Assembly (NCBI GenBank): GCA_002238605.1
Contig: MPMR01000022.1
Span: forward strand, 1 to 64,000
Reading direction: 5' to 3'
Source: BD2-11 clade cluster bacterium bin43
GTDB taxonomy: Bacteria; Gemmatimonadota; Gemmatimonadetes; Longimicrobiales; Gaopeijiaceae
Length of the DNA stretch: 64,000 nucleotides
The notes beneath the pieces were generated by a model. That model had not been told where the DNA came from, did no database searches, and was given only the letters and a program-made list of their open reading frames with translations. A program made the position numbers and the translations under genes. Of this stretch, positions 1-64,000 are shown one piece after another. Positions within the stretch are counted from its first letter, which is position 1. Each line of letters starts with the position of its first letter.

Positions 1-245
1 TCCACCGGGATGGGCACGCCCGGCAAGGCGACCTCGGGATCCGCGGGCGCAAGGAGGTCCTCCAAGTCGAACAGGCTGCCATCGTAGAGTCCTCCCGCGA
101 ACGCGTTCGCTTCGGCCTCGGTCATGATATCCTCGTCGGCAGGCCAAATGCTCTCGCACGCGCCCAGCATGAGGGCCGAGTGCGCGGCGAGCAGGGCGGC
201 CAGAACCCCTGAGCGGCCTGCCGCGAAACACCTTATTGGCTTCAT
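1..245 (-). CDS. Lipoprotein, C-terminus beyond the window edge
   Basis: This reads leftward off the window edge, so only the first 81 residues are visible. It begins with ATG at 243-245 behind a good Shine-Dalgarno (AGGAGT). The N-terminus has basic residues, a hydrophobic stretch and a lipobox ending LGAC, so it is probably exported and lipid-anchored. The mature part starts acidic (ESIWPADEDIMTEAEA). It is divergent from the TonB-dependent receptor at 488, with 242 bp between the starts and no clear promoter recognised there. No family was recognised from the fragment; imelysin-like or TolC-adjacent lipoproteins are possible but unsupported. Confidence 0.7.
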   Translation of the reverse strand, partial: MKPIRCFAAGRSGVLAALLAAHSALMLGACESIWPADEDIMTEAEANAFAGGLYDGSLFDLEDLLAPADPEVALPGVPIPV

Positions 246-487
246 GGTTCCACTCCTGTTGACTGGACGGGTTGGACCACCGCCAAACTCCGCGAGCGGA
301 GGAATCCGGCCCGAGGCACCGAGATCATCGCCGAAACCTCGCTGTCGTGAGTCAGTATTTCGCCTTTACATCGTACCCGAACCACATTGATTGCGCGCCA
401 ATGTTAGCCTCATCGGACATGGATGGCTATCTTCGCGGTCCCGAGGCTACGCTGCCCCAATGTCTGTAGAATGGGAGTTTCTTCACC

Positions 488-3199
488 ATGCCAACCTCTC
501 GGAGGAACCTTAGCCTATTCGCCGCCATCTGTGCCCGCGCCGCCCTGTTGTTGCTGCTGGCCGCAGCGCCGGTGGCCGCCCAGTCCGGAGGAACCATCAG
601 GGGTACCGTCGTGGACGGGTTCAGCGACGCCCTTTCCGGTGCCCGGGTGACGGCGACGGGTTCCGGCGTGGACGCGGAAGCCGTCACGGATACGGCGGGA
701 GTCTACGAGTTCACCGGCTTGGTGGCCGGCGACTACGTCTTGACCGTCAGCCTGTTCGGCTATGCGACGCGGGAGGTTCGGGTAACCGTCCGCGCGGGCG
801 CGGTTGCAACGGTCCCGATTATCCTGGAGCCCGTCTTCCAACTCGATCCGCTGAGCGTGGTGGCGGAGGAGCCCACGGTCTTCGCGCGCAACTTGGTCGC
901 GGAGCCGATGATGAGGCAGCAGTCGAGCATCACGGCCGTAACGTCGGTGATCGACAACCTTCCCGGGGTCTCGGTCCAGGAGGGGGACGGATACGCCTTT
1001 GACGACTGGTCGAGCAACGTGGTCATGCGCGGGTTCCAGTCCACCATCAACGACGTACAGATCGGCACCACCATCGACGGATTCCCCAACGGCACGTCAG
1101 ACTACTGGAGCGGCGCGAAGGCGAACCGGTTCGTCGACCCGATGAACCTGGGCGGGGTCGAGGTGTCGCAGGGGACCGCCGACATCGCCTCGCGGTCGGT
1201 CGAGGCGCTGGGCGGAACGCTCAACTTCCTGACGGCCGATCCGGCGGCGGAGGCCAGCCGCACGGCTTCCGTGACGATCGGCGAGAATGACGGCCAGCGG
1301 TTCGCCGCGCGGGTCGAGACCGGATCGCTGTTCGGCGGCACAACGCGGGCCTGGGTCGCCGCGATCCGGCAGGAGGCAACCGACTGGATGGAGGGCTCGG
1401 CGAGGAACGAACGGGAGCATGTGGCCGCCAAGATCGTGTCCTCGCACGGCGACCTCGACCTCACCGGCTACCTCTCGTACGACGACATCCACGAGGATGT
1501 CTACCAGCGGCTCTACAGCGACGCTGACTTCCGGGCCGATCCGCGCTGGGACCGGCTGATCGGCCACTGGCCGGGCGTGCCCTACCTGAACCAGTTCTAC
1601 CGGCCCGGCTGGCAGACGCGGCGCAGGAACACGCTCGCCTACGTCAAGGCCGACTGGTCGGTGAGCGATCTGATCTCCTTCAGCGCGGGCGTATACCGCC
1701 ACCACAACTGGGGGCGCGGCGACTGGCTGCCCCCCTACATCGTCGACGTGGTGGACGACCGGGAAAGACCCGAGTCGGAGCTGGCGGGCCGGCCGCCCGG
1801 GGGGGGGGGGGCCCCCCCCCGGGGGGGGCCGCGTCGCGGGGCGGACCGCGGGAAACGCCCCGGGTCGGGGGGGGCGGCCCGCCCGCCGGGGCGGGGCGGC
1901 ACCCAGCTCGGGGTGATCCGCTTCGTGGACGGCAACGGAGTGGCGGTCGGGCCGATACCGGGGTGCACGTCGTCCTACATCTTCAACTACTACGGGTCGG
2001 GCGGACCGGAGGTCGATCCGGCATGCCACCCGGGGGCGAGCGCGGTGCAGTCGTACCGCCACAGCCACTACGGGAAGGAGCGCCTCGGCGCGAACATCGA
2101 CGGGGAGTGGTCCGTGCTGTTCGGCGGTGGACGGGGCAGCGTGTTGCGGGCAGGCATCTGGTACGAGGACTCGCGCCGCGACCTGGGTCGCGATTGGCAC
2201 AGGATGCTGGATCCCGCGATCAACTTCAAGTGGGACGAGCAGCCATACTGGCACCAGTATGAATGGGAGTTTCCGCAGGGCGTCTTCAAGTGGTACGCGG
2301 AGGAGACGCTGTACTTCGGCCGGTTCGAGTTAACCGGTGGCGTCAAGCAATACCTCGTTTCCGTGTCTCGCGAGGACCAGTTCGGGGTCGACCGGACCCT
2401 TGACGTGGATTCCGATTCGGACCTGCTCCTCTCCGGCGGCCTCACCTACGAGACGCCGGTCGAGGGACTCGACCTTTTCGTGGGCTACGCCGAGAACTTC
2501 CGCGCGATCGGCAGCAACCTGCTCGAAGTGCCGGGCCGCAGTCTGGACCGGCTCGAACCCGAGACCGCGTCGAACGTCGATGTCGGCGTCCAGTACGCCG
2601 GCGAAAGAGTCGCCCTGAGCGCCACCCTGTATTCCATCGACTTCGACAACCGGATCTTCTACCTCGGCCCCGCAACTTCCGCCGGACCCAACTACCTCAT
2701 CCCCGGAGGCGGGGCCTACTTCAACGCGGGCGGCATCGAGACCAGCGGCATCGAGATGGCTGCCACGGTGGCGCTGTCGGGCCGGACGTCCCTCTACACC
2801 GCCCTCACGCTCAACGACTCGAAGTATCTCGGGACCGACGATCCGCTCGTCGACGCCAGCCAGGGCATCGTTCCCGGCACCGACGTGACGGGCGTGCCGC
2901 CCCGGCTGTGGGTCGTCTCCCTCGACCGCGACGGACCCCTGGGCGGCGGGTTGTCGGCGAAGTACACGGCGGCGCGGCGCGTGAGTCTGACCGCGGACTG
3001 GTATACCGACGCCTACTGGACCGTGGATGCCTACGTCAGCTTCCGGGGCGAGGCGTTGAGCGACCTGTTCCGGTCGACGGAGTTCTCGATCGTCGCGAAC
3101 AACCTGCTCGACACTCCCTACCTGTCGGCAATCACCGAGAACGCGGCTTGGCTGGGCGCAGCCCGAACCATATCCACGACCGCGACCGTCTCGTTTTGA
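488..3199 (+). CDS. TonB-dependent receptor with carboxypeptidase-regulatory-like N-terminal domain
   Basis: Outer-membrane active-transport receptor, 903 aa. Residues 1-31 form a signal peptide (LLLLLAAAPVAAQ). Residues about 35-115 look like a CarboxypepD_reg/SusC-type beta sandwich (GTIRGTVVDG; DYVLTVSLFGYATREV). A plug domain follows (about 135-255, VIDNLPGVSVQEGD, NVVMRGFQ, GGTLNFLTADP) and then a long 22-strand-type barrel. It ends in TATVSF with a terminal phenylalanine, as expected for BAM-dependent folding. The substrate cannot be read from sequence; siderophores, oligosaccharides or peptides are all possible. No tonB/exbBD genes are nearby. Residues about 436-473 are an abnormal Gly/Pro/Arg stretch from GC homopolymers that interrupts an otherwise ordinary barrel loop and may be artefactual. 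Confidence 0.9.
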   Translation: MPTSRRNLSLFAAICARAALLLLLAAAPVAAQSGGTIRGTVVDGFSDALSGARVTATGSGVDAEAVTDTAGVYEFTGLVAGDYVLTVSLFGYATREVRVTVRAGAVATVPIILEPVFQLDPLSVVAEEPTVFARNLVAEPMMRQQSSITAVTSVIDNLPGVSVQEGDGYAFDDWSSNVVMRGFQSTINDVQIGTTIDGFPNGTSDYWSGAKANRFVDPMNLGGVEVSQGTADIASRSVEALGGTLNFLTADPAAEASRTASVTIGENDGQRFAARVETGSLFGGTTRAWVAAIRQEATDWMEGSARNEREHVAAKIVSSHGDLDLTGYLSYDDIHEDVYQRLYSDADFRADPRWDRLIGHWPGVPYLNQFYRPGWQTRRRNTLAYVKADWSVSDLISFSAGVYRHHNWGRGDWLPPYIVDVVDDRERPESELAGRPPGGGGAPPRGGPRRGADRGKRPGSGGAARPPGRGGTQLGVIRFVDGNGVAVGPIPGCTSSYIFNYYGSGGPEVDPACHPGASAVQSYRHSHYGKERLGANIDGEWSVLFGGGRGSVLRAGIWYEDSRRDLGRDWHRMLDPAINFKWDEQPYWHQYEWEFPQGVFKWYAEETLYFGRFELTGGVKQYLVSVSREDQFGVDRTLDVDSDSDLLLSGGLTYETPVEGLDLFVGYAENFRAIGSNLLEVPGRSLDRLEPETASNVDVGVQYAGERVALSATLYSIDFDNRIFYLGPATSAGPNYLIPGGGAYFNAGGIETSGIEMAATVALSGRTSLYTALTLNDSKYLGTDDPLVDASQGIVPGTDVTGVPPRLWVVSLDRDGPLGGGLSAKYTAARRVSLTADWYTDAYWTVDAYVSFRGEALSDLFRSTEFSIVANNLLDTPYLSAITENAAWLGAARTISTTATVSF
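1795..1905 (+). repeat. GC-homopolymer low-complexity stretch inside the TonB receptor gene
   Basis: About 110 bp made almost only of G and C runs (a run of 14 G, then 10 C, then 8 G, and further G/C blocks). It keeps the reading frame but encodes a Gly/Pro/Arg tract unlike the rest of the receptor. A similar patch occurs at 53.94-54.08 kb. It is either a genuine expanded loop or an assembly or base-calling artefact in a hard-to-sequence region. Confidence 0.75.
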
Positions 3200-3746
3200 G
3201 GGACAAGCAGTTTACCCACTTTCGCTTGAGTGGCGCGTACCGACTCCATGCGTCGGTGCGGCTTTCCGTGGTGCTACGAAGTCGCGCGCATCGAGATCGA
3301 AGAGACCGCGCGCAATCGCCCTGACGCGACGGCTTTGCTGCGTCAGAATACGGCTGGCTCGAAGCACCCTCGGAGTCCAAGCAAACAAGTAGGCATACCC
3401 CGGTAATACTCAAGGGCTGGCGAGGGGCTCCGCCGTTCGATCCCCCAAAGACGGCCGTGCTTCGGCGGAGTTGCACGCGGAATCGTCACCCCCGGCATCG
3501 CGAAGCGTTGTCGTCCGGCTGATGGACCGGGGCGCAACCGTGAACCGTAACCCCAAGTGATGCTTGGGCCTCCGGCGGGTATCAGCCTTAGCTCCGAGCC
3601 GCGCGCGTCCGTTCGGCGTCGCGTCTGGTCATCGTTCGCCTGGAATCCAACGGTTAGTGTCTGGCGCATGGGCGGGATCGCCCCGCCGGTCCGAAGACCG
3701 ACCAGGAGGGCAGAGGGTTGAGCGTAAGGAACGCGCCCGCAACCGG
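3200..3746. other. Gene-free interval between convergent receptor and kinase genes
   Basis: About 550 bp between two convergent genes, with no convincing coding region. A 7-bp inverted repeat (CTGACGC at 3321-3327 and GCGTCAG at 3340-3346, 12-nt loop) lies 120 bp past the receptor stop. It could fold as a weak terminator, but no T-run follows. Confidence 0.5.
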
Positions 3747-6098
3747 TCACGGTGCGGGCATGCGGTATCCGAGCCCGCGCTCGTTGAGGATCCAGGCAGC
3801 CCGGGATCCGTCCTCGCCGAGCTTGCGGCGGAGCGTCTTCACGACGGCGTGGACCAGTTTGGGTTTGACGGTTCCGTCATGCGTGCTCCATGCCTGCCGG
3901 AGCAGCGAGCGATAGGTCGTGACCCGTCCGGCGTTCCTCGACAGCACCCGCAGCACCTCGTACTCGGTGGCCGTCAGCTTGACGGGGGCGCCGGCCACGG
4001 CCACGCGTCGGCTGTCGTAGTCGATGGACAGCGCGCCGAGCTCGAACAGCGCGGGCTCGGCGCGGCTCCGAAGCGCGGCCCGGACCCTCGCGGTCAGCTC
4101 CGTGGGCGAGAACGGCTTGACGATGTAGTCGGCGGCTCCGGCTTCGAGCGCCCTGGCGATCGTCTCGTCGCGTCCGTAGGCGGAGATGAAGACGACCGGC
4201 TGATCGGCCAGCTCGGGAATCTGCTCCATCAGCTTGATGCCGTCCGTTTCGGGCAGCATGAGGTCGAGCAGGACGAGGTGGGGCCTCTCGGCGCGGATCA
4301 GCCCGGCCAACTCCCGGGGGTCGCCCGTGGACAGCGTGGCGTAGCCCGCCGCGTGCAGCGCGTCGCGGACGTAGCGGAGCACCTCGGGCTCGTCGTCCAC
4401 CACGAGGATCCTCGCCCGCTCCCGCCCCTCTTGATGCATCACCCCCCGGCCTCGGGCCGAACCCCCGGCATCGGGAGTCGCCGCGGCCTCATCGGCCACC
4501 GGGACCGTGAAGGTGAACCGGGCGCCCCGGCCCGGCCCGTCGCTCTCGGCGCGGATGCGCCCGCCGTGCGCCTCGACGAGCCCCTTGCAGATGGCCAGGC
4601 CGAGGCCGCTGCCGAGGCCGCCGCCCGCGTCGTCGCCGACGGCGTGCTTTCTGAACAGGTGCGGGAGCTGCTCCGGCGGGATGCCCCGGCCCTCGTCGGA
4701 CACCGAGATCGCCACGTAGGGACCGTCGCGCCGGGCGGCGACCGTGATCGGCGACGACTCGGCGGAGTGCCGGGCCGCGTTCGAGAGCAGGTTGCTCAGG
4801 ACCTGGACGACGCGTTCCCGGTCGGCCATCACGCGGGGCAGGTCCGCGGGCAGGTCGCCGGCGACCGGGTGCCGGCCGCCGCCGCTGACGAAACTCCTCC
4901 TCGCCGCGTCCACCAGCGCCGCCGCGTCCGAGGGTCCGGGCGAGACCGACAGCGTGCCGGTCGCGATGCGCCCGGCGTCCAGCAGGTCCCGGATCAGGCC
5001 GCTCATCCGGGCCGCCTGCTCGTCGATGATGCGGAAGAACTGCATCATCTCGGGCCGCGCGAATCCCGGCTCGGCGTTGAGCACCGCGCCCGCCGAGCCC
5101 TGGATCGAGGTGAGCGGCGTGCGCAGCTCGTGGCTCACGATCGCGAGGAACTCCGTGCGCATCCGCTCGATCTCCTCAAAGGGCGCCAGGTCCTGCATCG
5201 TGACCACGACCGACTCGACCTCGCCGTCCGGCCCGCGGATCGGCGTCGAGTTGATCAGCGTCCTGACGCTCCGGCCATCGGGCACCGAGAGCTCGATCTC
5301 CTCGGCGCGAACCGTCTCGGCGTGGCGCAGTTGCCGCTCCAGCGGGAAGTCCGTCAGGGCGACCTCGCTCCCGTCGGCCCGCCGGCACGTGACAAGTTCG
5401 ACCAGCCGCTCCATGGAGCGGTCCGGCATCCGCAGGCCCTCGGCAATCCGCTTCGCCTCGCGGTTGACCGACACGACGCCGCCGGTCCCGGCGTCCAGGA
5501 CCACCACGCCGATGGGCGAGGTGGAGACCAGGGCCTCCAGCCTGGCCCGCGCCTGTTGCTCGTCCCGGTGGACGCGCGCGTTGCCGATCGCCGTCCCCGC
5601 GTGCGACGCGAACAGCGGCAGCACCTCCTCGTCCCCGGCCGTGAACTCGCCTCCGCCCTCCTTGTCGGCGACGAAGAGATAGCCGACGCGCGCGCCGCCG
5701 CAGTCGATCGGCGCGCCCCGCGCCGTGCCGTAGGGCAGCACGCCCGCCCCGAACCCGTGGCGCCGGAGGTGTTCGGGCACGTCCTCGAACCTCAGCGGGC
5801 CGGGAAGCCCCGTCAGATGCTCGAACAGCCGCGGCCCGTCGGCCCAGCCCTGCAACCGCCGGTGCTCGTCGGCCGTGATGCCGGAGCCGACGAAGCGCCG
5901 GGGCCGGCCGGCCTCGTCGACCGTCGTGATCAGGCCGTAGCGCGCGCCGGTCAGCGCGCGGGCGCTGTCGACGACCTCCTGCAGCACGGCGTCGGGATCG
6001 AGGCTCGCGCTGATGCGCACCGCGGCCCGGCTCAGCTCCGAGACGCGTCGTTCCAGCGCCCCGATCCGGTCCCGCGCCGACACGGAATCGTCTGTCAT
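3747..6098 (-). CDS. Single-protein two-component system: GAF-PAS-histidine kinase-receiver-OmpR-type winged helix
   Basis: 783-aa cytoplasmic protein with no membrane segment. Order: coiled start (DRIGALERRVSEL, 11-23), GAF-like sensor (about 30-172), PAS domain (about 186-300), HisKA with the phospho-accepting His323 in FLAIVSHELRTPL, HATPase_c (N box LLSNAARHS about 437-445; G boxes DEGRGIPP and GLGSGLGLAI), a short linker with VMHQEG, a receiver (ILVVDDEPEV; phospho-acceptor Asp612 in LLDLMLPETDG; Lys661 in VKPFSP) and a C-terminal OmpR/KdpE-type winged helix (about 685-783). Kinase and transcription factor are normally separate proteins; here phosphotransfer could occur within one chain. 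A KdpDE-like origin by gene fusion is inference. Start ATG at 6096-6098. A conserved promoter lies about 95 bp upstream. Confidence 0.88.
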   Translation of the reverse strand: MTDDSVSARDRIGALERRVSELSRAAVRISASLDPDAVLQEVVDSARALTGARYGLITTVDEAGRPRRFVGSGITADEHRRLQGWADGPRLFEHLTGLPGPLRFEDVPEHLRRHGFGAGVLPYGTARGAPIDCGGARVGYLFVADKEGGGEFTAGDEEVLPLFASHAGTAIGNARVHRDEQQARARLEALVSTSPIGVVVLDAGTGGVVSVNREAKRIAEGLRMPDRSMERLVELVTCRRADGSEVALTDFPLERQLRHAETVRAEEIELSVPDGRSVRTLINSTPIRGPDGEVESVVVTMQDLAPFEEIERMRTEFLAIVSHELRTPLTSIQGSAGAVLNAEPGFARPEMMQFFRIIDEQAARMSGLIRDLLDAGRIATGTLSVSPGPSDAAALVDAARRSFVSGGGRHPVAGDLPADLPRVMADRERVVQVLSNLLSNAARHSAESSPITVAARRDGPYVAISVSDEGRGIPPEQLPHLFRKHAVGDDAGGGLGSGLGLAICKGLVEAHGGRIRAESDGPGRGARFTFTVPVADEAAATPDAGGSARGRGVMHQEGRERARILVVDDEPEVLRYVRDALHAAGYATLSTGDPRELAGLIRAERPHLVLLDLMLPETDGIKLMEQIPELADQPVVFISAYGRDETIARALEAGAADYIVKPFSPTELTARVRAALRSRAEPALFELGALSIDYDSRRVAVAGAPVKLTATEYEVLRVLSRNAGRVTTYRSLLRQAWSTHDGTVKPKLVHAVVKTLRRKLGEDGSRAAWILNERGLGYRMPAP

Positions 6099-6223
6099 TG
6101 CACGTCCCTCTCATGGAACGAAGGCATTATCGCCAAAACGTCGCCGAAATGGGCCGATTTATCGCCCCCAAATCGGATGCAGAAGCTTACAATAAAAGGG
6201 GTGAACACCGTGCACGTCAAACC
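6022..6223 (-). repeat. Promoter/leader/5'-end block, copy A (pairs with 11631-11832)
   Basis: About 200 bp covering the promoter, leader and first ~25 codons of the kinase gene. It aligns almost end to end with 11631-11832 in the same orientation, with one clear single-base indel in the coding part and many substitutions. Shared words include GACGCG, GATCCGGT, AATCGTCTGTCA, ATCGCCAAA, AATCGGAT-like and CACGTCAAACC. Confidence 0.75.
6192..6220 (-). promoter_or_regulatory. Candidate sigma70-type promoter of the kinase-regulator gene
   Basis: On the minus strand a -35 TTGACG (6215-6220) and a -10 TTTTAT (6192-6197) are separated by exactly 17 bp. The same arrangement (TTGACG-N17-TTATTT) is kept in the relic copy at 11801-11829 although the surrounding bases differ, which supports function. 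It predicts a leader of about 90 nt. Confidence 0.5.
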
Positions 6224-6326
6224 CAGGTCGTTGCCGGGGCGGACTGAACCCACAGGCTTGGCCCGGGCTCGCGGTGATTGTGCTGGACGAAGGGTGGTGG
6301 TGAAGCCTGAAGGGGGGGCAGGACCC

Positions 6327-6551
6327 ATGCCGAAGGGGCAACCTAAGGACTACCGGAGCGATTACCGCTTCATTGAACTCACGCTGAGACGGTACGACTA
6401 CCACAACCTGGCAAAGAAGACGAAGACGTCGGTCAGGAAGAAGCTGATGGAGGCCACCGGTCTTTCGCGCGCCCAGATCACGCGGCTGATCCGGCAGCAC
6501 CGCGAGACCGGCCGGATCATGGACGGAAGGAAATGGAAGCGGGGTGAATGA
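6327..6551 (+). pseudogene. N-terminal fragment of an integrase-core/transposase-type protein
   Basis: 74 residues starting MPKGQPKDYRSDYRFIE and containing a predicted helix-turn-helix (KKLMEATGLSRAQITRLIRQ) followed by HRETGRI. This matches from memory the N-terminus of a family of integrase-core proteins in which the DNA-binding region is followed by an rve catalytic domain. Here the frame stops at TGA (6549-6551) and no catalytic core follows. It is therefore best read as a decayed mobile-element remnant at the edge of the accessory stretch. A short functional DNA-binding protein cannot be excluded. No terminal inverted repeats were found. Confidence 0.6.
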
Positions 6552-6872
6552 GGGCGGGTGCGGTCAGCGCCGAAGAAACCTGGAGCCAAACCGAACATTC
6601 CAGCGGGTGCCGACCGTGCTCGTCCTCAGGCCGGGGCGTTGTTCTTGCCGTTCTCCCCTTGCTGTCAAGTTGAGCCGGCTCGCCCGTAGGCGACGACCGG
6701 AAAGCCAGCAGCGCGTCGGTCGAAGCCTCCGTGAGTTGCAACGGCAGGCCTGAGCCGTGTCGGCGAGATCGTGGTCGAGCACTTCGCGGTGGCTTGACGC
6801 GGCCGTCTCGCACTCGACCGGAACGCCCGACCGTGCCCTTGGCACCCGAACAGCTAGTCCGCGAGAAGATCG
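6552..6872. other. Gene-free interval after the transposase fragment
   Basis: About 320 bp in which no coding region with a start, ribosome site and plausible protein was found, and no continuation of the transposase catalytic domain was recognised in any frame. Confidence 0.5.
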
Positions 6873-7238
6873 ATGGTCAGCTCGAAAACTGGCGGTGAGC
6901 AAGGCACGGGAGAGACGATCGAACCGGACGCTGGTATCGCCGAGAGGGTTCGCTTCTGGGAAGAGCAGGACCGGATCAACCAGGTCCTCATCCCGAGGGT
7001 CATCCACCTACACACGCTGCTCACAGACCACATCAAGGAAAACGACAACCTGCCGGAGGTCTTCCGCCATCAGCTCGACGACGCGTTGGAGAAGCAATCC
7101 CGCCGGTTCGAAGCGGAACGGAAGAGCCTGCACAAACAGTACGGAGCCCATGCTCGCCATGTGCGACTACTCCGGTGGCTGGTGACCGGGGCCTTCGTTG
7201 TCTCGCTGGCGGCCATCATTGTGTCTCTGTGGGCGTAG
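6873..7238 (+). CDS. Small tail-anchored membrane protein of unknown function
   Basis: 121 aa. The first ~90 residues are charged and helical (VRFWEEQDRINQVLIPRV, DALEKQSRRFEAERKSLHK), suggesting a coiled coil. One C-terminal transmembrane segment follows (LVTGAFVVSLAAIIVSLWA), ending at the last residue, so the bulk would face the cytoplasm. The ribosome site before ATG 6873 is weak. It is the first of four consecutive small genes on the plus strand (6873-8232), which look like one transcript in the accessory region. No family was recognised; phage or integrative-element cargo is a guess. Confidence 0.55.
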   Translation: MVSSKTGGEQGTGETIEPDAGIAERVRFWEEQDRINQVLIPRVIHLHTLLTDHIKENDNLPEVFRHQLDDALEKQSRRFEAERKSLHKQYGAHARHVRLLRWLVTGAFVVSLAAIIVSLWA

Positions 7239-7254
7239 GGACGGAGCAGGCTGC

Positions 7255-7650
7255 ATGAGCATGAAGTCTCTTGACCTCATCCCGGGTCTCGAGAAGCTCC
7301 CAGGCGACCACCAACACAGGTCCTTCCGGGAGACGCTGGTTGATCTCCGCGCCGCCGCGCTCGGGGCCGAAGAAGCCGTGGCGGCGGCGTCCATTGCGCT
7401 GTGGGGCATCTGGGACCAGGTCAATGTGCCCGACTCGCTGATCCAAGCGTATGAGGCCCAATACCCGGGGTTGGCCGCCGAACAATCCCTGCTCGAACAA
7501 TGGCAGGAGGTGCAAGCGGATGGACCAGACGCGGCCAACGGATTTCTCAGGGGACTGAAGGGCAAGCTGGCGGAAATCCGAGCCGCCGAGATGCTTGAGC
7601 AAGAAAGGCTACAGCGACGGCAACATCGCTCAGCGTCCGGTCTGTATTAG
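7255..7650 (+). CDS. Hypothetical small helical protein
   Basis: 131 aa from ATG 7255, 16 bp after the previous gene. The protein is mostly helical and soluble (FRETLVDLRAAALGAEEAVAAAS, IQAYEAQYPGLAAEQSLLEQW) with a Gly-Leu-Lys-Gly-Lys motif near residue 97 (FLRGLKGKLAEI). Close spacing to the upstream tail-anchored protein suggests a shared transcript and possibly a partnership. No function was recognised. A GTG/ATG further upstream in the same frame would overlap the previous gene and is less likely. Confidence 0.5.
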   Translation: MSMKSLDLIPGLEKLPGDHQHRSFRETLVDLRAAALGAEEAVAAASIALWGIWDQVNVPDSLIQAYEAQYPGLAAEQSLLEQWQEVQADGPDAANGFLRGLKGKLAEIRAAEMLEQERLQRRQHRSASGLY

Positions 7651-7720
7651 GACGGTGTGCTGAAGCACGTTGGCCAGAGCCATGGTCCGTGGTTCGCGAA
7701 CAGCCGATGGGAGAAGACCG

Positions 7721-8056
7721 ATGAAGTACCCAATACTCATGCCGCTCGTGGTCGCCGTAGGAGGGCTGTGTTGGACGCTCGGACTCGCGATCGGTTTCAC
7801 TGCCTGTCTTTTTGGTGATGGAGGGGAATCGTCCGAGGTCGCCCTTCGGTTCCTGGCGGTCTGCGCGGGGGTGGGCGTGGTGGCCATCCTCGGCGGTAGC
7901 CTGAGCGTTGTTTTTCATGTAGCCGCCGCGGGCAAACCGGTTCCGCTTCCGGTACGCCTTGGCGAGCCACGCCGGCGCGTCGCGAGAACCCGGCAGCCTG
8001 TTCCGAGCGATTGCAACCTACAAGGCCTGCAAGATGGGAAGGAGGGAAAGACATGA
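7721..8056 (+). CDS. Small protein with two transmembrane segments
   Basis: 111 aa from ATG 7721 behind GGGAGA. Two hydrophobic segments are visible: about residues 4-28 (ILMPLVVAVGGLCWTLGLAIG) and about 42-68 (LRFLAVCAGVGVVAILGGSL), followed by a basic Pro/Arg-rich tail (LPVRLGEPRRRVARTRQ). Its stop overlaps the next start by ATGA, indicating translational coupling with the 59-aa membrane protein. No family recognised. Confidence 0.55.
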   Translation: MKYPILMPLVVAVGGLCWTLGLAIGFTACLFGDGGESSEVALRFLAVCAGVGVVAILGGSLSVVFHVAAAGKPVPLPVRLGEPRRRVARTRQPVPSDCNLQGLQDGKEGKT

Positions 8057-8232
8057 AGACCCTGAAGTCCTGGTGGCCAGTGTTCATCCTCGGGGCCATC
8101 GCTTCTTCCGGCGGCCTGCTCGACTGGTTCTGGGACTGGATGCAGCTTGAGGGGGCGTTGGCCATCGGCGGGATCGGCCTGGTATGCATCCTGCGGGGGA
8201 TCGCCAGGGGTCTGTTCCCGAAGAAGGGCTGA
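8053..8232 (+). CDS. 59-aa single/double-pass membrane protein
   Basis: Starts at ATG 8053 in an ATGA overlap with the preceding gene and has a good ribosome site (GGAGGG, 8041-8046). It contains two hydrophobic stretches (WPVFILGAIASSGGLLDWF and ALAIGGIGLVCILRGIA) and a basic C-terminus (FPKKG). Coupling to the upstream two-pass protein suggests that both act together in the inner membrane. No function recognised. Confidence 0.55.
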   Translation: MKTLKSWWPVFILGAIASSGGLLDWFWDWMQLEGALAIGGIGLVCILRGIARGLFPKKG

Positions 8233-8448
8233 ACACTTCGGACTGGACCGTGTGATGGCGAGTTTCGGGCTCGTCGTCCTGGAACCCGCGGGCACCTTCA
8301 GCGCCCTGGTCAGCTGGCGCGGAGATCCACTAGCGAGACAGGCGAGATGGTTCGGCAGGACGCTCCCGCCTTGATGAGCGCCGCGCTCGCCGACCGCACT
8401 GGCCGCAAGTTTCAGCGATGCGGGATCGCGTCGCCTGCACGTTCTTCG

Positions 8449-8865
8449 CTACGCCCCTCTCATCCTGACTTGGTACTCCCGCAACACAACCATGAGCAGG
8501 CCACCGACGATCGCAAGGTTCTTGAGGAAGTCGATGAGCACGCCGACATCCGCGCCCGCGCGCAACGGGTTCTCCATCAGCAGCGTTACCGTCAGCAGAA
8601 ACAGCATGAGGCCCAATCCGGCCAGCAGTGTGCGCTTGCCCAGGGCGAGCAGGACGCCGCAAGCCAGTTCCACGAGTCCGGCGATCACCGCGAGCAGGGC
8701 CGGGAACGGCAGTCCCACTTCTACGATGTCAGCGGCTGCGCCCTCGATGTCCACGAGCTTGTTGAATCCCGTGAATAGGAAGATCGCTGCTAGCGCGACC
8801 CGCGCGGCGACATAGCCTATGCGGTCGACCGGATCGTCTGCGACTGCGTTCTCGGCGTTCGGCAT
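8449..8865 (-). CDS. DoxX-family inner-membrane protein
   Basis: 138 aa with four hydrophobic segments in the DoxX/SURF4-like arrangement: VALAAIFLFTGFNKL near residue 22-37, LLAVIAGLVELACGVLLALG, LAGLGLMLFLLTVTLLME, and FLKNLAIVGGLLMVVL. The FxxTGFxKL-type first helix and the E-x-x-x-G of helix 2 are typical of the family, which includes quinone-linked membrane subunits and many proteins of unknown role. The start ATG (8863-8865) has a GGAGA ribosome site. A TACAAT-like -10 on the minus strand at 8954-8959 may belong to it, but no good -35 is seen. Confidence 0.8.
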   Translation of the reverse strand: MPNAENAVADDPVDRIGYVAARVALAAIFLFTGFNKLVDIEGAAADIVEVGLPFPALLAVIAGLVELACGVLLALGKRTLLAGLGLMLFLLTVTLLMENPLRAGADVGVLIDFLKNLAIVGGLLMVVLREYQVRMRGA

Positions 8866-9080
8866 CAACGTCTCCTCAGCTTTGGACCGGCGGGGACCGG
8901 CGCGCTTCACGGCGTTGCGTCGGCGTCGCCTGAGCCGCCGGTAAACGGTTCTAATTGTACACAAGATGCACGCTGCTGTCTTCGGCCCGGGCCGTCCGCC
9001 GGATCCTCGCGCCGGCCCTGAGCAGAATCGCCAAAGCCGCGCAACCTCGGGGCCAAGGCGTCGCATGCGCACCCTACCGA

Positions 9081-10433
9081 TCAGAAGAAGCGACGGCCCC
9101 GCCGACCACCCATCCTCGGGTTCACAACATTGTTCGTGACGGACCCGAACGTGAAGCTGAAGCCCACTTCGAAATCGAACTCGAAGTCCGTGCCGAGCTG
9201 GCGGCGCTGGAGCAGCACGTCCTCGTCGGCGATGTCCTCGCGCGGCACGTACAGCTGGTCCTTCACGCGGGCCACGCCTCCGCTCACGCTCAGATTCAGC
9301 CCGCGGGCGAGCCGGTACTCGACGCGCCCGAGCAGGTCGATGCGGTGCAGCGCCGGATCGTGCAGGAACGTCGACGCCTCGAGCACGCTGTTGATCTCGC
9401 CCCAGGGCTGCCGGAACTGCGCCGCGACCTCCAGTCGTTGTTCGGCGTGGGTCTCCCCGGTCCGGCCGAAGAGCGTGATCTCCTCGTAGTCGAACGATGC
9501 GAGGCCGAGCGAATAGAGCACCGTGATCTGGCGGCGTGTGGATTCGGCGTAAGGAAACAGGCTGTATTGGACGGCCGGCGCGGCCCGGATCGCGAGGTCC
9601 TGATTCACGCGCGTGGAGGTGAGCGCCGAGGCGCGCACGCCCGCGGACCAGCGGGGCCCGAGACTCCAGACGATCAGTCCCTCGTGGCTGATGTTGCGCG
9701 ACGTGCTCGTGAGCATCGAGCCGTCGCTGAACTCGAACCGGTCCCGCTCCCAGCGCCCGTAGGAGTTGAGGTCGATCTTGAGGTCCTCCGTGGTCCGGCT
9801 CGCCGAGAGCGAACCGTCGAAGGACCGCGAGCTCCGCCGACTCTCGACCTCCCATTCCGTCCCGACGCTCGTGCGGAAGACCCACAGGTTCCAGGGGTCG
9901 TCGACAGCAGCGAGCTGCTGCGCGGCTCCCGACGGGGGGGCCGTGTAGCGGAGGTCCAGGAGCGGTCCCGCCGCGGTACCGGACACGTAGGGGACGAGCC
10001 CCAGCTTGAACGCGCGCGTCAGACCCTCGCGCACCTCGTCGTCGGTGTCGCTCTCTCGCGCGACGAAGCGCAGCGTGTCCTGCTGATCGGCCCTGCCGCC
10101 GCGCCCCATGAAGAAGACATCGTAGGCCGCGCCGCCGCCGCCGGTGCCTTCCGATGTCACCAGCACGTGCAGGTCGGCGTCCGCGCGGTCGCGCACGTAG
10201 TCGACGAACGAGACCTCGCGCCGGAAGTGGTCGAAGTCGCAGCGCTCGCAATCGAAGAAGACGCGGAGCAGTCTGTCGGCGTGCTCGCCGTCGCCGTTTT
10301 GCTCCTGGGCCGAAGCGCTGCCGTAGGCCAGGGCGAGCGCCACGCACGCGAGGCTCGCGCGCACGAGAGTGCCCCGCCAGCGCGTTCCGCGCGACCGCCC
10401 CTCGCCGATACGTCCCACCGTCGATGACCGCAT
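9081..10433 (-). CDS. Outer-membrane beta-barrel protein, function unknown
   Basis: 450 aa from ATG 10431-10433, chosen over an upstream ATG because GAGGAGGGG lies directly before it. Signal peptide ending ALAYGSASAQ. Residues about 45-115 form a soluble N-terminal region with a Cys pair (FFDCERCDFDHFRREVSFVD), and about residues 150-450 alternate hydrophobic/polar residues like barrel strands (NISHEGLIVWSLGPRWSAG, DFEFDFEVGFSFTFG). It ends RRGRRFF with a terminal Phe. The CxxC pair and globular N-terminal segment may be a small periplasmic domain. No transport substrate can be read. A perfect 17-bp palindrome lies 23 bp upstream of the start. Confidence 0.65.
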   Translation of the reverse strand: MRSSTVGRIGEGRSRGTRWRGTLVRASLACVALALAYGSASAQEQNGDGEHADRLLRVFFDCERCDFDHFRREVSFVDYVRDRADADLHVLVTSEGTGGGGAAYDVFFMGRGGRADQQDTLRFVARESDTDDEVREGLTRAFKLGLVPYVSGTAAGPLLDLRYTAPPSGAAQQLAAVDDPWNLWVFRTSVGTEWEVESRRSSRSFDGSLSASRTTEDLKIDLNSYGRWERDRFEFSDGSMLTSTSRNISHEGLIVWSLGPRWSAGVRASALTSTRVNQDLAIRAAPAVQYSLFPYAESTRRQITVLYSLGLASFDYEEITLFGRTGETHAEQRLEVAAQFRQPWGEINSVLEASTFLHDPALHRIDLLGRVEYRLARGLNLSVSGGVARVKDQLYVPREDIADEDVLLQRRQLGTDFEFDFEVGFSFTFGSVTNNVVNPRMGGRRGRRFF

Positions 10434-10455
10434 CTCCCCTCCTCGCAACACGTAA

Positions 10456-10472
10456 GTGACCCATCGGGTCAC
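10456..10472. promoter_or_regulatory. Perfect palindrome, candidate operator
   Basis: GTGACCCATCGGGTCAC: 7-bp perfect arms around a 3-nt centre, 23 bp upstream of the start of the outer-membrane barrel gene. The size and symmetry fit a dimeric repressor site (GntR/TetR type), but no such regulator is adjacent. Confidence 0.4.
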
Positions 10473-10833
10473 GAAAGCTCGCGAAGGCGCTCGGCCGAAT
10501 GGTGGAGTGCAGGTCAGTCAGTTGTCAGGGAGTTGTGATCTCCGGCGGAGCGCCGTCGCGCAGTTGGTCATCTCCAAGGGCGGGAGGCGCACGGTCAGCT
10601 TGGTCAAGGCGTGTTTGGGGATCGGTCCCACGGGTCCGTCACCACCGACTCGCCGGAACCGGCCGCCAGCTATCTCCCGAACGCGGAGAACGCACAAGGA
10701 GAGAGGTGTGAACAAGTGGCGGCCTCGAAGGGGCAGCGAGGACTGGTGAGCCGGGCGAGCATCGCGGACCTCGTCGCCTTCCGGATCGCGTATCCTGGCC
10801 AGAAGGCCGATCCTTCGGGAGAGGAGACCTCGA
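10473..10833. other. Gene-free interval
   Basis: About 360 bp between divergent-side and coiled-coil genes. Short open frames (for example a GTG-started 33-codon frame ending near 10847) have no ribosome site or recognisable protein, so none is called. Confidence 0.4.
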
Positions 10834-11181
10834 CTACTTCGATCTGACGAAGTGCGCGCCGATCGCGTCGACCGCGGCTTGTAGAGCGCCGAGCTGTTTG
10901 TGGACCTCGGTGTCCAGTCCGTCGACCCTCTTGGCGAGGCGGTCCTCCAGCCCGTCGAGCGAGTATTGAATCTGCTTGAACCTGGCCGACACCATTTCGA
11001 TCCTGCTCCCGAGTTCGACGTTCCCCTTGTCCGCGTGCGCCTCCACGTCGTCGATCCGCGTGCCGAGCTTCGATTCCAATACGGAGATCCGTCGGTTCAG
11101 TTGATCGAACCCGGTGACGACGCGACGCTCAAGCTTGGCCAGCGCGACACCCAGTTCCTGAATCGCGAAACTGTCCTTCAT
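10834..11181 (-). CDS. Coiled-coil protein of unknown function
   Basis: 115 aa from ATG 11179-11181, chosen because an AGGAGC ribosome site precedes it. The sequence is nearly all heptad-like (LAKLERRVVTGFDQLNRRIS, VLESKLGTRIDDVEAHADK, YSLDGLEDRLAKRVDGLD) and recalls Apolipoprotein/Bdr-like or tail-fibre-like coiled-coil proteins. No membrane segment or signal peptide. It is alone between gene-free stretches in the accessory region. A phage-associated or CorA-like coiled-coil accessory role is only a guess. Confidence 0.55.
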   Translation of the reverse strand: MKDSFAIQELGVALAKLERRVVTGFDQLNRRISVLESKLGTRIDDVEAHADKGNVELGSRIEMVSARFKQIQYSLDGLEDRLAKRVDGLDTEVHKQLGALQAAVDAIGAHFVRSK

Positions 11182-11360
11182 CGTCTGCCTCGCTCCTTTC
11201 GCATCCGCATGCGCATTACGCGCCCGGACCGGGTCCCCTTCCGTCAACGGCCACCAGCGCGACCGGGATTGCCGCAAGCCTCGAGACCCTCGCGAGCGTG
11301 TGCCCTCGGGAGCCATGTAAGCTCAGGGTCAAGGGGGTAGGGTCCGGTCAGGTGATAGAA

Positions 11361-11564
11361 TCACGACCGGGTGCCTCCGCTGCCTTCCGTAACTTCGCGG
11401 ATCGTCGGCTCTGCGATCCGCTTCCGATAAGCTGGTGACCTCTTGCAGAGCCCGCAGGTGACCTTGGCAGTGTCTCGCGTGACTTGCGGCTCGCGCTTCA
11501 GTCGCTGCTGATGGTACATCCCGCAGGCCGTGTAACCGAAAGCGCCTACGAGATTCAGTTTCAT
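11361..11564 (-). CDS. Small Cys-rich (zinc-knuckle-like) protein
   Basis: 67 aa. It contains TACGMYH followed 20 residues later by VTCGLCKR, an arrangement like the short zinc-binding proteins found on phages and integrative elements (a single Cys, then CxxCxR). The ATG (11562-11564) overlaps the stop of the relic kinase frame upstream, so it may use a borrowed ribosome site; none of its own is clear. Role unknown. Its location beside a relic and an integrase fits mobile-element cargo. Confidence 0.4.
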   Translation of the reverse strand: MKLNLVGAFGYTACGMYHQQRLKREPQVTRDTAKVTCGLCKRSPAYRKRIAEPTIREVTEGSGGTRS

Positions 11565-11708
11565 CGTCCGTCTCTGCCGTGGAGGTTAATTCGGGTGTTC
11601 AGCGCCGCCTCGGTCTCCGCCCGGCCCCCCGCGGCGCGGCTCAACTCGGAGACGCGCCGCTCGAGCGCCTCGATCCGGTGTCGCAGCGAACGCTGAATCG
11701 TCTGTCAC
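11561..11708 (-). pseudogene. Relic 5' end of a second kinase gene
   Basis: Minus-strand translation gives HRIEALERRVSELSRAA, nearly identical to residues 11-26 of the kinase at 3747-6098 (DRIGALERRVSELSRAA). The position of the kinase start is GTG (11706-11708) here, and a one-base indel downstream puts that start out of frame with the homologous coiled segment. The homologous frame has TGA just upstream and ends at TGA 11561-11563 after about 40 codons. All sensor, kinase and regulator domains are absent. It is therefore the remains of a paralogue, kept together with its promoter. Confidence 0.65.
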
Positions 11709-11832
11709 CGCTCGTCCTATTTCACGAAAAAGGCATCATCGCCAAATATTCGCCGATGCGGGCCGGTTGCTCGCCCACGGATCGGATTTGGAAGTGTACA
11801 AAATAAAGGTCACACGCCATACACGTCAAACC
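11631..11832 (-). repeat. Promoter/leader/5'-end block, copy B (pairs with 6022-6223)
   Basis: Diverged second copy of the block described at 6022-6223, in the same orientation and of nearly the same length. Upstream of this point the two loci stop resembling each other. Confidence 0.75.
11801..11829 (-). promoter_or_regulatory. Candidate promoter in the relic block
   Basis: Minus strand: -35 TTGACG (11824-11829), 17-bp spacer, -10 TTATTT (11801-11806). It matches the layout upstream of the intact kinase gene. It could now drive the small Cys-rich gene at 11361-11564. Confidence 0.4.
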
Positions 11833-12172
11833 AGTCGCCACCTTCCCCTCCGGGACCCATCTCCTAGCCCTAGAGAGGCCCGGTTCGGCGTCGACGAATC
11901 GGGCGGCCGTGGCCTAACCGCAAGATCGCTGGCGACTTGTAGCGTCTGCCGCATGTCACGTCCAAGGGCGTTCCGTGTCCGGCCGACCTCGAAGTCAAAT
12001 ACACACCTCCGGTACGGCACCGGGGTGGCCCGATTCCTCGTCAGAACACCGTCCGCCCGAGCCGCTCCGACCGCGAAGCGTAAGGGCTCCCGCGCCTTCT
12101 CGCGCCCCTTCAGAATGTGCGATCTGCGAGTTGATCGGACGTTTGGCCGCGACGATCCCTCTGGCCTAACTT
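11833..12172. other. Gene-free interval
   Basis: About 340 bp between the relic promoter and the lipoprotein gene. Open frames exist on both strands because of high GC, but none has a credible start or protein. Confidence 0.4.
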
Positions 12173-12772
12173 GTGGGGAACTTCCTCGCAGACGGAGGTG
12201 CTCCCCTGTTCCCACGACTACTCCTCGTCCTCGTGCTCGGGTGCGCTGGATGCGACAGCGTCCTCGACTTCCTAGGCATCGACCCGAACGAGACTCTTGA
12301 AGTGCCCCATCCGAACTCCACGGGTCGAGGTCCCCGTTACAACAACTCCCTGGAAGACCAACAGGGTCTCGCCGGCCTTCAAGTCACGCTCACCGGATCC
12401 GTTGATCGCACTTTCACGGCAGAGGACCTCCCGATCAGGCCCTTCAGCATAGCAGCCAGAGGCTCGATCTCCGCCGACGTGTCCCTGATCGTCAACGGGA
12501 CGGTGATCGCGCAGGGCATGGCGTCGTGGGCACTGAGGCCGAACACCCGGTGGATAATGCGATTCGAGCGCGGAACACCGAACCCTGCCCCCTACATGCC
12601 GCCCGTCCCCGGTTACAAGCCGAACTATTGCGATTGGCCGGGTTGCGAAAGCTACTGGCGCTTCGGGATCAGCGAGGACCACAGAAACTCCGAAGACGAG
12701 GCGCTTTGGGTCGTGGTGTTTGGGCACGAGCCCTGCCCCGAGGGTAGCATCTGCCAACTAAAAGCGAGCTAA
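12173..12772 (+). CDS. Lipoprotein, unknown function
   Basis: 199 aa from GTG 12173. Residues about 13-27 are hydrophobic (LFPRLLLVLVLGCAGC) and carry a lipobox-like VLGC/CAGC, so export and lipidation are likely. The mature part has a region that may be a beta sandwich (LQVTLTGSVDRTFTAEDLP, ADVSLIVNGTVIAQGMASWAL) and a Cys-containing C-terminal part (YCDWPGCESYW, EPCPEGSICQ) that could form disulfides. The start is uncertain: a GGAGGTG at about 12196-12202 has only non-ATG codons after it. It sits just before the broken integrase, so it is probably accessory cargo. Confidence 0.55.
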   Translation: MGNFLADGGAPLFPRLLLVLVLGCAGCDSVLDFLGIDPNETLEVPHPNSTGRGPRYNNSLEDQQGLAGLQVTLTGSVDRTFTAEDLPIRPFSIAARGSISADVSLIVNGTVIAQGMASWALRPNTRWIMRFERGTPNPAPYMPPVPGYKPNYCDWPGCESYWRFGISEDHRNSEDEALWVVVFGHEPCPEGSICQLKAS

Positions 12773-12930
12773 GGGACCGGGGAGGGCTCCGAGCGTCTCT
12801 TCCGGTTGAAATCGGGCGAGCGCCCTGGGCCGCGTTCCGGGAGTGTTGGCCAGTCTGGCCAAGACGCTCGTTTCGGGCGAAATTCCGTGTGCGCAGATCG
12901 TGCAGTCCATCTTCGAGGAGGAATCGAACG

Positions 12931-14091
12931 ATGGCACGCACGAAACGAAGTCGGCGCTCGTACGGCGCCGGCGAGTGGGGCCGGAACCGGGTCCGGGTGT
13001 TCCCCGATCCCAAGACCGGCTTGTACCAGATCGAGTGGCGCGAGAACGGTCGCAGGCTCACCCGGTCGCTGAAGCACCGCGACTAGGTGAGGGCCAAGCG
13101 GCAGGCGGACGAGTTCGCCGCCGGGTTCGCCGGGCCGGAACTGAACGGCAGGAAGGACGCCGAGCCCGAGCCGCTCACCCTGGAAGCGCTTTTTGACATC
13201 TACGCCGAAGAGGTGACGCCCACCAAGGCGGCGACGTCTCAGAGGTCGGATCGAGCCGCGACGAAGATGTTCCTGCGGTTCTTCGGCCGGGACCGGAAGC
13301 CCGCAACGCTTTCTCAGCGTGATTGGGACCGGTTCATCCGGGCGCGGCGCGCGGGCAACATCGGCCCCAGCGGAAGGCCCGTGTCCGACCGGACCATCGA
13401 AAGCGATCTGAAGTTCCTGATCGCCGTCTGCAACTGGGCCAGCAAGTCCAAGGACGAGCAGGGCCGCCCGCTCCTCGGCTCCAACCCTCTCAAGGGCCTC
13501 AAGACGCCCACGGAGAAGAACCCGACCCGCGTCGTGCTTGCCGAGGAGGAGTATGAGGCGCTCCTGAAGGTGTCGCGCCGGGTCGACTGGCGCTTCCATG
13601 TCGCGCTCGTGCTCGCGCACGAGACCGGGCACCGGATCGGGGCCATCCGCAAGCTCCGGTGGAGCGACATCGACCTCGAAGGCGGAGTGGTGCTGTGGCG
13701 CGCGGAGCACGAGAAGACAGGGTACGAGCACCGTACACCCGTGACCGCCGAGGCACTTGCGGTCTTGGAGGAGGCGCTCACGAGGAACCAGGGCAACGGG
13801 GACTCTCCGGTGCTGCCTGCGCCGAGGGATGCTACGAGATGCGCGGGCCGGACGTTGGTGCGCTACTGGTGGAACCGCGCCCAGAAGCTCGCGGGGCTGG
13901 AACCCAAGCGCGGTAGAGGCTGGCACTCGCTGAGACGCAAGTTCGCCTCCGACCTCATGGAACAACCGCTCAAGGTGCTCTGCGAGCTGGGGGGCTGGAA
14001 GACGGCCAAAACGGTGCTCCAGTGTTATCAGCGAGCCGACGAAGGACAGCTTCGGAAGGCACTGGAAGCCCGCCGGAGACCTCGCGGCTGA
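12931..14091 (+). pseudogene. Tyrosine-type site-specific integrase interrupted by an in-frame amber codon
   Basis: ATG 12931 with a strong GGAGGAA site begins an N-terminal arm (MARTKRSRRSYGAGEWGRN; VFPDPKTGLYQIEWRENGRR). The frame meets TAG at 13084-13086 (codon 52) and then stays open to TGA at 14089-14091. The downstream part has the SAM-like core-binding region (about 90-170) and the catalytic set: Arg235 (TGHRIGAIRKL), His332-x-x-Arg335 (HSLRR), a Gly-Gly-Trp motif (ELGGWKTAKT) and the nucleophile Tyr366 (LQCYQRAD). From the reading LKHRD*VRAKRQADEF, the TAG most simply replaces a TGG Trp codon. A GTG directly follows the stop, so reinitiation is possible but would lack the arm domain. 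No attachment site could be firmly placed. Confidence 0.8.
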
Positions 14092-14301
14092 GGCTCGCGA
14101 CTCGGCGGGAATCAAGTGGCGGGAATCCGACCCGTCAATCCTGTAAGGTCAAGTGAGCGTACAAGATAGAATCCCAACCGCTTCCGCCGTTACGTCAGGG
14201 TTGTCGCCCCGCGCCAGAACCGGTTTCCGCAGGCGGGGATCGCTCTTATCGTAACCGGGCCCGCCTCCGCCCTCCCGCGCTCATTCTTCCGAAGCCCGAC
14301 C

Positions 14302-16221
14302 GTGTCCGCAGCATACTCCCCCGATACCCTCCCCGGCCTGCTCGCCCGGCGAGCCGCCCGCCGCCCCGACGAGGTCGCGCTGCGCGAGAAGGAGTTCGGC
14401 ATCTGGCAGGAGATCACCTGGGCGGAGTACCTCGGCCGGGTGCGCGCCTTCTCGCTGGGGCTGACGGAGCTGGGCGCCGACGAAGGGAACCGCATCGCGA
14501 TCATCGGGGACAACCGGCCCGAATGGATCATCGCCGAACTCGCGGCCCAGGCCGGAGGCGTTCTGCCCCTCGGGCTCTACCAGGACTCGATCGCGGACGA
14601 GCTTGCCCGCATGCTCGAGGCCGCCGAGGCCCGCATCATCGTCGCCGAGGATCAGGAGCAGGTGGACAAGGTGCTGGAAGTGCGGGACCGCCTGCCCGGA
14701 CTCCGGTACATCATCTACTACGACTCCCGCGGAATGTACGGGTACGAGGCAGCGGGGCTCATGTCCTTCGAGGAGGTCGAGGCGCTCGGCGAACGCGCGC
14801 ACCGCCGCTCGCCGGAGGAGTTCGATCGGAGGCTCGCTGCCCTTCAGCCCGGCGACATCGCGCTCCTGTGCACGACATCGGGCACGACCAGCAGCCCCAA
14901 GCTGGCCATGCTCTCGCACGAAAACCTGATTGTGATGGCGTCCCAACTGCGCGCCGTGGACGCGATGAACCCGGGTGACGAGTTCGTCTCGTTCCTGCCC
15001 CTGGCCTGGATCGGAGAACAGATGATCGGCGTGGCCAGCGGACTCCTGACCGGGTTCACCGTCAACTTCCCCGAGGAGACGGCGACCGCGCGCAAGGACA
15101 TGCGCGAGATCGGGCCGGCCTTCCTGATGTCCCCGCCCCGCATCTGGGAGAACATGGTCTCCGACGTGCAGGTCATGGCCGCGGACACCACCCGCCTGAA
15201 GCGCTGGCTCTACGGCTGGGCCATGAAGCAGGGCGCGGCCACCGCCGAAGCCCGGTTCCGGGGACGGAGTGTCGGCCTGGTCCGGCGCCTGAGCCACCGC
15301 TTTGCCGACTGGGCGGTCTTCCACCCCATCCGCGACCAACTCGGGCTCAGCCGGGTGCGGCGCGCGTACACGGGAGGCGCGGCGCTGGGCCCGGACGTCT
15401 TCCGCTTCTACCACGCCATCGGGGTCAACGTGAAGCAGCTCTACGGCCAGACCGAGGTGTCGGGGATTTCCGTCGTGCACAGGGACGGCGACATCCGCTT
15501 CCAGACGGTGGGCGTGCCGCTGTCCCGCACCGAGATCCGCATTTCGGACGATGGAGAGATTCTCTGCCGGAGTCCGGCGGTCTTCCAGGGATACTTCCGC
15601 AATCCGCAGGCCACCGCGGAGACGCTCGAGAACGGCTGGCTGCACTCGGGCGATGCCGGCTATTTCGACGAACACGGCCACCTGGTGGTGATCGACCGCC
15701 TGGCCGACGTGATGCAGCTGGCCGACGGAACCCACTTCTCCCCGCAGTTCGTCGAGAACAAGCTCAAGTTCAGCCCCTACGTCGCCGAAGCGGTCGTCTT
15801 CGGGGGCTCGGGGACTCCGTTTGTTACGGGGATGATCGCAATCGACATGGAGAACGCCGGGCAGTGGGCGGAGCGCCGCCGCATCCCCTACACGACCTTC
15901 ACCGACCTGGCCCGGCGCCCCGAGCTGTACGCCCTCGTGCGCGAGCATGTTGCGGAGGTAAACGACGAACTGCCCGAGGCCGCCCGCATCCGCCGCTTCC
16001 TGCTGCTGCACAAGGAGTTGCACGCCGACGACGCCGAACTGACCCGCACGCGCAAGATCCGGCGCCGCCACATCGCAAGCCGCTTTGCGGATATCATCGG
16101 CGCGCTGCAGGGGGACGCCGATTCGATCACGGTGGCGACCGAGATCACGTACCAGGACGGACGCACTGCGGCGGTCGAGCACGCGCTGCGCATCGAGACG
16201 ATGGACCGGAGCAGGCCATGA
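14302..16221 (+). CDS. Long-chain acyl-CoA synthetase-type AMP-binding enzyme
   Basis: 639 aa from GTG 14302. ANL-superfamily adenylate-forming enzyme. The phosphate loop is seen as CTTSGTTSSPK (about residue 195-205), with MLSHENL after it, the YGQTE motif (A5, KQLYGQTEVSG), the adenine-binding GGAALGPDV region, and the A7/A8 region (WLHSGDAGYFDEHGHLVVIDR). The final catalytic Lys region reads TRTRKIRRRHI. It would activate a carboxylic acid with ATP and CoA. It is the first gene of a plus-strand cluster with Liv-type ABC transporter genes, a recurrent arrangement in which the transporter is thought to import an organic acid that the ligase activates. The substrate is not determined; fatty or aromatic acids are both possible. 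Confidence 0.85.
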   Translation: MSAAYSPDTLPGLLARRAARRPDEVALREKEFGIWQEITWAEYLGRVRAFSLGLTELGADEGNRIAIIGDNRPEWIIAELAAQAGGVLPLGLYQDSIADELARMLEAAEARIIVAEDQEQVDKVLEVRDRLPGLRYIIYYDSRGMYGYEAAGLMSFEEVEALGERAHRRSPEEFDRRLAALQPGDIALLCTTSGTTSSPKLAMLSHENLIVMASQLRAVDAMNPGDEFVSFLPLAWIGEQMIGVASGLLTGFTVNFPEETATARKDMREIGPAFLMSPPRIWENMVSDVQVMAADTTRLKRWLYGWAMKQGAATAEARFRGRSVGLVRRLSHRFADWAVFHPIRDQLGLSRVRRAYTGGAALGPDVFRFYHAIGVNVKQLYGQTEVSGISVVHRDGDIRFQTVGVPLSRTEIRISDDGEILCRSPAVFQGYFRNPQATAETLENGWLHSGDAGYFDEHGHLVVIDRLADVMQLADGTHFSPQFVENKLKFSPYVAEAVVFGGSGTPFVTGMIAIDMENAGQWAERRRIPYTTFTDLARRPELYALVREHVAEVNDELPEAARIRRFLLLHKELHADDAELTRTRKIRRRHIASRFADIIGALQGDADSITVATEITYQDGRTAAVEHALRIETMDRSRP

Positions 16222-16276
16222 CGGTGCCCGCTGACGCATTCCGCCGATCGCGCACGCCGCGCGGAGAACGCTGACC

Positions 16277-17149
16277 ATGGACATCTTCCTGCAGCTGACG
16301 GTCTCGGGGCTCAGCACGGGGATGATCTACGCGCTGGCGGCGGCCGGCTTCGTGGTCATCTACAAGGCCAGCGACGTCATCAACTTCGCCCAGGGCGACC
16401 TGCTTCTGCTGGGGACCTACCTGATCTTCTTCGCGGTGGCCCAGACCGGTCTGCCCTGGAGCCTCGGGGTACTGGTCACCCTGCTGCTGGCGGTCGCGGT
16501 GGCGCTGGCGGTCGAACGGCTGGTGCTGCGGCCGCTGGTGGGCGAGCCGATCATCTCGATGATCATGGTCACCATCGGGCTGTCGTCGGTGCTCAGGGGA
16601 GCGATCAACGCAATCTGGGGCCCGAATCCGCGGGCGTTCGAGTCCTTCCTGCCCGCGGGCGACATCGTCATCGGGCCCGCGGTGCTCTCGACGGGACGCG
16701 TGCTCTCCATTCCCATCGCCCTGGCCGTGCTCGCGGGGCTCGGGCTCTTCTTCCGCTACACCCGCGACGGCATCGCCATGCGCGCCATCGCCGACGACCA
16801 GCAGGCGGCGCTCAGCATGGGGATCAGCATCCCACGCGTGTTCGGGGTCGCCTGGGGGCTGGCGGCCGCCTCCGCCGCCATCGGCGGGATCATGCTCGGC
16901 AACATCGTGGGCGTGAGCCCCAACGTGGCGTCCATCGGCCTGCGGGTCTTTCCGGTGGTGATCCTGGGCGGACTGGACTCGATCGCGGGAGCGGTGATCG
17001 GCGGCGCCATCATCGGACTCCTCGAGGTCTACGTCGGCTTCTACGTGGGGCACGGGCTCAACCTGGTGGTCCCGTACCTGGTGCTCATCCTGGTGCTGAT
17101 GGTCCGGCCCTACGGGCTCTTCGGGAAGGAGATCATCGAGCGCGTATGA
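16277..17149 (+). CDS. Branched-chain amino acid-type ABC transporter permease, LivH family
   Basis: 290 aa with about eight hydrophobic segments. Typical LivH features: GLSTGMIYALAAAGFVVIYKASDVINFAQGD at the N-terminus (the 'INFAQGDL' motif), then VERLVLRPLVGEP, MRAIADDQQAALSMGI and the EAA-like loop region before GLDSIAGAVIGG. It forms one half of the membrane channel with LivM encoded next. It lies 55 bp after the acyl-CoA synthetase gene, where the LivG ATPase gene often sits in similar clusters but is missing here. Confidence 0.9.
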   Translation: MDIFLQLTVSGLSTGMIYALAAAGFVVIYKASDVINFAQGDLLLLGTYLIFFAVAQTGLPWSLGVLVTLLLAVAVALAVERLVLRPLVGEPIISMIMVTIGLSSVLRGAINAIWGPNPRAFESFLPAGDIVIGPAVLSTGRVLSIPIALAVLAGLGLFFRYTRDGIAMRAIADDQQAALSMGISIPRVFGVAWGLAAASAAIGGIMLGNIVGVSPNVASIGLRVFPVVILGGLDSIAGAVIGGAIIGLLEVYVGFYVGHGLNLVVPYLVLILVLMVRPYGLFGKEIIERV

Positions 17150-17246
17150 GGATGGCGCGACGGATCCGGGAGCGGGCGGAAACCCGCGAATTCGGGCGCT
17201 CGGTCGCCGTGGTCGGCGGGCGGCCCAGGGGCGCGGGGATGTCCCC

Positions 17247-18320
17247 ATGAGCATGGAGTGCGGGGTCTTTCACACCCGCTACGAGTCCGACATGGGACTC
17301 CGCCCGCGGCCTGCGCAGCGCATCCGCCTCGCGGTCCTGGCCGTCTTCGTGCTCGTCTTTCCGTTCCTGGCCAGCAGCTACTGGCTGGATCTGGCCAACC
17401 AGGTGGCCATCGCCACCGTGGGCGCCATCGGGCTGAACATCCTGGTGGGCTACACCGGGCAGATCTCGCTGGGGCAGGGCGCCTTCATGGCGATCGGGGC
17501 CTACACCGCCGGGCTCCTGACCCTGAACCTCGGGGTCCCATGGGGCGCGAGCGTGTTCTGCGCGTGCATCCTCACCGCCGTTGCGGGCACGTTCTTCGGG
17601 CTCCCCTCCCTGCGCCTCAAGGGCCTGTACCTGGCCATCGCCACCCTGGCCGCGCAGGAGATCGTGGAGTGGGGGATGACGCACTGGACGGCGGTCACGG
17701 GCGGAACCGAGGCCATCGTCCTGCCCGCCCCGCGCATCTTCGGCCTCCGCCTGAACAGCACCTTCAACTTCTACTGGCTGGCGGTGCTCACGGCGGCCGG
17801 GACCGCGCTCTTCGCGGCAAACCTCTTCCGCAGCCGCATCGGGCGCGCCTTCGAAGCGGTACGCGACCAGGACATCGCCGCGAGCGTCATCGGGGTGGAC
17901 CTCTTCCGTACCAAGCTGCTGGCCTTCGCGACTTCGTCGTTCTTCGTCGGCCTCGCGGGGGCGATGATCGCCTTCTACCGCAACATCATCACCTGGGAGC
18001 GCTTTACGCTGAACACGAGCATCGTCTACCTGGCGATGATCATCGTCGGGGGCCTGGGTTCGATTCGCGGGTCGTTTCTGGGTGCGGCGCTGATCACGCT
18101 GCTCCCGGCGCTGATCACCAACATGGGACGGGCCATCCAGGATACCGCTCCCCAGGCGGCTTCCCTTCTCCCCTACGGGCAGCAGGCGGTGTTCGGGATC
18201 GTGATCATCCTCTTCCTGGTTTTCGAGCCCCGGGGACTGTCCAAACTGTGGGGAAATGTGAAAGACTACTTTCATGTGTGGCCGTTTGCGTACCGGCGCG
18301 GCGAGAACCGGGCCAACTGA
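17247..18320 (+). CDS. Branched-chain amino acid-type ABC transporter permease, LivM family
   Basis: 357 aa. The N-terminus (CGVFHTRYESDMGL) is typical of LivM proteins of this cluster type. The central motif GLNILVGYTGQISLGQGAFMAIGAYT and the later VRDQDIAASVIGVD and GGLGSIRGSFLGA are hallmark LivM sequences. It partners LivH in the inner-membrane channel. Several in-frame ATGs lie near the start (17247, 17253); 17247 is used, but 17253 is equally possible. A 97-bp gap separates it from LivH. Confidence 0.9.
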   Translation: MSMECGVFHTRYESDMGLRPRPAQRIRLAVLAVFVLVFPFLASSYWLDLANQVAIATVGAIGLNILVGYTGQISLGQGAFMAIGAYTAGLLTLNLGVPWGASVFCACILTAVAGTFFGLPSLRLKGLYLAIATLAAQEIVEWGMTHWTAVTGGTEAIVLPAPRIFGLRLNSTFNFYWLAVLTAAGTALFAANLFRSRIGRAFEAVRDQDIAASVIGVDLFRTKLLAFATSSFFVGLAGAMIAFYRNIITWERFTLNTSIVYLAMIIVGGLGSIRGSFLGAALITLLPALITNMGRAIQDTAPQAASLLPYGQQAVFGIVIILFLVFEPRGLSKLWGNVKDYFHVWPFAYRRGENRAN

Positions 18321-18333
18321 AGGAATGAGAGAG

Positions 18334-19581
18334 ATGAGCGAGACAGACGGGGTGCAGGCCGGAGTCGGACGGCGTACAGCGGGATGGGAGAGGGCGTTGG
18401 CCGGGGGCCGGGCGCTGGTGGCCGCGGGCGCGGCAATGCTTCTGTGCGTCGCCTGCGGGGGCGACGGCGCCGATGCGGACGACAACAGCATCAAGGTGGG
18501 GGCCATCTTCGACCTCACCGGGCCCACCGCCGACGTGGGCACCGACTACGGCGACGGGGTGCGCGGCTTCGCGGACTGGGCCAACGCGCGGGGCGGAATC
18601 GAGGGACGTCCCATCGACCTCATCTTCCAGGACTACGGATACCAGGTCGACCGCGCCGAGCAGCTCTACAGCCAGTTCGTGAACGAGGGCGCGGTGATCT
18701 TCATGGGATGGGGCACCGGCGACACCGAAGCCCTGCGCATGCGCGTCGCCGAGGACGAGATCCCGTTCAGTTCCGCGTCCCTCTCGCATCGCCTCGGGGA
18801 TCCGGCGGAGGCCCCGTACAACTTCCTGCTGGCCACGACCTACAGCGACCAGTTCCGCATCGCGCTCGACTGGATCGCCCGGACCCACGGCGAAGGGACG
18901 CCCATCGTTGCGCTGATGCACAACGCAAGTCCCTTCGGGCTGTCGCCGGCGAATCAGGGCGGGATCGAGTTCGCCCGGGCGCGGGGCATCGACCTGACGC
19001 TCTACGAGATGCCGCGCGGAGCGGTGGACTTCACCGCCGAGTTCTCGCGCATCCGCCAGAGCGGCGCGCAGTACGTCGTGTTCCAGAACACCTCCGGGCC
19101 AGCGGCGGTGGCGCTCCAGAACGCGCGCAGCCTGGGACTGGACGTCACCTTCTTCTGCCTGAACTGGTGCTCGAACGCCCAGGTGGTGCGGTTGGCGGGA
19201 GACGCGGCGGAGGGCCTGATGGGGACGATGCCGTACGCGCCCCTGAGCGTGGATGTACCCGGCACGCGCGTCATCAGGGAGTACCTGGAGTCGAGGGGCG
19301 AGTCCGCCGAGGGGAAGACGAACGCGTACACGCAGGGCTGGTGGACCTTCGCGGCTTTCGCCGAAGGGATGCGGCGGGTGCTGGCGGAGGGAGACGAGCT
19401 TACCGGGGCGAACATCAAGGCCGCCCTGGAGACGCTGTCCGACTACGACATGGGCGGGGTCACCGCGCCCGTGACCCTGACTTCCACGAACCACCGCGGG
19501 TCCGGGGGACTGCGCATCTTCCGGGTCGAGGACGGGGCCTGGGTTCCGTTCACGGACTTCGTCCAGGCGCCGGCGTCCTGA
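18334..19581 (+). CDS. ABC transporter substrate-binding lipoprotein, LivK/Peripla_BP_6 type
   Basis: 415 aa from ATG 18334, chosen because AGGA lies 8 nt upstream. Signal peptide with lipobox-like MLLCVAC. The mature protein begins with a polar linker, then KVGAIFDLTGPTADVGTDYGDGVRGF, the standard start of a type I periplasmic binding fold, and later VFQNTSGPAAVALQNARSLG and GLMGTMPYAP. It should capture the substrate in the periplasm for the LivH/LivM channel. Binding residues cannot be assigned to a specific ligand. It overlaps no neighbour and lies 13 bp after livM. Confidence 0.9.
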   Translation: MSETDGVQAGVGRRTAGWERALAGGRALVAAGAAMLLCVACGGDGADADDNSIKVGAIFDLTGPTADVGTDYGDGVRGFADWANARGGIEGRPIDLIFQDYGYQVDRAEQLYSQFVNEGAVIFMGWGTGDTEALRMRVAEDEIPFSSASLSHRLGDPAEAPYNFLLATTYSDQFRIALDWIARTHGEGTPIVALMHNASPFGLSPANQGGIEFARARGIDLTLYEMPRGAVDFTAEFSRIRQSGAQYVVFQNTSGPAAVALQNARSLGLDVTFFCLNWCSNAQVVRLAGDAAEGLMGTMPYAPLSVDVPGTRVIREYLESRGESAEGKTNAYTQGWWTFAAFAEGMRRVLAEGDELTGANIKAALETLSDYDMGGVTAPVTLTSTNHRGSGGLRIFRVEDGAWVPFTDFVQAPAS

Positions 19582-19591
19582 GGGCGGCGGG

Positions 19592-20545
19592 ATGACGGAT
19601 TCGGCTTCCGACCGGCGCAGCGTGGCGGCGTCGAATGGGCGGTCGGATGCAGGTTCCGGCCCAGCTCGCCGGTCCGATGCGGCTTCCGGTCCAGCTCCGC
19701 GGTCGGATGCAGCTGCCGGTCCAGCTCCGCGGTCCGACCCGGACGCAACGCCGCTTCTCGGTCTCAACAACATCGAAGTTCTCTACGACGACGTGATCCT
19801 CGTGCTGAGGGGACTGTCGCTCGAGGTGGCGGAAGGCGGGATCGCCGCCCTGCTGGGCTCCAACGGAGCGGGCAAGACCACGACCCTCAAGGCCATCTCG
19901 GGGCTGCTCTACGTCGAGGACGGCGAGGTCAGCGACGGAACCATCGTGTTCGACGGCGAGGAGATCCAGGGAATGGATGCCCACCGCATCGTGGAGAAGG
20001 GCGTCTTTCAGGTCCTTGAAGGAAGGCGGGTCTTCGAGCACCTGACCGTGCGCGAGAATTTGCTGGCCGGGGGATACACACGCGGCACCCGGCGCGGCCT
20101 GAACGCCGACGCAGACAAGGTCTACCACTACTTTCCGGCGCTTGCGGAACGACGCGGGCAGCTCGCGGGACACCTCTCGGGCGGCGAGCAGCAGATGCTG
20201 GCGCTTGGGCGGGCGCTGATGGCGTCACCGCGCATGATGCTGCTCGACGAGCCTTCGCTCGGGCTGGCTCCGATGCTGGTCGAAAGCATTTTCGAGATCG
20301 TGCGGCGCATCAACCGCGAGGAGGGGACGACGATTCTGCTGGTGGAGCAGAACGCGCGCGTTGCGCTGTCGGTGGCCGACTACGGCTACATCATGGAGGG
20401 GGGTCGGGTCGTGCTGGAGGGCGCCGCCGAGGAGCTGCGCACCAACGAGGACGTGAAGGAGTTCTACCTGGGGCTGGGCGATGGCGGGCGGCGGTCGTAC
20501 CGGGACGTGAAGCACTACCGGCGGCGCAAGCGGTGGCTGTCGTGA
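19592..20545 (+). CDS. ABC transporter ATP-binding protein, LivF family, with repetitive N-terminal extension
   Basis: 317 aa. Residues about 58-290 are a normal LivF ATPase: Walker A GSNGAGKTT, Q-loop region FQVLEGRRVFEHLTV, signature LSGGEQQ, Walker B MMLLDEP, and H-loop region with LLVEQNA. Before this lies about 50 extra residues containing a repeated (RSDAxSGPAP) unit that LivF proteins normally lack. The C-terminus is also extended and basic (YRRRKRWLS). It is the only ATPase of the cluster, so a homodimer or a LivG encoded elsewhere would be needed to power the transporter. Confidence 0.88.
   Translation: MTDSASDRRSVAASNGRSDAGSGPARRSDAASGPAPRSDAAAGPAPRSDPDATPLLGLNNIEVLYDDVILVLRGLSLEVAEGGIAALLGSNGAGKTTTLKAISGLLYVEDGEVSDGTIVFDGEEIQGMDAHRIVEKGVFQVLEGRRVFEHLTVRENLLAGGYTRGTRRGLNADADKVYHYFPALAERRGQLAGHLSGGEQQMLALGRALMASPRMMLLDEPSLGLAPMLVESIFEIVRRINREEGTTILLVEQNARVALSVADYGYIMEGGRVVLEGAAEELRTNEDVKEFYLGLGDGGRRSYRDVKHYRRRKRWLS
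19641..19736 (+). repeat. 30-bp tandem repeat, about 3.2 copies, in the LivF N-terminal extension
   Basis: Units begin at 19641, 19671, 19701 and 19731 (GGTCSGATGC...CCAGCTC). They encode RSDAGSGPAR, RSDAASGPAP and RSDAAAGPAP. The units are in frame (10 codons), so copy-number change would lengthen or shorten the protein without breaking it. Confidence 0.85.
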
Positions 20546-20588
20546 CGGGGACCCGGTACTTCGCATCGGGACCGGGAGCGCGCGCCTG

Positions 20589-21884
20589 GTGACCCGTCGG
20601 GACGGAGCGCATGGCGGCTCCCCGCGGGCGCGATCCGGCCCGGACCGGGACGCGGCGGAGGACTGGAACGCGCGGCAGGACCGGCTGGCGGCGCGGGCGG
20701 TTGCCTTGGGGGCCGGGCACAGTCCCGAGATCGGGCGACGGCTGGCGGCCGCCGGGATGTCGATCGGGGACGTCACCGGGGTCGCGGACCTGAGCGCGAT
20801 CCCGGTGCTGGCGAAGGACGACCTGCCCGCGCTGCAGGCCGCCGATCCGCCCTTCGGCGGGATGCTCGCCGTGGCTGCGGGCGCGCTGGCGCGCATCTAC
20901 CGCTCGCCGGGGCCGATCAACGACCCGCAGGGAGCCGGCGACGACTTCTGGCGCTTCGCGCCGGCCCTGCGCGCCGCCGGCTTCCGCCCCGGCGATGTGG
21001 TGCTGAACAGCTTCTCGTACCACCTGACGCCGGGCGGCCTGATGCTCGACGGCGGACTGCGCGCGGCGGGATGCGTGGTGATCCCCGGGGGCGTGGCGGC
21101 CACCACCGCCCAGATCGAGGCGGCGCGCGCGGCGGGCGCGACCGGCTACACCGGCACGCCCCAGTTTCTGCTGACCCTGCTCGAGCGGGCAGCAGAGTCG
21201 GGTGGGCCGGGTGGGCCGCCCGGGTTCGAGCGCGCGCTGGTGACGGGCGCGCCCCTGCCGCCTTCGTTGCGCGCCCGCCTCCAGGACGACTTCAGCGTGG
21301 ACGTCTACCAGGCCTATGCCGCGGCGGACACCGGGCTGCTCGGCTACGAGTGCGCCGGGAAGGACGGGTGGCACGTGGCGCCGGGCGTGGTGGTCGAGGT
21401 GCTGGCCCCCGGGGACGATCGGCCGGCCGCGGAGGGGGAGGCGGGGCAGGTGGTGGTCACCAGCCCCAACCAGGTCTACCCGCTGGTGCGCTTCGGCACC
21501 GGCGACCTGTCCGCGTGGAACCGCGCGCCCTGCCCGTGCGGCCGCCCCGGCCCCCGCCTGGCCGGCTTCCTGGGGAGGGTGGGGGAAGGCGTCAAGGTGA
21601 AGGGCATGTTCGTGCACCCGCGGGAGCTGGCCGCGGCGCTGGGGTCCAATCCGGCCGTAGCGCGCTACCAGGCGGTGGTGACCGACGAGGGCGCGCGCGA
21701 CGTGTTCACCGTGCGGGTCGAGCCGGCACCCGGGGCCGTGGTCGACGAATCCGAACTCACCGCGAGCATCCGCGAGGCCGTGAAGATCCGCCCGGTCGTG
21801 GAGGTGGTTCCCACCGGGACCATCCCTGACGATCCACGCCCGCTGGTGGACGCACGGGAGGACGAGCGCCGCGGCCGTCGATAG
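20589..21884 (+). CDS. Phenylacetate-CoA ligase-like AMP-forming enzyme
   Basis: 431 aa from GTG 20589. PaaK/CapK-like adenylate-forming fold: IPVLAKDDLPALQAADPPFGG, VLNSFSYHLTPGG, ATGYTGTPQFLL, DVYQAYAAADTGLLGYEC (A5-like), VRFGTGDLSA, CPCGRPGPRLAGFLGRVGEGVKVKGMFVHP (A8-like). The usual Ser/Thr/Gly-rich phosphate loop is replaced by IYRSPGPINDP, as I recall for the clade found beside Liv-type clusters. Its role is presumably to activate the imported carboxylate, perhaps a different one from the first ligase. It ends in TAG six bases before the truncated transporter frame, which happens to be in the same frame. Confidence 0.8.
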   Translation: MTRRDGAHGGSPRARSGPDRDAAEDWNARQDRLAARAVALGAGHSPEIGRRLAAAGMSIGDVTGVADLSAIPVLAKDDLPALQAADPPFGGMLAVAAGALARIYRSPGPINDPQGAGDDFWRFAPALRAAGFRPGDVVLNSFSYHLTPGGLMLDGGLRAAGCVVIPGGVAATTAQIEAARAAGATGYTGTPQFLLTLLERAAESGGPGGPPGFERALVTGAPLPPSLRARLQDDFSVDVYQAYAAADTGLLGYECAGKDGWHVAPGVVVEVLAPGDDRPAAEGEAGQVVVTSPNQVYPLVRFGTGDLSAWNRAPCPCGRPGPRLAGFLGRVGEGVKVKGMFVHPRELAAALGSNPAVARYQAVVTDEGARDVFTVRVEPAPGAVVDESELTASIREAVKIRPVVEVVPTGTIPDDPRPLVDAREDERRGRR

Positions 21885-21890
21885 AGGGTT

Positions 21891-23633
21891 GTGTGCGGCA
21901 TCCTGGCGGCGGTCATCGGGGCCTTCCTGCTGGGATCGGGGCCCGAGGAGATCCGGCCCGAGGGCCTGAACCTGACCTCGACGATCGCCAACCCCGACGG
22001 GTTCGGTGTCGTCTTCGCCACCTGCTTTCCCGCCTTCACCGGCATGATCGCGGGGCTCGGGCTGTCGGGAGATCTCAAGAACCCCATGCGATCGATCCCG
22101 CTGGGCACGATCGGGACGACGTTTGCCGGCATGGCCGTCTACTCGCTGGTCGCGATCAAGCTCGCGCAGAGCGCTACTCCGGATGTCCTGGCGGAGGACC
22201 AGTTCGCCATGGCCCGCATCGCGCTCTGGGGCCCGTCCATCTACATCGGACTTGCCGCGGCGGCCTTCTCCTCCGCGCTCGGCTCGGTCATGGTTGCCCC
22301 GCGCACGCTGCAGGCGCTGGCTCGCGACCGCGTCTTCCCGGTTGCCAGGGTCAACCGACTCCTCGCCACCGGGCGGGGCGACGCGGGCGAGCCCATCAAC
22401 GCCACCTACGTCTCGGTGGCGCTGGCGGCGGTGTTCGTGGCGCTTGGCGACATCGACTTCATCGCCCAGATCCTGAGCATGTTCTTCATGGTGACGTACG
22501 GCACCCTCTGCTCCGTGTCGTTCCTGGAATACTTCGCTGGCAACCCCTCGTACCGCCCGACCTTCCGCTCCCGCTGGTACATATCGCTGGTCGGCGCGGT
22601 GATGTGCGTGCTCATGATGATCCAGATGAGCGCCGTGTACGCGCTGCTCGCGATGGCGATCATGCTCGTCATCTACCTGGGCCTCAGACGCTCGCGGCGC
22701 GGGGAACGCGATCTGGCCGCGATCCTCCAGGGAGCGATGTTCCAGTTGGTCCGCAGGCTTCAGATCATGCTCCAGAAGAACCAGAGCGCGCAGCAGGACG
22801 GCGGGTGGCGACCGTCGTTCGTGGCGCTCACGCAGTTCGGCGACCGCCGCGTGGCCCAGTTCGACCTGTTGCGCTGGATCTCCCACCGACACGGGTTCGG
22901 CCACTTCGTCCAGCACATGAAAGGTGAGTATGCCCTGGACACGGAGTTGCTGGCCCGTGCCCAGCTCACGAAGCTGGTGAAGCGTTCCGACCTCAGCCGG
23001 GCGGGGACATTCGTCGACACACTGATCGCGCCCTCCTTCGAGAACGCGGTCACGCAGGCCCTCCAATACCCCGGCATATCGGGGCTGCCCAACAACAGCA
23101 TCCTGCTGGAATTCGACCAGGAGCATCCGGAGGAGATCCCGAGGCTGGAGCGGGCCATGCTCCTTGCGGCCTCCTCCCGGTTCAACGTGGTGGTCCTGCG
23201 CTCCAGCACGTTTCGTTTCGGCTACCGCTCGTCGATCCATGTCTGGTTGACCCCGGAGACCCTGCCCAACGCGGCGATGATGCTGATGCTCGCCTACATC
23301 ATCGTCGGTCACCCCGAATGGAGAACCGCCGAGATCCGCGTCTTCGCGTGCATCGGCACGGACGGGGATGAGCATGAGGCCGACCGGTTGTCCGCCCTCG
23401 TCGACCAGGGGCGCCTGCCCATCGGGAGCAAGAATATCGAAACGCTGCCCGTCGAATCGCAGGCCAGAATCGAGACCGAAGTGGAATACCGGTCATCCGA
23501 CGCGGATCTGGTGATCGCCGGGATTTCGGCGGAGCAGATGAAGGGAGGAAGCCTGACCGAGGTTCTCCAGAGCCACGGGGCCGCGAACGACATCGTGTTC
23601 GTACACGCTGTGGAAGAGATAGTCATTGACTGA
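21891..23633 (+). pseudogene. 5'-truncated cation-chloride cotransporter (SLC12/APC type)
   Basis: 580 aa from GTG 21891. The visible part begins around transmembrane segment 5/6: FPAFTGMIAGLGLSGDLKNPMRSIPLGT (the 'SGDLK-P-SIP-GT' signature of the family), then SSALGSVMVAPRTLQALARDRVFP, SFLEYFAGNPSYRPTFR, two more hydrophobic segments, and a large soluble C-terminal domain with SDADLVIAGIS. The first four or five membrane segments, about 200 or more residues, are absent: an in-frame TAG (21882-21884) and the upstream ligase gene occupy that place. A deletion junction or an assembly misjoin near 21885 is likely. A transporter without the first half should not be functional. Confidence 0.75.
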
Positions 23634-23645
23634 TCTCGCGATGCT

Positions 23646-25991
23646 TCAGAAGGGCCAGAAAACCGGGGTCACGAGCATGACCACCGCGAACACGACAGCG
23701 GTCAGGGGAAGTCCCACGCGCAGGTAGTCGGTGAACCGGTAGCCGCCGGGTCCCATGACGAGAACGTTCGCCGGATGGGAGACGGGGCTGGCGAAGCTCG
23801 CCGATGCGGCCATCGCCGTAGCCATCATCAGGGGGTATGGGGAGATGCCCAGGCTCTCCGCCGTGCCCAGCACGATGGGGGACATGAGCACCACGAGGGC
23901 CGCGGTTGGAATGACCTGGGTCGCCAGAGAAGTAACAATGAAGAGCGCGCCCATGGCGGCGAGGGGCCCGAAGTCTCCAACCGTTCCTACAACCGCATCC
24001 GCAAGGAGCGCCGAAGCGCCGGCGTCCTGCAGCGCCACGCCCAGGGGAAGCATCCCGGCGATCAGGAAGACGGCCTGCCACTCGATGGACCGGTACGCCT
24101 CCTCCATGGTCAGACACCCGAAGAGGACCATGAGGGCGGCGCCTCCCACGGCCGCGATGGAGATAGGCAGCCACCCCAGGAGGACGGGCCCCAGCGTGAC
24201 GCCAAGGATCATGGCCGCGACCGGCGCCTTGCGACGCCGGGGCGGCGTCTGCACGCCCTGGGTCAGAACGAGAAAGTTCGGATCCGAGGCGAGGACGCGG
24301 AGGTTCTCGCGAGGTCCATGAACGAGCAGCGCGTCACCGGAGCGCAGCGGCAGGTCGCGGAGTCCGGTGCGATGGGGCCGCCCCTCGCGCCAGATCGCGA
24401 GCACCATCAGCCCGAACTTCCTGCGGAAGCTGAGCTGACGGAGCGATTGCCCCACGAGTCTCGTATGGGGTGAGAGGACGACCTCGGCGATCCCTACGTC
24501 CTCGGTTTCGAGCGCGGGGCTCTCCTCCGTCCCCTCGACCTCGACCTCGAGCTCTCGAATTCCCTTCAGTGTGGCCAACCCTTCGGGCCGGCCCTTCACA
24601 ACCAGCAGGTCCCCTGCCTGCAGGTGCTCGCCGGGCTCAGGCATCTCGATCATCCGGCCCTCGCGAAGCATGCTGATCACCCAAAGCCCCAGAGCGGCGC
24701 CCAATCCGCATTGCTTCAACGTCTGGCCAACCAGGAAGGAGTCACGGGGCACCCGAACCGCAAACAGTTCTTCCTGGAGGCTGTAGAGGTCGATGTGGTC
24801 GGCGGGAGCGACGGTCAGTTCCTCACGTGCGCCCAACTCCTCGACCTTGTCCGGTGGGCCCTGGACCAGCAGCGTGTCAGCGGGCTGAAGGGGCAGATCC
24901 TGGAGGGGAGCCGGCAGGGACCTCCCGTCGCGCCGGATCGCCATGACGCGAACCCCGTAACGGTCGTAGAAGTCCACGTCGCTGAGCGTGCGTCCCGTCA
25001 GCTCGGAGCCGCCGGGTACTCCGATCTCCGCGATTTCGAATTCGGGAGAGTCGAGCACCCTTACGCCCAGCCCCTCTTCGTCGATATCGAGGGCGGAGCT
25101 CTCGCGCAACTTGTCCAGCCGATCCACCGGCCCCTGAGCGACGATGCGGTCTCCCGCCCGGAGACGGAAGTCCGGGCCGGGCGAGGGTCGGGGCCGCCCG
25201 TCACGGATGACGGTGATGGCCTGAAGTCCGGCGACGGACCCGAGCCGGATTTCGCCGAGGCTCTTTCCTGCAAGAGGCGAAGCCTCGGGCAGTCTCAGGA
25301 TGATGAACCGCTCATTCAGCCCGTAGATGTCCGGCAGCACCCGTTCATCGTCCCCTCCGACCCCCTCCACCCGGATGCGGCGCTTCGGCAACAGCCTGGG
25401 GACGGCCACGAGGATGAAGACGAAGCCCGCCGCCATCACGAGCAGTCCTACCGGCGAGTAGTCGAAGAGGCCGAAGGGCTCAAGACCCTCGTTTCGGAGT
25501 GCCCCTGCTACCAGAATGTTCGGTGGGGTGCCGATGAGGGTCGTCAGTCCACCCAGGAGGCACGCGTATGCGAGCGGCAGAAGAAGCCGCGAGGGTGGGA
25601 TTCGGGTCTCTCTCGAGAGATCCATGATGACGGGCAGGAGTATCGCCGCCACGCCTACGTTGTTCATGAAGGCGGACGCCACGCCGGCGGTCACCATGAT
25701 GACCAGGATGATGCGGGGCTCGCTTCCGCCCGCAAAGCGTATGACCTGTCGCCCGACGAGGTTGGCGATGCCGGTGTGCGCGAGTCCCCCGCTCAGCACG
25801 AAAACGGCCCAGACGGTTACGACGGCCGGATTGGAGAACCCGGCGAGCGCCTCGGCCGGTTCGATGAGCCCGGTCACGGCAAGGAACACGAGCGTGAGGA
25901 GCGCGACCAGGTCCATGCGCAGTCGCCCGTGCGCGAAGAGGACGACGTCCACCACCAGAACCGCCAGCACGAGAACGAGTTCCACCGTCAC
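23646..25991 (-). CDS. SLC13/CitT-type transporter with four RCK_C domains
   Basis: 781 aa from GTG 25989-25991, chosen because GGAGG precedes it by 8 nt; an ATG at 26142-26144 would add 51 mostly basic residues. N-terminal membrane half (VFVLSGGLAHTGIANLVGR, FMNNVGVAAILLPV with the SLC13-like 'NNVG' motif, GGLTTLIGTPPNILV), then four consecutive TrkA-C/RCK_C domains (each with a pattern like GxxLxxxxFxxxxGxxVxAIxRDG ... LxxGDxLLVxGP), then a C-terminal membrane half (TQVIPTAALVVLMSPIVLG, FASPVSHPANVLVMGPGGYR). Likely a Na+- or H+-coupled anion (dicarboxylate or sulfate) transporter regulated by its RCK_C domains. It converges with the truncated cotransporter gene, 12 bp away. Confidence 0.85.
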   Translation of the reverse strand: MTVELVLVLAVLVVDVVLFAHGRLRMDLVALLTLVFLAVTGLIEPAEALAGFSNPAVVTVWAVFVLSGGLAHTGIANLVGRQVIRFAGGSEPRIILVIMVTAGVASAFMNNVGVAAILLPVIMDLSRETRIPPSRLLLPLAYACLLGGLTTLIGTPPNILVAGALRNEGLEPFGLFDYSPVGLLVMAAGFVFILVAVPRLLPKRRIRVEGVGGDDERVLPDIYGLNERFIILRLPEASPLAGKSLGEIRLGSVAGLQAITVIRDGRPRPSPGPDFRLRAGDRIVAQGPVDRLDKLRESSALDIDEEGLGVRVLDSPEFEIAEIGVPGGSELTGRTLSDVDFYDRYGVRVMAIRRDGRSLPAPLQDLPLQPADTLLVQGPPDKVEELGAREELTVAPADHIDLYSLQEELFAVRVPRDSFLVGQTLKQCGLGAALGLWVISMLREGRMIEMPEPGEHLQAGDLLVVKGRPEGLATLKGIRELEVEVEGTEESPALETEDVGIAEVVLSPHTRLVGQSLRQLSFRRKFGLMVLAIWREGRPHRTGLRDLPLRSGDALLVHGPRENLRVLASDPNFLVLTQGVQTPPRRRKAPVAAMILGVTLGPVLLGWLPISIAAVGGAALMVLFGCLTMEEAYRSIEWQAVFLIAGMLPLGVALQDAGASALLADAVVGTVGDFGPLAAMGALFIVTSLATQVIPTAALVVLMSPIVLGTAESLGISPYPLMMATAMAASASFASPVSHPANVLVMGPGGYRFTDYLRVGLPLTAVVFAVVMLVTPVFWPF

Positions 25992-26143
25992 CAACTGAGC
26001 CTCCAGGGCGGACCACGAACGAAACCTTCGCCGCGCAGGTGCGCCGCCGTCCGGCTTCGATCCGCGCCGTCCGGGGTACGAGACGCCCGATTCCGCGATT
26101 GGCGACCGCGCGACATCGCCCCTGGACACGTCGTTCGGGACCA

Positions 26144-27556
26144 ATGTCGATGGCAGCCTGCGGACGATACCGCTTCTTCAGGATGACGTCCATGGCGCCC
26201 CTGTTACAGGCAGTTCCCATCCTCGTGGCCACCTTTGGTTGCAGCGGGCCGTTGTCGGGAAGCGCGCCTTCCCCGCAAGCGGACGATCCGGGGTGCCGGC
26301 CTCCCGTGTTCTCGCTGTCGGGGGACCATCGCACTCGCTACGAGCGCCTGAGCAACCAGTTCCGCGCCGGTCTGGACGGCGTCGCCCGCGCGCTGATGCT
26401 CCGCACCCGGGTCTCGGCAGAGCTTGACGTGGGATACTTCAGGCTGCGCGCCGAGCTGCAGGACTCCCGGGCGCATCTGGCGGATTCCGCGGCTGCCCTG
26501 ACGACCAGCATGGTGAACCCGCTGGAGCTGCTGCAGGCCCATGTCGAGATCCCGCTCGACGGCCTTCTTCAGCGGGGAAGCCGAAGCATCCTGCGCGCGG
26601 GCCGCCTCACCATGGACATCGGCAGCCGACGCCTGATCTCGCGCAATCGATTCCGCAACACGTCCGACGGGTTCACCGGGGTCGAGTGGCGGTGGACGGG
26701 TCCGAACGACACGCGCACGCGCGCGTTCTACACGCTGCCGGTGGAGCGACGTGTCTCCGGAAACATCCTCGACAACGGTCCACGCCTGGACAAGGAATGG
26801 ACCAACGTACGCTTGTGGGGCGTTCATTTCTCGCGCCCGGACCTCCCATGGGGCGACTGGGGCGAGGTCTACTACTATGGCCTGAGAGAGGCGGACGCTC
26901 CCGGGCTGGCCACCGCCGATCGGCATCTTCACACCATCGGAGTCCGATTCCATCGTCCCGCGACCATCTCCGGCTTCGACTACGAGTTCGAGTCCGCGTT
27001 CCAGTTCGGCCGATCGCGCGCCTCGCCTGCCGCTGCGGCGGACCTGACGCACGTCGCCCACCTTCAGCACATCGCCGCAGGGTATACCCTGGCCGCGCCG
27101 GGCACCCCCCGGCTGCAGCTTCAATTCGACCATGCCAGCGGTGACCGCGATCCGACGGATGGCCGCAACAACCGGTTCAGCAGCCTGTACGGGTCGCGCT
27201 CGTTCGAATTCGGACCCAGCGGCATTCACGGCGCCTTCGCCCGCGCCAACCTGACGACGCCCGGCGTGCGACTGACGCTCGCGCCTCGGCCTGGCGTGGA
27301 CGTGACGGGTTCCGCGCGTGGCTACTGGCTGGCGTCCTCCGCGGATGAATGGACGACAGCGGGCATTGCAAACACCGGCGGAAGGAGCGCCCGGCACGTC
27401 GGAACCCAGTGGGAGCTCATCGGCGGATGGGAAGTGGCTGCCGCCCGCGTCCGCCTGGAAGCGGGCCTGGTGCGACTGACCGCGGGCGAGGTGATGAGGA
27501 ACGCGGCCAAGGGGGACGCAACGTACACCTTCGCGCAGACCACGCTGTCATTCTGA
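26144..27556 (+). CDS. Alginate-export/porin-like outer-membrane protein
   Basis: 470 aa from ATG 26144; ATGs at 26183 and 26192 are alternatives (AGGA lies 8 nt before 26192), but the earlier start gives a better basic n-region before LLQAVPILVATFGC. The mature part reads as an alginate-export-type (Alginate_exp/AlgE-like) barrel: LSGDHRTRYERLSNQFRAGL, LMLRTRVSAELDVGYFRLRAELQDSR, GRLTMDIGSRRLISRNRFRNT, DWGEVYYYGLRE, ending TLSF. It lies between two SLC13-type transporter genes on the opposite strand. It may bring the same anionic substrates across the outer membrane; that is inference. Confidence 0.7.
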   Translation: MSMAACGRYRFFRMTSMAPLLQAVPILVATFGCSGPLSGSAPSPQADDPGCRPPVFSLSGDHRTRYERLSNQFRAGLDGVARALMLRTRVSAELDVGYFRLRAELQDSRAHLADSAAALTTSMVNPLELLQAHVEIPLDGLLQRGSRSILRAGRLTMDIGSRRLISRNRFRNTSDGFTGVEWRWTGPNDTRTRAFYTLPVERRVSGNILDNGPRLDKEWTNVRLWGVHFSRPDLPWGDWGEVYYYGLREADAPGLATADRHLHTIGVRFHRPATISGFDYEFESAFQFGRSRASPAAAADLTHVAHLQHIAAGYTLAAPGTPRLQLQFDHASGDRDPTDGRNNRFSSLYGSRSFEFGPSGIHGAFARANLTTPGVRLTLAPRPGVDVTGSARGYWLASSADEWTTAGIANTGGRSARHVGTQWELIGGWEVAAARVRLEAGLVRLTAGEVMRNAAKGDATYTFAQTTLSF

Positions 27557-27637
27557 GCGCGAGAGGTGCGTTTCGGGGGACGCGCCGCCGTTCGACCACG
27601 ACTCCGCGCAGGATGGAGCGGGGGATCCCGGCTTCGC

Positions 27638-29416
27638 TCAGCTCGGCCAGAAGAGGGGGATGAAGAGGGTAGCCGTGACCAGGAGGATGAGGTTGAGCAG
27701 GCCGCCCACCTTCACGAAGTCCATGAAGCGGTAACCGCCCGGCCCGTAGATCATGACGTTGGTCTGATAGCCGAAAGGGGTGACGAAGGAGGCCGATGCC
27801 CCGAACATGACGGCGACGAGCAACGCGTACGGGTTTACCCCGCCCTGCGTGGCCGCGAAGATCGCGACCGGGGTGAGCATCACCGCCGTCGCCGCATTGG
27901 ACACGACGGCCGTCATGACGGCGGTCAACAGATAGAAGGCCGCGATCAGCCCGAACTCTCCCAGCGGCGACGAGAGGGTCACCACCCAGCCCGCGAGCAA
28001 CTCCGCCGCCCCGGTGGTCTCGAGCGCCACGCCGAGCGGAATGAGGCCGGCCAGAACGAAGATGACCAGCCATTCCACCTCCCCGTAGATCTCCTCGATG
28101 TGCACGCAGCGCGTGAACACCATCAGGATCACGCCGGTGAGCGCGGCCGTCATGATATCGAGCACACCGAAGCTGGCGCTGAGCACGACGCCGGCCATGA
28201 TCGCCGCGGCTACGCCGGCCCGCGGCCTGTTCCCCGCGTCCGCCTTCACTTCCGCCATGGGGACGAACCCGGGATCCTCGGCGAGGCGCTGAAGCGCGGT
28301 CGTCGTCCCACGCACGAGGAGCAGATCGCCGACGCGGAACGAGATGTCCGCCAGCCTTTCCTGTACGGTGACGCCGTGCTGCTGTATGGCGATCACCGTC
28401 GCATCGAAGAGCTGTGCGAAGCTCAGATCGCGGAGCGTGCGGCCTACGAAACTCGAGCCGGGCGCCACGAGGACTTCGACCAGCCGGCCGCGCCCCCCCG
28501 CCCGGTCGAGCTCGTGCTCCTTCCGTTCCCTGGGGGTCTCGAGTCGCTGCCGGCGCGCGAGCTCGAGGAGATGTTTGGCGGGGCCCTGCACGTAGAGGAT
28601 GTCGCCCGGATGTATGTGACGATCTCCGTGCGGCGCGGTGATCTCCTGGTCGCCCCGTTCGATGTCCAGCACCGTGACGCCATAGCGTTCGCCCCACCTC
28701 AGCTGGGCCAGCGAGCGGCCGTTCGCGGGCGAGTCTTCCGGGACGTGCAGTTCCGTGACGAAGCGCCGGACGTCGTACTTGGCGGACAGGTCCGGCGGCC
28801 GGAAGCGCCGCGGCAGCAGCACCCGGCCGGCGGTAAACAGATACAGCAGACCCACGGCCAGACAGATCAGACCCAGCGGGGTTATCGAGAACATGCCCAG
28901 GTCGTCGAACCCCCGCCTCATCGCTTCGCCGTGCACGACCAGGTTGGTGGTGGTCCCCATCAGAGTGACCGTGCCCCCGAGAATCGAGACGAAGGAGAGC
29001 GGCATGAGATACCTGGAAGCGGGCTCCTCGGCCTGCTCGGCGAGCGCGACGAAAACAGGCAGAAACACCAGCACGACGGCGGTGGTCATCAGAAACGGCG
29101 ACAGGAACGCACAGATGAGGCAGAGCGCGAACATGCGCGCGTACTTGCCGCCAAGGGGCGCGGTTCGCGCCCAGGCCCCGATGGCGGACACGAGGCCGGT
29201 CTTGCGAAGCCCCAGGCCAAGCACGAGCATCGAGCCGACCGTCACGGTCGCGCGGCTCGACAGGCCCGATACCGCTTCGGCCGGCGTGAGGATGCCGCTC
29301 AGGAGGAGGACGACCGGGACCGCCATCGCCACCTGGTCCACCCGAAGCCGGTCGAGGGCGAACAGGACGAGCACCGCCAGGGTCAGACCGAGCACCAATG
29401 CGATGTCGAGCGTCAT
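27638..29416 (-). CDS. SLC13/CitT-type transporter with two RCK_C domains
   Basis: 592 aa. N-terminal membrane half (LLLSGILTPAEAVSGLSSRATVTVGSMLVLG, FLSPFLMTTAVVLVFLPVFV, LGGTVTLMGTTTNLVVHG), two RCK_C domains (GRSLAQLRWGERYGVTVLDIERGDQ; GRTLRDLSFAQLFDATVIAI), and a C-terminal membrane half (AVVSNAATAVMLTPVAIFA with the 'SNAATA' substrate/Na+ site motif, SFVTPFGYQTNVMIYGPGGYR). It is a paralogue of the transporter at 23646-25991 with two fewer RCK_C units. It begins 120 bp from the divergent YncE-like gene. Confidence 0.87.
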   Translation of the reverse strand: MTLDIALVLGLTLAVLVLFALDRLRVDQVAMAVPVVLLLSGILTPAEAVSGLSSRATVTVGSMLVLGLGLRKTGLVSAIGAWARTAPLGGKYARMFALCLICAFLSPFLMTTAVVLVFLPVFVALAEQAEEPASRYLMPLSFVSILGGTVTLMGTTTNLVVHGEAMRRGFDDLGMFSITPLGLICLAVGLLYLFTAGRVLLPRRFRPPDLSAKYDVRRFVTELHVPEDSPANGRSLAQLRWGERYGVTVLDIERGDQEITAPHGDRHIHPGDILYVQGPAKHLLELARRQRLETPRERKEHELDRAGGRGRLVEVLVAPGSSFVGRTLRDLSFAQLFDATVIAIQQHGVTVQERLADISFRVGDLLLVRGTTTALQRLAEDPGFVPMAEVKADAGNRPRAGVAAAIMAGVVLSASFGVLDIMTAALTGVILMVFTRCVHIEEIYGEVEWLVIFVLAGLIPLGVALETTGAAELLAGWVVTLSSPLGEFGLIAAFYLLTAVMTAVVSNAATAVMLTPVAIFAATQGGVNPYALLVAVMFGASASFVTPFGYQTNVMIYGPGGYRFMDFVKVGGLLNLILLVTATLFIPLFWPS

Positions 29417-29535
29417 GTGGCGTTACTCACCTCTCGCCTGTCCCGGCGCTTCCTGGCGGGTGGCTGAGTATGGCCCGCCCCGGGCACCTCGCCGTACCTT
29501 GAGCCTGGATTGCCGCGAACCAACCGGAGGTTGCG

Positions 29536-30627
29536 ATGAAACACCTTTTTTCGCTCGATGTTCATCCGGCTCTCAGGCCGGTCGTCCCGGGCTTCCTCGC
29601 ACTGGCCCTCTCGTTGCCGGCCGCCACGGTCGCCGCCGCGACGCCGCAATCGGGCGAGGTGCGCATCGTCCAGACGAATTCGGCCGGCGACAACGTACAC
29701 ATCATCGACCCGGTCACCAACGAGGTCGTGCAGATCATCGAGGGGATCCCGAAGGCGCACGGCGTCGCGGCGCAGCCGGACGGGAGCGTCCTCTACTTCA
29801 GCAACGAGATCCACCGCACGCTGGAGATCGTGCCGACCGACGTTATGGAGGTCACAGAGCGAATCCCGCTCTCAGGACGGCCGCACAACGTCGCGATCGG
29901 CAACGACGGCCGGAAGGTGTACGTCGCCATCATCCAGGATTGCAGCTGCGTCGATGTCGTGGACCTCGAGAGAGGCGAGGTGGTCAAGTCGATCGCGACG
30001 CTTGGAACGGTGCACAACGTGTTCATGTCGCCCGACGGGCGGCACGTGGCCGCGGGGATGATCGGCGCGCGCACCCTGACCATCATCGACTCCTCGATCG
30101 ACGAGGCGATCTGGTCGCTCCATTTCAGCGGCCGCACGACGGGCGGCTACGCGGACGGGGGCGTGCGCCCGATGGCGTTCGAAACCCATCCGGACGGCTC
30201 GACCAAGCGCCTGTTCATCCAGATCTCCAACTATCACGGCGTCTACGTGGTGGACTTCGCGCAGCGGAAGGTCGTGCAGAAGCTGGACATGCCCAGTCTC
30301 CCGATCTCGCGCGTGACGAACGACGCGCTCCAGGGATCGCCGGGCCACGGCCTCGCCGTCTCGCCGGACGGACGCCAGCTGTGGTCGACGAGCAAGCCCA
30401 ACGGGCACGTCTACGCGTGGTCGCTGCCGGACCTCGAATACCTCGGAGGCGTCGAGGTCGGCCACATCCCCGACTGGCTGACGATGACGCCCGACAGCCG
30501 CTACCTGTACGTCGCGAACGCCGGATCGAACGACGTGTCGGTCGTCGATACGCGGGAGATGAGGGAGATCGCGCGCATTCCGGTGGGCCAGGTGCCGAAG
30601 CGCAACAAGACGGTGGTGTTCCCGTGA
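29536..30627 (+). CDS. YncE-type beta-propeller protein, exported
   Basis: 363 aa from ATG 29536 with GGAGG 7-8 nt upstream. Signal peptide ending LSLPAATVAAATP. The rest is a seven-bladed YVTN/YncE propeller with repeated blades (DNVHIIDPVTNEVVQIIEG, DSRYLYVANAGSNDVSVVDTREMREIARIPVG). Such propellers act in the periplasm and are often found with haem proteins. The stop overlaps the GTG start of the following di-haem cytochrome gene, so the two are translationally coupled and probably work together. Confidence 0.88.
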   Translation: MKHLFSLDVHPALRPVVPGFLALALSLPAATVAAATPQSGEVRIVQTNSAGDNVHIIDPVTNEVVQIIEGIPKAHGVAAQPDGSVLYFSNEIHRTLEIVPTDVMEVTERIPLSGRPHNVAIGNDGRKVYVAIIQDCSCVDVVDLERGEVVKSIATLGTVHNVFMSPDGRHVAAGMIGARTLTIIDSSIDEAIWSLHFSGRTTGGYADGGVRPMAFETHPDGSTKRLFIQISNYHGVYVVDFAQRKVVQKLDMPSLPISRVTNDALQGSPGHGLAVSPDGRQLWSTSKPNGHVYAWSLPDLEYLGGVEVGHIPDWLTMTPDSRYLYVANAGSNDVSVVDTREMREIARIPVGQVPKRNKTVVFP

Positions 30628-31562
30628 GCCGCGTGCCCGGACTGTTCACGGTGGAGCGGTCGGGCTCGCATGCAACGCCGGCTGAATGCGGCGGGTCAAT
30701 CCGCGGACTGCTGGCGAGCAGGACCCGCAGGCGGTCCGGCTTCGCATTCGTCGTCGCCCTCATCGCGTTGCTTTCCGGTGCCGGCGTGGCCACGGGCCAG
30801 GTGCCGCTGAGCTTCGAGGCCTACCGCGAAACGATCGAGCCGATCTTCCTGGCCGACCGGGGCGGATGGGGTCCCGGGCGCGCGCCCTGCGCCACCTGCC
30901 ACGCCGAGCAGGGCACGCCCCTGCGCCTGCAACGGCTGCGCGAGACCGCCGAGGGCGAGGTCTTCTGGTCGGAGGAGGACTCACGCAGGAACTTCGAGGT
31001 CGTCTCCCGCCTGGTAACGCCCGGAGATCCGGGCCGCAGCCGGCTCCTGAGGAAGGCGCTCGTGGAGGAGGCCGGCGGCGCGCCGCTCCACGTGGGCGGG
31101 AAGTTCTTCGAGTCGAAAGAGGACCCGGAATGGCGCGCGATGGCCGACTGGGTCGCGGCGGCGGATCCCATCGAAGCCACGTTCGGACCGCGTCTGGACG
31201 CCGACTTCTTCCGTGACTGCGTGCAGCGGGTCTTTCTCGACAAGCGCCCCGGCGACGTGGAGTGCATCCACTGTCACGCGTCGGGCGTGCGCGGCTTCGC
31301 ACCGCCCATCCCCGAGGGCCGCGATTTCTGGAACGAGGAGGAGACGCGGCGCAACTACGCGATCGCCCGCCGCTACGTGGAGCCCGGCGAACCGATGATG
31401 AGCCGGCTCCTGACGCATCCGCTCGCGCCCTCGGCCGGAGGGGACTACTTCCACGGCGGTCCCCGGCGCTGGGCATCGACGGAGGACCCCGAGTGGCAGA
31501 TGCTGGCCGCCTGGGTACGCGGCGAGACGCCCGCGTGCGTGGTCGGCGAGGGCGATCTCTGA
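30624..31562 (+). CDS. Exported c-type cytochrome with two CxxCH haem sites
   Basis: 312 aa starting at GTG 30624 inside the stop of the YncE-like gene (GTGA overlap). A hydrophobic export segment lies at about 38-58 (GFAFVVALIALLSGAGVATG). Two haem c attachment motifs are visible, CATCH at about residue 91 and CIHCH at about 214, each in a similar ~110-residue context (FWSEEDSRRNFEVVSRLVTPGDPGRSRLLRKAL versus FWNEEETRRNYAIARRYVEPGEPMMSRLLTHPL). The protein is therefore an internal duplication of a mono-haem domain. With the propeller it is probably a periplasmic electron-transfer pair. No oxidase or reductase subunit is nearby. Confidence 0.82.
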   Translation: MSRVPGLFTVERSGSHATPAECGGSIRGLLASRTRRRSGFAFVVALIALLSGAGVATGQVPLSFEAYRETIEPIFLADRGGWGPGRAPCATCHAEQGTPLRLQRLRETAEGEVFWSEEDSRRNFEVVSRLVTPGDPGRSRLLRKALVEEAGGAPLHVGGKFFESKEDPEWRAMADWVAAADPIEATFGPRLDADFFRDCVQRVFLDKRPGDVECIHCHASGVRGFAPPIPEGRDFWNEEETRRNYAIARRYVEPGEPMMSRLLTHPLAPSAGGDYFHGGPRRWASTEDPEWQMLAAWVRGETPACVVGEGDL

Positions 31563-31621
31563 GCCACCCCGGACCGCCTTCTCGCGCACCCCGGTCGGTG
31601 ACCCGTTCGGTGTGCAAACCC

Positions 31622-31634
31622 TGACGTTACGTCA
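31622..31634. promoter_or_regulatory. Small palindrome upstream of the first LRR-protease gene
   Basis: TGACGTTACGTCA: 6-bp perfect arms about one base, 55 bp before the first gene. The second gene's upstream region lacks it, although the 20 bp directly before both starts are shared. Confidence 0.3.
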
Positions 31635-31688
31635 GGTGATCACAGACTGTACCGTGCTGTCATTGCCCCGCTCGGCCAGGGAAGCGGT

Positions 31689-34600
31689 ATGAAACGTCGG
31701 AGATCACGCGTTTGGGTACTGGGCTTCTGTACCGCCCTGCTGGCCGTCTGCTCGGACGACCCGGCGCCGACCGCCCCGACCCCACTTCCCCCTCCCCAGC
31801 CGACCGATGCGGCCGACCGGGCTGCGCTCATCGCCCTCTACAACGCGACGGGCGGGCCGACGAGTTGGCGTGAAACGAGGAGCTGGAACACCTCCGAAGG
31901 CCTCCGCAACTGGCACGGGGTAGTGACCAACCTGGACGGTTTCGTGACGGAGCTGTCGCTTCCGGGCAACAACCTTTCGGGAACGCTTCCGCCCGAGCTC
32001 GGGGGTCTGACGCACCTGAGATGGCTGGTTCTGGACGGCAACGAGCTGACGGGGGCGATTCCGGCTGAACTCGGAAACCTGCCACAGCTGAGAGAGTTGG
32101 TTCTGGCCAACAACAAATTGACAGGTCCGATCCCGCCGGCGTTGGGGGAGCTGAGCCAGTTGTCTCTCCTCGACCTGACAGGCAACAGCCTGAACGGGAC
32201 GATACCGGCTGCCCTCGGGGCCCTGCCGCGCCTCGACTCGCTGCTGCTCGGCAACAACGAACTATCGGGCCCGATTCCGGCCGAGTTGGGCGACCTCGGG
32301 ACTCTGCGGAGGCTGCGCCTGTCGTGGAATCAACTGTCGGGCGCCGTGCCGCCGGAACTTGGCAAGCTGACGAATCTCACGGAACTGAGCGTCAGCAACA
32401 ACGAACTGTCCGGCGCGATTCCGGCGGAACTGGGGAGCCTGAGCGCGATTCAACTCCTTTCGGCCTCGCGGAACAACCTGACGGGTGCGATTCCATCCGA
32501 GTTGGGAGGCCTGACTACCCTGCAGGAACTGCATCTCTACGACAACGAGTTCACCGGTGAAATCCCGGTCTCGCTGGGCAATCTGTCGGAACTGATGCTG
32601 CTCTGGATTCACGAAAACGAGCTTTCCGGTCCCTTTCCCGAGGAATTCCGCAACCTCACGGCGCTTCAGGAGCTGCGCGCCGCGGGCAACGGGCTGAGCA
32701 GTGGGCTGCCCCGCGGTCTCGGCCAACTGCAGGCCCTGACCCGAATCGAGGTTGATGGGAACCACCACCTGGCCGGCTTGCTGCCGCGGAGCATGCTGGA
32801 CCTGAGGTTCCTGGAGGAGCTTTCGTACGGCGCGACCGGCCTGTGCGCTCAAATCGACGACGAGTTCCAGAAGTGGCTGCGACGGATTCCGGATGGTGAC
32901 AGGACGGATTGCGAGGTCGCGCAGGTCGAACGACTTGCTCTGACCGGCCTGCACGAGGTGACCGGCGGCCCGTCCTGGGAGAATCGGACGGCGTGGGGGA
33001 CGGACGCTCTCCTGAGCGACTGGCATGGCGTGGCCACATCAAACGGACGTGTCGTGGAGCTTGCGCTGCCCGCCAACGGTTTGTCCGGCTCGCTGCCCGC
33101 GGCGATTGCCAACCTCCTGCAGCTCACGGTGCTGGACCTCACGGCAAACCATCTGTCCGGTGCGTTTCCGGGGACCATCGCCGGATTGCAAGAGCTCACC
33201 GAGTTGCGCGTGAGCCGGAACGCGGGGCTGGAGGGAGTGCTGCCTTTCGCTCTCCGGCGCCTGGAACGGGTCCGGGTGCTGCACTACGACGACACCGGCC
33301 TGTGCGCGTCTCCTTCGCCGAATTTTCAGGCATGGTACAGCGCGATCGAAGAAACCGCGGGCGCCATCTGCGCCAGGGCGGAAGAAGTCACGGTGTCCAT
33401 GCCGATGGTCTACCTGACGCAGTCGGTTCAGACCCCGTCCCGGGGCGTTCGCCTGGTGGCCAACCGGGAGGCACTGTTGAGGGCATTCGTCACGGCCGAG
33501 CAACCGGGAGGGTTCTTCGAGCCCGAGGTCGTGGCCGTGTTCACGGGGCCGGAGGGAGACGAGGTTCACCGCGTGGCGATGACCCGCCATGCCAACGAGA
33601 TTCCTGTGGAAGCCGACGAGGGTGACCTGGAGCTTTCGTACAACGCCGTGATTCCCGGCGAGATCATCGCCCCGGGGGTCGAGATGGTCGTCGAGGTCGA
33701 CCCCGAGGGAACCGTGCCCCTCACTTCCGAAAGCGAAACCCGTTTCCCCAAACAGGGCTCCGACTCGCTGAAGGTGGTGGCAGTGCCCCCGATGCAGCTC
33801 ACGCTGGTTCCGGTCATCACAAGCGCGGAGCCCGACACGTCGGTTCTGAGCTGGGTGCGCGGCATCTCTGCCGACAGCCACCAATCGGAACTGCTCAAGC
33901 ACGCGTTCCCGTTTGCCGAGTTCCGCGTCCGTCCGCGCGAACTCTACTACACGTCGCAGAATCTCACCAACTTCATCGGGCAGACGGCACTGTTTGGAGA
34001 ACTCGAGGCGGTGCGGGCATCGGAAGGGGGCACGGGCTACTACTACGGGGTCGCCGCCAACCTGGGGGGCATCTATGGTCGAGGGCAGCTCCCCGGCTGG
34101 GTGAGCATCGGCGTAAGGAGGCGGACCACTCTGGCGCACGAAGTAGGACACAACCTCTCGCTAAGGCACGCTCCGTGCGGCGGCCCGGCAGGCGTCGATC
34201 CGGACTTCCCCTACCCGGACGGGAGCATCGGCGTGTGGGGGTACGACTTCGGGAACGGATCGATGGTGCCTCCCCACCTCAGCAAGGACATCATGACCTA
34301 TTGCCGGACGCTGCCATGGCTCAGCGACTTCTACTATGAAAAGGTGATCGACCATCGTGCGGAGTTGGCCGCGGACGCCGCGAGCGCACCCTTGGCCGCA
34401 TCGAACCCGCCTTCCGACATGCTCGTGCTTGCGGGTGGAGTGGTTGATGAGGATTTGTGGATCGAGCCGGTGTTTGCGATGCGCGCCGCGGCAAGGCTTC
34501 CCGATGCGCCGGGTCCGTACCGCATCCGGGGAACCGGCTCCGACGGCCAGCCGCTGTTCTCACTGGACTTCACGCCCACCGAAGACGGGCACGGTGGCAA

Positions 34601-34862
34601 GCACTTCTTCTTCACGGTGCCGATCGAGTCCGATTGGGAGAACGCGCTCGAACGCATCACGCTGACGGGACCGGAGGGCGTGGCGTACATGGACCAGTCC
34701 GAGGAGCGCCGGATCACCGTGGTCACGGAGCCGGGGACGGGGCGCATCCGCGCGATTCTGCGGGACTGGGACGGGGCGCTGCCGGGCGGGCTGAGCGCTG
34801 AGGCTGACCTCGAGGTGAGCATGACGCGCGGGCTCAAAGAAGCGGTGCGGCTGCGGAGGTGA
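31689..34862 (+). CDS. Secreted leucine-rich-repeat protein with C-terminal metzincin-like zinc protease domain, copy 1
   Basis: 1057 aa. N-terminal export segment MKRRRSRVWVLGFCTALLAVC (lipobox-like, imperfect), a Pro-rich linker, and an LRR cap (DRAALIALYNATGGPTSW...WHGV). About 11 plant-type 24-residue repeats follow at ~84-360 (pattern LxxLxLxxNxLxGxIPxxLGxL), then a cap with GLCAQIDDEF, a second cap (EVTGGPSWENRTAWG) and three further repeats (~455-525). The remaining ~490 residues include HEVGHNLSLRH at 817-827, the HExxHxxxxxH zinc site, and a downstream methionine-turn-like KDIMTYC. The domain before it has PFAEFRVRPRELYY and VSMPMVYLTQSVQTPS. The likely role is a surface or secreted protease with protein-binding repeats. 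No activity can be claimed. Confidence 0.82.
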   Translation: MKRRRSRVWVLGFCTALLAVCSDDPAPTAPTPLPPPQPTDAADRAALIALYNATGGPTSWRETRSWNTSEGLRNWHGVVTNLDGFVTELSLPGNNLSGTLPPELGGLTHLRWLVLDGNELTGAIPAELGNLPQLRELVLANNKLTGPIPPALGELSQLSLLDLTGNSLNGTIPAALGALPRLDSLLLGNNELSGPIPAELGDLGTLRRLRLSWNQLSGAVPPELGKLTNLTELSVSNNELSGAIPAELGSLSAIQLLSASRNNLTGAIPSELGGLTTLQELHLYDNEFTGEIPVSLGNLSELMLLWIHENELSGPFPEEFRNLTALQELRAAGNGLSSGLPRGLGQLQALTRIEVDGNHHLAGLLPRSMLDLRFLEELSYGATGLCAQIDDEFQKWLRRIPDGDRTDCEVAQVERLALTGLHEVTGGPSWENRTAWGTDALLSDWHGVATSNGRVVELALPANGLSGSLPAAIANLLQLTVLDLTANHLSGAFPGTIAGLQELTELRVSRNAGLEGVLPFALRRLERVRVLHYDDTGLCASPSPNFQAWYSAIEETAGAICARAEEVTVSMPMVYLTQSVQTPSRGVRLVANREALLRAFVTAEQPGGFFEPEVVAVFTGPEGDEVHRVAMTRHANEIPVEADEGDLELSYNAVIPGEIIAPGVEMVVEVDPEGTVPLTSESETRFPKQGSDSLKVVAVPPMQLTLVPVITSAEPDTSVLSWVRGISADSHQSELLKHAFPFAEFRVRPRELYYTSQNLTNFIGQTALFGELEAVRASEGGTGYYYGVAANLGGIYGRGQLPGWVSIGVRRRTTLAHEVGHNLSLRHAPCGGPAGVDPDFPYPDGSIGVWGYDFGNGSMVPPHLSKDIMTYCRTLPWLSDFYYEKVIDHRAELAADAASAPLAASNPPSDMLVLAGGVVDEDLWIEPVFAMRAAARLPDAPGPYRIRGTGSDGQPLFSLDFTPTEDGHGGKHFFFTVPIESDWENALERITLTGPEGVAYMDQSEERRITVVTEPGTGRIRAILRDWDGALPGGLSAEADLEVSMTRGLKEAVRLRR

Positions 34863-34944
34863 CGGGAGGACCCGGGTTGGTGTGGGTCAACTCCTACCCT
34901 CGAGCCGGGCAGGTATGGTTGCCCCTCTCGGCCAGGGAAGCGGT

Positions 34945-37900
34945 ATGAAACGTCGGAGATCACGCGTTTGGGTACTGGGCTTCTATACCGCCCTGCTGGC
35001 CGTCTGCTCGGACGACCCGGCGCCGACCGCCCCGACCCCACCTCACCCACCCTCTCCTCCCGAGCAGTCCGATGCAACCGATCGCGCCGCGCTCATCGCC
35101 TTGTTCGACGCGACGGGCGGGCCGACGAACTGGCGTGACGCGACGAACTGGAACACCTCCGAGAGCATCGACAGATGGCACGGGGTCTCGACCAACCTGG
35201 CCGGCTTCGTGACCGAGCTGTCGCTTCCGGGCAACAATCTCTCGGGAACGCTCCCGCCCGAGCTCGGGGACCTGACACACCTGAGATGGCTGGTTCTGAG
35301 CGGCAACGAACTGACGGGGGCAATCCCGGCTGAACTCGGGAATCTGGAACAACTGAGAGAACTGGTGCTCGACAACAACGAACTGGCGGGGACAATTCCA
35401 GTTGAACTCGGGAATCTGGAACAGCTGAGAAGACTGGTTCTCGACAACAACGAACTGACGGGTGCGATCCCGCCGGCGTTGGCGGAGCTGAGCCAGCTGA
35501 CCCTCCTTGATCTCACGGGCAACAGCCTCCACGGGACGATCCCGGCTGCACTCGGGGCAATGCCGCGCCTCGACTCGCTGCTGCTCGGCAACAATGAGCT
35601 TTCCGGCCCGATTCCGGCCGAGCTGGGCGGCCTCGTTGCTCTGCGGAGGCTGCGCCTGTCGTGGAATCAGTTGACCGGTGCCATGCCGCCGGAACTTGGG
35701 AGGCTGACGAATCTCACGTACCTGAGCGTCAGCCGTAACCAACTGACCGGCCCGATTCCAACGGAACTGGCCGGTCTGAGTGCGATTCGTTTCCTGTCGG
35801 TTTCGCGGAACAACCTGACGGGCGCGATTCCGTCCGGGTTGGGAGACCTGACCACCCTGCAGCGGCTGTATCTCTACGACAACGAACTCACCGGTGAAAT
35901 CCCGGTCTCGCTGGTAAACCTGTCGGAACTGGTGCTGCTCTGGATTCACGAGAACGGGCTTTCCGGTCCCCTGCCCGAGGAGTTCGCCAACCTCGCGGCG
36001 CTTCAAGACCTGCGCGTAGCGGGCAACGGGCTGAGCGGCGGGTTGCCCCGCGGTCTGGGCCAACTACAGGCCTTGACCCGAGTCGAGCTTGACGGGAACC
36101 ATGACCTGGCGGGCCTGCTGCCGCGGAGCATGCTGGACCTGAGGTTCCTGCGGGATTTGTCGTACGGCGCGACCGGCCTGTGCGCTCAGATCGACGACGA
36201 GTTCCAGAAGTGGCTGCGCCGGATTCCGGATGGCGACAGGACGGATTGCGATGTCGCGCAGGTCGAACGACTTGCTCTCACCGGCCTGCACGATGTGACC
36301 GGCGGTCCGTCCTGGGCGAACCGGGCGGCGTGGGGAACGGACGCGCCCCTGGGAGACTGGCATGGTGTGGCCACCGAGGGGGGACGTGTCGTGCAAATGG
36401 CGCTGCCCGCCAACGGCCTGTCCGGTCCCCTGCCCGCGGAGATTGCCAACCTCCTGAAGCTCACGGTGCTGGACCTCACGGCGAACGGACTGTCCGGTGC
36501 CTTCCCGGGGACCATCGCCGCATTGCCGGAGCTTGCCGAGTTGCGCGTGGGCCGGAACGCTGGACTGGAGGGCGCGCTTCCCTTTGCTCTCCGGCGCCTG
36601 GATCGGGTCCGGGTGCTACGCTACGACGACACCGGCTTGTGCGCGTCTCCTTCGCCGAATTTTCAGGCATGGTTCACCGCGATCGGTGAGACCGCGGGCG
36701 CCATCTGCGACAACGCGGAAGAAGTCACGGTTTCCATGCCGATGGTCTACCTGACGCAGTCGGTCCAGACCCCGTCCGGGAGCGTACGCTTGGTGGCGAA
36801 CCGGGAGGCGCTGTTGAGGGCATTCGTCACGGCCGAACAACCGGGAGGGTTCTTCGAGCCCGAGGTCGTTGCCGTGTTCGCGGGGCCCGAGGGAGACGAG
36901 GTTCACCGCGTAGCGATGACCCGCCATGCCAATCAGATCCCCACGGAGGCGGACGAGGGCGACCTGGAGCTGTCGTACAACGCCGTGATCCCCGGCGAGA
37001 TCATCGTCCCGGGGGTCGAGATGATCGTCGAGGTGGACCCCGAGGGAGCTGTGCCCTTCACCGTCGGAAGCGAGACCCGTTTCCCCAGCCAGGGCACCGC
37101 TTTGCCGAACGTGGTGGTGGTGCCCCCGATGCAGTTGGCGCTGGTTCCGGTCATCACAACCTCGGAGCCCGACACGTCGGTTCTGAGCTGGGTGCGCGGC
37201 ATCTCCGCCGACATCTCCCAATTGGGACTGCTCAAGCACGCGTTCCCGTTTGCCGAGTTCAGCGTCAGTCCGCGCGAACCGTATTACACGTCACTGAATC
37301 TCACCAGCACGGCCGGGCAGGTGGCACTGTTCGGAGAACTCGAGGCGGTGCGGGCATCGGAAGGCGGCACGGGGTACTACTACGGGGTCGTCGCTCACCT
37401 TGGAGGGGCCATTGGAGGTCGAGGGCAGCGACCGGGCTGGGTGAGCATCGGCGTAAGGAGCCCGAACACGCTGGCGCACGAAGTGGGACACAATCTCTCG
37501 CTCAGGCACGCGCCTTGCGGCGGACCGGCCGGCGTCGATCCGGACTACCCCTACCCGGACGGAGGCATTGGCGTGTGGGGATACGACTTCCGGAATGGAC
37601 TAGTGCTGCCCCCCGACCACAGCAAGGACATCATGACCTATTGCGGGACATTGCCATGGCTCAGCGACTACCATTTCCAGCAGGTGATCGACCATCGTGC
37701 GGGGTTGGCTGCGGGAGCCGCGAACGCGGGGTTGGCTGCGTCGAACCCGCCTTCGGACATGCTGGTTCTGTGGGGCGGGATGGTCGATGAGGAGCTGTGG
37801 ATCGAGCCGGTGTTTGCGATGCGCGCGGCGGCTGGACTGCCCGGGGAGCCGGGTCCGTACCGCATCCGGGGAACCGGCTCCGACGGCCAGCCGCTGTTCT

Positions 37901-38202
37901 CACTGGACTTCACGCCCACCGAAGACGGGCACGGCGGCAGGCACTTCTTCTTCACGGTGCCGATCGATCCCGGTTGGGAGAACGCGCTCGAACGCATCAC
38001 GCTGACGGGGCCGGAAGGCGTGGCCTATCTGGACCAGGACGACGAGCGCCGAATCACCGTGGTCACCGAGCCCGGGACCGGACGCTTGCGCGCGATTCTG
38101 CGGGACTGCGAAGGGGCGCTGCCGGACATGCTCCGGGACGCGGCCGGGCTGGAAGTGAGCATGACCCGCGGGCTCAAAGAGGCGGTGCGGCTGCGGAGGT
38201 AG
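34945..38202 (+). CDS. Secreted leucine-rich-repeat protein with C-terminal metzincin-like zinc protease domain, copy 2
   Basis: 1085 aa from ATG 34945, the same start and identical first residues as copy 1 apart from Cys14 to Tyr. Domain order is the same. It has one more LRR unit, so the first block has about 12 repeats, and the linker after the signal is four residues longer (HPPSPPEQ). The zinc site HEVGHNLSLRH is at 845-855 and the downstream turn is KDIMTYC, so both copies keep the presumed catalytic residues. The copies differ mainly on LRR surface residues (for example LSGAIP versus LTGPIP). A GGGAAG ribosome site (CAGGGAAGCGGT) is shared by both. Confidence 0.82.
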   Translation: MKRRRSRVWVLGFYTALLAVCSDDPAPTAPTPPHPPSPPEQSDATDRAALIALFDATGGPTNWRDATNWNTSESIDRWHGVSTNLAGFVTELSLPGNNLSGTLPPELGDLTHLRWLVLSGNELTGAIPAELGNLEQLRELVLDNNELAGTIPVELGNLEQLRRLVLDNNELTGAIPPALAELSQLTLLDLTGNSLHGTIPAALGAMPRLDSLLLGNNELSGPIPAELGGLVALRRLRLSWNQLTGAMPPELGRLTNLTYLSVSRNQLTGPIPTELAGLSAIRFLSVSRNNLTGAIPSGLGDLTTLQRLYLYDNELTGEIPVSLVNLSELVLLWIHENGLSGPLPEEFANLAALQDLRVAGNGLSGGLPRGLGQLQALTRVELDGNHDLAGLLPRSMLDLRFLRDLSYGATGLCAQIDDEFQKWLRRIPDGDRTDCDVAQVERLALTGLHDVTGGPSWANRAAWGTDAPLGDWHGVATEGGRVVQMALPANGLSGPLPAEIANLLKLTVLDLTANGLSGAFPGTIAALPELAELRVGRNAGLEGALPFALRRLDRVRVLRYDDTGLCASPSPNFQAWFTAIGETAGAICDNAEEVTVSMPMVYLTQSVQTPSGSVRLVANREALLRAFVTAEQPGGFFEPEVVAVFAGPEGDEVHRVAMTRHANQIPTEADEGDLELSYNAVIPGEIIVPGVEMIVEVDPEGAVPFTVGSETRFPSQGTALPNVVVVPPMQLALVPVITTSEPDTSVLSWVRGISADISQLGLLKHAFPFAEFSVSPREPYYTSLNLTSTAGQVALFGELEAVRASEGGTGYYYGVVAHLGGAIGGRGQRPGWVSIGVRSPNTLAHEVGHNLSLRHAPCGGPAGVDPDYPYPDGGIGVWGYDFRNGLVLPPDHSKDIMTYCGTLPWLSDYHFQQVIDHRAGLAAGAANAGLAASNPPSDMLVLWGGMVDEELWIEPVFAMRAAAGLPGEPGPYRIRGTGSDGQPLFSLDFTPTEDGHGGRHFFFTVPIDPGWENALERITLTGPEGVAYLDQDDERRITVVTEPGTGRLRAILRDCEGALPDMLRDAAGLEVSMTRGLKEAVRLRR
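35331..35474 (+). repeat. 72-bp LRR unit duplicated within copy 2
   Basis: TGAACTCGGG at 35331 recurs at 35403, exactly 72 bp (24 codons) on. The two units are almost the same (LGNLEQLRELVLDNNELAGTIPVE and LGNLEQLRRLVLDNNELTGAIPPA). Copy 1 has only one unit here (LGNLPQLRELVLANNKLTGPIPPA). Confidence 0.85.
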
Positions 38203-38568
38203 CAGGAAGCGCGGCTGGTCCCGGCCCTCTCCCAATCCTGTTGGCCGGCCGTTAGGTAAGATCGCGCCGCCGGGAGCCCACGCGCCTCACGGTCCCTGAA
38301 GGTAGATTATCCCGATATTATCATGTTAACAGCCTCTATTATCGCGCGTTGCTTGACATACGATCGGTGCATGTGAGCAGTTTATCGCTAGATTAGCGAA
38401 GACCCCCGAATACCGACTCGTCGCGGGCGCTGTGCTTGGCGCGCGTGCCGGATTTCGCGCATTCGCGGTCGACCAGGCCGACCGGGATCGAGCCGTTCTC
38501 TTGTTTGTCGGATCAGGTGATCAACCGGTGCCGAGGTCGGTCTGAGGTTATAGGCATAGCCGACACGG
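38203..38568. promoter_or_regulatory. AT-rich regulatory interval upstream of the LuxR-type regulator
   Basis: 366 bp with no gene. It is far more AT-rich than its surroundings. ATTATC occurs at 38306, 38317 and 38338 (spacings 11 and 21 bp, close to whole helical turns), and TTTATC at 38381. A TTGACA lies at 38353-38358 without a convincing -10. A perfect 15-bp palindrome TCGCTAGATTAGCGA occupies 38385-38399. These look like binding sites for a regulator of the downstream gene. Confidence 0.45.
38385..38399. promoter_or_regulatory. Perfect palindrome, candidate operator
   Basis: TCGCTA-GAT-TAGCGA, 6-bp arms around 3 nt, about 170 bp upstream of the LuxR-type gene; a size suited to a dimeric helix-turn-helix protein. 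Confidence 0.4.
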
Positions 38569-39729
38569 ATGGAGAGCATGGCCGGAGCCGACAGGTTCGG
38601 GCGGGTTGTAGAGCGTCTGTACAAGGCGGCGCTGGGGGAGGTCACGTGGGCTTCCGCAGTTGGCATGATGAACGACTTGATCCGGACGACCGGTCAGAGC
38701 ATTACGTACGTGGACGTAGGTCCCAGGGGTGAACCCGAGATTCAGCTGTCCCGGTTCTTTGTGGCCGCGGAACGCCGGGACGATCTGCGGCAGCTGTATT
38801 ACCGCGACTACTACTGGCGGGATGAAGCGATTCCACGGCTCGCCGGACTGGACGATGGCGAGCTGGCCTGGAAGTCGGATCTCTACACCGACCAGGAGAT
38901 GAAGACATCTGCGGCATACAATGAGTTCCGGGTAGCCAACAACACGCAGAACGGCCTCTTCACGGCAATCCACGGGTTGGACGGGTCGGGGATCATCTTA
39001 TCCTTCGGCAACTCTACCGAGGGCGAGGGATGGGGGCACGATCAGGTCCGGGTCATCAGGCTGCTCTCTCCTCACATACTCCAGGCCGCGCGGGTTCACC
39101 GCGCGATGGCCGATGCCAGGGCATTGGGCGCGTCGCTGGTCGAACTGCTCGAGAACGGGCGGCTGGGGCTGATCCAGTTGGATCGCCGTGGACGCATCAT
39201 GGAGGCGAACGACCGTGCCCGGGACATCCTGCTGGAACGCGATGGGCTCCTGGATGCGGGAGGTGTGCTGACTGCCGGGCACGCAGGGGAGAACGAGGAG
39301 CTTCAGCAGTTGCTGGCCGAGGCGCTGCCCCGGCACGGCGTTCAGGGCGCCGGGGGTTCGACGAAGATCACGCGCAGCAAGACTCGAACGCCGTTGGTCC
39401 TCGAAATCCATCCCGTAAGGGGAATGGGCGTGGGTCGACATGCGAGCCAGGTCGGGGCACTGGTGCTCGTCGTGGACCCGGCGCGCCGACCCCGGATCGA
39501 CCCGGAGCTGGCGGTCAGGCTCCTTGGACTGGGACCCTAGGAGAGCCGCGTGGCGGTGGCGGTGGCGGCCGGTCAGACGGTCGCTGGCGTTGCGGACGCG
39601 CTGGACTGCGCGGAAAGCACCGTGAAGACGCACCTCAAGCGGGTTTACCGCAAGCTCGGCATTCGCAAGCAGACTGAGCTCGCGCAGAGGGTTTTGTCGC
39701 TGGAATCCCTGCGGGGATCCGGCCGTTAA
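38569..39729 (+). pseudogene. LuxR-family transcriptional regulator split by an amber codon
   Basis: The frame runs from ATG 38569 (or ATG 38578, which has GGAG before it) for 323 codons, meets TAG at 39538-39540, then continues open to TAA at 39727-39729. The first part is a sensor region of the PAS/GAF-like type (LYKAALGEVTWASAVGMMN, LIQLDRRGRIMEANDRARDILLERDGLL, VGALVLVVDP). The part after the TAG is a complete LuxR helix-turn-helix (ESRVAVAVAAGQTVAGVADALDCAESTVKTHL, KRVYRKLGIRKQTELAQR). The intact homologue pattern 'LTPxESRVA' suggests that TAG replaces a CAG Gln. Without readthrough the protein lacks its DNA-binding domain. Whether a truncated sensor is still useful is unknown. Confidence 0.8.
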
Positions 39730-40010
39730 GAGGATTGCCGCGCCCGAACCATTGAGGGTCCCCCAGAGGGGAATACCGTCGCCCACGCTTCCTCCCGAAG
39801 TGCCGTCCCCCCCGAGGGGCCACGCTCCAGCGGCGTGTCCCCCAAAAAGGGGATACCGCGTTCGAAACCCCTTCGGTCTATTGCAGTAGTCATCTTGTCC
39901 ATCCTGTCACTGACCGTCCCGGTCGGAAGCCGGATGGATCGAGACAACGATCGCGCCCAAGACAACCGGGCGGCGACCCCCGCCCACCACGGAGAAGGAG
40001 AAGAAGCCGG
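39730..40010. other. Gene-free interval with CCCC/GGGG hairpin-like segments
   Basis: 281 bp without a credible gene. It has repeated CCCC-AAAA-GGGG-like elements (CCCCCAAAAAGGGG at about 39840-39853) and a purine-rich GGAGAAGGAGAAGAAG just before the next start, which serves as ribosome site. Confidence 0.5.
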
Positions 40011-40163
40011 ATGATTCACACGCTCCCAACCCCGCTCGCGTTGTGTGGATTGGCGATGGTCGTTTCGGGATCCGCTGTCGCCGCGCAGCAGCCCGACCAT
40101 TTCCTTCCTTCCCTGACGGCGGGCTTGAGGCGGTTGGCCCTGGATGAAGGATGCAGACCATGA
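40011..40163 (+). CDS. 50-aa exported peptide
   Basis: ATG 40011 follows a purine-rich ribosome site (GGAGAAGGAGAAG). The product starts MIHTLPTPLALCGLAMVVSG and has a signal-peptidase-like site AVAAQQ, leaving a mature peptide of about 25 residues (QQPDHFLPSLTAGLRRLALD). Its TGA overlaps the ATG of the next gene (ATGA at 40160-40163), so the two are coupled. It may be a genuine small secreted protein, or a translational leader for the downstream gene. Confidence 0.45.
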   Translation: MIHTLPTPLALCGLAMVVSGSAVAAQQPDHFLPSLTAGLRRLALDEGCRP

Positions 40164-41224
40164 ACGGACCCACACTCGCTCTCGCGCTGGCGCTCGTCGC
40201 GCCCACGCCCAGCTTCGCCCAGGAAACAGAACCGCCTTCCGGCCAGGAAGATCCGCTACGAGCCCAGGCCACCGGCGACAGCTCTCTCGTGGCTGTCGGA
40301 GACCGCGTCCGCGCGTCCACGTCGAACAGCGCCATCGTCGGCGAGGTCACGCGTTCGGACGCTCAAGGAATCGAGCTGGTGGACGGTGGGTTGCATCTCT
40401 CCCTCGCCTATGGAGAGCTGGACGGCCTCGATGTGAGCGAGGGTATCCGATCCAGGTGGAGACTCTATGCCGCTCTGGGGGTTGCTTTGGGCGCATATGA
40501 GGGCTGGAGCAATCCTGATACCGAGGGTTTTTCAAGTTCCTCGTCGGGAGACCGCGCCAGGAGCGCCCTCATCGTAGGCGCACTCTCGGGTGTCGTGGGC
40601 GGTGCCATCGGTGCTCTGAAAAGGAGGGAGGTATGGGAATCCATCCCGCTTGGCGGCTACCAGGATCGCCCCGGTTCCGTTGCGACGTCGGAGCGTCAAC
40701 CCCTCCCGTCGCTCGAAGCAGGATCAGAGCCTGCCGGGGACGGCGCTCCTGTGGTTGTGGGGCAGCGCGTCCGCGCATCGACGGCCAACAGCACGTTCAT
40801 AGGGCGGGTGACCCGACTGAGCGCCGAGGGAATTGAGCTCATGGACGGTGGGACGCATCTATCCCTCCCCTACCGGGACCTGGACCGCCTGGAGGTAGAT
40901 GACGGCGTGCGGTCGCTCATGGCGAAAGGGGCCGGTATTGGAGCTGGTGCAGGCGCGGTCGTCGGCTTGCTCGTGGACTTTGGCATGAACTGGAACATGT
41001 TTGATTCACCAGACACTTTCTGGGAAGGCGGGGGAATCACCCTCCTGGGAGGCGCACTCGGCGGTGTCGCCGGTGGTGCAATTGGCGCGAGGATCAAACG
41101 GGAGGCGTGGGAATCCGTTCTGCTTGAGGATCATGTGGGCAGCTTCAATCCCACATTTGGGCTTCAGAGGCACGGTCCGGAGAGGCGCCTCCTCCTGTCA
41201 GTGGGCGGGCGCATCAGCTTCTGA
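40160..41224 (+). CDS. Exported protein made of two tandem copies of a ~160-residue unit
   Basis: 354 aa from ATG 40160 (GAAGG 8 nt upstream). Signal peptide ending APTPSFAQE. Two repeats follow: VGDRVRASTSNSAIVGEVTRSDAQGIEL...LHLSLAYGELDGLDV and VGQRVRASTANSTFIGRVTRLSAEGIEL...THLSLPYRDLDRLEV. Each is followed by a glycine-rich hydrophobic stretch (IVGALSGVVGGAIGALKRREVWES; LGGALGGVAGGAIGARIKREAWES). Each unit looks like a small barrel-like domain plus a glycine-zipper membrane segment ending K-R-E-x-WES. Probably an envelope protein; no family was recognised. Its stop overlaps a possible start of the next gene. Confidence 0.6.
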   Translation: MNGPTLALALALVAPTPSFAQETEPPSGQEDPLRAQATGDSSLVAVGDRVRASTSNSAIVGEVTRSDAQGIELVDGGLHLSLAYGELDGLDVSEGIRSRWRLYAALGVALGAYEGWSNPDTEGFSSSSSGDRARSALIVGALSGVVGGAIGALKRREVWESIPLGGYQDRPGSVATSERQPLPSLEAGSEPAGDGAPVVVGQRVRASTANSTFIGRVTRLSAEGIELMDGGTHLSLPYRDLDRLEVDDGVRSLMAKGAGIGAGAGAVVGLLVDFGMNWNMFDSPDTFWEGGGITLLGGALGGVAGGAIGARIKREAWESVLLEDHVGSFNPTFGLQRHGPERRLLLSVGGRISF

Positions 41225-41256
41225 TGACGGTTTTCCGGTGCGGGAAGGAGGTTCGA

Positions 41257-42033
41257 GTGACCGCCAGGGCCACTCCGAAACACGGGAGGAGCACGATCCA
41301 AACGGCCATGGCGGTCGCGGTCGCGGCGTTATTCGCTCCATTGGATCATCTATCGGCTCAACATGACCTCTACACCAGGATGACGATTGGACTCTTGTCC
41401 GGAAGCACCATGGACAACTCCTGGAACGCGGCGCGCGGGAACCGGTCCGGGAAGTTATCGGCTGAGTCGGGTGCTCTGTACACAATTGCCGTCGGGTATC
41501 GCCGGGACCAGTGGAGGGCGGAGGTCGAGCGCTTCTGGACAGATCAATACGTGTCCGGGCCCGTCGCCCCGCTGGAAGCCGGGGTCGACACGAGCTACGT
41601 GTACAACCTGGCAACGAGATCCTGGTTCGCGAATCTCTACCGGGTATTGGCAATGCGCGGACGACTTGCGCCTCACGCAGGCCTTGGCTTCGGCGTCGTG
41701 CAAGCTTCGATCGACTACCAGGTCGGCACGCAAGTCCCACGGGACAGGACGAACGAGGCGCTTGCCTGTCTGATCACCTTCCTTGTCGCATGTGGCTGGG
41801 GGGATGATCGGGGAACGTTCCACGACGAGATCGTAGGCTACCGCCTGTTCGGCGGTGCAGACTACGTGTTTGATCGCTTTGCCGTCGCGCTCACGTTGGG
41901 CTGGATGGGTATGGTCGGCCTTGAGGGACAGGACCAGGCACGGAATGAGGCGTGGTATGGGGTGGCCACGGATCATCTGCTGTCCTTCTACGGGAGTTTT
42001 GGCGTGTCCTACCGATTCTGGAGATGGTGGTAG
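41257..42033 (+). CDS. Outer-membrane beta-barrel protein
   Basis: 258 aa from GTG 41257, which has GGAGG 5 nt upstream; ATG 41224 overlaps the previous stop and is the alternative start (269 aa). Signal peptide ending LDHLSAQHD. The mature protein alternates short beta strands typical of OmpW/opacity-type barrels (TIAVGYRRDQWRAEVERFW, AVALTLGWMGMVGLEG, LSFYGSFGVSYRFWRWW) and ends in aromatic residues. It is the third of a run of three coupled envelope genes (40011-42033). Confidence 0.6.
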   Translation: MTARATPKHGRSTIQTAMAVAVAALFAPLDHLSAQHDLYTRMTIGLLSGSTMDNSWNAARGNRSGKLSAESGALYTIAVGYRRDQWRAEVERFWTDQYVSGPVAPLEAGVDTSYVYNLATRSWFANLYRVLAMRGRLAPHAGLGFGVVQASIDYQVGTQVPRDRTNEALACLITFLVACGWGDDRGTFHDEIVGYRLFGGADYVFDRFAVALTLGWMGMVGLEGQDQARNEAWYGVATDHLLSFYGSFGVSYRFWRWW

Positions 42034-42345
42034 GGCTGCCAACCCCGGACAAGCACAACCGGGCGATCTCCCATCCTCTCCAAGGGCGGTTGCGTCGGCC
42101 CCCAACCACGCCGCGCTGGGCGTCATCGTCCACACCGGCTACGGATACACGCGCACGACGGGGTGGCCGTGATTCCCATCGGAGCCCTCGGACCGTAACC
42201 GGTCCGGAGGGTCGCGGCGCACCACCCCGAAAAGGCGGACCACCCGCTCTTCCACGTGCCGGATCGCTTGCGTCCGGTACAGGGATCGGATCAATTCCGG
42301 TTCGCACCAACCCGCACCAACCGTACTCCGAGCCAGGGTGCCTCC
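42034..42345. other. Gene-free interval with a GC-rich hairpin
   Basis: 312 bp. CCCTCGGACCG (42185-42195) pairs with CGGTCCGGAGGG (42200-42211), with one bulged base and a TAAC loop. It could be a transcription terminator for the envelope genes, but no U-tract follows. Confidence 0.45.
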
Positions 42346-43743
42346 ATGAAATGCTGCATCGGTAGCTTCCGCTCGATTCCGGCGAACACGGACAGTCCTG
42401 TCCGAAGCCATCCGACCCTGTTTCCGGCAGTCGCGCTCGTCGCCCTGGCGATTCCTGCCCTCACGAACATCGCGGTGCCCGTGCGCGTGGCCGCCCAGGA
42501 GCCGATGGGCATGTACGCGGGCCCCACGGTTCTGCGCGCCGCGCGCCTGCTCGATGTCGAGACGGGCGAGATGCACCGGGATGCGGTGATCGTGGTCGAA
42601 GACGGGCTCATTACCGCGGTGAATCCGGCGTCAGCCCCCGACGTGATGCACGACATGGACCTGGGCGACGTCACCCTCCTGCCGGGCTTCATCGACACCC
42701 ACACCCACCTGGGGGGGCAGATCAGCGCCACCTCCTTCACGGATGCCGTGACCCGGACGGAGGCCTATGAGGCCTTCAACGCGGTCAAGTACGGGGGCAT
42801 CACCGTGCGGGCGGGCTTCACTACGGTGCGCGACTTCGGCGGCGACGTGACGGTCGAGCTCGGCAGGGCGGTCGAGCGTGGTGACATCGTCGCGCCCCGG
42901 ATCATCCCTTCGCGCAACTCCCTGGGCATCACCGGCGGCCACTGCGACGTAACGGGATACGCGCCCGGCATCCGCGAGGGCGGCCCCGAGGAGGGCATCG
43001 CGGACGGGCCCTGGGAGGTGGTGGAGGCGGTCCGCTACCAGATCAAGCACGGCGCCCAGGTGATCAAGACCTGCGCCACGGCGGGCGTTCTGTCGATGGA
43101 GGGCCCGGTGGGCGCCCAGCAGTACACGCTGGAGGAACTCACCGCCATGGTGGAGGAGGCGGCCCGTCACGGCATGAAGGTCGCCGCGCACGCGCACGGC
43201 CCGGAGGGAATCCTGGCCGCGGTCCAGGCCGGGGTGGCCTCGATCGAGCACGGGTCGATCCTCACCGACGAGATCATGGACCTCATGATCGAAAAGGGCA
43301 CCTACCTGGTGCCGACGAGCCATCTGGTCGACCGGATCGCCCTCGACCAGCTCCCGCCGCTGGTGCGCGCCAAGGCCGAGGAGATCATGCCGCTCGCGCG
43401 CGAGAGCCTCGGGCGCGCCATCGAGCGCGGCGTGCCCATCGCGTTCGGGACGGACGCGGCGGTGCTGCCGCACGGCGAGAACGCGGGTGAGTTCGCCGTC
43501 TATGTGCAGATGGGGATGAGCGAGCTGGACGCGCTCCGCAGCGCAACCATCCATGCCGCCGATCTGCTGGACACGCCCGACCGTGGCCGCCTAGCCGAAG
43601 GCATGCTCGCGGACATCATCGCCGTGCCGGGCAACCCGCTCGACGACATCGAGGTGACGAAGGATGTCCGTTTCGTGATGCAGGGTGGACGGGTGATCAA
43701 GCATGTCGTCGGCGGGCGCGACATGCACTCGATGGGACGGTGA
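42346..43743 (+). CDS. Exported metal-dependent amidohydrolase
   Basis: 465 aa from ATG 42346. An N-terminal export segment (about 24-50, LFPAVALVALAIPALTNIAVPVRVAAQ) precedes the fold. Amidohydrolase-family metal sites are visible: the His-x-His pair in FIDTHTHLGG, a candidate carbamylated Lys in QVIKTCATAG, His in VAAHAHG, His in SIEHGS, and the catalytic Asp in FGTDAAV. The closest well-known relatives are imidazolonepropionase-like and prolidase-like exported amidohydrolases common in Gemmatimonadota. It likely cleaves amide or peptide bonds of small molecules in the periplasm. The substrate is not determined. Confidence 0.85.
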   Translation: MKCCIGSFRSIPANTDSPVRSHPTLFPAVALVALAIPALTNIAVPVRVAAQEPMGMYAGPTVLRAARLLDVETGEMHRDAVIVVEDGLITAVNPASAPDVMHDMDLGDVTLLPGFIDTHTHLGGQISATSFTDAVTRTEAYEAFNAVKYGGITVRAGFTTVRDFGGDVTVELGRAVERGDIVAPRIIPSRNSLGITGGHCDVTGYAPGIREGGPEEGIADGPWEVVEAVRYQIKHGAQVIKTCATAGVLSMEGPVGAQQYTLEELTAMVEEAARHGMKVAAHAHGPEGILAAVQAGVASIEHGSILTDEIMDLMIEKGTYLVPTSHLVDRIALDQLPPLVRAKAEEIMPLARESLGRAIERGVPIAFGTDAAVLPHGENAGEFAVYVQMGMSELDALRSATIHAADLLDTPDRGRLAEGMLADIIAVPGNPLDDIEVTKDVRFVMQGGRVIKHVVGGRDMHSMGR

Positions 43744-43839
43744 GGCGGCGGGTGATCGGATCGGGCCGCACCAGCAACCTGGTGGCTGGACGTTCACCCG
43801 TGCCGCGATCCGGCATGGACAGCCGGGACCAATAGGCTG

Positions 43840-44988
43840 ATGGCCTCCCTCCACGATGATCTGCGCGCGGGCGTCCGGTCGCTCTGCGCCCGCTTCGACA
43901 ACGCCTACTGGCGGGCCTCGGACGAAGCCCGCGCGTACCCGCACGAGTTCGTCGACGCGCTGACGGAGGCAGGCTATCTGGCGTGCCTGATCCCCGAGGA
44001 GTACGGCGGGATGGGGCTGGGCATCCGTGAGGCGAGCGTCATTCTCGAGGAGATCAACCGCTCCGGTGCGAACTCCGCCGCCTGCCACGCACAGATGTAC
44101 ACGATGGGCACGGTGCTCCGGCACGGCTCCGAGGAACAGAAGCGGCGCTACCTCCCCGGCATTGCGTGCGGCGAACTCCGGCTGCAGGCCTTTGCAGTCA
44201 CCGAGCCGGACGCCGGCTCCGACACCACTCGCATCCGCACGTTCGCCGCGAGGCAGGGGCGCCGGTATGTCGTGACGGGACAGAAGGTCTTCATCTCGCG
44301 CGTGCGCCAATCCGATCTCATGATCCTGCTGGCGCGCACCACGCCGCTGGACGAAGTGGAGAAGCGCACCGGCGGGCTCTCGGTCTTCATCGTGGATCTG
44401 CGCGATGCCGGCGACGCGGTCCGGGTGAAGCCCATCGACACCATGATCAACCACGAGAGCTGCGAGGTCTTCTTCGATGGCGTCGAGGTGCCGGCCGGAA
44501 ATCGAATCGGAGACGAGGGCCGGGGCTTCCGCTACATCATGTCGGGAATGAACGCGGAGCGCATTCTGCTGGCTTCGGAGTCGGTGGGGGACGGGCTCTA
44601 CTTCGTGGACCGGGCATCGGAGTACGCGCGCTCGCGACGCGTCTTCGACCGGCCCATCGGCGCAAACCAAGGCGTGCAGTTCCCGATCGCCGACGCTTAC
44701 ATGGACGTGCGCGCGGCGGCCGCGGTCCGGGACCAGGCGGCGCGGGACTTCGACGCGGGCGAGACCCGCGGGGACGGCCCCAACATGGCCAAGTACCTCG
44801 CCTCGCGCGCGGCGTGGAAGGCGGCCAACGCGGCCATGGACGCCTTCGGTGGCTGGGGAATGGCGGCCGAATACGGAATCGAGCGCAAGTTCCGCGAAGC
44901 CCGCCTATACCTGATCGCACCGGTCGCGAACAACCTCGTGCTCAGCCATGTGGCGACGCATGTGCTGGGCATGCCGAGATCGTTCTAG
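43840..44988 (+). CDS. Acyl-CoA dehydrogenase
   Basis: 382 aa. The family signature regions are present: LIPEEYGGMGLGIREASVILEEI (N-terminal helices), FAVTEPDAGSDTTRIRTFA (FAD/substrate region), YVVTGQKVFIS, RVFDRPIGANQGVQFPIAD and AFGGWGMAAEYGIERKFREARLYLIAPVANN. It oxidises an acyl-CoA to the 2-enoyl-CoA with FAD. It leads a three-gene unit (12 bp to the next gene) with a CitE-like lyase and a MaoC-type hydratase, a combination used in breakdown of branched dicarboxylic acids such as methylsuccinate or itaconate. The substrate itself is inferred, not shown. Confidence 0.88.
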   Translation: MASLHDDLRAGVRSLCARFDNAYWRASDEARAYPHEFVDALTEAGYLACLIPEEYGGMGLGIREASVILEEINRSGANSAACHAQMYTMGTVLRHGSEEQKRRYLPGIACGELRLQAFAVTEPDAGSDTTRIRTFAARQGRRYVVTGQKVFISRVRQSDLMILLARTTPLDEVEKRTGGLSVFIVDLRDAGDAVRVKPIDTMINHESCEVFFDGVEVPAGNRIGDEGRGFRYIMSGMNAERILLASESVGDGLYFVDRASEYARSRRVFDRPIGANQGVQFPIADAYMDVRAAAAVRDQAARDFDAGETRGDGPNMAKYLASRAAWKAANAAMDAFGGWGMAAEYGIERKFREARLYLIAPVANNLVLSHVATHVLGMPRSF

Positions 44989-45000
44989 GAGCCGTCAACG

Positions 45001-45921
45001 ATGAACGACGGGACGCGTGCAACGGAACGGGGCGGGGCGGCCGGGCATTCCCATGCGCGGCTTGGCTGCCGTTCGATCCTGTTCGTTCCCGGATACCGTC
45101 CGGACCGTTTCGGCAAGGCGCTGGCGGCCGGGGCGGACGCCGTGTGCATCGACCTGGAGGACGCGGTGCCTCCGCAGCGGAAGACGATGGCGCGCGAAGC
45201 GGCCGCGCGCTTCCTTGCGGAGCAGCCGGCCGGAAGGCTCCGGGAAGAGACCAGCCCGCCGCACCTCATCATTCGCATCAATGATCCCGATACCGACCTG
45301 GGGCGAGCGGACGCGGAAACGCTCGGCGGAACCCGCCAGCCCGACGCGTTCATGATCCCCAAAGTCAGGACCGCCGCCGGGCTGCGCCGCGCGGCCCGGC
45401 TTCTCGGCGATGGCGCGCCGCTGTTCGCCCTCATCGAGACGGCGCTCGGCCTCGAAAACGCTGTCGACATCGGGCAGGCGTCACCGGCCGTCGCCGGGCT
45501 GGTCTTCGGCGGCTTCGATCTGGCCATCGAGCTGCGCGCCGACCCCAGCTGGGAGCCGCTTCTGTATGCGCGCTCACGCGTGGTCCACGCCGCCGCCCTG
45601 AGCGGACTCGACGCCATCGACATGCCGTCCCTCGGTTTCCGCGAGATGAGCGGGCTGCGCGAAGAGGCCGACAGGGTCCGTTGCCTGGGATTCGCCGGAA
45701 AGATGGCCATCCACCCGGCGCAGCTTCCGGTCATCCACGAGGTGTTTACCCCCTCGGAGCTCGAGGTCGAGCGCGCCCGCCGCATTCTCGACGCGGATCG
45801 GGAGGCGGGAGGCGGAGCGGTCGCTCTGGAGGGCCGCATGGTGGACCGGCCGGTCGCCGAGGTGGCGAGGCGCGTGCTGGCGCGGGCGCGGGCCGCCGCC
45901 GACCGAGGAGCAGACAAGTGA
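45001..45921 (+). CDS. HpcH/CitE-like CoA-ester lyase
   Basis: 306 aa. CitE/HpcH-type TIM barrel: RSILFVPGYRPDRFGKALAAGADAVCIDLEDAVPP, MARE..., LIIRINDPDTDLG, DAFMIPKVRTAAGLR, LFALIETALGLENAVDI, GGFDLAIELRADP, AGKMAIHPAQLPVI. The acidic residues that bind Mg2+ (DLEDAV, IETA, GGFD) are in place. Reaction: reversible cleavage of a malyl- or citramalyl-type CoA ester to glyoxylate/pyruvate and an acyl-CoA. Its GTGA stop overlaps the hydratase start, indicating coupled expression. Confidence 0.87.
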   Translation: MNDGTRATERGGAAGHSHARLGCRSILFVPGYRPDRFGKALAAGADAVCIDLEDAVPPQRKTMAREAAARFLAEQPAGRLREETSPPHLIIRINDPDTDLGRADAETLGGTRQPDAFMIPKVRTAAGLRRAARLLGDGAPLFALIETALGLENAVDIGQASPAVAGLVFGGFDLAIELRADPSWEPLLYARSRVVHAAALSGLDAIDMPSLGFREMSGLREEADRVRCLGFAGKMAIHPAQLPVIHEVFTPSELEVERARRILDADREAGGGAVALEGRMVDRPVAEVARRVLARARAAADRGADK

Positions 45922-46979
45922 AGGAATCAGGGGGGCCGCTTCCCGCTGGACGAGCTGCGCGTCGTCGCGGACAGACCGGAGACGAGACGCGCACCCGGGT
46001 GCATACCGACATTCTCGCGCCCGGACCTGCCCAGGCCATGCTGGGCCTGCTCGACCGGGATCCGCTCGTCATCTCCGACGGCGATCCCCTCCCGCTGGGA
46101 TGGCACTGGCTCTATTTCAGACAGCCCTGCCGCGCTTCCCGTCTGGCGCGCGACGGACACGAGGTGCGGGGGGACTTCATGCCCGATGTCGACCTGCCCC
46201 GGCGCATGTGGGCGGGAGGTACGCTCCGGTCGCTCCACCGCGTCTCGCTCGGCAAGGCAGCCGAACTCAGGTCGGAGATCGTGAGCATCACCGAGAAACG
46301 GGGGAGGAGCGGCCGGCTCGCATTCGTGACCGTGGGCCGCACGGTCCTGCAGGGGGATCGTCGGTGCGTGGAGGAGGAGCAGGTCATCGTCTACCGGGAG
46401 GCGAAGCCGCGTCTGGCAGCTTCGCAGGACCGGTTGGCGACCGGCTCGTCGGCCGAGCCCCCGGCCAGCGCGCAGCAGGCAACCGCGTCCGAGACGGACG
46501 GCGATGTCAGTGCACCGGTGGTCTCGCGCGACCCATCCGGCCCCGGGACGGCCGGCGAAGCCGGGGCAGCCGGTCGCGAGACGGGGGGTCGCACCGGCCC
46601 CGCCCCCGAATGGACCGAAACCTTCCTCCCCAACACCGTCACCCTTTTCCAGTTCTCGGCTCTGACCTACAACGGCCACCGCATCCACTACGACCATCCC
46701 TACACGACCGAGCGGGAGGGCTACCCCGGGCTCCTGGTCCACGGGCCACTGACCGCGCTCCTGCTGCTGGACGCGGCCCAACGTCACGCACCCGTCCCGG
46801 TGTCGACCTTCCGCTACCGGGCGCTGGCGCCGCTCTTCGCAGATGCGCCGATCACGCTTGTGGGCCATGCGGCCCCTGCCCCGGCGGACGGATCCGATCC
46901 GACGCGGGAACGCATCGTGGAGGCACTCGCCCCGTCGGGCTCCGTGGCGATGCGAGGGTGGGTGACCGCTAGTGTCTAG
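45918..46979 (+). CDS. MaoC-type (mesaconyl-/itaconyl-CoA-hydratase-like) double-hotdog hydratase with a long linker
   Basis: 353 aa from GTG 45918 (GTGA overlap with the lyase). The N-terminal half is a FAS1-like hotdog domain (DPLVISDGDPLPLGWHWLYFRQPC, DVDLPRRMWAGG). The C-terminal half is a MaoC domain carrying the hydratase motif SALTYNGHRIHYDHPYTTEREGYPGLLVHGPL; the Asp/His pair in NxHRIHYD is the catalytic element. Between them (about residues 165-225) is a low-complexity Ala/Ser/Thr/Gly linker absent from typical members. Predicted to hydrate an unsaturated dicarboxyl-CoA (itaconyl-, mesaconyl- or related). With the neighbours it would form malyl/citramalyl-CoA for the lyase. Confidence 0.83.
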   Translation: MKESGGPLPAGRAARRRGQTGDETRTRVHTDILAPGPAQAMLGLLDRDPLVISDGDPLPLGWHWLYFRQPCRASRLARDGHEVRGDFMPDVDLPRRMWAGGTLRSLHRVSLGKAAELRSEIVSITEKRGRSGRLAFVTVGRTVLQGDRRCVEEEQVIVYREAKPRLAASQDRLATGSSAEPPASAQQATASETDGDVSAPVVSRDPSGPGTAGEAGAAGRETGGRTGPAPEWTETFLPNTVTLFQFSALTYNGHRIHYDHPYTTEREGYPGLLVHGPLTALLLLDAAQRHAPVPVSTFRYRALAPLFADAPITLVGHAAPAPADGSDPTRERIVEALAPSGSVAMRGWVTASV

Positions 46980-47010
46980 CCACCGCAACGGACACCATCG
47001 CCGAACCCGG

Positions 47011-48153
47011 ATGAACATAGGCGTGTGGTCAGTCGCAGGGACGCGCATCCACCAATTGGTTCAGTTATTGGTCGTGGTGTCGGTTGCACTGCTTGTCTCT
47101 GCATGCGGTCCGGGGGCACGAGATGTACAGCATCCTCTTACGGATAGCTTGGCAAGCGCCTTCTACCCCGACCATCTCGCGGATGCGCAGCTGACACCTC
47201 CGGGGTTGGATATCAGATTCGTCCGTGACTCGTTGCTCGCGACGTACGGCGCGCAGAACCTCCCTGAAGCTCACATCATAGGAAGAATCGGGATCGCCAA
47301 GCTCTTGGGCGACGACATCTTCGTACTTGACGACAGGCTGCACACTGTGCATGCCCTCGGAGTACGAGGGGCGTCGCATGAACAAATCGGTAGGCCGGGC
47401 CAGGGCCCAGGAGAGTTGGCCATCCCCCGCGGCTTGGCTTTGTCAAATGATCGCCTGTTTGTTGGCGACGAACGCCGAGTCATCCACGAATATCTGCGCG
47501 CAGGAGGAAGGTGGTCGTGGGCCCGAGACATCCCAGTCCCGTTTCTGCCATTGGACATTTGCTCCATTGGAGACAGCCTTTACGTGCTCGCAGTGACCGA
47601 TGATCTGTCACCCATCATTCATCGCGTAGAACAAGGCGAATTGGTCACGTCGTTTGGCGTGCCCTACCGTTCGGCGGACATGTTCATCCGCTACGTAACC
47701 ACGGAAGGCCAACTCGTATGCCTGCCCGAGATTGACGGCATCGCATGGGTTCCGACCCGCATGGACGAAGTCCATATGTACCGAACGGATGGAACGTTAC
47801 GTTGGATCGCCCAGTTACCGGAGTATAAACCGATGGGAATGATCGAGGACACTACGTCCCGTACAGTTTCCATGGGGCTAGCTGGTGGCAGGACGGAGAT
47901 GCATATGCTGCATGCAGCGGCTCCTGTTGATTCGAATCTACTGGTGCAAGTAGGTCTATACGATCAACTAAGTGTTGAAGAAGACACACCAAAGACAATA
48001 GAAAGTTATTTGATCGACTTGAACTCTGGCGCGACGAGTAAGATCGCTTTCCCATACTCTGGTTTGATAGGCGTGACCGATACGCGCCTTGCATTGTTTA
48101 CCAACGATCCGTGGCCCAGGGTGGATGTCTTTGCCGTTTCGGAGGCTAGATGA
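47011..48153 (+). CDS. Six-bladed-propeller-like lipoprotein of lower GC content
   Basis: 380 aa from ATG 47011; a GTG at 46972 would overlap the previous stop and is less likely. Signal peptide with lipobox LVSAC. Propeller-like blades are seen: LGDDIFVLDDRLHTVHALGVRG, GPGELAIPRGLALSNDRLFVGDERR, WVPTRMDEVHMYRTDGTLRW. Base composition falls through the gene, and the final third uses many A/T-ending codons, unlike its GC-rich neighbours. That suggests recent acquisition from a different genome. Function unknown; similar propeller lipoproteins are widespread in this kind of genome. Confidence 0.72.
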   Translation: MNIGVWSVAGTRIHQLVQLLVVVSVALLVSACGPGARDVQHPLTDSLASAFYPDHLADAQLTPPGLDIRFVRDSLLATYGAQNLPEAHIIGRIGIAKLLGDDIFVLDDRLHTVHALGVRGASHEQIGRPGQGPGELAIPRGLALSNDRLFVGDERRVIHEYLRAGGRWSWARDIPVPFLPLDICSIGDSLYVLAVTDDLSPIIHRVEQGELVTSFGVPYRSADMFIRYVTTEGQLVCLPEIDGIAWVPTRMDEVHMYRTDGTLRWIAQLPEYKPMGMIEDTTSRTVSMGLAGGRTEMHMLHAAAPVDSNLLVQVGLYDQLSVEEDTPKTIESYLIDLNSGATSKIAFPYSGLIGVTDTRLALFTNDPWPRVDVFAVSEAR

Positions 48154-48261
48154 AGAACCTCCCGGCCTTGAAGACCGCGTAGGGCGTGCGTCCCTTCATG
48201 CCGTGTCCTCTGACGAGTGGGGGAGCAACCGGCTGGTCACGTTATGTCGACTCGACGCTCC

Positions 48262-49602
48262 TCACTCCAGCCCGATCCCCAGCGCCACCCAGATGGCGAC
48301 CATGCCGATCGCCACCAACCCGAGGTAGAGCGGGAACGTGTAGCGGATCCAGTCCTCGTAGCGGACCTTGGCGGACGCCAGGATCGCCATGAGGGCGCCG
48401 TTGGTGGGCGTCAGCAGCTCGCACAGCCCGGCGCCGTACTGGTAGGCCAGCACGGTCACCTGGCGCGACATGCCGAGCAGGTCGGAGAGGGGCACCAGTA
48501 CCGGCATGGTCAGCACCGCCTGTCCGCTCACGCTGGGGACGGGCACATGGATCGCCGCCTGGGCCGCCACCATTCCGAAGGCGGACGCCAGCACCGGCAG
48601 CCCCTCCAGGGGCGTGAACAGCCCGTGCACGATGGTATCCACCACTCGGCCGTCCTGGAGCACGACGTAGATCGCGCGCGCGAACCCGATCAGCAGGGCG
48701 GCGAAGGTCATCTCGCGGAAGCCGCGCAGGTAGGCCTCGGTCGTACCGCCCACACGCAGTCCGGCCAGCAGGCCCACGATCACCCCCATGATGAAGAAGG
48801 CGGCGGAGAGTTCGTTGAACCCCCAGCCCCACTGCGTCATCCCGACCACAGCCAGGACGAACGCCGCTCCCACCAGGCCCAGGATCCCCCAGTCGGACGG
48901 ACGCATGCCCTCGGCCCCTTCTTCCGTCACGGCCTCCGCGGACCCCCGCGTGCGGTGTGCATAGCGCATCGTCATCCCGATCCAGAAGGTCAGCGCGAGC
49001 AGCAGGAACACGATCCGGAACACCGCGCCCGACGCCAGCGGCAGTTCGGCGAGCCGTTGCGCGATCGCCACCTGGAAGGGGTTGATGGGGCTGAAGGCCG
49101 AGCCCACGAACGCCGCGCCCGCGCTCATCGCCACCGCCACCATCGCGTTGAAGCCGATCCTGCGGGTGAGGATCAACAGCACGGGGATCAGCGGGATGAT
49201 CTCCTCCTGCAGGTTCTGGACGACACCCCCGATGGCGAAGGGAACGGCCACCACCGGGATGATGAGCAGATCGCGCCCCCGCAGCGCCCGGGTCAGCGAC
49301 GTCACGCCCCGCCGGAGCGCGCCGGTCGCGTCCACGACCGTGAAGGCGCCCCCGATCAGGAAGACCAGGAAGATGATTTCGGCCGCGTCCGCCATCCCGC
49401 GCGGCAGCGCGACCATGGCGTCGAAGAGGCTCACCGGATTGGGCTCGACCTCCTCGTAGGTGCCCGCAACCACCACGACGCGCCCGGTGGCCTCGTCGTC
49501 GCGGCGCTCGTACTCGCCGGCGGGGAGCACGTAGCTGGCGGCGGCGGCGAGAATCACGCCGGCCGTCAGCAGGACCAGGGGATGGGGGACGCGAAGCTTC
49601 AT
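48262..49602 (-). CDS. YfcC/DcuC-type anaerobic-carrier-family transporter
   Basis: 446 aa, about 12 hydrophobic segments. Recognisable YfcC/ArcD-like features: HPLVLLTAGVILAAAASYVLPAGEYER at the N-terminus, MADAAEIIFLVFLIGGAFTVVDATGAL, VVQNLQEEIIPLIPVLLILTRR, AAFVGSAFSPINPFQVAIAQ and AIHVPVPSVSGQAVLTMPVLVPLSDLLG. The family moves amino acids, peptides or dicarboxylates. It starts 3 bp past the end of an alpha/beta hydrolase gene whose tail provides its ribosome site (GGAGG). It is part of a three-gene minus-strand operon starting with a large amidohydrolase, so it may take up or export that enzyme's product. Confidence 0.85.
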   Translation of the reverse strand: MKLRVPHPLVLLTAGVILAAAASYVLPAGEYERRDDEATGRVVVVAGTYEEVEPNPVSLFDAMVALPRGMADAAEIIFLVFLIGGAFTVVDATGALRRGVTSLTRALRGRDLLIIPVVAVPFAIGGVVQNLQEEIIPLIPVLLILTRRIGFNAMVAVAMSAGAAFVGSAFSPINPFQVAIAQRLAELPLASGAVFRIVFLLLALTFWIGMTMRYAHRTRGSAEAVTEEGAEGMRPSDWGILGLVGAAFVLAVVGMTQWGWGFNELSAAFFIMGVIVGLLAGLRVGGTTEAYLRGFREMTFAALLIGFARAIYVVLQDGRVVDTIVHGLFTPLEGLPVLASAFGMVAAQAAIHVPVPSVSGQAVLTMPVLVPLSDLLGMSRQVTVLAYQYGAGLCELLTPTNGALMAILASAKVRYEDWIRYTFPLYLGLVAIGMVAIWVALGIGLE

Positions 49603-49605
49603 CGT

Positions 49606-50325
49606 CTACCTCCTCTCCATCCACTGCACGAGCGCGTCCTGCCCGACGATCAACACATGCCCCTGCCCCGGAAGAATGTCGAGCGTGACGTCCGCTCCCG
49701 CTCCCTCCAGGCGCTCCGCCGTGGTCTCCGACCCTTCGACCCAGCGGGCGTCGCCCTCGCCCACCATCATCCAGACGGGCGTCCCGGCCAGCGGCTCCAG
49801 CGACCCCTCGCCCGCGTAGCGGCCCGGCATCGCGATGATGCCTCCGACCCGATCCGGCACCGCGAGCGCCGCGTGGAAGACCCCGATCCCGCCCGCGGAC
49901 GCACCCGTCATCACGATGTCGCCCGACGCACCGGCGAAGTTCTCGTCGATCCAACTCATGACGGTGGACATGACGGCCGCAGCGTCCTCGTCCAGGTCCG
50001 GTCCGTAGGTCTCCACCCCGACGACCGCGTACCCCGCCGCCGGCGCTGCCTGGTCCCAGTAGGAGTCGATCAGCCCCAGCAGGAGGCTCGCGTCCCCCGC
50101 CCCCCACGGGAACGCCACGACGACGCCCCTGGGAGTGGCCTCCGGACGCACGACCGCAATGCTCACGGTGGACCCCGACTCCATCGGCAGCCGGATCCAC
50201 TCCGGGACCTGCGGCAGGTCGGGTCCGACGCCACTGTCGGCCGCGCAGGCGAGCGCGAGCGTGACGAAGGAGGCCGCGAGCGCGCCGGCGGGGGGCACCG
50301 TCCGGGACTGCGCCGCCCCGCTCAT
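49606..50325 (-). CDS. Exported alpha/beta hydrolase
   Basis: 239 aa. The start (ATG 50323-50325) overlaps the stop of the upstream amidohydrolase (ATGA). Export segment PAGALAASFVTLALACAAD with a possible lipobox (LALAC). Hydrolase elements: oxyanion region VVVAFPWGAGDAS, nucleophile elbow GASAGG (Ser about residue 146), acid loop region VWMMVGEGDARWV, and the catalytic His in LPGQGHVL. Esterase or peptidase action on an unknown substrate. Coupled to the amidohydrolase and the YfcC-type transporter, it suggests a small catabolic or signal-degrading operon. Confidence 0.78.
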   Translation of the reverse strand: MSGAAQSRTVPPAGALAASFVTLALACAADSGVGPDLPQVPEWIRLPMESGSTVSIAVVRPEATPRGVVVAFPWGAGDASLLLGLIDSYWDQAAPAAGYAVVGVETYGPDLDEDAAAVMSTVMSWIDENFAGASGDIVMTGASAGGIGVFHAALAVPDRVGGIIAMPGRYAGEGSLEPLAGTPVWMMVGEGDARWVEGSETTAERLEGAGADVTLDILPGQGHVLIVGQDALVQWMERR

Positions 50326-53300
50326 CGGCTCCCCCGGTCCCAGAAGTCGACGGGCCGGTTGTCCATGCGCCAGGCATCCGGATCGACCCACCAGTGCTCC
50401 CCAAAGGGCTCCTCGCTCGGCCACACTTCGTCGAGGCTGAGGGCGTCCCGCACGATGCCGCCCTGCACCACGTACATGATGTCGGTGGTGTTGCGGATGT
50501 CGTCGAGCGGGTTCGAGTTGAGCACCAGCAGATCCGCGAGCTTGCCCTCCTCGATCGAGCCGATGTCGTCCTCGGCGCCCAGGAACACCGCGCCGTGCAG
50601 GCTCGCGACTTCGAGCGCGGTCATCGGATCCGTGGCCGACTCCACCATCCAGATCTCCCAGTGCGAGCCGATGCCGTGGGCCTGCCCGTGCGACCCGATC
50701 GCGCCCCAGCCGCCCGCTTCGATCACGTCCATCATCCCCAGGGCGATGAGGGGGAAGCTGTAGTCGGTGTCCGGACGCTCCCAGCGCCGGCGCATGTGGG
50801 GGATGACCTGGCGCCAGGGCAGCCATTCGCGCTGCTTGGGGTCGAGCCAGACCTCGCTCTCGGCGAAGAAGAACTCCTCGTTCCAGGGCCCGATTCCGCC
50901 CACGATGAAGGTGGGCGAGTAGGTCGCGCCGGTCTCCCCCAGGAAGCGGCTCAGGTCGCGGTACATGGGCAGGTAGGTCATCGGGTGCTCGAACGCGGTC
51001 TGGCCGTCCATGATCATGCCGATGGTGTAGGGCGTGTCGTTGTTCTCCGAGGTCACCATCAGCCCCTTCCGGCGGGCGATGTCCGACACCCACTGGCGCT
51101 GGTCGCGGCGCGGCTGCAGGTACTGCTTGAGGGCGGTCGCGCCCCACGACGCCAGCCGGTTGATGTTCTGCTCGGCGACCTCGTAGCTGGTCAGGTCGTT
51201 CTGGCGGGCGGCGTCGCCGCGGTAGAGGGGGTCGCCGGTGGAATACGTGCGGGGGCCCACGACCTCGCCGGCGCGGATGAGCTCGGCGCTGGCGAAGACG
51301 TTCTGCGACCACATCGAGTTGTCGAGGTTGGTCGTGACCCCGTAGGCGAGATAGATGGCCGACTCGAAGTCGCGCCTGGGGATGAGCCCCTTGTGCTCGC
51401 GGTAGTGGTGGGCGTGCATGTCGATGAAGCCGGGGACGATGGTCTTGCCGGTCATGTCCATGGTGCGATCGGCCCCGGAGGCGTCGCACGCTCCCACGCA
51501 GGCGATGCGGCTGCCGTTGACGAGCACCGTGCCGCTTTCGTGCACCGCCCGGTCGTCGAGCGTGACGATGCGCGCGTTGGTGAGCGCGAGCGTGCCCGAG
51601 GGGTTGCGCCGATCGACGCTGAGACGGATTGCCATGGTGTCGGTGGCGCCGGCGGCCGCGTCGTGGACGAAGAAGCTCTGGCCGCTCCCGAATTCGATCC
51701 GGTCGTTGTCGAGCCAGCGCGGGAAGAGGCCGCCCTCGGTTGTCAGCTGCGTGACCGGGACGGGTGCGCCGGACTTCTCGAGCGCCACCGGTCCGCCGCC
51801 CACGCCGCCCGGCGGCAGCGGGGCCCAGAAGACGTTGTCGCCCTCCTGGAAGGCCACCCGGTCGCCGTCGGGCGAGATGACGAACTCGTCGCCGTAGGGG
51901 ATGGTGGCGTGCACCCGCGGGTCGGAGCCGTCGGGCGCGACCGACATGAGAGCGGTGACGTTGTCGCCGTCGTCCGCCTCGTGTCCCGCGGGGAAATGGA
52001 TGCGCCCCTCGGGCCCGAACGAAGCGCGCGTGATCTGGCGCCGGTTTCCGAGCAGCCCGCCGGCGCCGCTGGGGATGGTCGTGATCCGCGCCTGCGCGCC
52101 GCCCGCCGCGGGAACGCGCCAGAGCTCCCAGTACGGGTTCTGGGTCGCGGACCGGGCCCGCGAGGCCGCCCCGCTCCCCCGGGTCACCACGACCTCGGAG
52201 CCGTCGGGCGACCACACCGGGTGCACGTACTCGGAGGGTGACGTGGTCAGCTGCTCGGGGGCGCCGCCGCCGGAGGGGATCTTCCAGACATGGCCGCCCT
52301 CTCCCCCTTCCCAGGTGGCGTAGGCGACCCAGCGGCCGTCGGGCGACCAGGCGGGCGAATACTCGAACGGTCCGTCCCCGGAGGTGAGGCGGGTGGGGGC
52401 GCCCCCGCCGGCCGGCGCGGTCCAGATCCGCCCCACGGCCTGAAAGGCGACGCGCGCGCCATCCGGCGAGAGGGCGTACCAGCGAAGCATCTTCGCATCG
52501 AAAGGCCCATCGTCGATGCGGAAATCGGCGCGCGTCATCTCCGATACGGTGCGCTGCACGCGGGCCGAGAAGGGGACGGTGGTCACTTCCCCGCTGGCTA
52601 CGTCCAGCCTGCGGATTCTGCCTCCCTGCGTGAGGACGATGCCGGAACCGTCGGCCGTCCAGCCATAGCCCGGCAGGATGCGGAGCGTCTTGATGCCCTC
52701 CGCGTTATCGACCGTGATCGGGTCCATCGCGACATGCTCGCGTCCCGTCTCCAGATCCCGGATCCAGAGAGCGGTGCGGGGTCCGAAGGCGTGTCCCCGG
52801 TAGGAGATCGTGCCCCCGGCGATCCGCCGCGCGAAAGCCAGGTAACGGCCGTCCGGAGAGATCTCGGCGGCGTAGGCGCTCCCGCTCGACGCGCGCACCT
52901 GCTGGGCCGCGGTGCCGCTTGTGATGTTGACGATCTCCCCGCTCGCCAGGTCCTTGCGCCGGACCTGCCAGTGGCCCGCGAGCGCGTCGCGGCCCTGGAG
53001 CCCGGGCGGTCCCGTGTACACGTGGAAGTAGAGGTGGCGGCCGTCCCTCGAGGCCGACGGCCAGGCTGCCGAGGGCTGGTCGTCGACGACCTGAATGCCC
53101 TCGCCGCCGTCCCGATGGTACATCCAGATGCCCCCGCCACCCCCGCCCGGCGCCGTGTTCTGCCGGCGCACGAAGATGTAGTTGCCGTCCGCCGACCACG
53201 CGGGTTCAACCGCCCGGATGGCGCCGTCGAGAAACACCGACCGCGGATTGGATCCGTCCGCGTCCATCACCCACAGGTTGTTCTGCCCCTCCCGGTCGCT

Positions 53301-53807
53301 GATGAAGGCGATGGTCGACCCGTCGGGCGAATACCGCGGGTGGTAGTGGGTGGCCACCCCCGTGCCCCCGGTGAGCAACTCGGCCTCGCCGCCGCCCTCG
53401 GCCGCGACGCGGTAGACGTGGCCCAGCAGGTCGAATGCGACCCACCGCCCATCCGGGGAGATGTCCATCGACATCCAGGTCCCCTCCTCGGTGGTGAAGT
53501 CGATGTCGCGGGTCTCGCCCCGCGCCAGGGTCACGTCCCATTCACCGTTGTCTCCGCCCCCGGCCTCCTGGGATGCAAGCGGGAACGCGAACAAAAGGAG
53601 CGCACCGAGGGCGATGGCAGCGCCACCCACCACCGCGTGGGTCGTCCCCAGGCCGACGGCAACCCGTCGCCCGGCGGAATGGGTTGCGCACTGGAACGCG
53701 GCAGCCGGCCGCGGCGCACCCGCGGAAGAGCCGCCTGCAGCCCTCCGGGAAGCGGCCACGGCTGCGAACGACGATCGGATCGCGGGAGACGGTCGGGGAG
53801 GGCGCAT
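50322..53807 (-). CDS. Exported amidohydrolase with N-terminal WD40/PD40-like beta-propeller repeats
   Basis: 1161 aa. An export segment (about 58-80, [19 protein letters not shown]) leads to a region of TolB/PD40-type repeats ([81 protein letters not shown]), then an amidohydrolase domain in the last ~370 residues with [25 protein letters not shown] and [10 protein letters not shown] metal/active-site motifs. This architecture (propeller fused to amidohydrolase) is common in Gemmatimonadota. Probably a periplasmic or surface enzyme releasing small products from peptides or lactams. It begins the operon completed by an alpha/beta hydrolase and a transporter. Confidence 0.85.
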   Translation of the reverse strand: [1161 protein letters not shown]

Positions 53808-53935
53808 GGATGTTCTCTTGCGGTCAAATAGTCGCTTTCTTCACCAGAGGCGAGCCTGAGGCTCTCCATCCCGCGTCGAGGGATGGCTCCTCTGGAGATA
53901 GAGCGCCGGCAGCTTCCCGAGCAAGGTCGATCCAT

Positions 53936-54075
53936 GCGCCCCCCCCCGCGGTTCGCCTACTCCCGGCCGCGCCGGCGCCGGAGCGACGCCCGCCCCCCGG
54001 GGCAGGGCCCACCCCGGCCCCCCCCCCCGGGGTCCCCCCCCCCCCGGCCGCGCCGGCGCGGGAGCGCCGCCCGCC
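53936..54075. repeat. Low-complexity GC-homopolymer tract with an ~81-bp direct repeat
   Basis: Runs of 10-13 C interrupted by few other bases, overlapping the end of the ARPP-1 gene. CGGCCGCGCCGGCG...GAGCG...CCCGCC occurs at about 53964-53994 and again at about 54045-54075, 81 bp apart. As in the TonB-receptor gene, the homopolymers may be sequencing or gap-filling artefacts. Confidence 0.75.
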
Positions 54076-55096
54076 GCTGCCGGTAGCTCGCGTACGCCCC
54101 GGGATCGTCCCCGGCAGTGGCGCGCGTGGGCTCGGAGAAGGCGGTCAGGTGCAGCGCGACCTCCTGATGGATCAGCGCCCCCGCAATCGCGCCCCTCGCC
54201 ACCACCCCCACGTCATGCCCCAGCGCGACCGCCGGGTGGACATCGAATGCCCCTTCCAGCAGACGGTCGACGAAGGCGCGCGCGTGTTTCCGCTTCGCAG
54301 CCCGGTCACGAGCCGGCGGCCGCTCCATCGCATCGATGGCGTAGCTGCGCACCAGCTTGGGGAAGAACGCCGCGAAGGTTTCGGGCTTGTCGAAAAGATC
54401 CAGGCCGACCTGACGCCTGTCGGTGACGAAGATGGCCCCGACCTGGCCGGCATTGAGGGACAGCTTCTCGACGTAGTCGTCCAGCGTGGCCCCGTGGCGC
54501 TCGTAGATCGCGCTCATCGCCTCGGTCGCCGAGGGCGCTTCCATGCGGTTGGCTTTCGCGCGCACGGAGTCCCATACCGCGCCCTGGTCCGAGCGCCGGG
54601 TCCCCGTCGTACGCATCGATTCGTGCACGGTGTGGAGTCTCTGCGCCCGCCCGCGGCTGTATTGCACCCGCTCGGTCACGGCGAAGTCGGGCCGGCTGTA
54701 GCCCCAGCGCCCGGCCTCCACGCACGACACCGGGATGGTCGTGGTACGTTCGGCCGGTACCAGCAGGGTGAGGTTGGCGATCCGGTTCTGCTTGGCGCCC
54801 ACCAGCTCCTCGCCATCGACGATGAGCACGTCGGAATCCGAGCGGTTCTCGACCGCGAGATTCGGGACGCTGCCTCCCTCGTCCACTTCCCGGACCGAAA
54901 CCAGCCCGGTGTGCAGACCTTCCTCGAGGAGCAGGTAGCGGACGGAACTCCGGACATCCGACGTCAGCGGAAAGACGGTCAGGCCGGCGAAGTGTCCGGG
55001 CTTTCCGACCGACAGGCTGGAGAGCGCGGCCCGGGCGCTGTCGATGGGGGTTTGGATGGCATGAGCGTCGGAGTCGGCAAGGGACGGTTGGCGCAT
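53957..55096 (-). CDS. ARPP-1-domain protein
   Basis: 379 aa from ATG 55094-55096 (GGAGA site; an in-frame ATG at 55129 is further up). No signal peptide. Recognised by its conserved run: GLTVFPLTSD, YLLLEEGLHTGLVSVREVDEGGSVPNLAVENRSDSDVLIVDGEELVGAKQNRIANLTLLVPA, TIPVSCVEAGRWGYS, DQGAVWDSV, LSLNAGQVGAIFV. ARPP-1 domains were named from association with ADP-ribosylglycohydrolase, rhodanese and phosphatase families; biochemical function is not established. The last ~45 residues (RRAALPRRRGRGGGDPGG and so on) are the low-complexity tract and may not be real. The gene is divergent from a MerR-type regulator. Confidence 0.82.
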   Translation of the reverse strand: MRQPSLADSDAHAIQTPIDSARAALSSLSVGKPGHFAGLTVFPLTSDVRSSVRYLLLEEGLHTGLVSVREVDEGGSVPNLAVENRSDSDVLIVDGEELVGAKQNRIANLTLLVPAERTTTIPVSCVEAGRWGYSRPDFAVTERVQYSRGRAQRLHTVHESMRTTGTRRSDQGAVWDSVRAKANRMEAPSATEAMSAIYERHGATLDDYVEKLSLNAGQVGAIFVTDRRQVGLDLFDKPETFAAFFPKLVRSYAIDAMERPPARDRAAKRKHARAFVDRLLEGAFDVHPAVALGHDVGVVARGAIAGALIHQEVALHLTAFSEPTRATAGDDPGAYASYRQRRAALPRRRGRGGGDPGGGGRGGPCPGGRASLRRRRGRE

Positions 55097-55119
55097 GGTG
55101 GTATCTCCTTGTATATTGT

Positions 55120-55144
55120 CAGTAATCACCAGTTGTTGTCAGTA
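55120..55144. promoter_or_regulatory. Candidate operator 1, three phased CAGTN boxes
   Basis: CAGTA (55120-55124), CAGTT (55130-55134), CAGTA (55140-55144), each exactly 10 bp from the next. On the minus strand this covers the -10 and the presumed transcription start of the ARPP-1 gene. Confidence 0.65.
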
Positions 55145-55169
55145 TACAGACTTGACCGGCTCATGTCAA
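55141..55169 (-). promoter_or_regulatory. Near-consensus sigma70 promoter of the ARPP-1 gene
   Basis: Minus strand: TTGACA (55164-55169), 17-bp spacer, TATACT (55141-55146). The start of transcription would be about 55134, leaving a leader of roughly 40 nt before ATG 55096. The promoter is unusually close to consensus, consistent with a strong promoter held down by a repressor. Confidence 0.7.
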
Positions 55170-55194
55170 CAGTAGTTATCAGTTGATACCAGTA
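55170..55194. promoter_or_regulatory. Candidate operator 2, three phased CAGTN boxes
   Basis: CAGTA (55170-55174), CAGTT (55180-55184), CAGTA (55190-55194): the same layout as operator 1, shifted exactly 50 bp. It lies directly upstream of the -35 on the ARPP-1 side and within the leader/promoter side of the MerR gene. Confidence 0.65.
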
Positions 55195-55245
55195 AACGAC
55201 ACTTCCGGGGACAACCGAGGGCGCCGGCAGCCTTAGAGGCAGAGA

Positions 55246-56070
55246 ATGGGCAGCTATACGACGAAGGAACTGGAGCGCGACACCGGCTTCGGCCGGAGGA
55301 CGATCGCGTATTACGTACAGGAGGGCCTGCTGCCCCGGGTCGGCCGGCGAGGGCCCCGCACCCGCTATCCCGAACTGGTGCGGGATCGGCTCCTCTTCAT
55401 CCGCCGCGTACGCGAGGCCGAGGCCGAGGGTGAGATCCGGCCGGTGCCCCTCCGCGACCTGCGCGGGTTGTTCGAAGCCCTGCCCCAGGAGCTGGTCGCG
55501 AGCGTCGCCGCCGGGGAGACCCCGATGACCGGCGACATCGTGTCGCGCTCATCCGTCGATCAACGTTCGATGGTCGACCGGGTGGCCGCGCTCAGGAAGC
55601 GGCTCCTGGCTGAGCCGCCGGAGCTGGCTCTCAGATCCCCGGCGCCCCCCCTCCACGAGAGCGAGAGGATGTCCCCGCCTGCGGAAAGGCCCCGGGACCT
55701 CGATGACGAGTGGACGCACGTGGCCGCTCCTCTGCCGCCGGAATCGTGGCTGGATGACGATGTCGTTGCCGACGCACCGAGCCCGCCCGGGAGTCCCGCG
55801 GAGCCGGACGAGGACGCCGATGCCCTCGGGAACCAGCTGTCCTGGGTGCTGAACGAGCTCCGGGCCCAGGCCCGCCGCCGGCACGAACTTGCTCCGGACA
55901 CGATCGACACCTGGTCGCAGGTCGAGGTTACGTCCGACATCCGACTCGCGATTCGGGGGATGGCGGACGAGGACGCGTTCCTTCTGCGGGTCGCCGGCCG
56001 CCTGCTGCGGCAGCTGCTGGAGAGCCGCACTCCGGCGGCGGAACGAAGCTCGGACGAGTTCGAGGAGTAG
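55246..56070 (+). CDS. MerR-family transcriptional regulator
   Basis: 274 aa. An N-terminal MerR winged helix is clear (YTTKELERDTGFGRRTIAYYVQEGLLPRVGRRGPRTRYPELVRDRLLFIRRVREAEAEG, about residues 4-65). The rest is long and largely disordered (Pro/Ser/Asp-rich, 110-190), with a helical C-terminus (NQLSWVLNELRAQARRRH; DAFLLRVAGRLLRQLLESR). There is no metal-type Cys pattern as in MerR or CueR. It is transcribed divergently from the ARPP-1 gene and the interval between them carries paired phased repeats, so it is the likely regulator of that gene and of itself. Confidence 0.85.
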   Translation: MGSYTTKELERDTGFGRRTIAYYVQEGLLPRVGRRGPRTRYPELVRDRLLFIRRVREAEAEGEIRPVPLRDLRGLFEALPQELVASVAAGETPMTGDIVSRSSVDQRSMVDRVAALRKRLLAEPPELALRSPAPPLHESERMSPPAERPRDLDDEWTHVAAPLPPESWLDDDVVADAPSPPGSPAEPDEDADALGNQLSWVLNELRAQARRRHELAPDTIDTWSQVEVTSDIRLAIRGMADEDAFLLRVAGRLLRQLLESRTPAAERSSDEFEE

Positions 56071-56099
56071 GCACCGGACCGGCACCGGGCCTGCAGACC

Positions 56100-57020
56100 G
56101 TGGAGCCGAGCCGCGGTTCGACCGCAATCGCGGCGGAAAGCGCCTGCCGCGCGATCGGCCTGGAGTCCTCCGACATCCTGAGCGCGCGGCCCGTCGGAGG
56201 CGGGTGCATCAACCAGGGCACCGCCCTTCGCACCACCCGGGGCGACTTCTTCCTGAAGTGGAACCGGCAGGCCGATCACCGCTTCTTCGGCGTGGAGGCC
56301 GAGGGCCTGGAGGCGCTGGAGGCCGCGGACGCCGTGCGCGTGCCGGCGGTCATCGCCGCGAGCGGGCCCGGGGATGAGGTCGCCTGGCTGCTCCTCGAGT
56401 GGATCGAGGAGGGTCGGCCCGGCAGACGGGACTGGATGCGGCTGGGGCGGAAGCTGGCCGCGCTGCACCGGCATGCGGGCCCGGCAGGGCCGGGGGCTCG
56501 CTTCGGATGGCCCGACGACAACCTGATCGGGTCGCTGCCGCAGCCGAACGGGTGGAGCGCCGAGTGGCCCGACTTCTGGGCGGAGCGCCGCATCCGTCCG
56601 CTGGCGAGGGAGCTTCGCGTGCGGGGCGCCCTGTCGGGGGCGCAGGCAGCCGTGGTCGAGGCGGCGGCAGCGCGCGCGGACAAACTCCTCGGTCCGGCGG
56701 TGGCCGCGGATGGCCCTTCCCTGCTCCACGGCGACCTCTGGTCGGGCAACGTGCTTTTCACCCGCGAGGGCGCCCCCGTCCTCATCGATCCGGCGGTGTA
56801 CGTCGGTCACCGCGAGGTGGACCTGGCCATGGCCGACCTATTCGGTGGCTTTTCCGGGATCTTCCGCGAGGCCTACGAAGACGCCTGGCCTCTCCAGCCG
56901 GGCTACCTGCGGCGGCGGCCCGCCTACCAGCTCTACCCGCTGCTGGTGCATGCACGACTCTTCGGGGGCGGCTACGCGGCATCCGCGGTCGCGGCGGCGA
57001 GGGCGGCGCTGGGGCTATGA
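56100..57020 (+). CDS. Fructosamine kinase-family protein
   Basis: 306 aa from GTG 56100, 30 bp after the MerR gene. Kinase-like fold with the family signature: RPVGGGCINQGTALRTTRG (nucleotide loop), FLKWN (Lys), LLHGDLWSGNVLF (catalytic HGDLxxxN) and LIDPAVYVGHREVDLAMADLFGGFS (metal-binding DPAVYxGHxExD). FN3K-type enzymes phosphorylate ketosamines on glycated proteins or amines, which removes the glycation. Its stop overlaps the ATG of the AbrB-like gene (ATGA). Confidence 0.88.
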   Translation: MEPSRGSTAIAAESACRAIGLESSDILSARPVGGGCINQGTALRTTRGDFFLKWNRQADHRFFGVEAEGLEALEAADAVRVPAVIAASGPGDEVAWLLLEWIEEGRPGRRDWMRLGRKLAALHRHAGPAGPGARFGWPDDNLIGSLPQPNGWSAEWPDFWAERRIRPLARELRVRGALSGAQAAVVEAAAARADKLLGPAVAADGPSLLHGDLWSGNVLFTREGAPVLIDPAVYVGHREVDLAMADLFGGFSGIFREAYEDAWPLQPGYLRRRPAYQLYPLLVHARLFGGGYAASAVAAARAALGL

Positions 57021-57364
57021 AAATTTCCGAACGAGGCCAGATCACGATTCCCAAGCGCCTGCGAGAGCGCTTCGGTTTCCGTCCGGACGTTGAAGTGGAA
57101 ATCACGCCGGCGGAGGGTGGACTACTCATACGCAAGCAAACGAACTCCGAACATCCCAGAGCCGTGATCCGGCGCCAACCACCGTCGTTTTCCGCCGTTT
57201 CGCCCGGTGCAGCCCGAGGCCATATCATCCTTGCTGAGGTCGTAGCCCCCGCGGTCGGGCCGGCGCATGGGGGTGACGGCGCGTGGCGGCGGGCCGGACG
57301 GCCCCGGGGCGAAGCGATCCTTCGTTCGAGCGGTGAACTCCTCGGGGAGGCAAGATGCGATTGA
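57017..57364 (+). CDS. AbrB/SpoVT-type DNA-binding domain protein, orphan antitoxin-like
   Basis: 115 aa from ATG 57017 (ATGA overlap with fructosamine kinase). Residues 1-50 are an AbrB/VapB-type swapped-hairpin domain (MKISERGQITIPKRLRERFGF, DVEVEITPAEGGLLIRKQ). In VapB antitoxins such a domain is followed by a PIN toxin gene; no toxin is present and the rest of this frame (RAVIRRQPPSF...) looks like unselected sequence running into the next gene. It is probably a decayed or orphan antitoxin. Confidence 0.55.
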   Translation: MKISERGQITIPKRLRERFGFRPDVEVEITPAEGGLLIRKQTNSEHPRAVIRRQPPSFSAVSPGAARGHIILAEVVAPAVGPAHGGDGAWRRAGRPRGEAILRSSGELLGEARCD

Positions 57365-58602
57365 CGCGGATCGGTGTGGTCTTCTTGACGGGGCTTCTCA
57401 CCTCGGCGCCCCCCGTCCTGCAGGGACAGGACGGCGTGCCGCGGGTCACGCTCGCGGAGGCGCTGGACGCCTTTGCCGAGAACAGCCTGGCGCTGCGCAT
57501 TGCCCGGGCCGAGGCGGCGGAGATTGCGGGACGGGCGCGCCAGAGTCGGAGCTACGCCAACCCCGCCATCTCGCTCCTGCGCGAGGATCTGAGCCGTTCC
57601 GGCGACGACTATTGGGAAACAACCGCGGGGCTGATGCAGCGCATCGAATGGCCGGGGCGTACGGCCGCCCGCGGCGTGGCCGCCCGCCACACGATCACCG
57701 GGGCCGGCGCCCGGTTCCGCGCCGACTCGCTGCAGTTGGTCTTCGTCGTCCGCGAGGCGTACGTGGGCGCCTGGCTTGCGGAGGAGGCGGAGCAAACGAT
57801 CGGGCAGGCCGCGGAGATGATCCAGGTGGTGACGCGAGCGGCCGAACAGCGGCTCGAGGCGGGCGACATCTCGGGGTACGAGACCCGTCGGCTGCGGCTC
57901 GGCCGCATTCAGGCCGAGAAGGACGAGGCGGACGCGGAGCTCCGGGCCCGCGCCGCCCGCCGGCTGCTGGCGTCGCTGGTTCTGCCGGCGGTTTCCCTGC
58001 ACGAGCTGGGACCCGCCGATGCGATTGTGGGCATTCCTCCGGCCATCGCTTCCGGAGCCGCCCTCGATGCCCTCGCCCGCCGTCCCGACCTGGAGGCGGC
58101 CGCGCGCGAGCTGGACGCGGCCCGAGCCGAGCACAGAGTCGCGAACCTGGGGTGGGTGCCCGATCCGACCCTGAACCTGGCGTACAAGGAGCACGCCGAC
58201 GGCTTCAAGGGCGCCACGGTCGGGGTGGACCTGCCCCTCCCGATCTTCAACCGCGCGGGGGGCGCCCGGGACGAAGCCGCCGCCCGCGAATCGGCGGCCC
58301 TCTCCAGCCTCGATCTTCTCCGGCGCCAGGCCGAGCTCGACCTGGTGGACGCGTCCGACCGGTACTCGGTCGCGCGTGAGCGTCTGGAGGTCACGGGCGA
58401 GGGCATCATGGCCGAGGCCGAGGTCCTACTGTCGGCGGCGAGGGTGGCCTACGATGAAGGCGAGATGACGCTGGTGGAGTTTCTGGACGCGACCGGCGCC
58501 TTCCGGGATGCCCGACTCAGCGCGCTCACCCTTCGGGCCGAAGCCTGGCTCGCCTACTACAACCTGCTGCGCGCCATGGGTGCCTCCGGGGAGGAGTCAT
58601 GA
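57355..58602 (+). CDS. TolC-family outer-membrane factor, CzcC-like
   Basis: 415 aa. Signal peptide (IGVVFLTGLLTSAPPVLQGQ). Two OEP repeats are visible (VTLAEALDAFAENSLALRIARAEAAE ... YANPAISLLRE; LARRPDLEAAARELDAARAEHRVANLGWVPDPTLNLAYKE). Acts as the outer-membrane channel for the RND pump encoded downstream. Its stop overlaps the adaptor start (TGATGA region, 58599-58602). Most likely a metal-efflux (CzcCBA/CusCBA) set. Confidence 0.88.
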   Translation: MRLTRIGVVFLTGLLTSAPPVLQGQDGVPRVTLAEALDAFAENSLALRIARAEAAEIAGRARQSRSYANPAISLLREDLSRSGDDYWETTAGLMQRIEWPGRTAARGVAARHTITGAGARFRADSLQLVFVVREAYVGAWLAEEAEQTIGQAAEMIQVVTRAAEQRLEAGDISGYETRRLRLGRIQAEKDEADAELRARAARRLLASLVLPAVSLHELGPADAIVGIPPAIASGAALDALARRPDLEAAARELDAARAEHRVANLGWVPDPTLNLAYKEHADGFKGATVGVDLPLPIFNRAGGARDEAAARESAALSSLDLLRRQAELDLVDASDRYSVARERLEVTGEGIMAEAEVLLSAARVAYDEGEMTLVEFLDATGAFRDARLSALTLRAEAWLAYYNLLRAMGASGEES

Positions 58603-60167
58603 TGAGGGGAGCCATGACGAGGGGAGTCGGGATGGCGCCGGGGTCGGGGGCCGCGACTGCGCCGAGGCCCGGGCTCGCCGGCCCGCTGGTGTGCGGGATC
58701 GCCGCGCTTTGGTGCATCGGTTGCGGTTCGGGCGCGGACGATCTTCCGCCGGAGCCCGATCCGGCCTTTGCCGGGGGCGCGGTCGTAACACACTGGACCG
58801 ACGCCCTCGAGCTCTTCGTCGAGTACCCGCCGCACGTGCGCGGGCTGGCGGGCGACGTGTGGGCGATCCACCTCACCTGGCTCGCGGACTGGTCGCCGGT
58901 CGAGGAGGGCAGCCTGACGCTGGCGCTGGAAGGGCCGGGTGGAGCGCGCGAGGAGATCGTGATGCCCGCGCCCGCCCGGTCGGGCGTCTTCACGACGGCT
59001 CCCGTGCTGCCGGTGGCCGGGATCTGGCGCGCCGACTTCAGGCTTGCCGCCCGCGGCCGCGAGTACCCGGTCCCGGTGGGCGAATTCGAGGTCTTCGAGA
59101 GCGTCGGCGCCCTGGTCCCGGAAGAGGATGTCCCGTCGTCCGGCCTGATCACGCTGCTCAAGGAGCAGCAGTGGACGATGCCCTTCGCGGTGGCGGCCGC
59201 CGAGGAGCGCAGCATTCCCCGTTCGATTCCCGCAGCCGGAGAGATCGTCGCGCCTGCCGACGGCCTCGCGCACGTCTCCGTGCCGGTCACCGGACTGGTG
59301 GTCGTGCAGGGTCCCACGCCCGCCCCGGGGGATGCGGTCGCCGCGGGGCAGACGCTCGCGCTGATCGCCCCCACCAGCCTGGACGACTCGTTCGCGCGCA
59401 TGCAGGTGCGGGTGGCCCACGCGGAGCGGGAGGCGACGCGCGCGGAGCGGCTGTTCGCCGCCGAGGCCATCCCGGAACGCCGCCTGCTGGAGGCGCGGCA
59501 CGAACTGGAGGTGGCGCGGGCGGCCTTCGCCGCCGTGGGCGGGATACAGCCGCCGGAGGGCGACGAGGCCGCACACCTCTATGCGCTGCGCAGCCCAATC
59601 GGGGGCGTCCTCTCGGAGCGCCATGTCGCTCCCGGGGAGCAGGTGGAGGCGGGCGCGCACGCCTTCACGGTGGTCGATCCGGCGACGCTCTGGTTCATCG
59701 CCCGGCTGCCGGCACGCGAGGCCGCGGCGGCGGGAGGGGTGCGGGAGGCCTGGTTCACGGTCGAGGGGGCGGACGCGACCTACACCACCGACCGGGTGGT
59801 CTCCACCGGCACCGTCATCGACCCCGAGACCCGCACCCTGCCGCTGCGCTTCGCCATCGCCAACCCGGACGGGACGCTGAAGGTGGGCATGCTGGCCGAG
59901 GGGCGGCTGCTCACGGGAGAGCCGGTCACCGGCGTCGCCGTCCCGTCCGCGGCGATCCAGGACGAGGACGGGCTCGGGGTCGTCTACGTCGAAGTCGGCG
60001 GGGAGAGCTTCCAGCGCCGGGTGGTGGAGCCGGGGCCCTCCGACGGGGTCTGGACGCTGGTCTCCGGCGTGGCAGCCGGCGAGCGGGTGGTCACCGGGGG
60101 CGCCTACCAGGTGTTCCTCGCGTCGCTGGGTGAAGCGGACCTCGCCGATCACGGGCACACGCATTGA
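58599..60167 (+). CDS. RND periplasmic adaptor, CzcB/CusB-like
   Basis: 522 aa. N-terminal export segment with possible lipobox (GPLVCGIAALWCIGCG). A ~150-residue N-terminal extra domain (FVEYPPHVRGLAGDVWAIHLTWLADW...) comes before the usual adaptor elements: lipoyl half (PADGLAHVSVPVTGLVVVQGPTPAPGDAVAAGQTLALI), hairpin (MQVRVAHAEREATRAERLFAAEAIPERRLLEARHELEVARAAF), beta barrel (FTVVDPATLWFIARLPA) and membrane-proximal part (GVAVPSAAIQDEDG). It ends with His-rich DLADHGHTH, which could bind metal. It links the pump to the TolC-type channel. Confidence 0.86.
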   Translation: MMRGAMTRGVGMAPGSGAATAPRPGLAGPLVCGIAALWCIGCGSGADDLPPEPDPAFAGGAVVTHWTDALELFVEYPPHVRGLAGDVWAIHLTWLADWSPVEEGSLTLALEGPGGAREEIVMPAPARSGVFTTAPVLPVAGIWRADFRLAARGREYPVPVGEFEVFESVGALVPEEDVPSSGLITLLKEQQWTMPFAVAAAEERSIPRSIPAAGEIVAPADGLAHVSVPVTGLVVVQGPTPAPGDAVAAGQTLALIAPTSLDDSFARMQVRVAHAEREATRAERLFAAEAIPERRLLEARHELEVARAAFAAVGGIQPPEGDEAAHLYALRSPIGGVLSERHVAPGEQVEAGAHAFTVVDPATLWFIARLPAREAAAAGGVREAWFTVEGADATYTTDRVVSTGTVIDPETRTLPLRFAIANPDGTLKVGMLAEGRLLTGEPVTGVAVPSAAIQDEDGLGVVYVEVGGESFQRRVVEPGPSDGVWTLVSGVAAGERVVTGGAYQVFLASLGEADLADHGHTH

Positions 60168-60180
60168 CGGGTATCGGCTG

Positions 60181-63100
60181 ATGGCCTCGACGCCTGCCGA
60201 GCGGGAGCGGAGCGGCATCCTCGACGCGGTGGTGGGCGCGTCGCTCCGGCACCGGCTGCTCACCGTCGGAGCCGCGGCGGTTACGCTCGCCGGTGGGGGA
60301 TGGGTCGCGGCGACCCTCCCCGTCGACGTCTTTCCGGACCTCACCGCCCCCACCGTCACGGTGCTCACGGACGCCCACGGCATGGCGCCCGAAGAGGTCG
60401 AAAGCCTGGTGACCTTCCCCCTCGAGACCGCGGTGAACGGAGCCCCGGGCGTACGCCGGGTGCGGTCCAGCTCGGCGCAGGGCATCAGCATCGTCTGGGT
60501 GGACTTCGACTGGGGCACGGACCTGTTCCGCGCGCGCCAGATCGTGAACGAGCGACTCCAGCTCGCGGTGACGCAGTTCCCCGAGGACGTGTCGGCGCCC
60601 GTTCTCGCCCCGGTCAGCTCGATCATGGGCGAGATCCTGCTGGTCGGCATGACCGCGCCGGAAGGGCAGCTCATGGAAGCGCGCACCGCCGCCGACTGGA
60701 TGGTGCGGCGCCGGCTGCTGGCCCTGCCGGGCGTGTCGCAGGTGATTCCCATCGGAGGCGAGGTGCGGCAGTACCAGATTCTGGTCGATCCCGGCCGGAT
60801 GCGGGCGTACGGGATCGCGCTCGACGAGATTCTGGCCGCCGCCGCCGCCTCGAACCGCAACGTGTCCGGGGGAGTGTACCGATCCGGGGGCCGGGAAGTC
60901 CTCATCCGCGGCCTCGGACGCGCGCGCGGTCTGGAGGAGATCGGCCTCACCGTGGTCGCGGTGCGCGACGGCGTACCCGTGCTGATCGAGGATGTCGCCG
61001 ACGTGCGCATCGGCCCCAAGATCCGTTTCGGGACGGCTGCGGTGAACGCGGAGCCGGCCGTCATCCTCTCGATTCAGAAGCAGCCCGGGGCGAACACGCT
61101 GGAGCTGACCGAGCGTGTGGACGCCGAACTGGACGCCATCGAAGCCGAACTTCCCGCCGGCGTCTCGTTCGCGCGGGCCATCTTCCGCCAGGCGGACTTC
61201 ATCTCGCTTGCCGTCGAGAACGTGGTCGAGGCGCTCCGCGACGGGGCGGTGCTCGTCGTCGTCATCCTGTTCCTCTTCCTCTGGAACCTGCGCACAACGG
61301 TCATATCCGTCCTGGCGATTCCCCTGTCGCTCGCGCTGGCCGTCATCGCCCTGCTCCTGCTCGGAGGCACGATCAACACGATGACCCTGGGGGGGATGGC
61401 GATCGCCATCGGCGCCCTTGTCGACGACGCCATCATCTTCGTGGAGAACGCCTACCGGCGCCTGCGCGGCAACCGGCAACAGCCGGAGGACATGCGGACG
61501 CCGACGCTCCCGCTGATCCGCTACGCCGCGCGCGAGATGCGCGATCCGATCGTCAACGCGACCATCATCATCACCGTTGTGTTCGTGCCGCTCTTCTTCC
61601 TGTCCGGGGTGGAGGGCCGCATGCTGCGCCCGCTCGGCCAGGCGTACATCGTGGCGATTCTGGCCTCGCTGCTGGTGGCGGTCACCGTGACTCCGGTGCT
61701 CTGTTCCCTGCTGCTGTCGGGAGATCGCTCGCTGGCGAAGAAGCAGGAACCCTGGCTGCTGCGCGGCGTGCAGCGCCTCTACGGCAACCTGCTGGAATGG
61801 ACGCTGCGCCGCTCGGGTGTCGTGGTTGCGGGAGCAGGTGTGCTGCTGCTGGGCACTCTGGCCCTGATTCCCTCGCTGGGCGGCGAGTTCCTGCCGCCGT
61901 TCCGGGAGGGTTCGCTGACCATCTCGGTGGTCAGCCTTCCGGGAACCTCGCTTGCCGAGTCGGACGGGATCGGAGCACGGGTGGAACGGCGCCTGCTGGA
62001 CCATCCCGCCGTGGTTTCCACCTCGCGGCGGACCGGGCGGGCGGATCTGGACGAGCACGCACAGGGTCCCAACGCCTCCGAAATCGACGCGCGGCTCGAC
62101 CTGGCCGACCACGACCTGGACGATGTTCTGGCGGAACTGCGCGACGGCCTCACCGGATTCCCGGGCACCAGCGTCACGGTGGGTCAGCCCATCGGTCACC
62201 GCATCGACCACATGCTCTCCGGGACGCGCGCGGCCATCGCGGTGAATCTGTTCGGGCCGGAGCTGCAGCCCCTGCGTGACATCGCGGCGCAGATCGAAAC
62301 CGTCGCCGGCCAGATCCCCGGCCTGGTGGACATCGCCGTCGAGAGGCAGGCGGACGTGCCGCAGCTCCAGATCCGGGCGGATCGCCGCGCCATGGCCCGC
62401 TACGGCGTCACCCCGGGATCGCTGACGGCCGCGGTGGATGTGGCGTTCCAGGGAGAGGAGGTCTCGTTGATCCGCGAGGGCCAGCGCGCCTTCGACCTGG
62501 TCGTGCGCTACGCCGACGAGCATCGCGCGGATGCGGATGCCATCGCCAGCACGCTGGTGTCGACGCCGGCGGGAGCCACCGTTCCGCTCTCGCAGCTCGC
62601 ATCCGTCGTGCCGGCGCGCGGTCCCAACACCATCAGCCGCGAAAACGTCCAGCGAAAGATCGCGATCAGCGCCAACGTGGCCGACCGCGACGTGGTCAGC
62701 GCGGTGACCGAACTGCAGGAGAGGGTCGCGGCGGACGTGGCGCTGCCGCAGGGGTACTCGCTTCAATACGGCGGCCAGTTCGAGAGCGGGCAGGCGGCGA
62801 CCCGGAGCATCACCGTCCTCTCGTTCTTCTCGATCGCCGCGATCTTTCTGGTGCTCCTGCGGGCCTTCGGCAACATCCGCACGGCGCTGCTGCTCATGGC
62901 CAACCTGCCCCTTGCGCTCGCGGGCGGCGTGGCCACGGTGATGCTCATCGGCGGCACCATCAACGTCGCCACCCTGGTCGGCTTCATCACCCTGTTCGGC
63001 ATCGCGGTGCGCAACGGGATCCTGCTGGTCAGCCGCTACAAGCACCTCTGCGGCCACGGTCTTGCGCTCCCGGGCGCCATCCGGCGCGGGTCGACGGAGC

Positions 63101-63306
63101 GCCTCAGCCCGATCGTGATGACCGCGCTCACCACGGGCCTGGCGCTGATTCCGCTGGCGCTCGGCATCGGCGAGCCCGGGAAGGAGATCCAGGCGCCGCT
63201 CGCGGTGGTGGTGCTCGGCGGCCTGATCACGTCGACCTTCCTCAACATGTTCGTCATTCCCGCGCTGTTCCTGCGGTATGGCCGATTCGGAGCGGAAACA
63301 CGCTGA
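60181..63306 (+). CDS. Heavy-metal-efflux RND transporter, CzcA/CusA-like
   Basis: 1041 aa from ATG 60181, 13 bp after the adaptor gene (an ATG at 60130 would overlap it by 38 bp). RND fold with 12 membrane segments and two large periplasmic loops. The signature areas are clear: LPVDVFPDLTAPTVTVLTDAHGMAPEEVE, AQGISIVWVDFDWGTDLFRARQIVNERL, GGMAIAIGALVDDAIIFVENAYRRLRG (relay aspartates), SLLVAVTVTPVLCSLLL, VGFITLFGIAVRNGILLVSRY. Uses the proton gradient to expel substrate, likely metal ions, with the adaptor and outer-membrane factor. Confidence 0.9.
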   Translation: MASTPAERERSGILDAVVGASLRHRLLTVGAAAVTLAGGGWVAATLPVDVFPDLTAPTVTVLTDAHGMAPEEVESLVTFPLETAVNGAPGVRRVRSSSAQGISIVWVDFDWGTDLFRARQIVNERLQLAVTQFPEDVSAPVLAPVSSIMGEILLVGMTAPEGQLMEARTAADWMVRRRLLALPGVSQVIPIGGEVRQYQILVDPGRMRAYGIALDEILAAAAASNRNVSGGVYRSGGREVLIRGLGRARGLEEIGLTVVAVRDGVPVLIEDVADVRIGPKIRFGTAAVNAEPAVILSIQKQPGANTLELTERVDAELDAIEAELPAGVSFARAIFRQADFISLAVENVVEALRDGAVLVVVILFLFLWNLRTTVISVLAIPLSLALAVIALLLLGGTINTMTLGGMAIAIGALVDDAIIFVENAYRRLRGNRQQPEDMRTPTLPLIRYAAREMRDPIVNATIIITVVFVPLFFLSGVEGRMLRPLGQAYIVAILASLLVAVTVTPVLCSLLLSGDRSLAKKQEPWLLRGVQRLYGNLLEWTLRRSGVVVAGAGVLLLGTLALIPSLGGEFLPPFREGSLTISVVSLPGTSLAESDGIGARVERRLLDHPAVVSTSRRTGRADLDEHAQGPNASEIDARLDLADHDLDDVLAELRDGLTGFPGTSVTVGQPIGHRIDHMLSGTRAAIAVNLFGPELQPLRDIAAQIETVAGQIPGLVDIAVERQADVPQLQIRADRRAMARYGVTPGSLTAAVDVAFQGEEVSLIREGQRAFDLVVRYADEHRADADAIASTLVSTPAGATVPLSQLASVVPARGPNTISRENVQRKIAISANVADRDVVSAVTELQERVAADVALPQGYSLQYGGQFESGQAATRSITVLSFFSIAAIFLVLLRAFGNIRTALLLMANLPLALAGGVATVMLIGGTINVATLVGFITLFGIAVRNGILLVSRYKHLCGHGLALPGAIRRGSTERLSPIVMTALTTGLALIPLALGIGEPGKEIQAPLAVVVLGGLITSTFLNMFVIPALFLRYGRFGAETR

Positions 63307-63449
63307 ATCCAGCCGGGCGCCGCCGGCTCGCCGCGGGCCGGCGCCAACTTCCAACCCTCGGCGCCTGCGCCCGAACAAACGCCGAACATCGGGGTACAAG
63401 GAGGTAAGCCACCAGCCAATTCACCCCTGAAGCTCCGGGATCAGACTCG

Positions 63450-64000
63450 ATGTCCACTGCCTCCGCCGCAGCACTCGCCCCGACTCTTCCTGCCCCAGCT
63501 CCTACTTCGCCGGCTCCTGCTTCGCCGGCTCCTACTTCGCCGGCTCCTACTTCGCCGGCTACCCCTGCGCCAGCTACCCCTGCGCCAGCTCCTTCTTCGC
63601 CAGCTCCTTCTTCGCCAGCTGCCTCCGTCCCGAACACGCTTGACCCCCTCGGCGACGAGATCGCGCTTCTGTGCGCCCACATCACCGCCGCCACCTACCG
63701 GCTCCTCTGCCTGCTGAAGGTCTACGACGAAGAGGAACGCTGGCAGGGATTTCGCTCCTGCGCCCACTGGCTCTCCTGGCGTACCGGCATCTCGCTCGGT
63801 CCCGCCCGCGAGAAGGTGCGCGTGGCGCGCTGCCTCCCCTCGCTGTCCCTCATCCCCGAAGCCTTCGCCAGGGGCGAGATCTCGTACTCGAAGGTGCGGG
63901 CCATGACCCGCATTGCCGACGCCGAAAACGAGGCCGAACTCCTCGAGTTCGCCCGCCACGGCACCACCGCGCACGTGGAAAAGATGGTCCGGTATTGGCG
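63450..64000 (+). CDS. DUF222 (13E12-type) protein, C-terminus beyond the window edge
   Basis: 183 residues visible from ATG 63450. Residues about 16-56 are a repetitive Pro/Ala/Ser/Thr stretch. A DUF222 domain follows (LCAHITAATYRLLCLLKVYDEEERWQGFRSCAHWLSWRTGISLGPAREKVRVARCLPSLSLIPEAFARGEISYSKVRAMTRIA). Complete members usually end in an HNH endonuclease motif, which would lie past the window edge. These genes are often multi-copy and mobile; their function is not well known. Confidence 0.85.
   Translation, partial: MSTASAAALAPTLPAPAPTSPAPASPAPTSPAPTSPATPAPATPAPAPSSPAPSSPAASVPNTLDPLGDEIALLCAHITAATYRLLCLLKVYDEEERWQGFRSCAHWLSWRTGISLGPAREKVRVARCLPSLSLIPEAFARGEISYSKVRAMTRIADAENEAELLEFARHGTTAHVEKMVRYW
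63495..63614 (+). repeat. 15-bp tandem repeat, eight units, in the DUF222 gene
   Basis: Eight in-frame units of CCRGCTCCTACTTCG-like sequence, giving PAPTS / PATPA repeats. Copy number may vary between strains. Confidence 0.85.

Follow-up and report, generated by a model that had tools for sequence, protein, structure and literature searches.

The cotransporter gene that begins in mid-protein directly behind a ligase gene in the window (here the whole stretch of 64,000 nucleotides that was analyzed) very likely results from a deletion, specific to this lineage, of about 1.6 kb. The deletion would have removed an entire mechanosensitive-channel-like gene on the opposite strand, together with the first ~212 codons of the cotransporter gene, and the rest of the latter would now adjoin the ligase end. 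The loss probably took place as two deletions, or else as one complex event, in which some 26 bp from the channel gene would have been left between the break points. The remnant of the cotransporter gene is best seen as a recent pseudogene whose decay would so far be invisible, and its translation, if there is any, would depend on weak re-initiation behind the ligase stop. Among the genomes and loci examined, the short form is found only in the window. The features at this site, in window coordinates, are:

20589 to 21884, forward strand: AMP-forming ligase gene (Pfam AMP-binding, E 3.4e-10, and AMP-binding_C_2, E 2.9e-6)
21860 to 21885, forward strand: probable retained scrap (~26 bp) from the 5' end of the deleted channel-like gene, based on a local match at the homologous site
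21885 to 21886, no strand: junction left by the deletion, inside the cotransporter gene; for 7 of 8 loci from the same genus, similarity begins at 21886
21891 to 23633, forward strand: 580-codon remnant of a cation-chloride-cotransporter-like (SLC12/APC) gene, based on Pfam, solved-structure and same-genus matches

The ligase frame encodes 431 amino acids and ends with a TAG stop at 21882-21884; from its pair of Pfam domains, we take it to be phenylacetate-CoA-ligase-like. It is the final gene of a branched-chain amino acid ABC-transporter set (two permeases, a binding protein and an ATPase), and orthologs with 84-88% identity are found in 8 of the 10 genomes of the same genus (congeners). The last ligase codons and the TAG sit within the join sequence, which departs from the congeners past position 21862. 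Similarity on the ligase side stops at 21860-21862 in the six congener loci that include the ligase, and on the cotransporter side the one locus in which it does not restart at 21886 is L048, where it restarts at 21891. The ligase and the remnant share one frame (21891 minus 20589 is divisible by 3), with TAG AGG GTT between them.

The initial annotation had described a cotransporter frame that starts in mid-protein right behind the ligase stop, has lost its first membrane segments, and yet runs free of stops with recognizable family homology; all of this was borne out. The frame opens with a GTG at 21891, 6 bp past the ligase stop, and continues through 580 codons with no stop or frameshift. 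Its alignment with six congeners is gapless over 1748 bp at 92-93% identity, and the remnant is therefore not a chance open reading frame. The protein corresponds to residues 213-792 of the 792-aa cotransporter of the congener G003, in which the hydropathy segments ahead of TM6 (249-271) lie at about 60-89, 89-118, 139-166, 177-204 and 202-231. Because the window protein begins at residue 213 of this relative, TM1-4 are gone: the 212 missing residues take in the first four hydrophobic segments and the start of the fifth, leaving most of TM5, everything that follows from TM6 on, and the soluble C-terminal domain. The Pfam AA_permease match of the 580-aa product opens at profile position 192 of 470, as against position 2 for the full-length relative.

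The best solved-structure match of the remnant is KCC2 (window-protein residues 38-492, E 2.8e-35), with which the TM6 segment and the C-terminal domain align, as is expected of an SLC12 homolog. The SLC12 K-Cl cotransporters (KCC; for example structures 7d14 and 6m23) are thus homologous to the remnant from TM6 into the C-terminal domain, whereas the TM1-4 part of their fold is missing in the window protein. The complete SLC12 transport core, made up of the inverted repeats TM1-5 and TM6-10, is not present, and the TM1 region that is matched by the full-length relative is absent. In the SLC12 family, TM6-10 repeat TM1-5 in inverted orientation, and the ions are coordinated by TM1 together with TM6 (PMC10043231). 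Because the loss of TM1-4 also takes away the half of the TM1/TM6 ion site that TM1 contributes, transport by the remnant has very probably been lost.

The comparison with relatives covered 59 genomes, namely the source genome (G000) and 58 others, including the 10 congeners; some cotransporter match was found in 47 of the 59. The source genome, a draft of 65 contigs that is 97.3% complete, has one cotransporter copy plus two weak matches. A close cotransporter ortholog (90-97% identity) is found in 8 of the 10 congeners, and in all 8 it occupies an open stop-to-stop frame, of 769-810 codons. A close ortholog was sought and not found in G007 (98% complete), which gave weak cotransporter matches only, and a search of G006 (67% complete) returned no cotransporter match. 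Six congeners (loci L043, L044, L045, L046, L049 and L050, with L049 a near-duplicate of L043) carry on one contig the ligase, the opposite-strand channel-like gene and a full cotransporter. In L043, from G003, the two genes concerned are:

10179 to 10991, opposite strand: mechanosensitive-channel-like gene, 270 aa (Pfam MS_channel_1st_1, E 2.9e-19)
11044 to 13422: full-length cotransporter, 792 aa

Full-length cotransporters of the genus, such as that at L043:11044-13422, resemble the window gene in standing behind the ligase and beside a citrate-transporter-like gene, and they are 96% identical to the window protein over the 580 shared residues. Unlike the window gene, they keep the N-terminal 212 residues (in G003) with TM1-4, and their loci have the opposite-strand channel-like gene between ligase and transporter. 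The sequence between the matching flanks amounts to 1550, 1702, 1751, 1640, 1550 and 1631 bp in L043, L044, L045, L046, L049 and L050, respectively; at the same place the window has about 23 bp.

The initial annotation had left open whether a deletion or an assembly misjoin was responsible. The first of these readings is supported by the 1550-1751 bp that all six congeners carry in addition; the second is not, because both flanks are collinear with the relatives and lie on the same contig in all six, whereas a misjoin would bring together flanks that are not adjacent in relatives. A misjoin of distant loci is therefore very unlikely. On single contigs of L043, L044, L046 and L049, collinearity extends over window 14.3-21.86 kb and from 21.886 to about 30 kb, and in L050 it runs from window 20.85 kb to 29.4 kb. 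L045 is collinear in the same way, with a second change downstream: at its positions 15805-19429 (G002:C16), window 23.63-29.47 kb, which carries citrate-transporter-like genes, has no similarity in the 20 kb fetched, and similarity resumes at window 29468. The proposal that a deletion joined the ligase gene to the middle of the transporter gene thus stands, with the refinement that the whole opposite-strand channel-like gene was lost as well and that a scrap of it was probably kept.

Relatives with the same short form at this place would, as the initial annotation pointed out, have implied a stable shortened protein; the short form was found in none of the 8 congeners that have the gene. It was likewise absent from the 79 assessable database loci among the best 80 of 305; several of the 80 are, judging by length, the same contigs as the congener loci, so that the two sets overlap. 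In these 79 loci the one-segment match reaches residue 58 or lower of the 792-aa protein; in the remaining one, L149, the match begins at base 63 of the contig. When the DNA across the junction was used as a query, a full-length match was obtained solely in the source genome, and the congeners matched its two sides apart, one side, or neither.

The missing N-terminal half, which the initial annotation suggested might lie elsewhere in the assembly, was searched for as DNA and as protein and was not found there. The DNA of the missing block (L043:10080-11720) matched the two flanks in the source genome and nothing else, with 40 of 92 first-look candidates scored. The channel protein gave no match in the source genome, and the same query matched 9 of the 10 congeners, the tenth being the incomplete G006. 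Likewise, the missing 212 cotransporter residues gave no protein match in the source genome, and they matched 8 of the 10 congeners, all except G006 and G007. The two other cotransporter matches of the source genome (28% and 31%) were considered as the missing half and rejected; they cover residues 46-291 and 43-228 of the part still present, and one of them was scanned as an amino acid permease. An intact gene at the same site in relatives, with the missing part absent from the source genome, is one mark of a truncation pseudogene made by deletion, and it is present here.

Several other loci differ around the ligase and the channel gene. In L047 (G005:C277, about 8983-9473), the channel gene beside an intact cotransporter seems split into two overlapping frames (73-78% identity), and G005 has a better copy of the channel gene on another contig. 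In L072 (G007:C95), the ligase is followed after 4282 by other genes, and the channel gene is on a separate contig. L073 (G004:C280) has a 77-bp stretch of the ligase tail twice, at 6395-6471 and 12551-12627, the copies being 96% identical. The ~6 kb between them includes a 1630-aa protein that was named leucine-rich-repeat-like/Big-like by eye, and the 3' part of the channel gene follows the second copy, at the contig end. The end of the ligase gene seems to be a recurrent point of rearrangement, as G004 is also broken there. Farther afield, L094-L154 have full-length cotransporters with 57-66% identity in MAGs labeled Poribacteria, Latescibacterota, Aminicenantes, Bryobacterales, Acidobacteria, Terriglobia, Vicinamibacteria, a Dehalococcoidia and further Gemmatimonadota; several of these MAGs presumably come from sponge sample series. 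Such a distribution may have arisen by exchange between host-associated bacteria that belong to different phyla. The terms chloride and mechanosensitive are absent from the main text of PMC10469786 (Palauibacterales), an order in which the window is not placed here.

Substitution patterns bear on the age of the remnant. Over the 580 codons, dN/dS is 0.060-0.074 between the window and five congeners and 0.006-0.042 among the congeners themselves. With the outgroups L080, L081, L085, L086 and L084, the window dN is 0.0375, 0.0375, 0.0263, 0.0407 and 0.0537, as compared with congener ranges of 0.0371-0.0404, 0.0344-0.0372, 0.0297-0.0313, 0.0362-0.0391 and 0.0507-0.0524 in the same order. The window value is thus slightly above the congener range in three cases, inside it in one and below it in one, and the membrane part alone gives the same pattern. 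The window has 5 private amino-acid changes and the congeners 0-1; private codons number 5 synonymous plus 2 nonsynonymous in the window and 3-10 plus 0 in the congeners. When the mean dN/dS of the window versus the others is divided by that among the others, the ratio is 2.2 for the cotransporter (0.067 over 0.030), 1.6 and 2.0 for two intact downstream transporters, and 0.8 to 1.5 for five upstream genes, with trimmed stretches used for four of the genes, 4 or 5 congeners per gene beside the window, the near-duplicate L049 omitted, and L047 and L048 unused. The cotransporter tops all eight genes, but barely. Because the two intact downstream neighbors also rise, the elevated value of the cotransporter is not specific to it, and the remnant has no clear specific sign of decay beyond that of its intact neighbors. 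Hence either the deletion took place recently, relative to the split from the congeners, or constraint still acts on the remnant, and the former is favored.

The sequence at the join suggests that the event was not a single clean excision. In 4 of 5 congeners, one and the same homologous site gives the best local match to the 23-mer at 21863-21885. Taken singly this match is weak, because shuffled 23-mers do as well in 13, 17, 155, 15 and 19 of 300 cases (L043, L044, L045, L046 and L050), and random window stretches of block length do as well in 28 of 193, 24 of 193, 161 of 197, 21 of 190 and 29 of 191 (same order). GC-matched 26-mers from the window do as well in 2 of 600 cases by best score and 1 of 600 by summed score on the same strand, and in 5 and 5 of 600 on both strands, but the limits of the 26-mer were picked after the match had been seen, and the match is therefore suggestive only. 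The corresponding numbers (best, then summed score, of 600) are 89 and 23 on the same strand and 146 and 42 on both strands for 23-mers, and 6 and 6 and then 12 and 10 for 31-mers. Overall, there is modest support for the view that a short piece of the lost channel gene has probably survived at the join. If so, two deletions or one complex event would be called for, and the stop codon of the ligase would come from the scrap. A repeat-mediated deletion was also considered and rejected, because the break points in five congeners lack any long direct repeat; the longest exact word common to the 80-bp break flanks is 5-9 bp, and it lies off the break points.

The deletion might be apparent rather than real if the assembler skipped about 1.6 kb of genuine sequence or followed a minority path created by strain variation. 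The fragmented, draft state of the source genome lends this some credit. However, words as short as those shared by the break flanks could hardly cause a repeat collapse, the missing block was found on no other contig of the source genome, and a ligase end that resembles a diverged scrap, itself of modest support, would not arise from a simple skip; an artifact of this kind is accordingly judged unlikely. The deletion could also be carried by only part of the population.

If the deletion is real, the remnant need not be dead. The part from TM5 onward with the C-terminal soluble domain could have been kept as a stable shortened protein with a new or regulatory role. The uninterrupted frame, the low dN/dS against the five congeners and an outgroup dN near that of intact orthologs all fit this idea, and the position of the GTG just past the ligase stop would permit coupled translation. 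Nevertheless, the short form occurs in no relative examined, half of the ion site is gone, and a deletion far more recent than the divergence would also leave dN/dS low. The window value is moreover 2.2 times that of the congeners, with 5 private changes, though the neighbors rise too, and the sole SD-like stretch (identified by eye) ends only 2 bp ahead of the GTG. We therefore hold a stable shortened protein to be quite improbable, and equally improbable its more specific form, a half-transporter made by re-initiation behind the ligase stop whose C-terminal domain would be regulatory and which would not transport. Least probable of all, to the point of being negligible, is a ligase-transporter fusion made by read-through of the single TAG. 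The order ligase, TAG, AGG, GTT, GTG is in register as such a fusion would need, but joining in register has a one-in-three chance of occurring anyway, no fusion is seen in the relatives examined, and the channel gene stands between the two genes in the six single-contig congeners.

Truncation pseudogenes made by deletion are an ordinary kind in bacterial genomes; in them, as here, one end of a gene is lost together with a neighbor, and the rest stays open-framed. The window remnant differs from the ordinary case in having no clear decay as yet and a probable scrap of the neighbor at the join. Gene loss at this site is probably ordinary biology, and it looks recent. Since a channel-like gene and a cotransporter were lost at one site, two possible osmotic functions would have been removed, to judge from their families. 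For annotation, the product should be regarded as a truncated, probably inactive cotransporter, and beyond annotation the finding has little importance. It does illustrate that comparison with congeners can largely resolve a gene that starts in mid-protein as a real deletion, without recourse to reads.

Follow-up and report, generated by a model that had tools for sequence, protein, structure and literature searches.

What reads the six short repeats between the divergent genes for an ARPP-1 family protein and a MerR-like regulator (merR), and how would its binding affect the promoter that they surround? The question was raised by an earlier note on the stretch of DNA analysed here (64 kb, the window), which described CAGTA-N5-CAGTT-N5-CAGTA occurring twice around a minus-strand promoter, TTGACA-N17-TATACT, for the ARPP-1 gene. 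The boxes were found at the coordinates given in that note, and the promoter is present, with 11 of 12 positions matching the consensus (Table 1).

Table 1. Positions in the window of the genes, repeat arrays and promoter elements of the ARPP-1/merR locus.
Feature	Position	Strand	Evidence or remark
ARPP-1 gene	53957..55096	-	PF20208, Pfam E 6.6e-93; start codon CAT 55094-55096; AGGAG-type RBS 55105-55109
Array A (A1 CAGTA 55120, A2 CAGTT 55130, A3 CAGTA 55140)	55120..55144	+	sequence, genome pattern search, orthologue comparison
-10 hexamer TATACT of ARPP-1 promoter	55141..55146 (read 55146-55141)	-	overlaps box A3
-35 hexamer TTGACA of ARPP-1 promoter	55164..55169 (read 55169-55164)	-	17-bp spacer; directly abuts box B1
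Array B (B1 CAGTA 55170, B2 CAGTT 55180, B3 CAGTA 55190)	55170..55194	+	sequence, genome pattern search, orthologue comparison
Fourth B box, weak, CACTT, in phase	55200..55204	+	sequence and orthologues
MerR-like regulator gene (merR)	55246..56070	+	PF13411 above cut-off; AlphaFold model; invariant RRTIAYY

Boxes A1 and A2 are downstream of the -10 hexamer, over the predicted start site and the early ARPP-1 transcript. On the other side, B2 and B3 extend upstream of the -35 hexamer toward the divergent gene, array B as a whole being placed between the -35 and merR. The weak CACTT box occupies the position of a better box in the loci of a sister genus. A search for a plus-strand merR promoter gave a single match (55088-55117), partly inside the coding sequence of ARPP-1; inspection by eye revealed no conserved candidate. 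A classical palindromic MerR site was also considered for the intergenic region and rejected, the inverted repeats there being only imperfect. A gene of the fructosamine kinase family (PF03881, 56100-57020) follows close 3' of merR on the same strand and is possibly co-transcribed with it. The literature on ARPP-1 function yielded nothing useful.

A pattern search of the whole genome (4.47 Mb) found CAGTA-N5-CAGTT-N5-CAGTA at exactly two places, both around the ARPP-1 promoter; all genome-wide scans for boxes reported here used pattern search only. In the 64-kb window, arrays A and B are the only runs of at least three CAGT at 10- or 11-bp steps, and 300 versions of its sequence randomized by an order-1 Markov model contained none. 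On these counts a chance origin of the arrays was rejected.

Forty-three genomes, from three genera and two families, were found to carry the MerR-like gene: 11 belong to the window's genus, 21 to a sister genus within its family and 11 to a third genus, which is placed in another family of the same class. ARPP-1 is divergent from merR in every locus checked. The earlier note had named orthologous loci lacking the repeats as evidence against its reading; CAGT-like boxes in a single orientation, at 10- or 11-bp steps and on both sides of the ARPP-1 promoter, are kept in all 42 intact intergenic regions. The remaining genome (G034, loci L014/L085) has lost this region and was left out of the count; its ARPP-1 and merR genes run together, with both starts and the entire operator missing, through either natural deletion or assembly error. 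The window's genus keeps boxes A1-A2-A3 and B1-B2-B3, as does the sister genus, often with an extra box inside the promoter spacer. In the third genus the boxes are degenerate (CAGTG, ACGCT, CAGTA; CGGTT, CGGTA, CAGCA) although merR is intact, which counts against the reading proposed below.

The promoter is held together with the boxes. Its -35 is TTGACA or TTGACT across all three genera, B1 abuts it in nearly every locus, and the 17-bp spacer is kept in all loci except L067, which requires 18 bp. At this spacing the window's genus has the -10 TATACT, and the sister and third genera have TACTGT, formed from box A3; in L045 an altered hexamer, TATGAT, preserves the 17 bp. The alignment of divergent ARPP-1/MerR pairs, suggested in the earlier note, thus bore out the phased boxes, at 10- or 11-bp steps, but not the 50-bp offset between the two copies. 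This offset is exact in the window, where it corresponds to 4.8 turns of 10.5-bp B-DNA and not to the five turns claimed; from A1 to B1 it is 48-50 bp in most relatives and 53 bp in L045. Because it varies while the spacer and the box step are held, a fixed 50-bp offset is not supported. The looping suggested for the two copies loses its support in the same way: that MerR acts as a looped oligomer for which the 50-bp offset is essential agrees with the spacing in most of the window's genus, but offsets of 48, 49, 50 and 53 bp among orthologues make this very improbable.

Within the alignment of the window's genus, 29 of 30 box columns are invariant, compared with 18 of the 47 remaining positions of the array (p = 7e-8). 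The merR leader has 7 invariant columns out of 30 and the 5' coding region of ARPP-1 has 39 out of 100. The comparisons of boxes with other regions give Fisher p values from 7e-8 to 2e-9, with columns treated as independent despite the relatedness of the genomes. All six columns of the -10 hexamer are invariant, and in the weak fourth B box only CA is. This pattern of conservation supports selection on the arrays.

The arrays also follow the regulator gene. Such arrays are present in none of 14 examined ARPP-1 loci without this MerR (eight plus six loci, among them L028, which ends early at a contig end), and genomes without it have only stray matches to three phased CAGT. In the sister genus, 19 of the 20 genomes with an intact region carry three CAGT at 10- or 11-bp steps at the ARPP-1/merR promoter, with very few matches elsewhere. 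Two sister-genus genomes without merR gave no ARPP-1 match either, in a search that had no positive control of its own. The co-occurrence of arrays and merR rests on three genera only. Because the arrays are kept together with merR in 42 genomes, they are most likely docking sites of the neighbouring regulator; and since they accompany merR and are missing at MerR-less ARPP-1 loci, MerR is the most parsimonious binder, which is not proof. The adjacent protein, already the candidate of the earlier note, therefore remains the most likely one on comparative grounds. Most MerR-less loci have a different sequence, TGTCA[CG]ACCC, shortly upstream of ARPP-1 (L027:1453, L029:1086, L030:2515, L031:2596, L033:2091, L143:1451, L144:2052, L146:1856, L147:1498 and L145:2290), which is found neither in the window nor in the MerR-bearing loci compared, and may be either a separate operator or a repeat element.

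The MerR-like protein has 274 amino acids, with an N-terminal winged helix-turn-helix (wHTH) at about residues 1-88. PF13411 (MerR_1) scores 24.9 bits in the window protein (cut-off 21.6) and matches all 39 aligned members, in which RRTIAYY and GRRG..TRYP are invariant. In the region where classical MerR proteins have a long dimerization helix following the wHTH, the AlphaFold monomer prediction gives short helices at 69-78 and 81-88, and after them a low-confidence helix at 101-122. A linker of low predicted confidence joins the wHTH to a conserved C-terminal domain at about 186-262, modelled as helix, beta-hairpin and helix with pLDDT >80. This domain is encoded at 55798-56067 of the window, and its W223 and R237 are invariant. 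It may be a ligand or oligomerization domain; alone, it had no convincing match among PDB sequences, and no B12-binding domain was matched by Pfam in any of the 39 members. In a fold search the wHTH fell among numerous MerR proteins whose scores were tied, and the search did not tell BldC from CarH; the absence of BldC among the matches listed carries no information.

Here it is proposed, with a probability of about 0.7, that the adjacent MerR-like protein uses the six boxes as a bipartite operator, with one wHTH per box, arranged head to tail, occluding the ARPP-1 promoter and controlling merR. This polymerase-excluding mechanism is put forward on the precedents of BldC (PMC5859096) and CarH (PMC9304148). 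Each CAGTW box with its 5-bp linker would make a 10-bp unit of about one helical turn, read by a single wHTH, and the protomers would stand head to tail along one face of the DNA in the manner of BldC. Occupancy of array A would cover the -10 and start site of ARPP-1, and that of array B would fall directly behind its -35, so that with both arrays filled RNA polymerase would be denied access. Array B is also just upstream of merR, which would allow autoregulation, and the protein would come off the DNA in response to a signal, for which the conserved C-terminal domain is the probable sensor. The location of array B, immediately behind the -35, would suit an activator equally well. Activation is common among MerR-family proteins, and B1 adjoins the -35 nearly everywhere; MerR might thus activate ARPP-1 from array B in a class I/II position, with array A limiting expression or controlling merR. 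This alternative is considered unlikely, given the near-consensus sequence and 17-bp spacer that the promoter already has, and the fact that A3 overlaps or makes up the -10, which is a repressing geometry.

Repression by the adjacent MerR-like protein has also to be weighed against the distribution of the motif in the rest of the genome. Each genome of the window's genus contains 12-21 occurrences of CAGTA-N5,6-CAGTA, compared with 2-7 of the reversed control; no comparable excess was found in other genomes of the family. Linkers between these boxes follow GAYRH (116 linkers among the matches listed, read by hand), giving a 10-bp unit CAGTA-GAYRH, and five of the six linkers of the window operator score >2 bits on this pattern, as do 3.5% of random linkers. 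In the two genomes examined (G000 and G007), the arrays are mostly in short intergenic gaps adjoining genes of diverse function, with gene starts called by a simple GC-position rule, and several are at orthologous positions in both. They include arrays in L086-L112 (e.g., L086:2581-2616 and L093:2503-2537), and genes nearby include lepA/ROK kinase, thiG, a TRAP transporter, and agmatinase-like and acyl-CoA synthetase-like genes. Because arrays occur in this genus away from merR, another protein could own the CAGTA motif there, binding a genome-wide set to which the ARPP-1 promoter, with its fitting linkers, would belong, and having merR as only a target or neighbour. Such a protein is improbable, more so than activation from array B, since the sister genus retains the array at the ARPP-1 promoter without a genome-wide excess, loci without merR lack the arrays, and no close merR paralogue was found in genomes carrying this merR. 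Behind the CAGTA-GAYRH arrays limited to the window's genus may be either a MerR unit that has spread to further targets or a second protein using the motif. Combining the former with the proposed operator, it is tentatively suggested, as a rather speculative extension, that a MerR-like protein, sensing through its C-terminal domain, forms polymers along CAGTW direct repeats flanking a promoter and that, in one genus, a private one-promoter regulator came to act at many loci via the spread of its 10-bp unit.

If true, the pairing of a conserved split array with a larger MerR-like protein would make repeat-tiling a more widespread solution among MerR proteins. The array would supply the little-studied ARPP-1 family with a ready-made operator, and the spread of the unit within a single genus a directly testable case of regulon expansion.

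MerR proteins classically act as symmetric dimers on palindromes. The classical family (MerR, CueR, SoxR, CadR) shares the wHTH fold and PF13411 with the window protein; however, its sites are single palindromes in a 19-20-bp spacer, whereas here there are direct repeats and a 17-bp ARPP-1 spacer. Recombination directionality factors of the RdfS type also have a wHTH and are reported to form oligomers on DNA (PMC11963761); no recombinase or attachment site was noticed here. The earlier note called the direct repeats unusual, which stands relative to classical sites but not relative to two regulators that already bind tandem direct repeats, BldC (PMC5859096) and CarH (PMC9304148). CarH, the B12 photoreceptor of Thermus, Bacillus and Myxococcales, has a MerR-type wHTH (Z 8.4, rmsd 2.1 over 70 residues against that of the window, tied with other MerR proteins) and represses from tandem direct 11-bp repeats that include the -35 (PMC9304148). 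Its nnnnTnnACAn units stand three or four in one run, unlike the 10-bp CAGTW units here; on inspection, TnnACA does not recur at 11-bp steps in the window operator, and CarH/LitR carries a C-terminal B12-binding domain that the window protein lacks. BldC of Streptomyces, from the BldC family of MerR-like proteins, binds a variable number of tandem direct repeats, protecting 5-bp tracts one helical turn apart and coating promoter DNA (PMC5859096). The likeness to the window system includes the MerR-like wHTH and direct repeats spaced by about one helical turn, here at 10- or 11-bp steps in three genera, a comparison of DNA geometry only. BldC, however, is a 68-residue wHTH alone, unlike the 274-residue protein with its conserved C-terminal domain, and it reads AATTXXXX(C) units instead of CAGTW. 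Head-to-tail operators are known so far for few MerR-class regulators, and the array split around one promoter, unlike that of BldC, distinguishes the operator proposed here.
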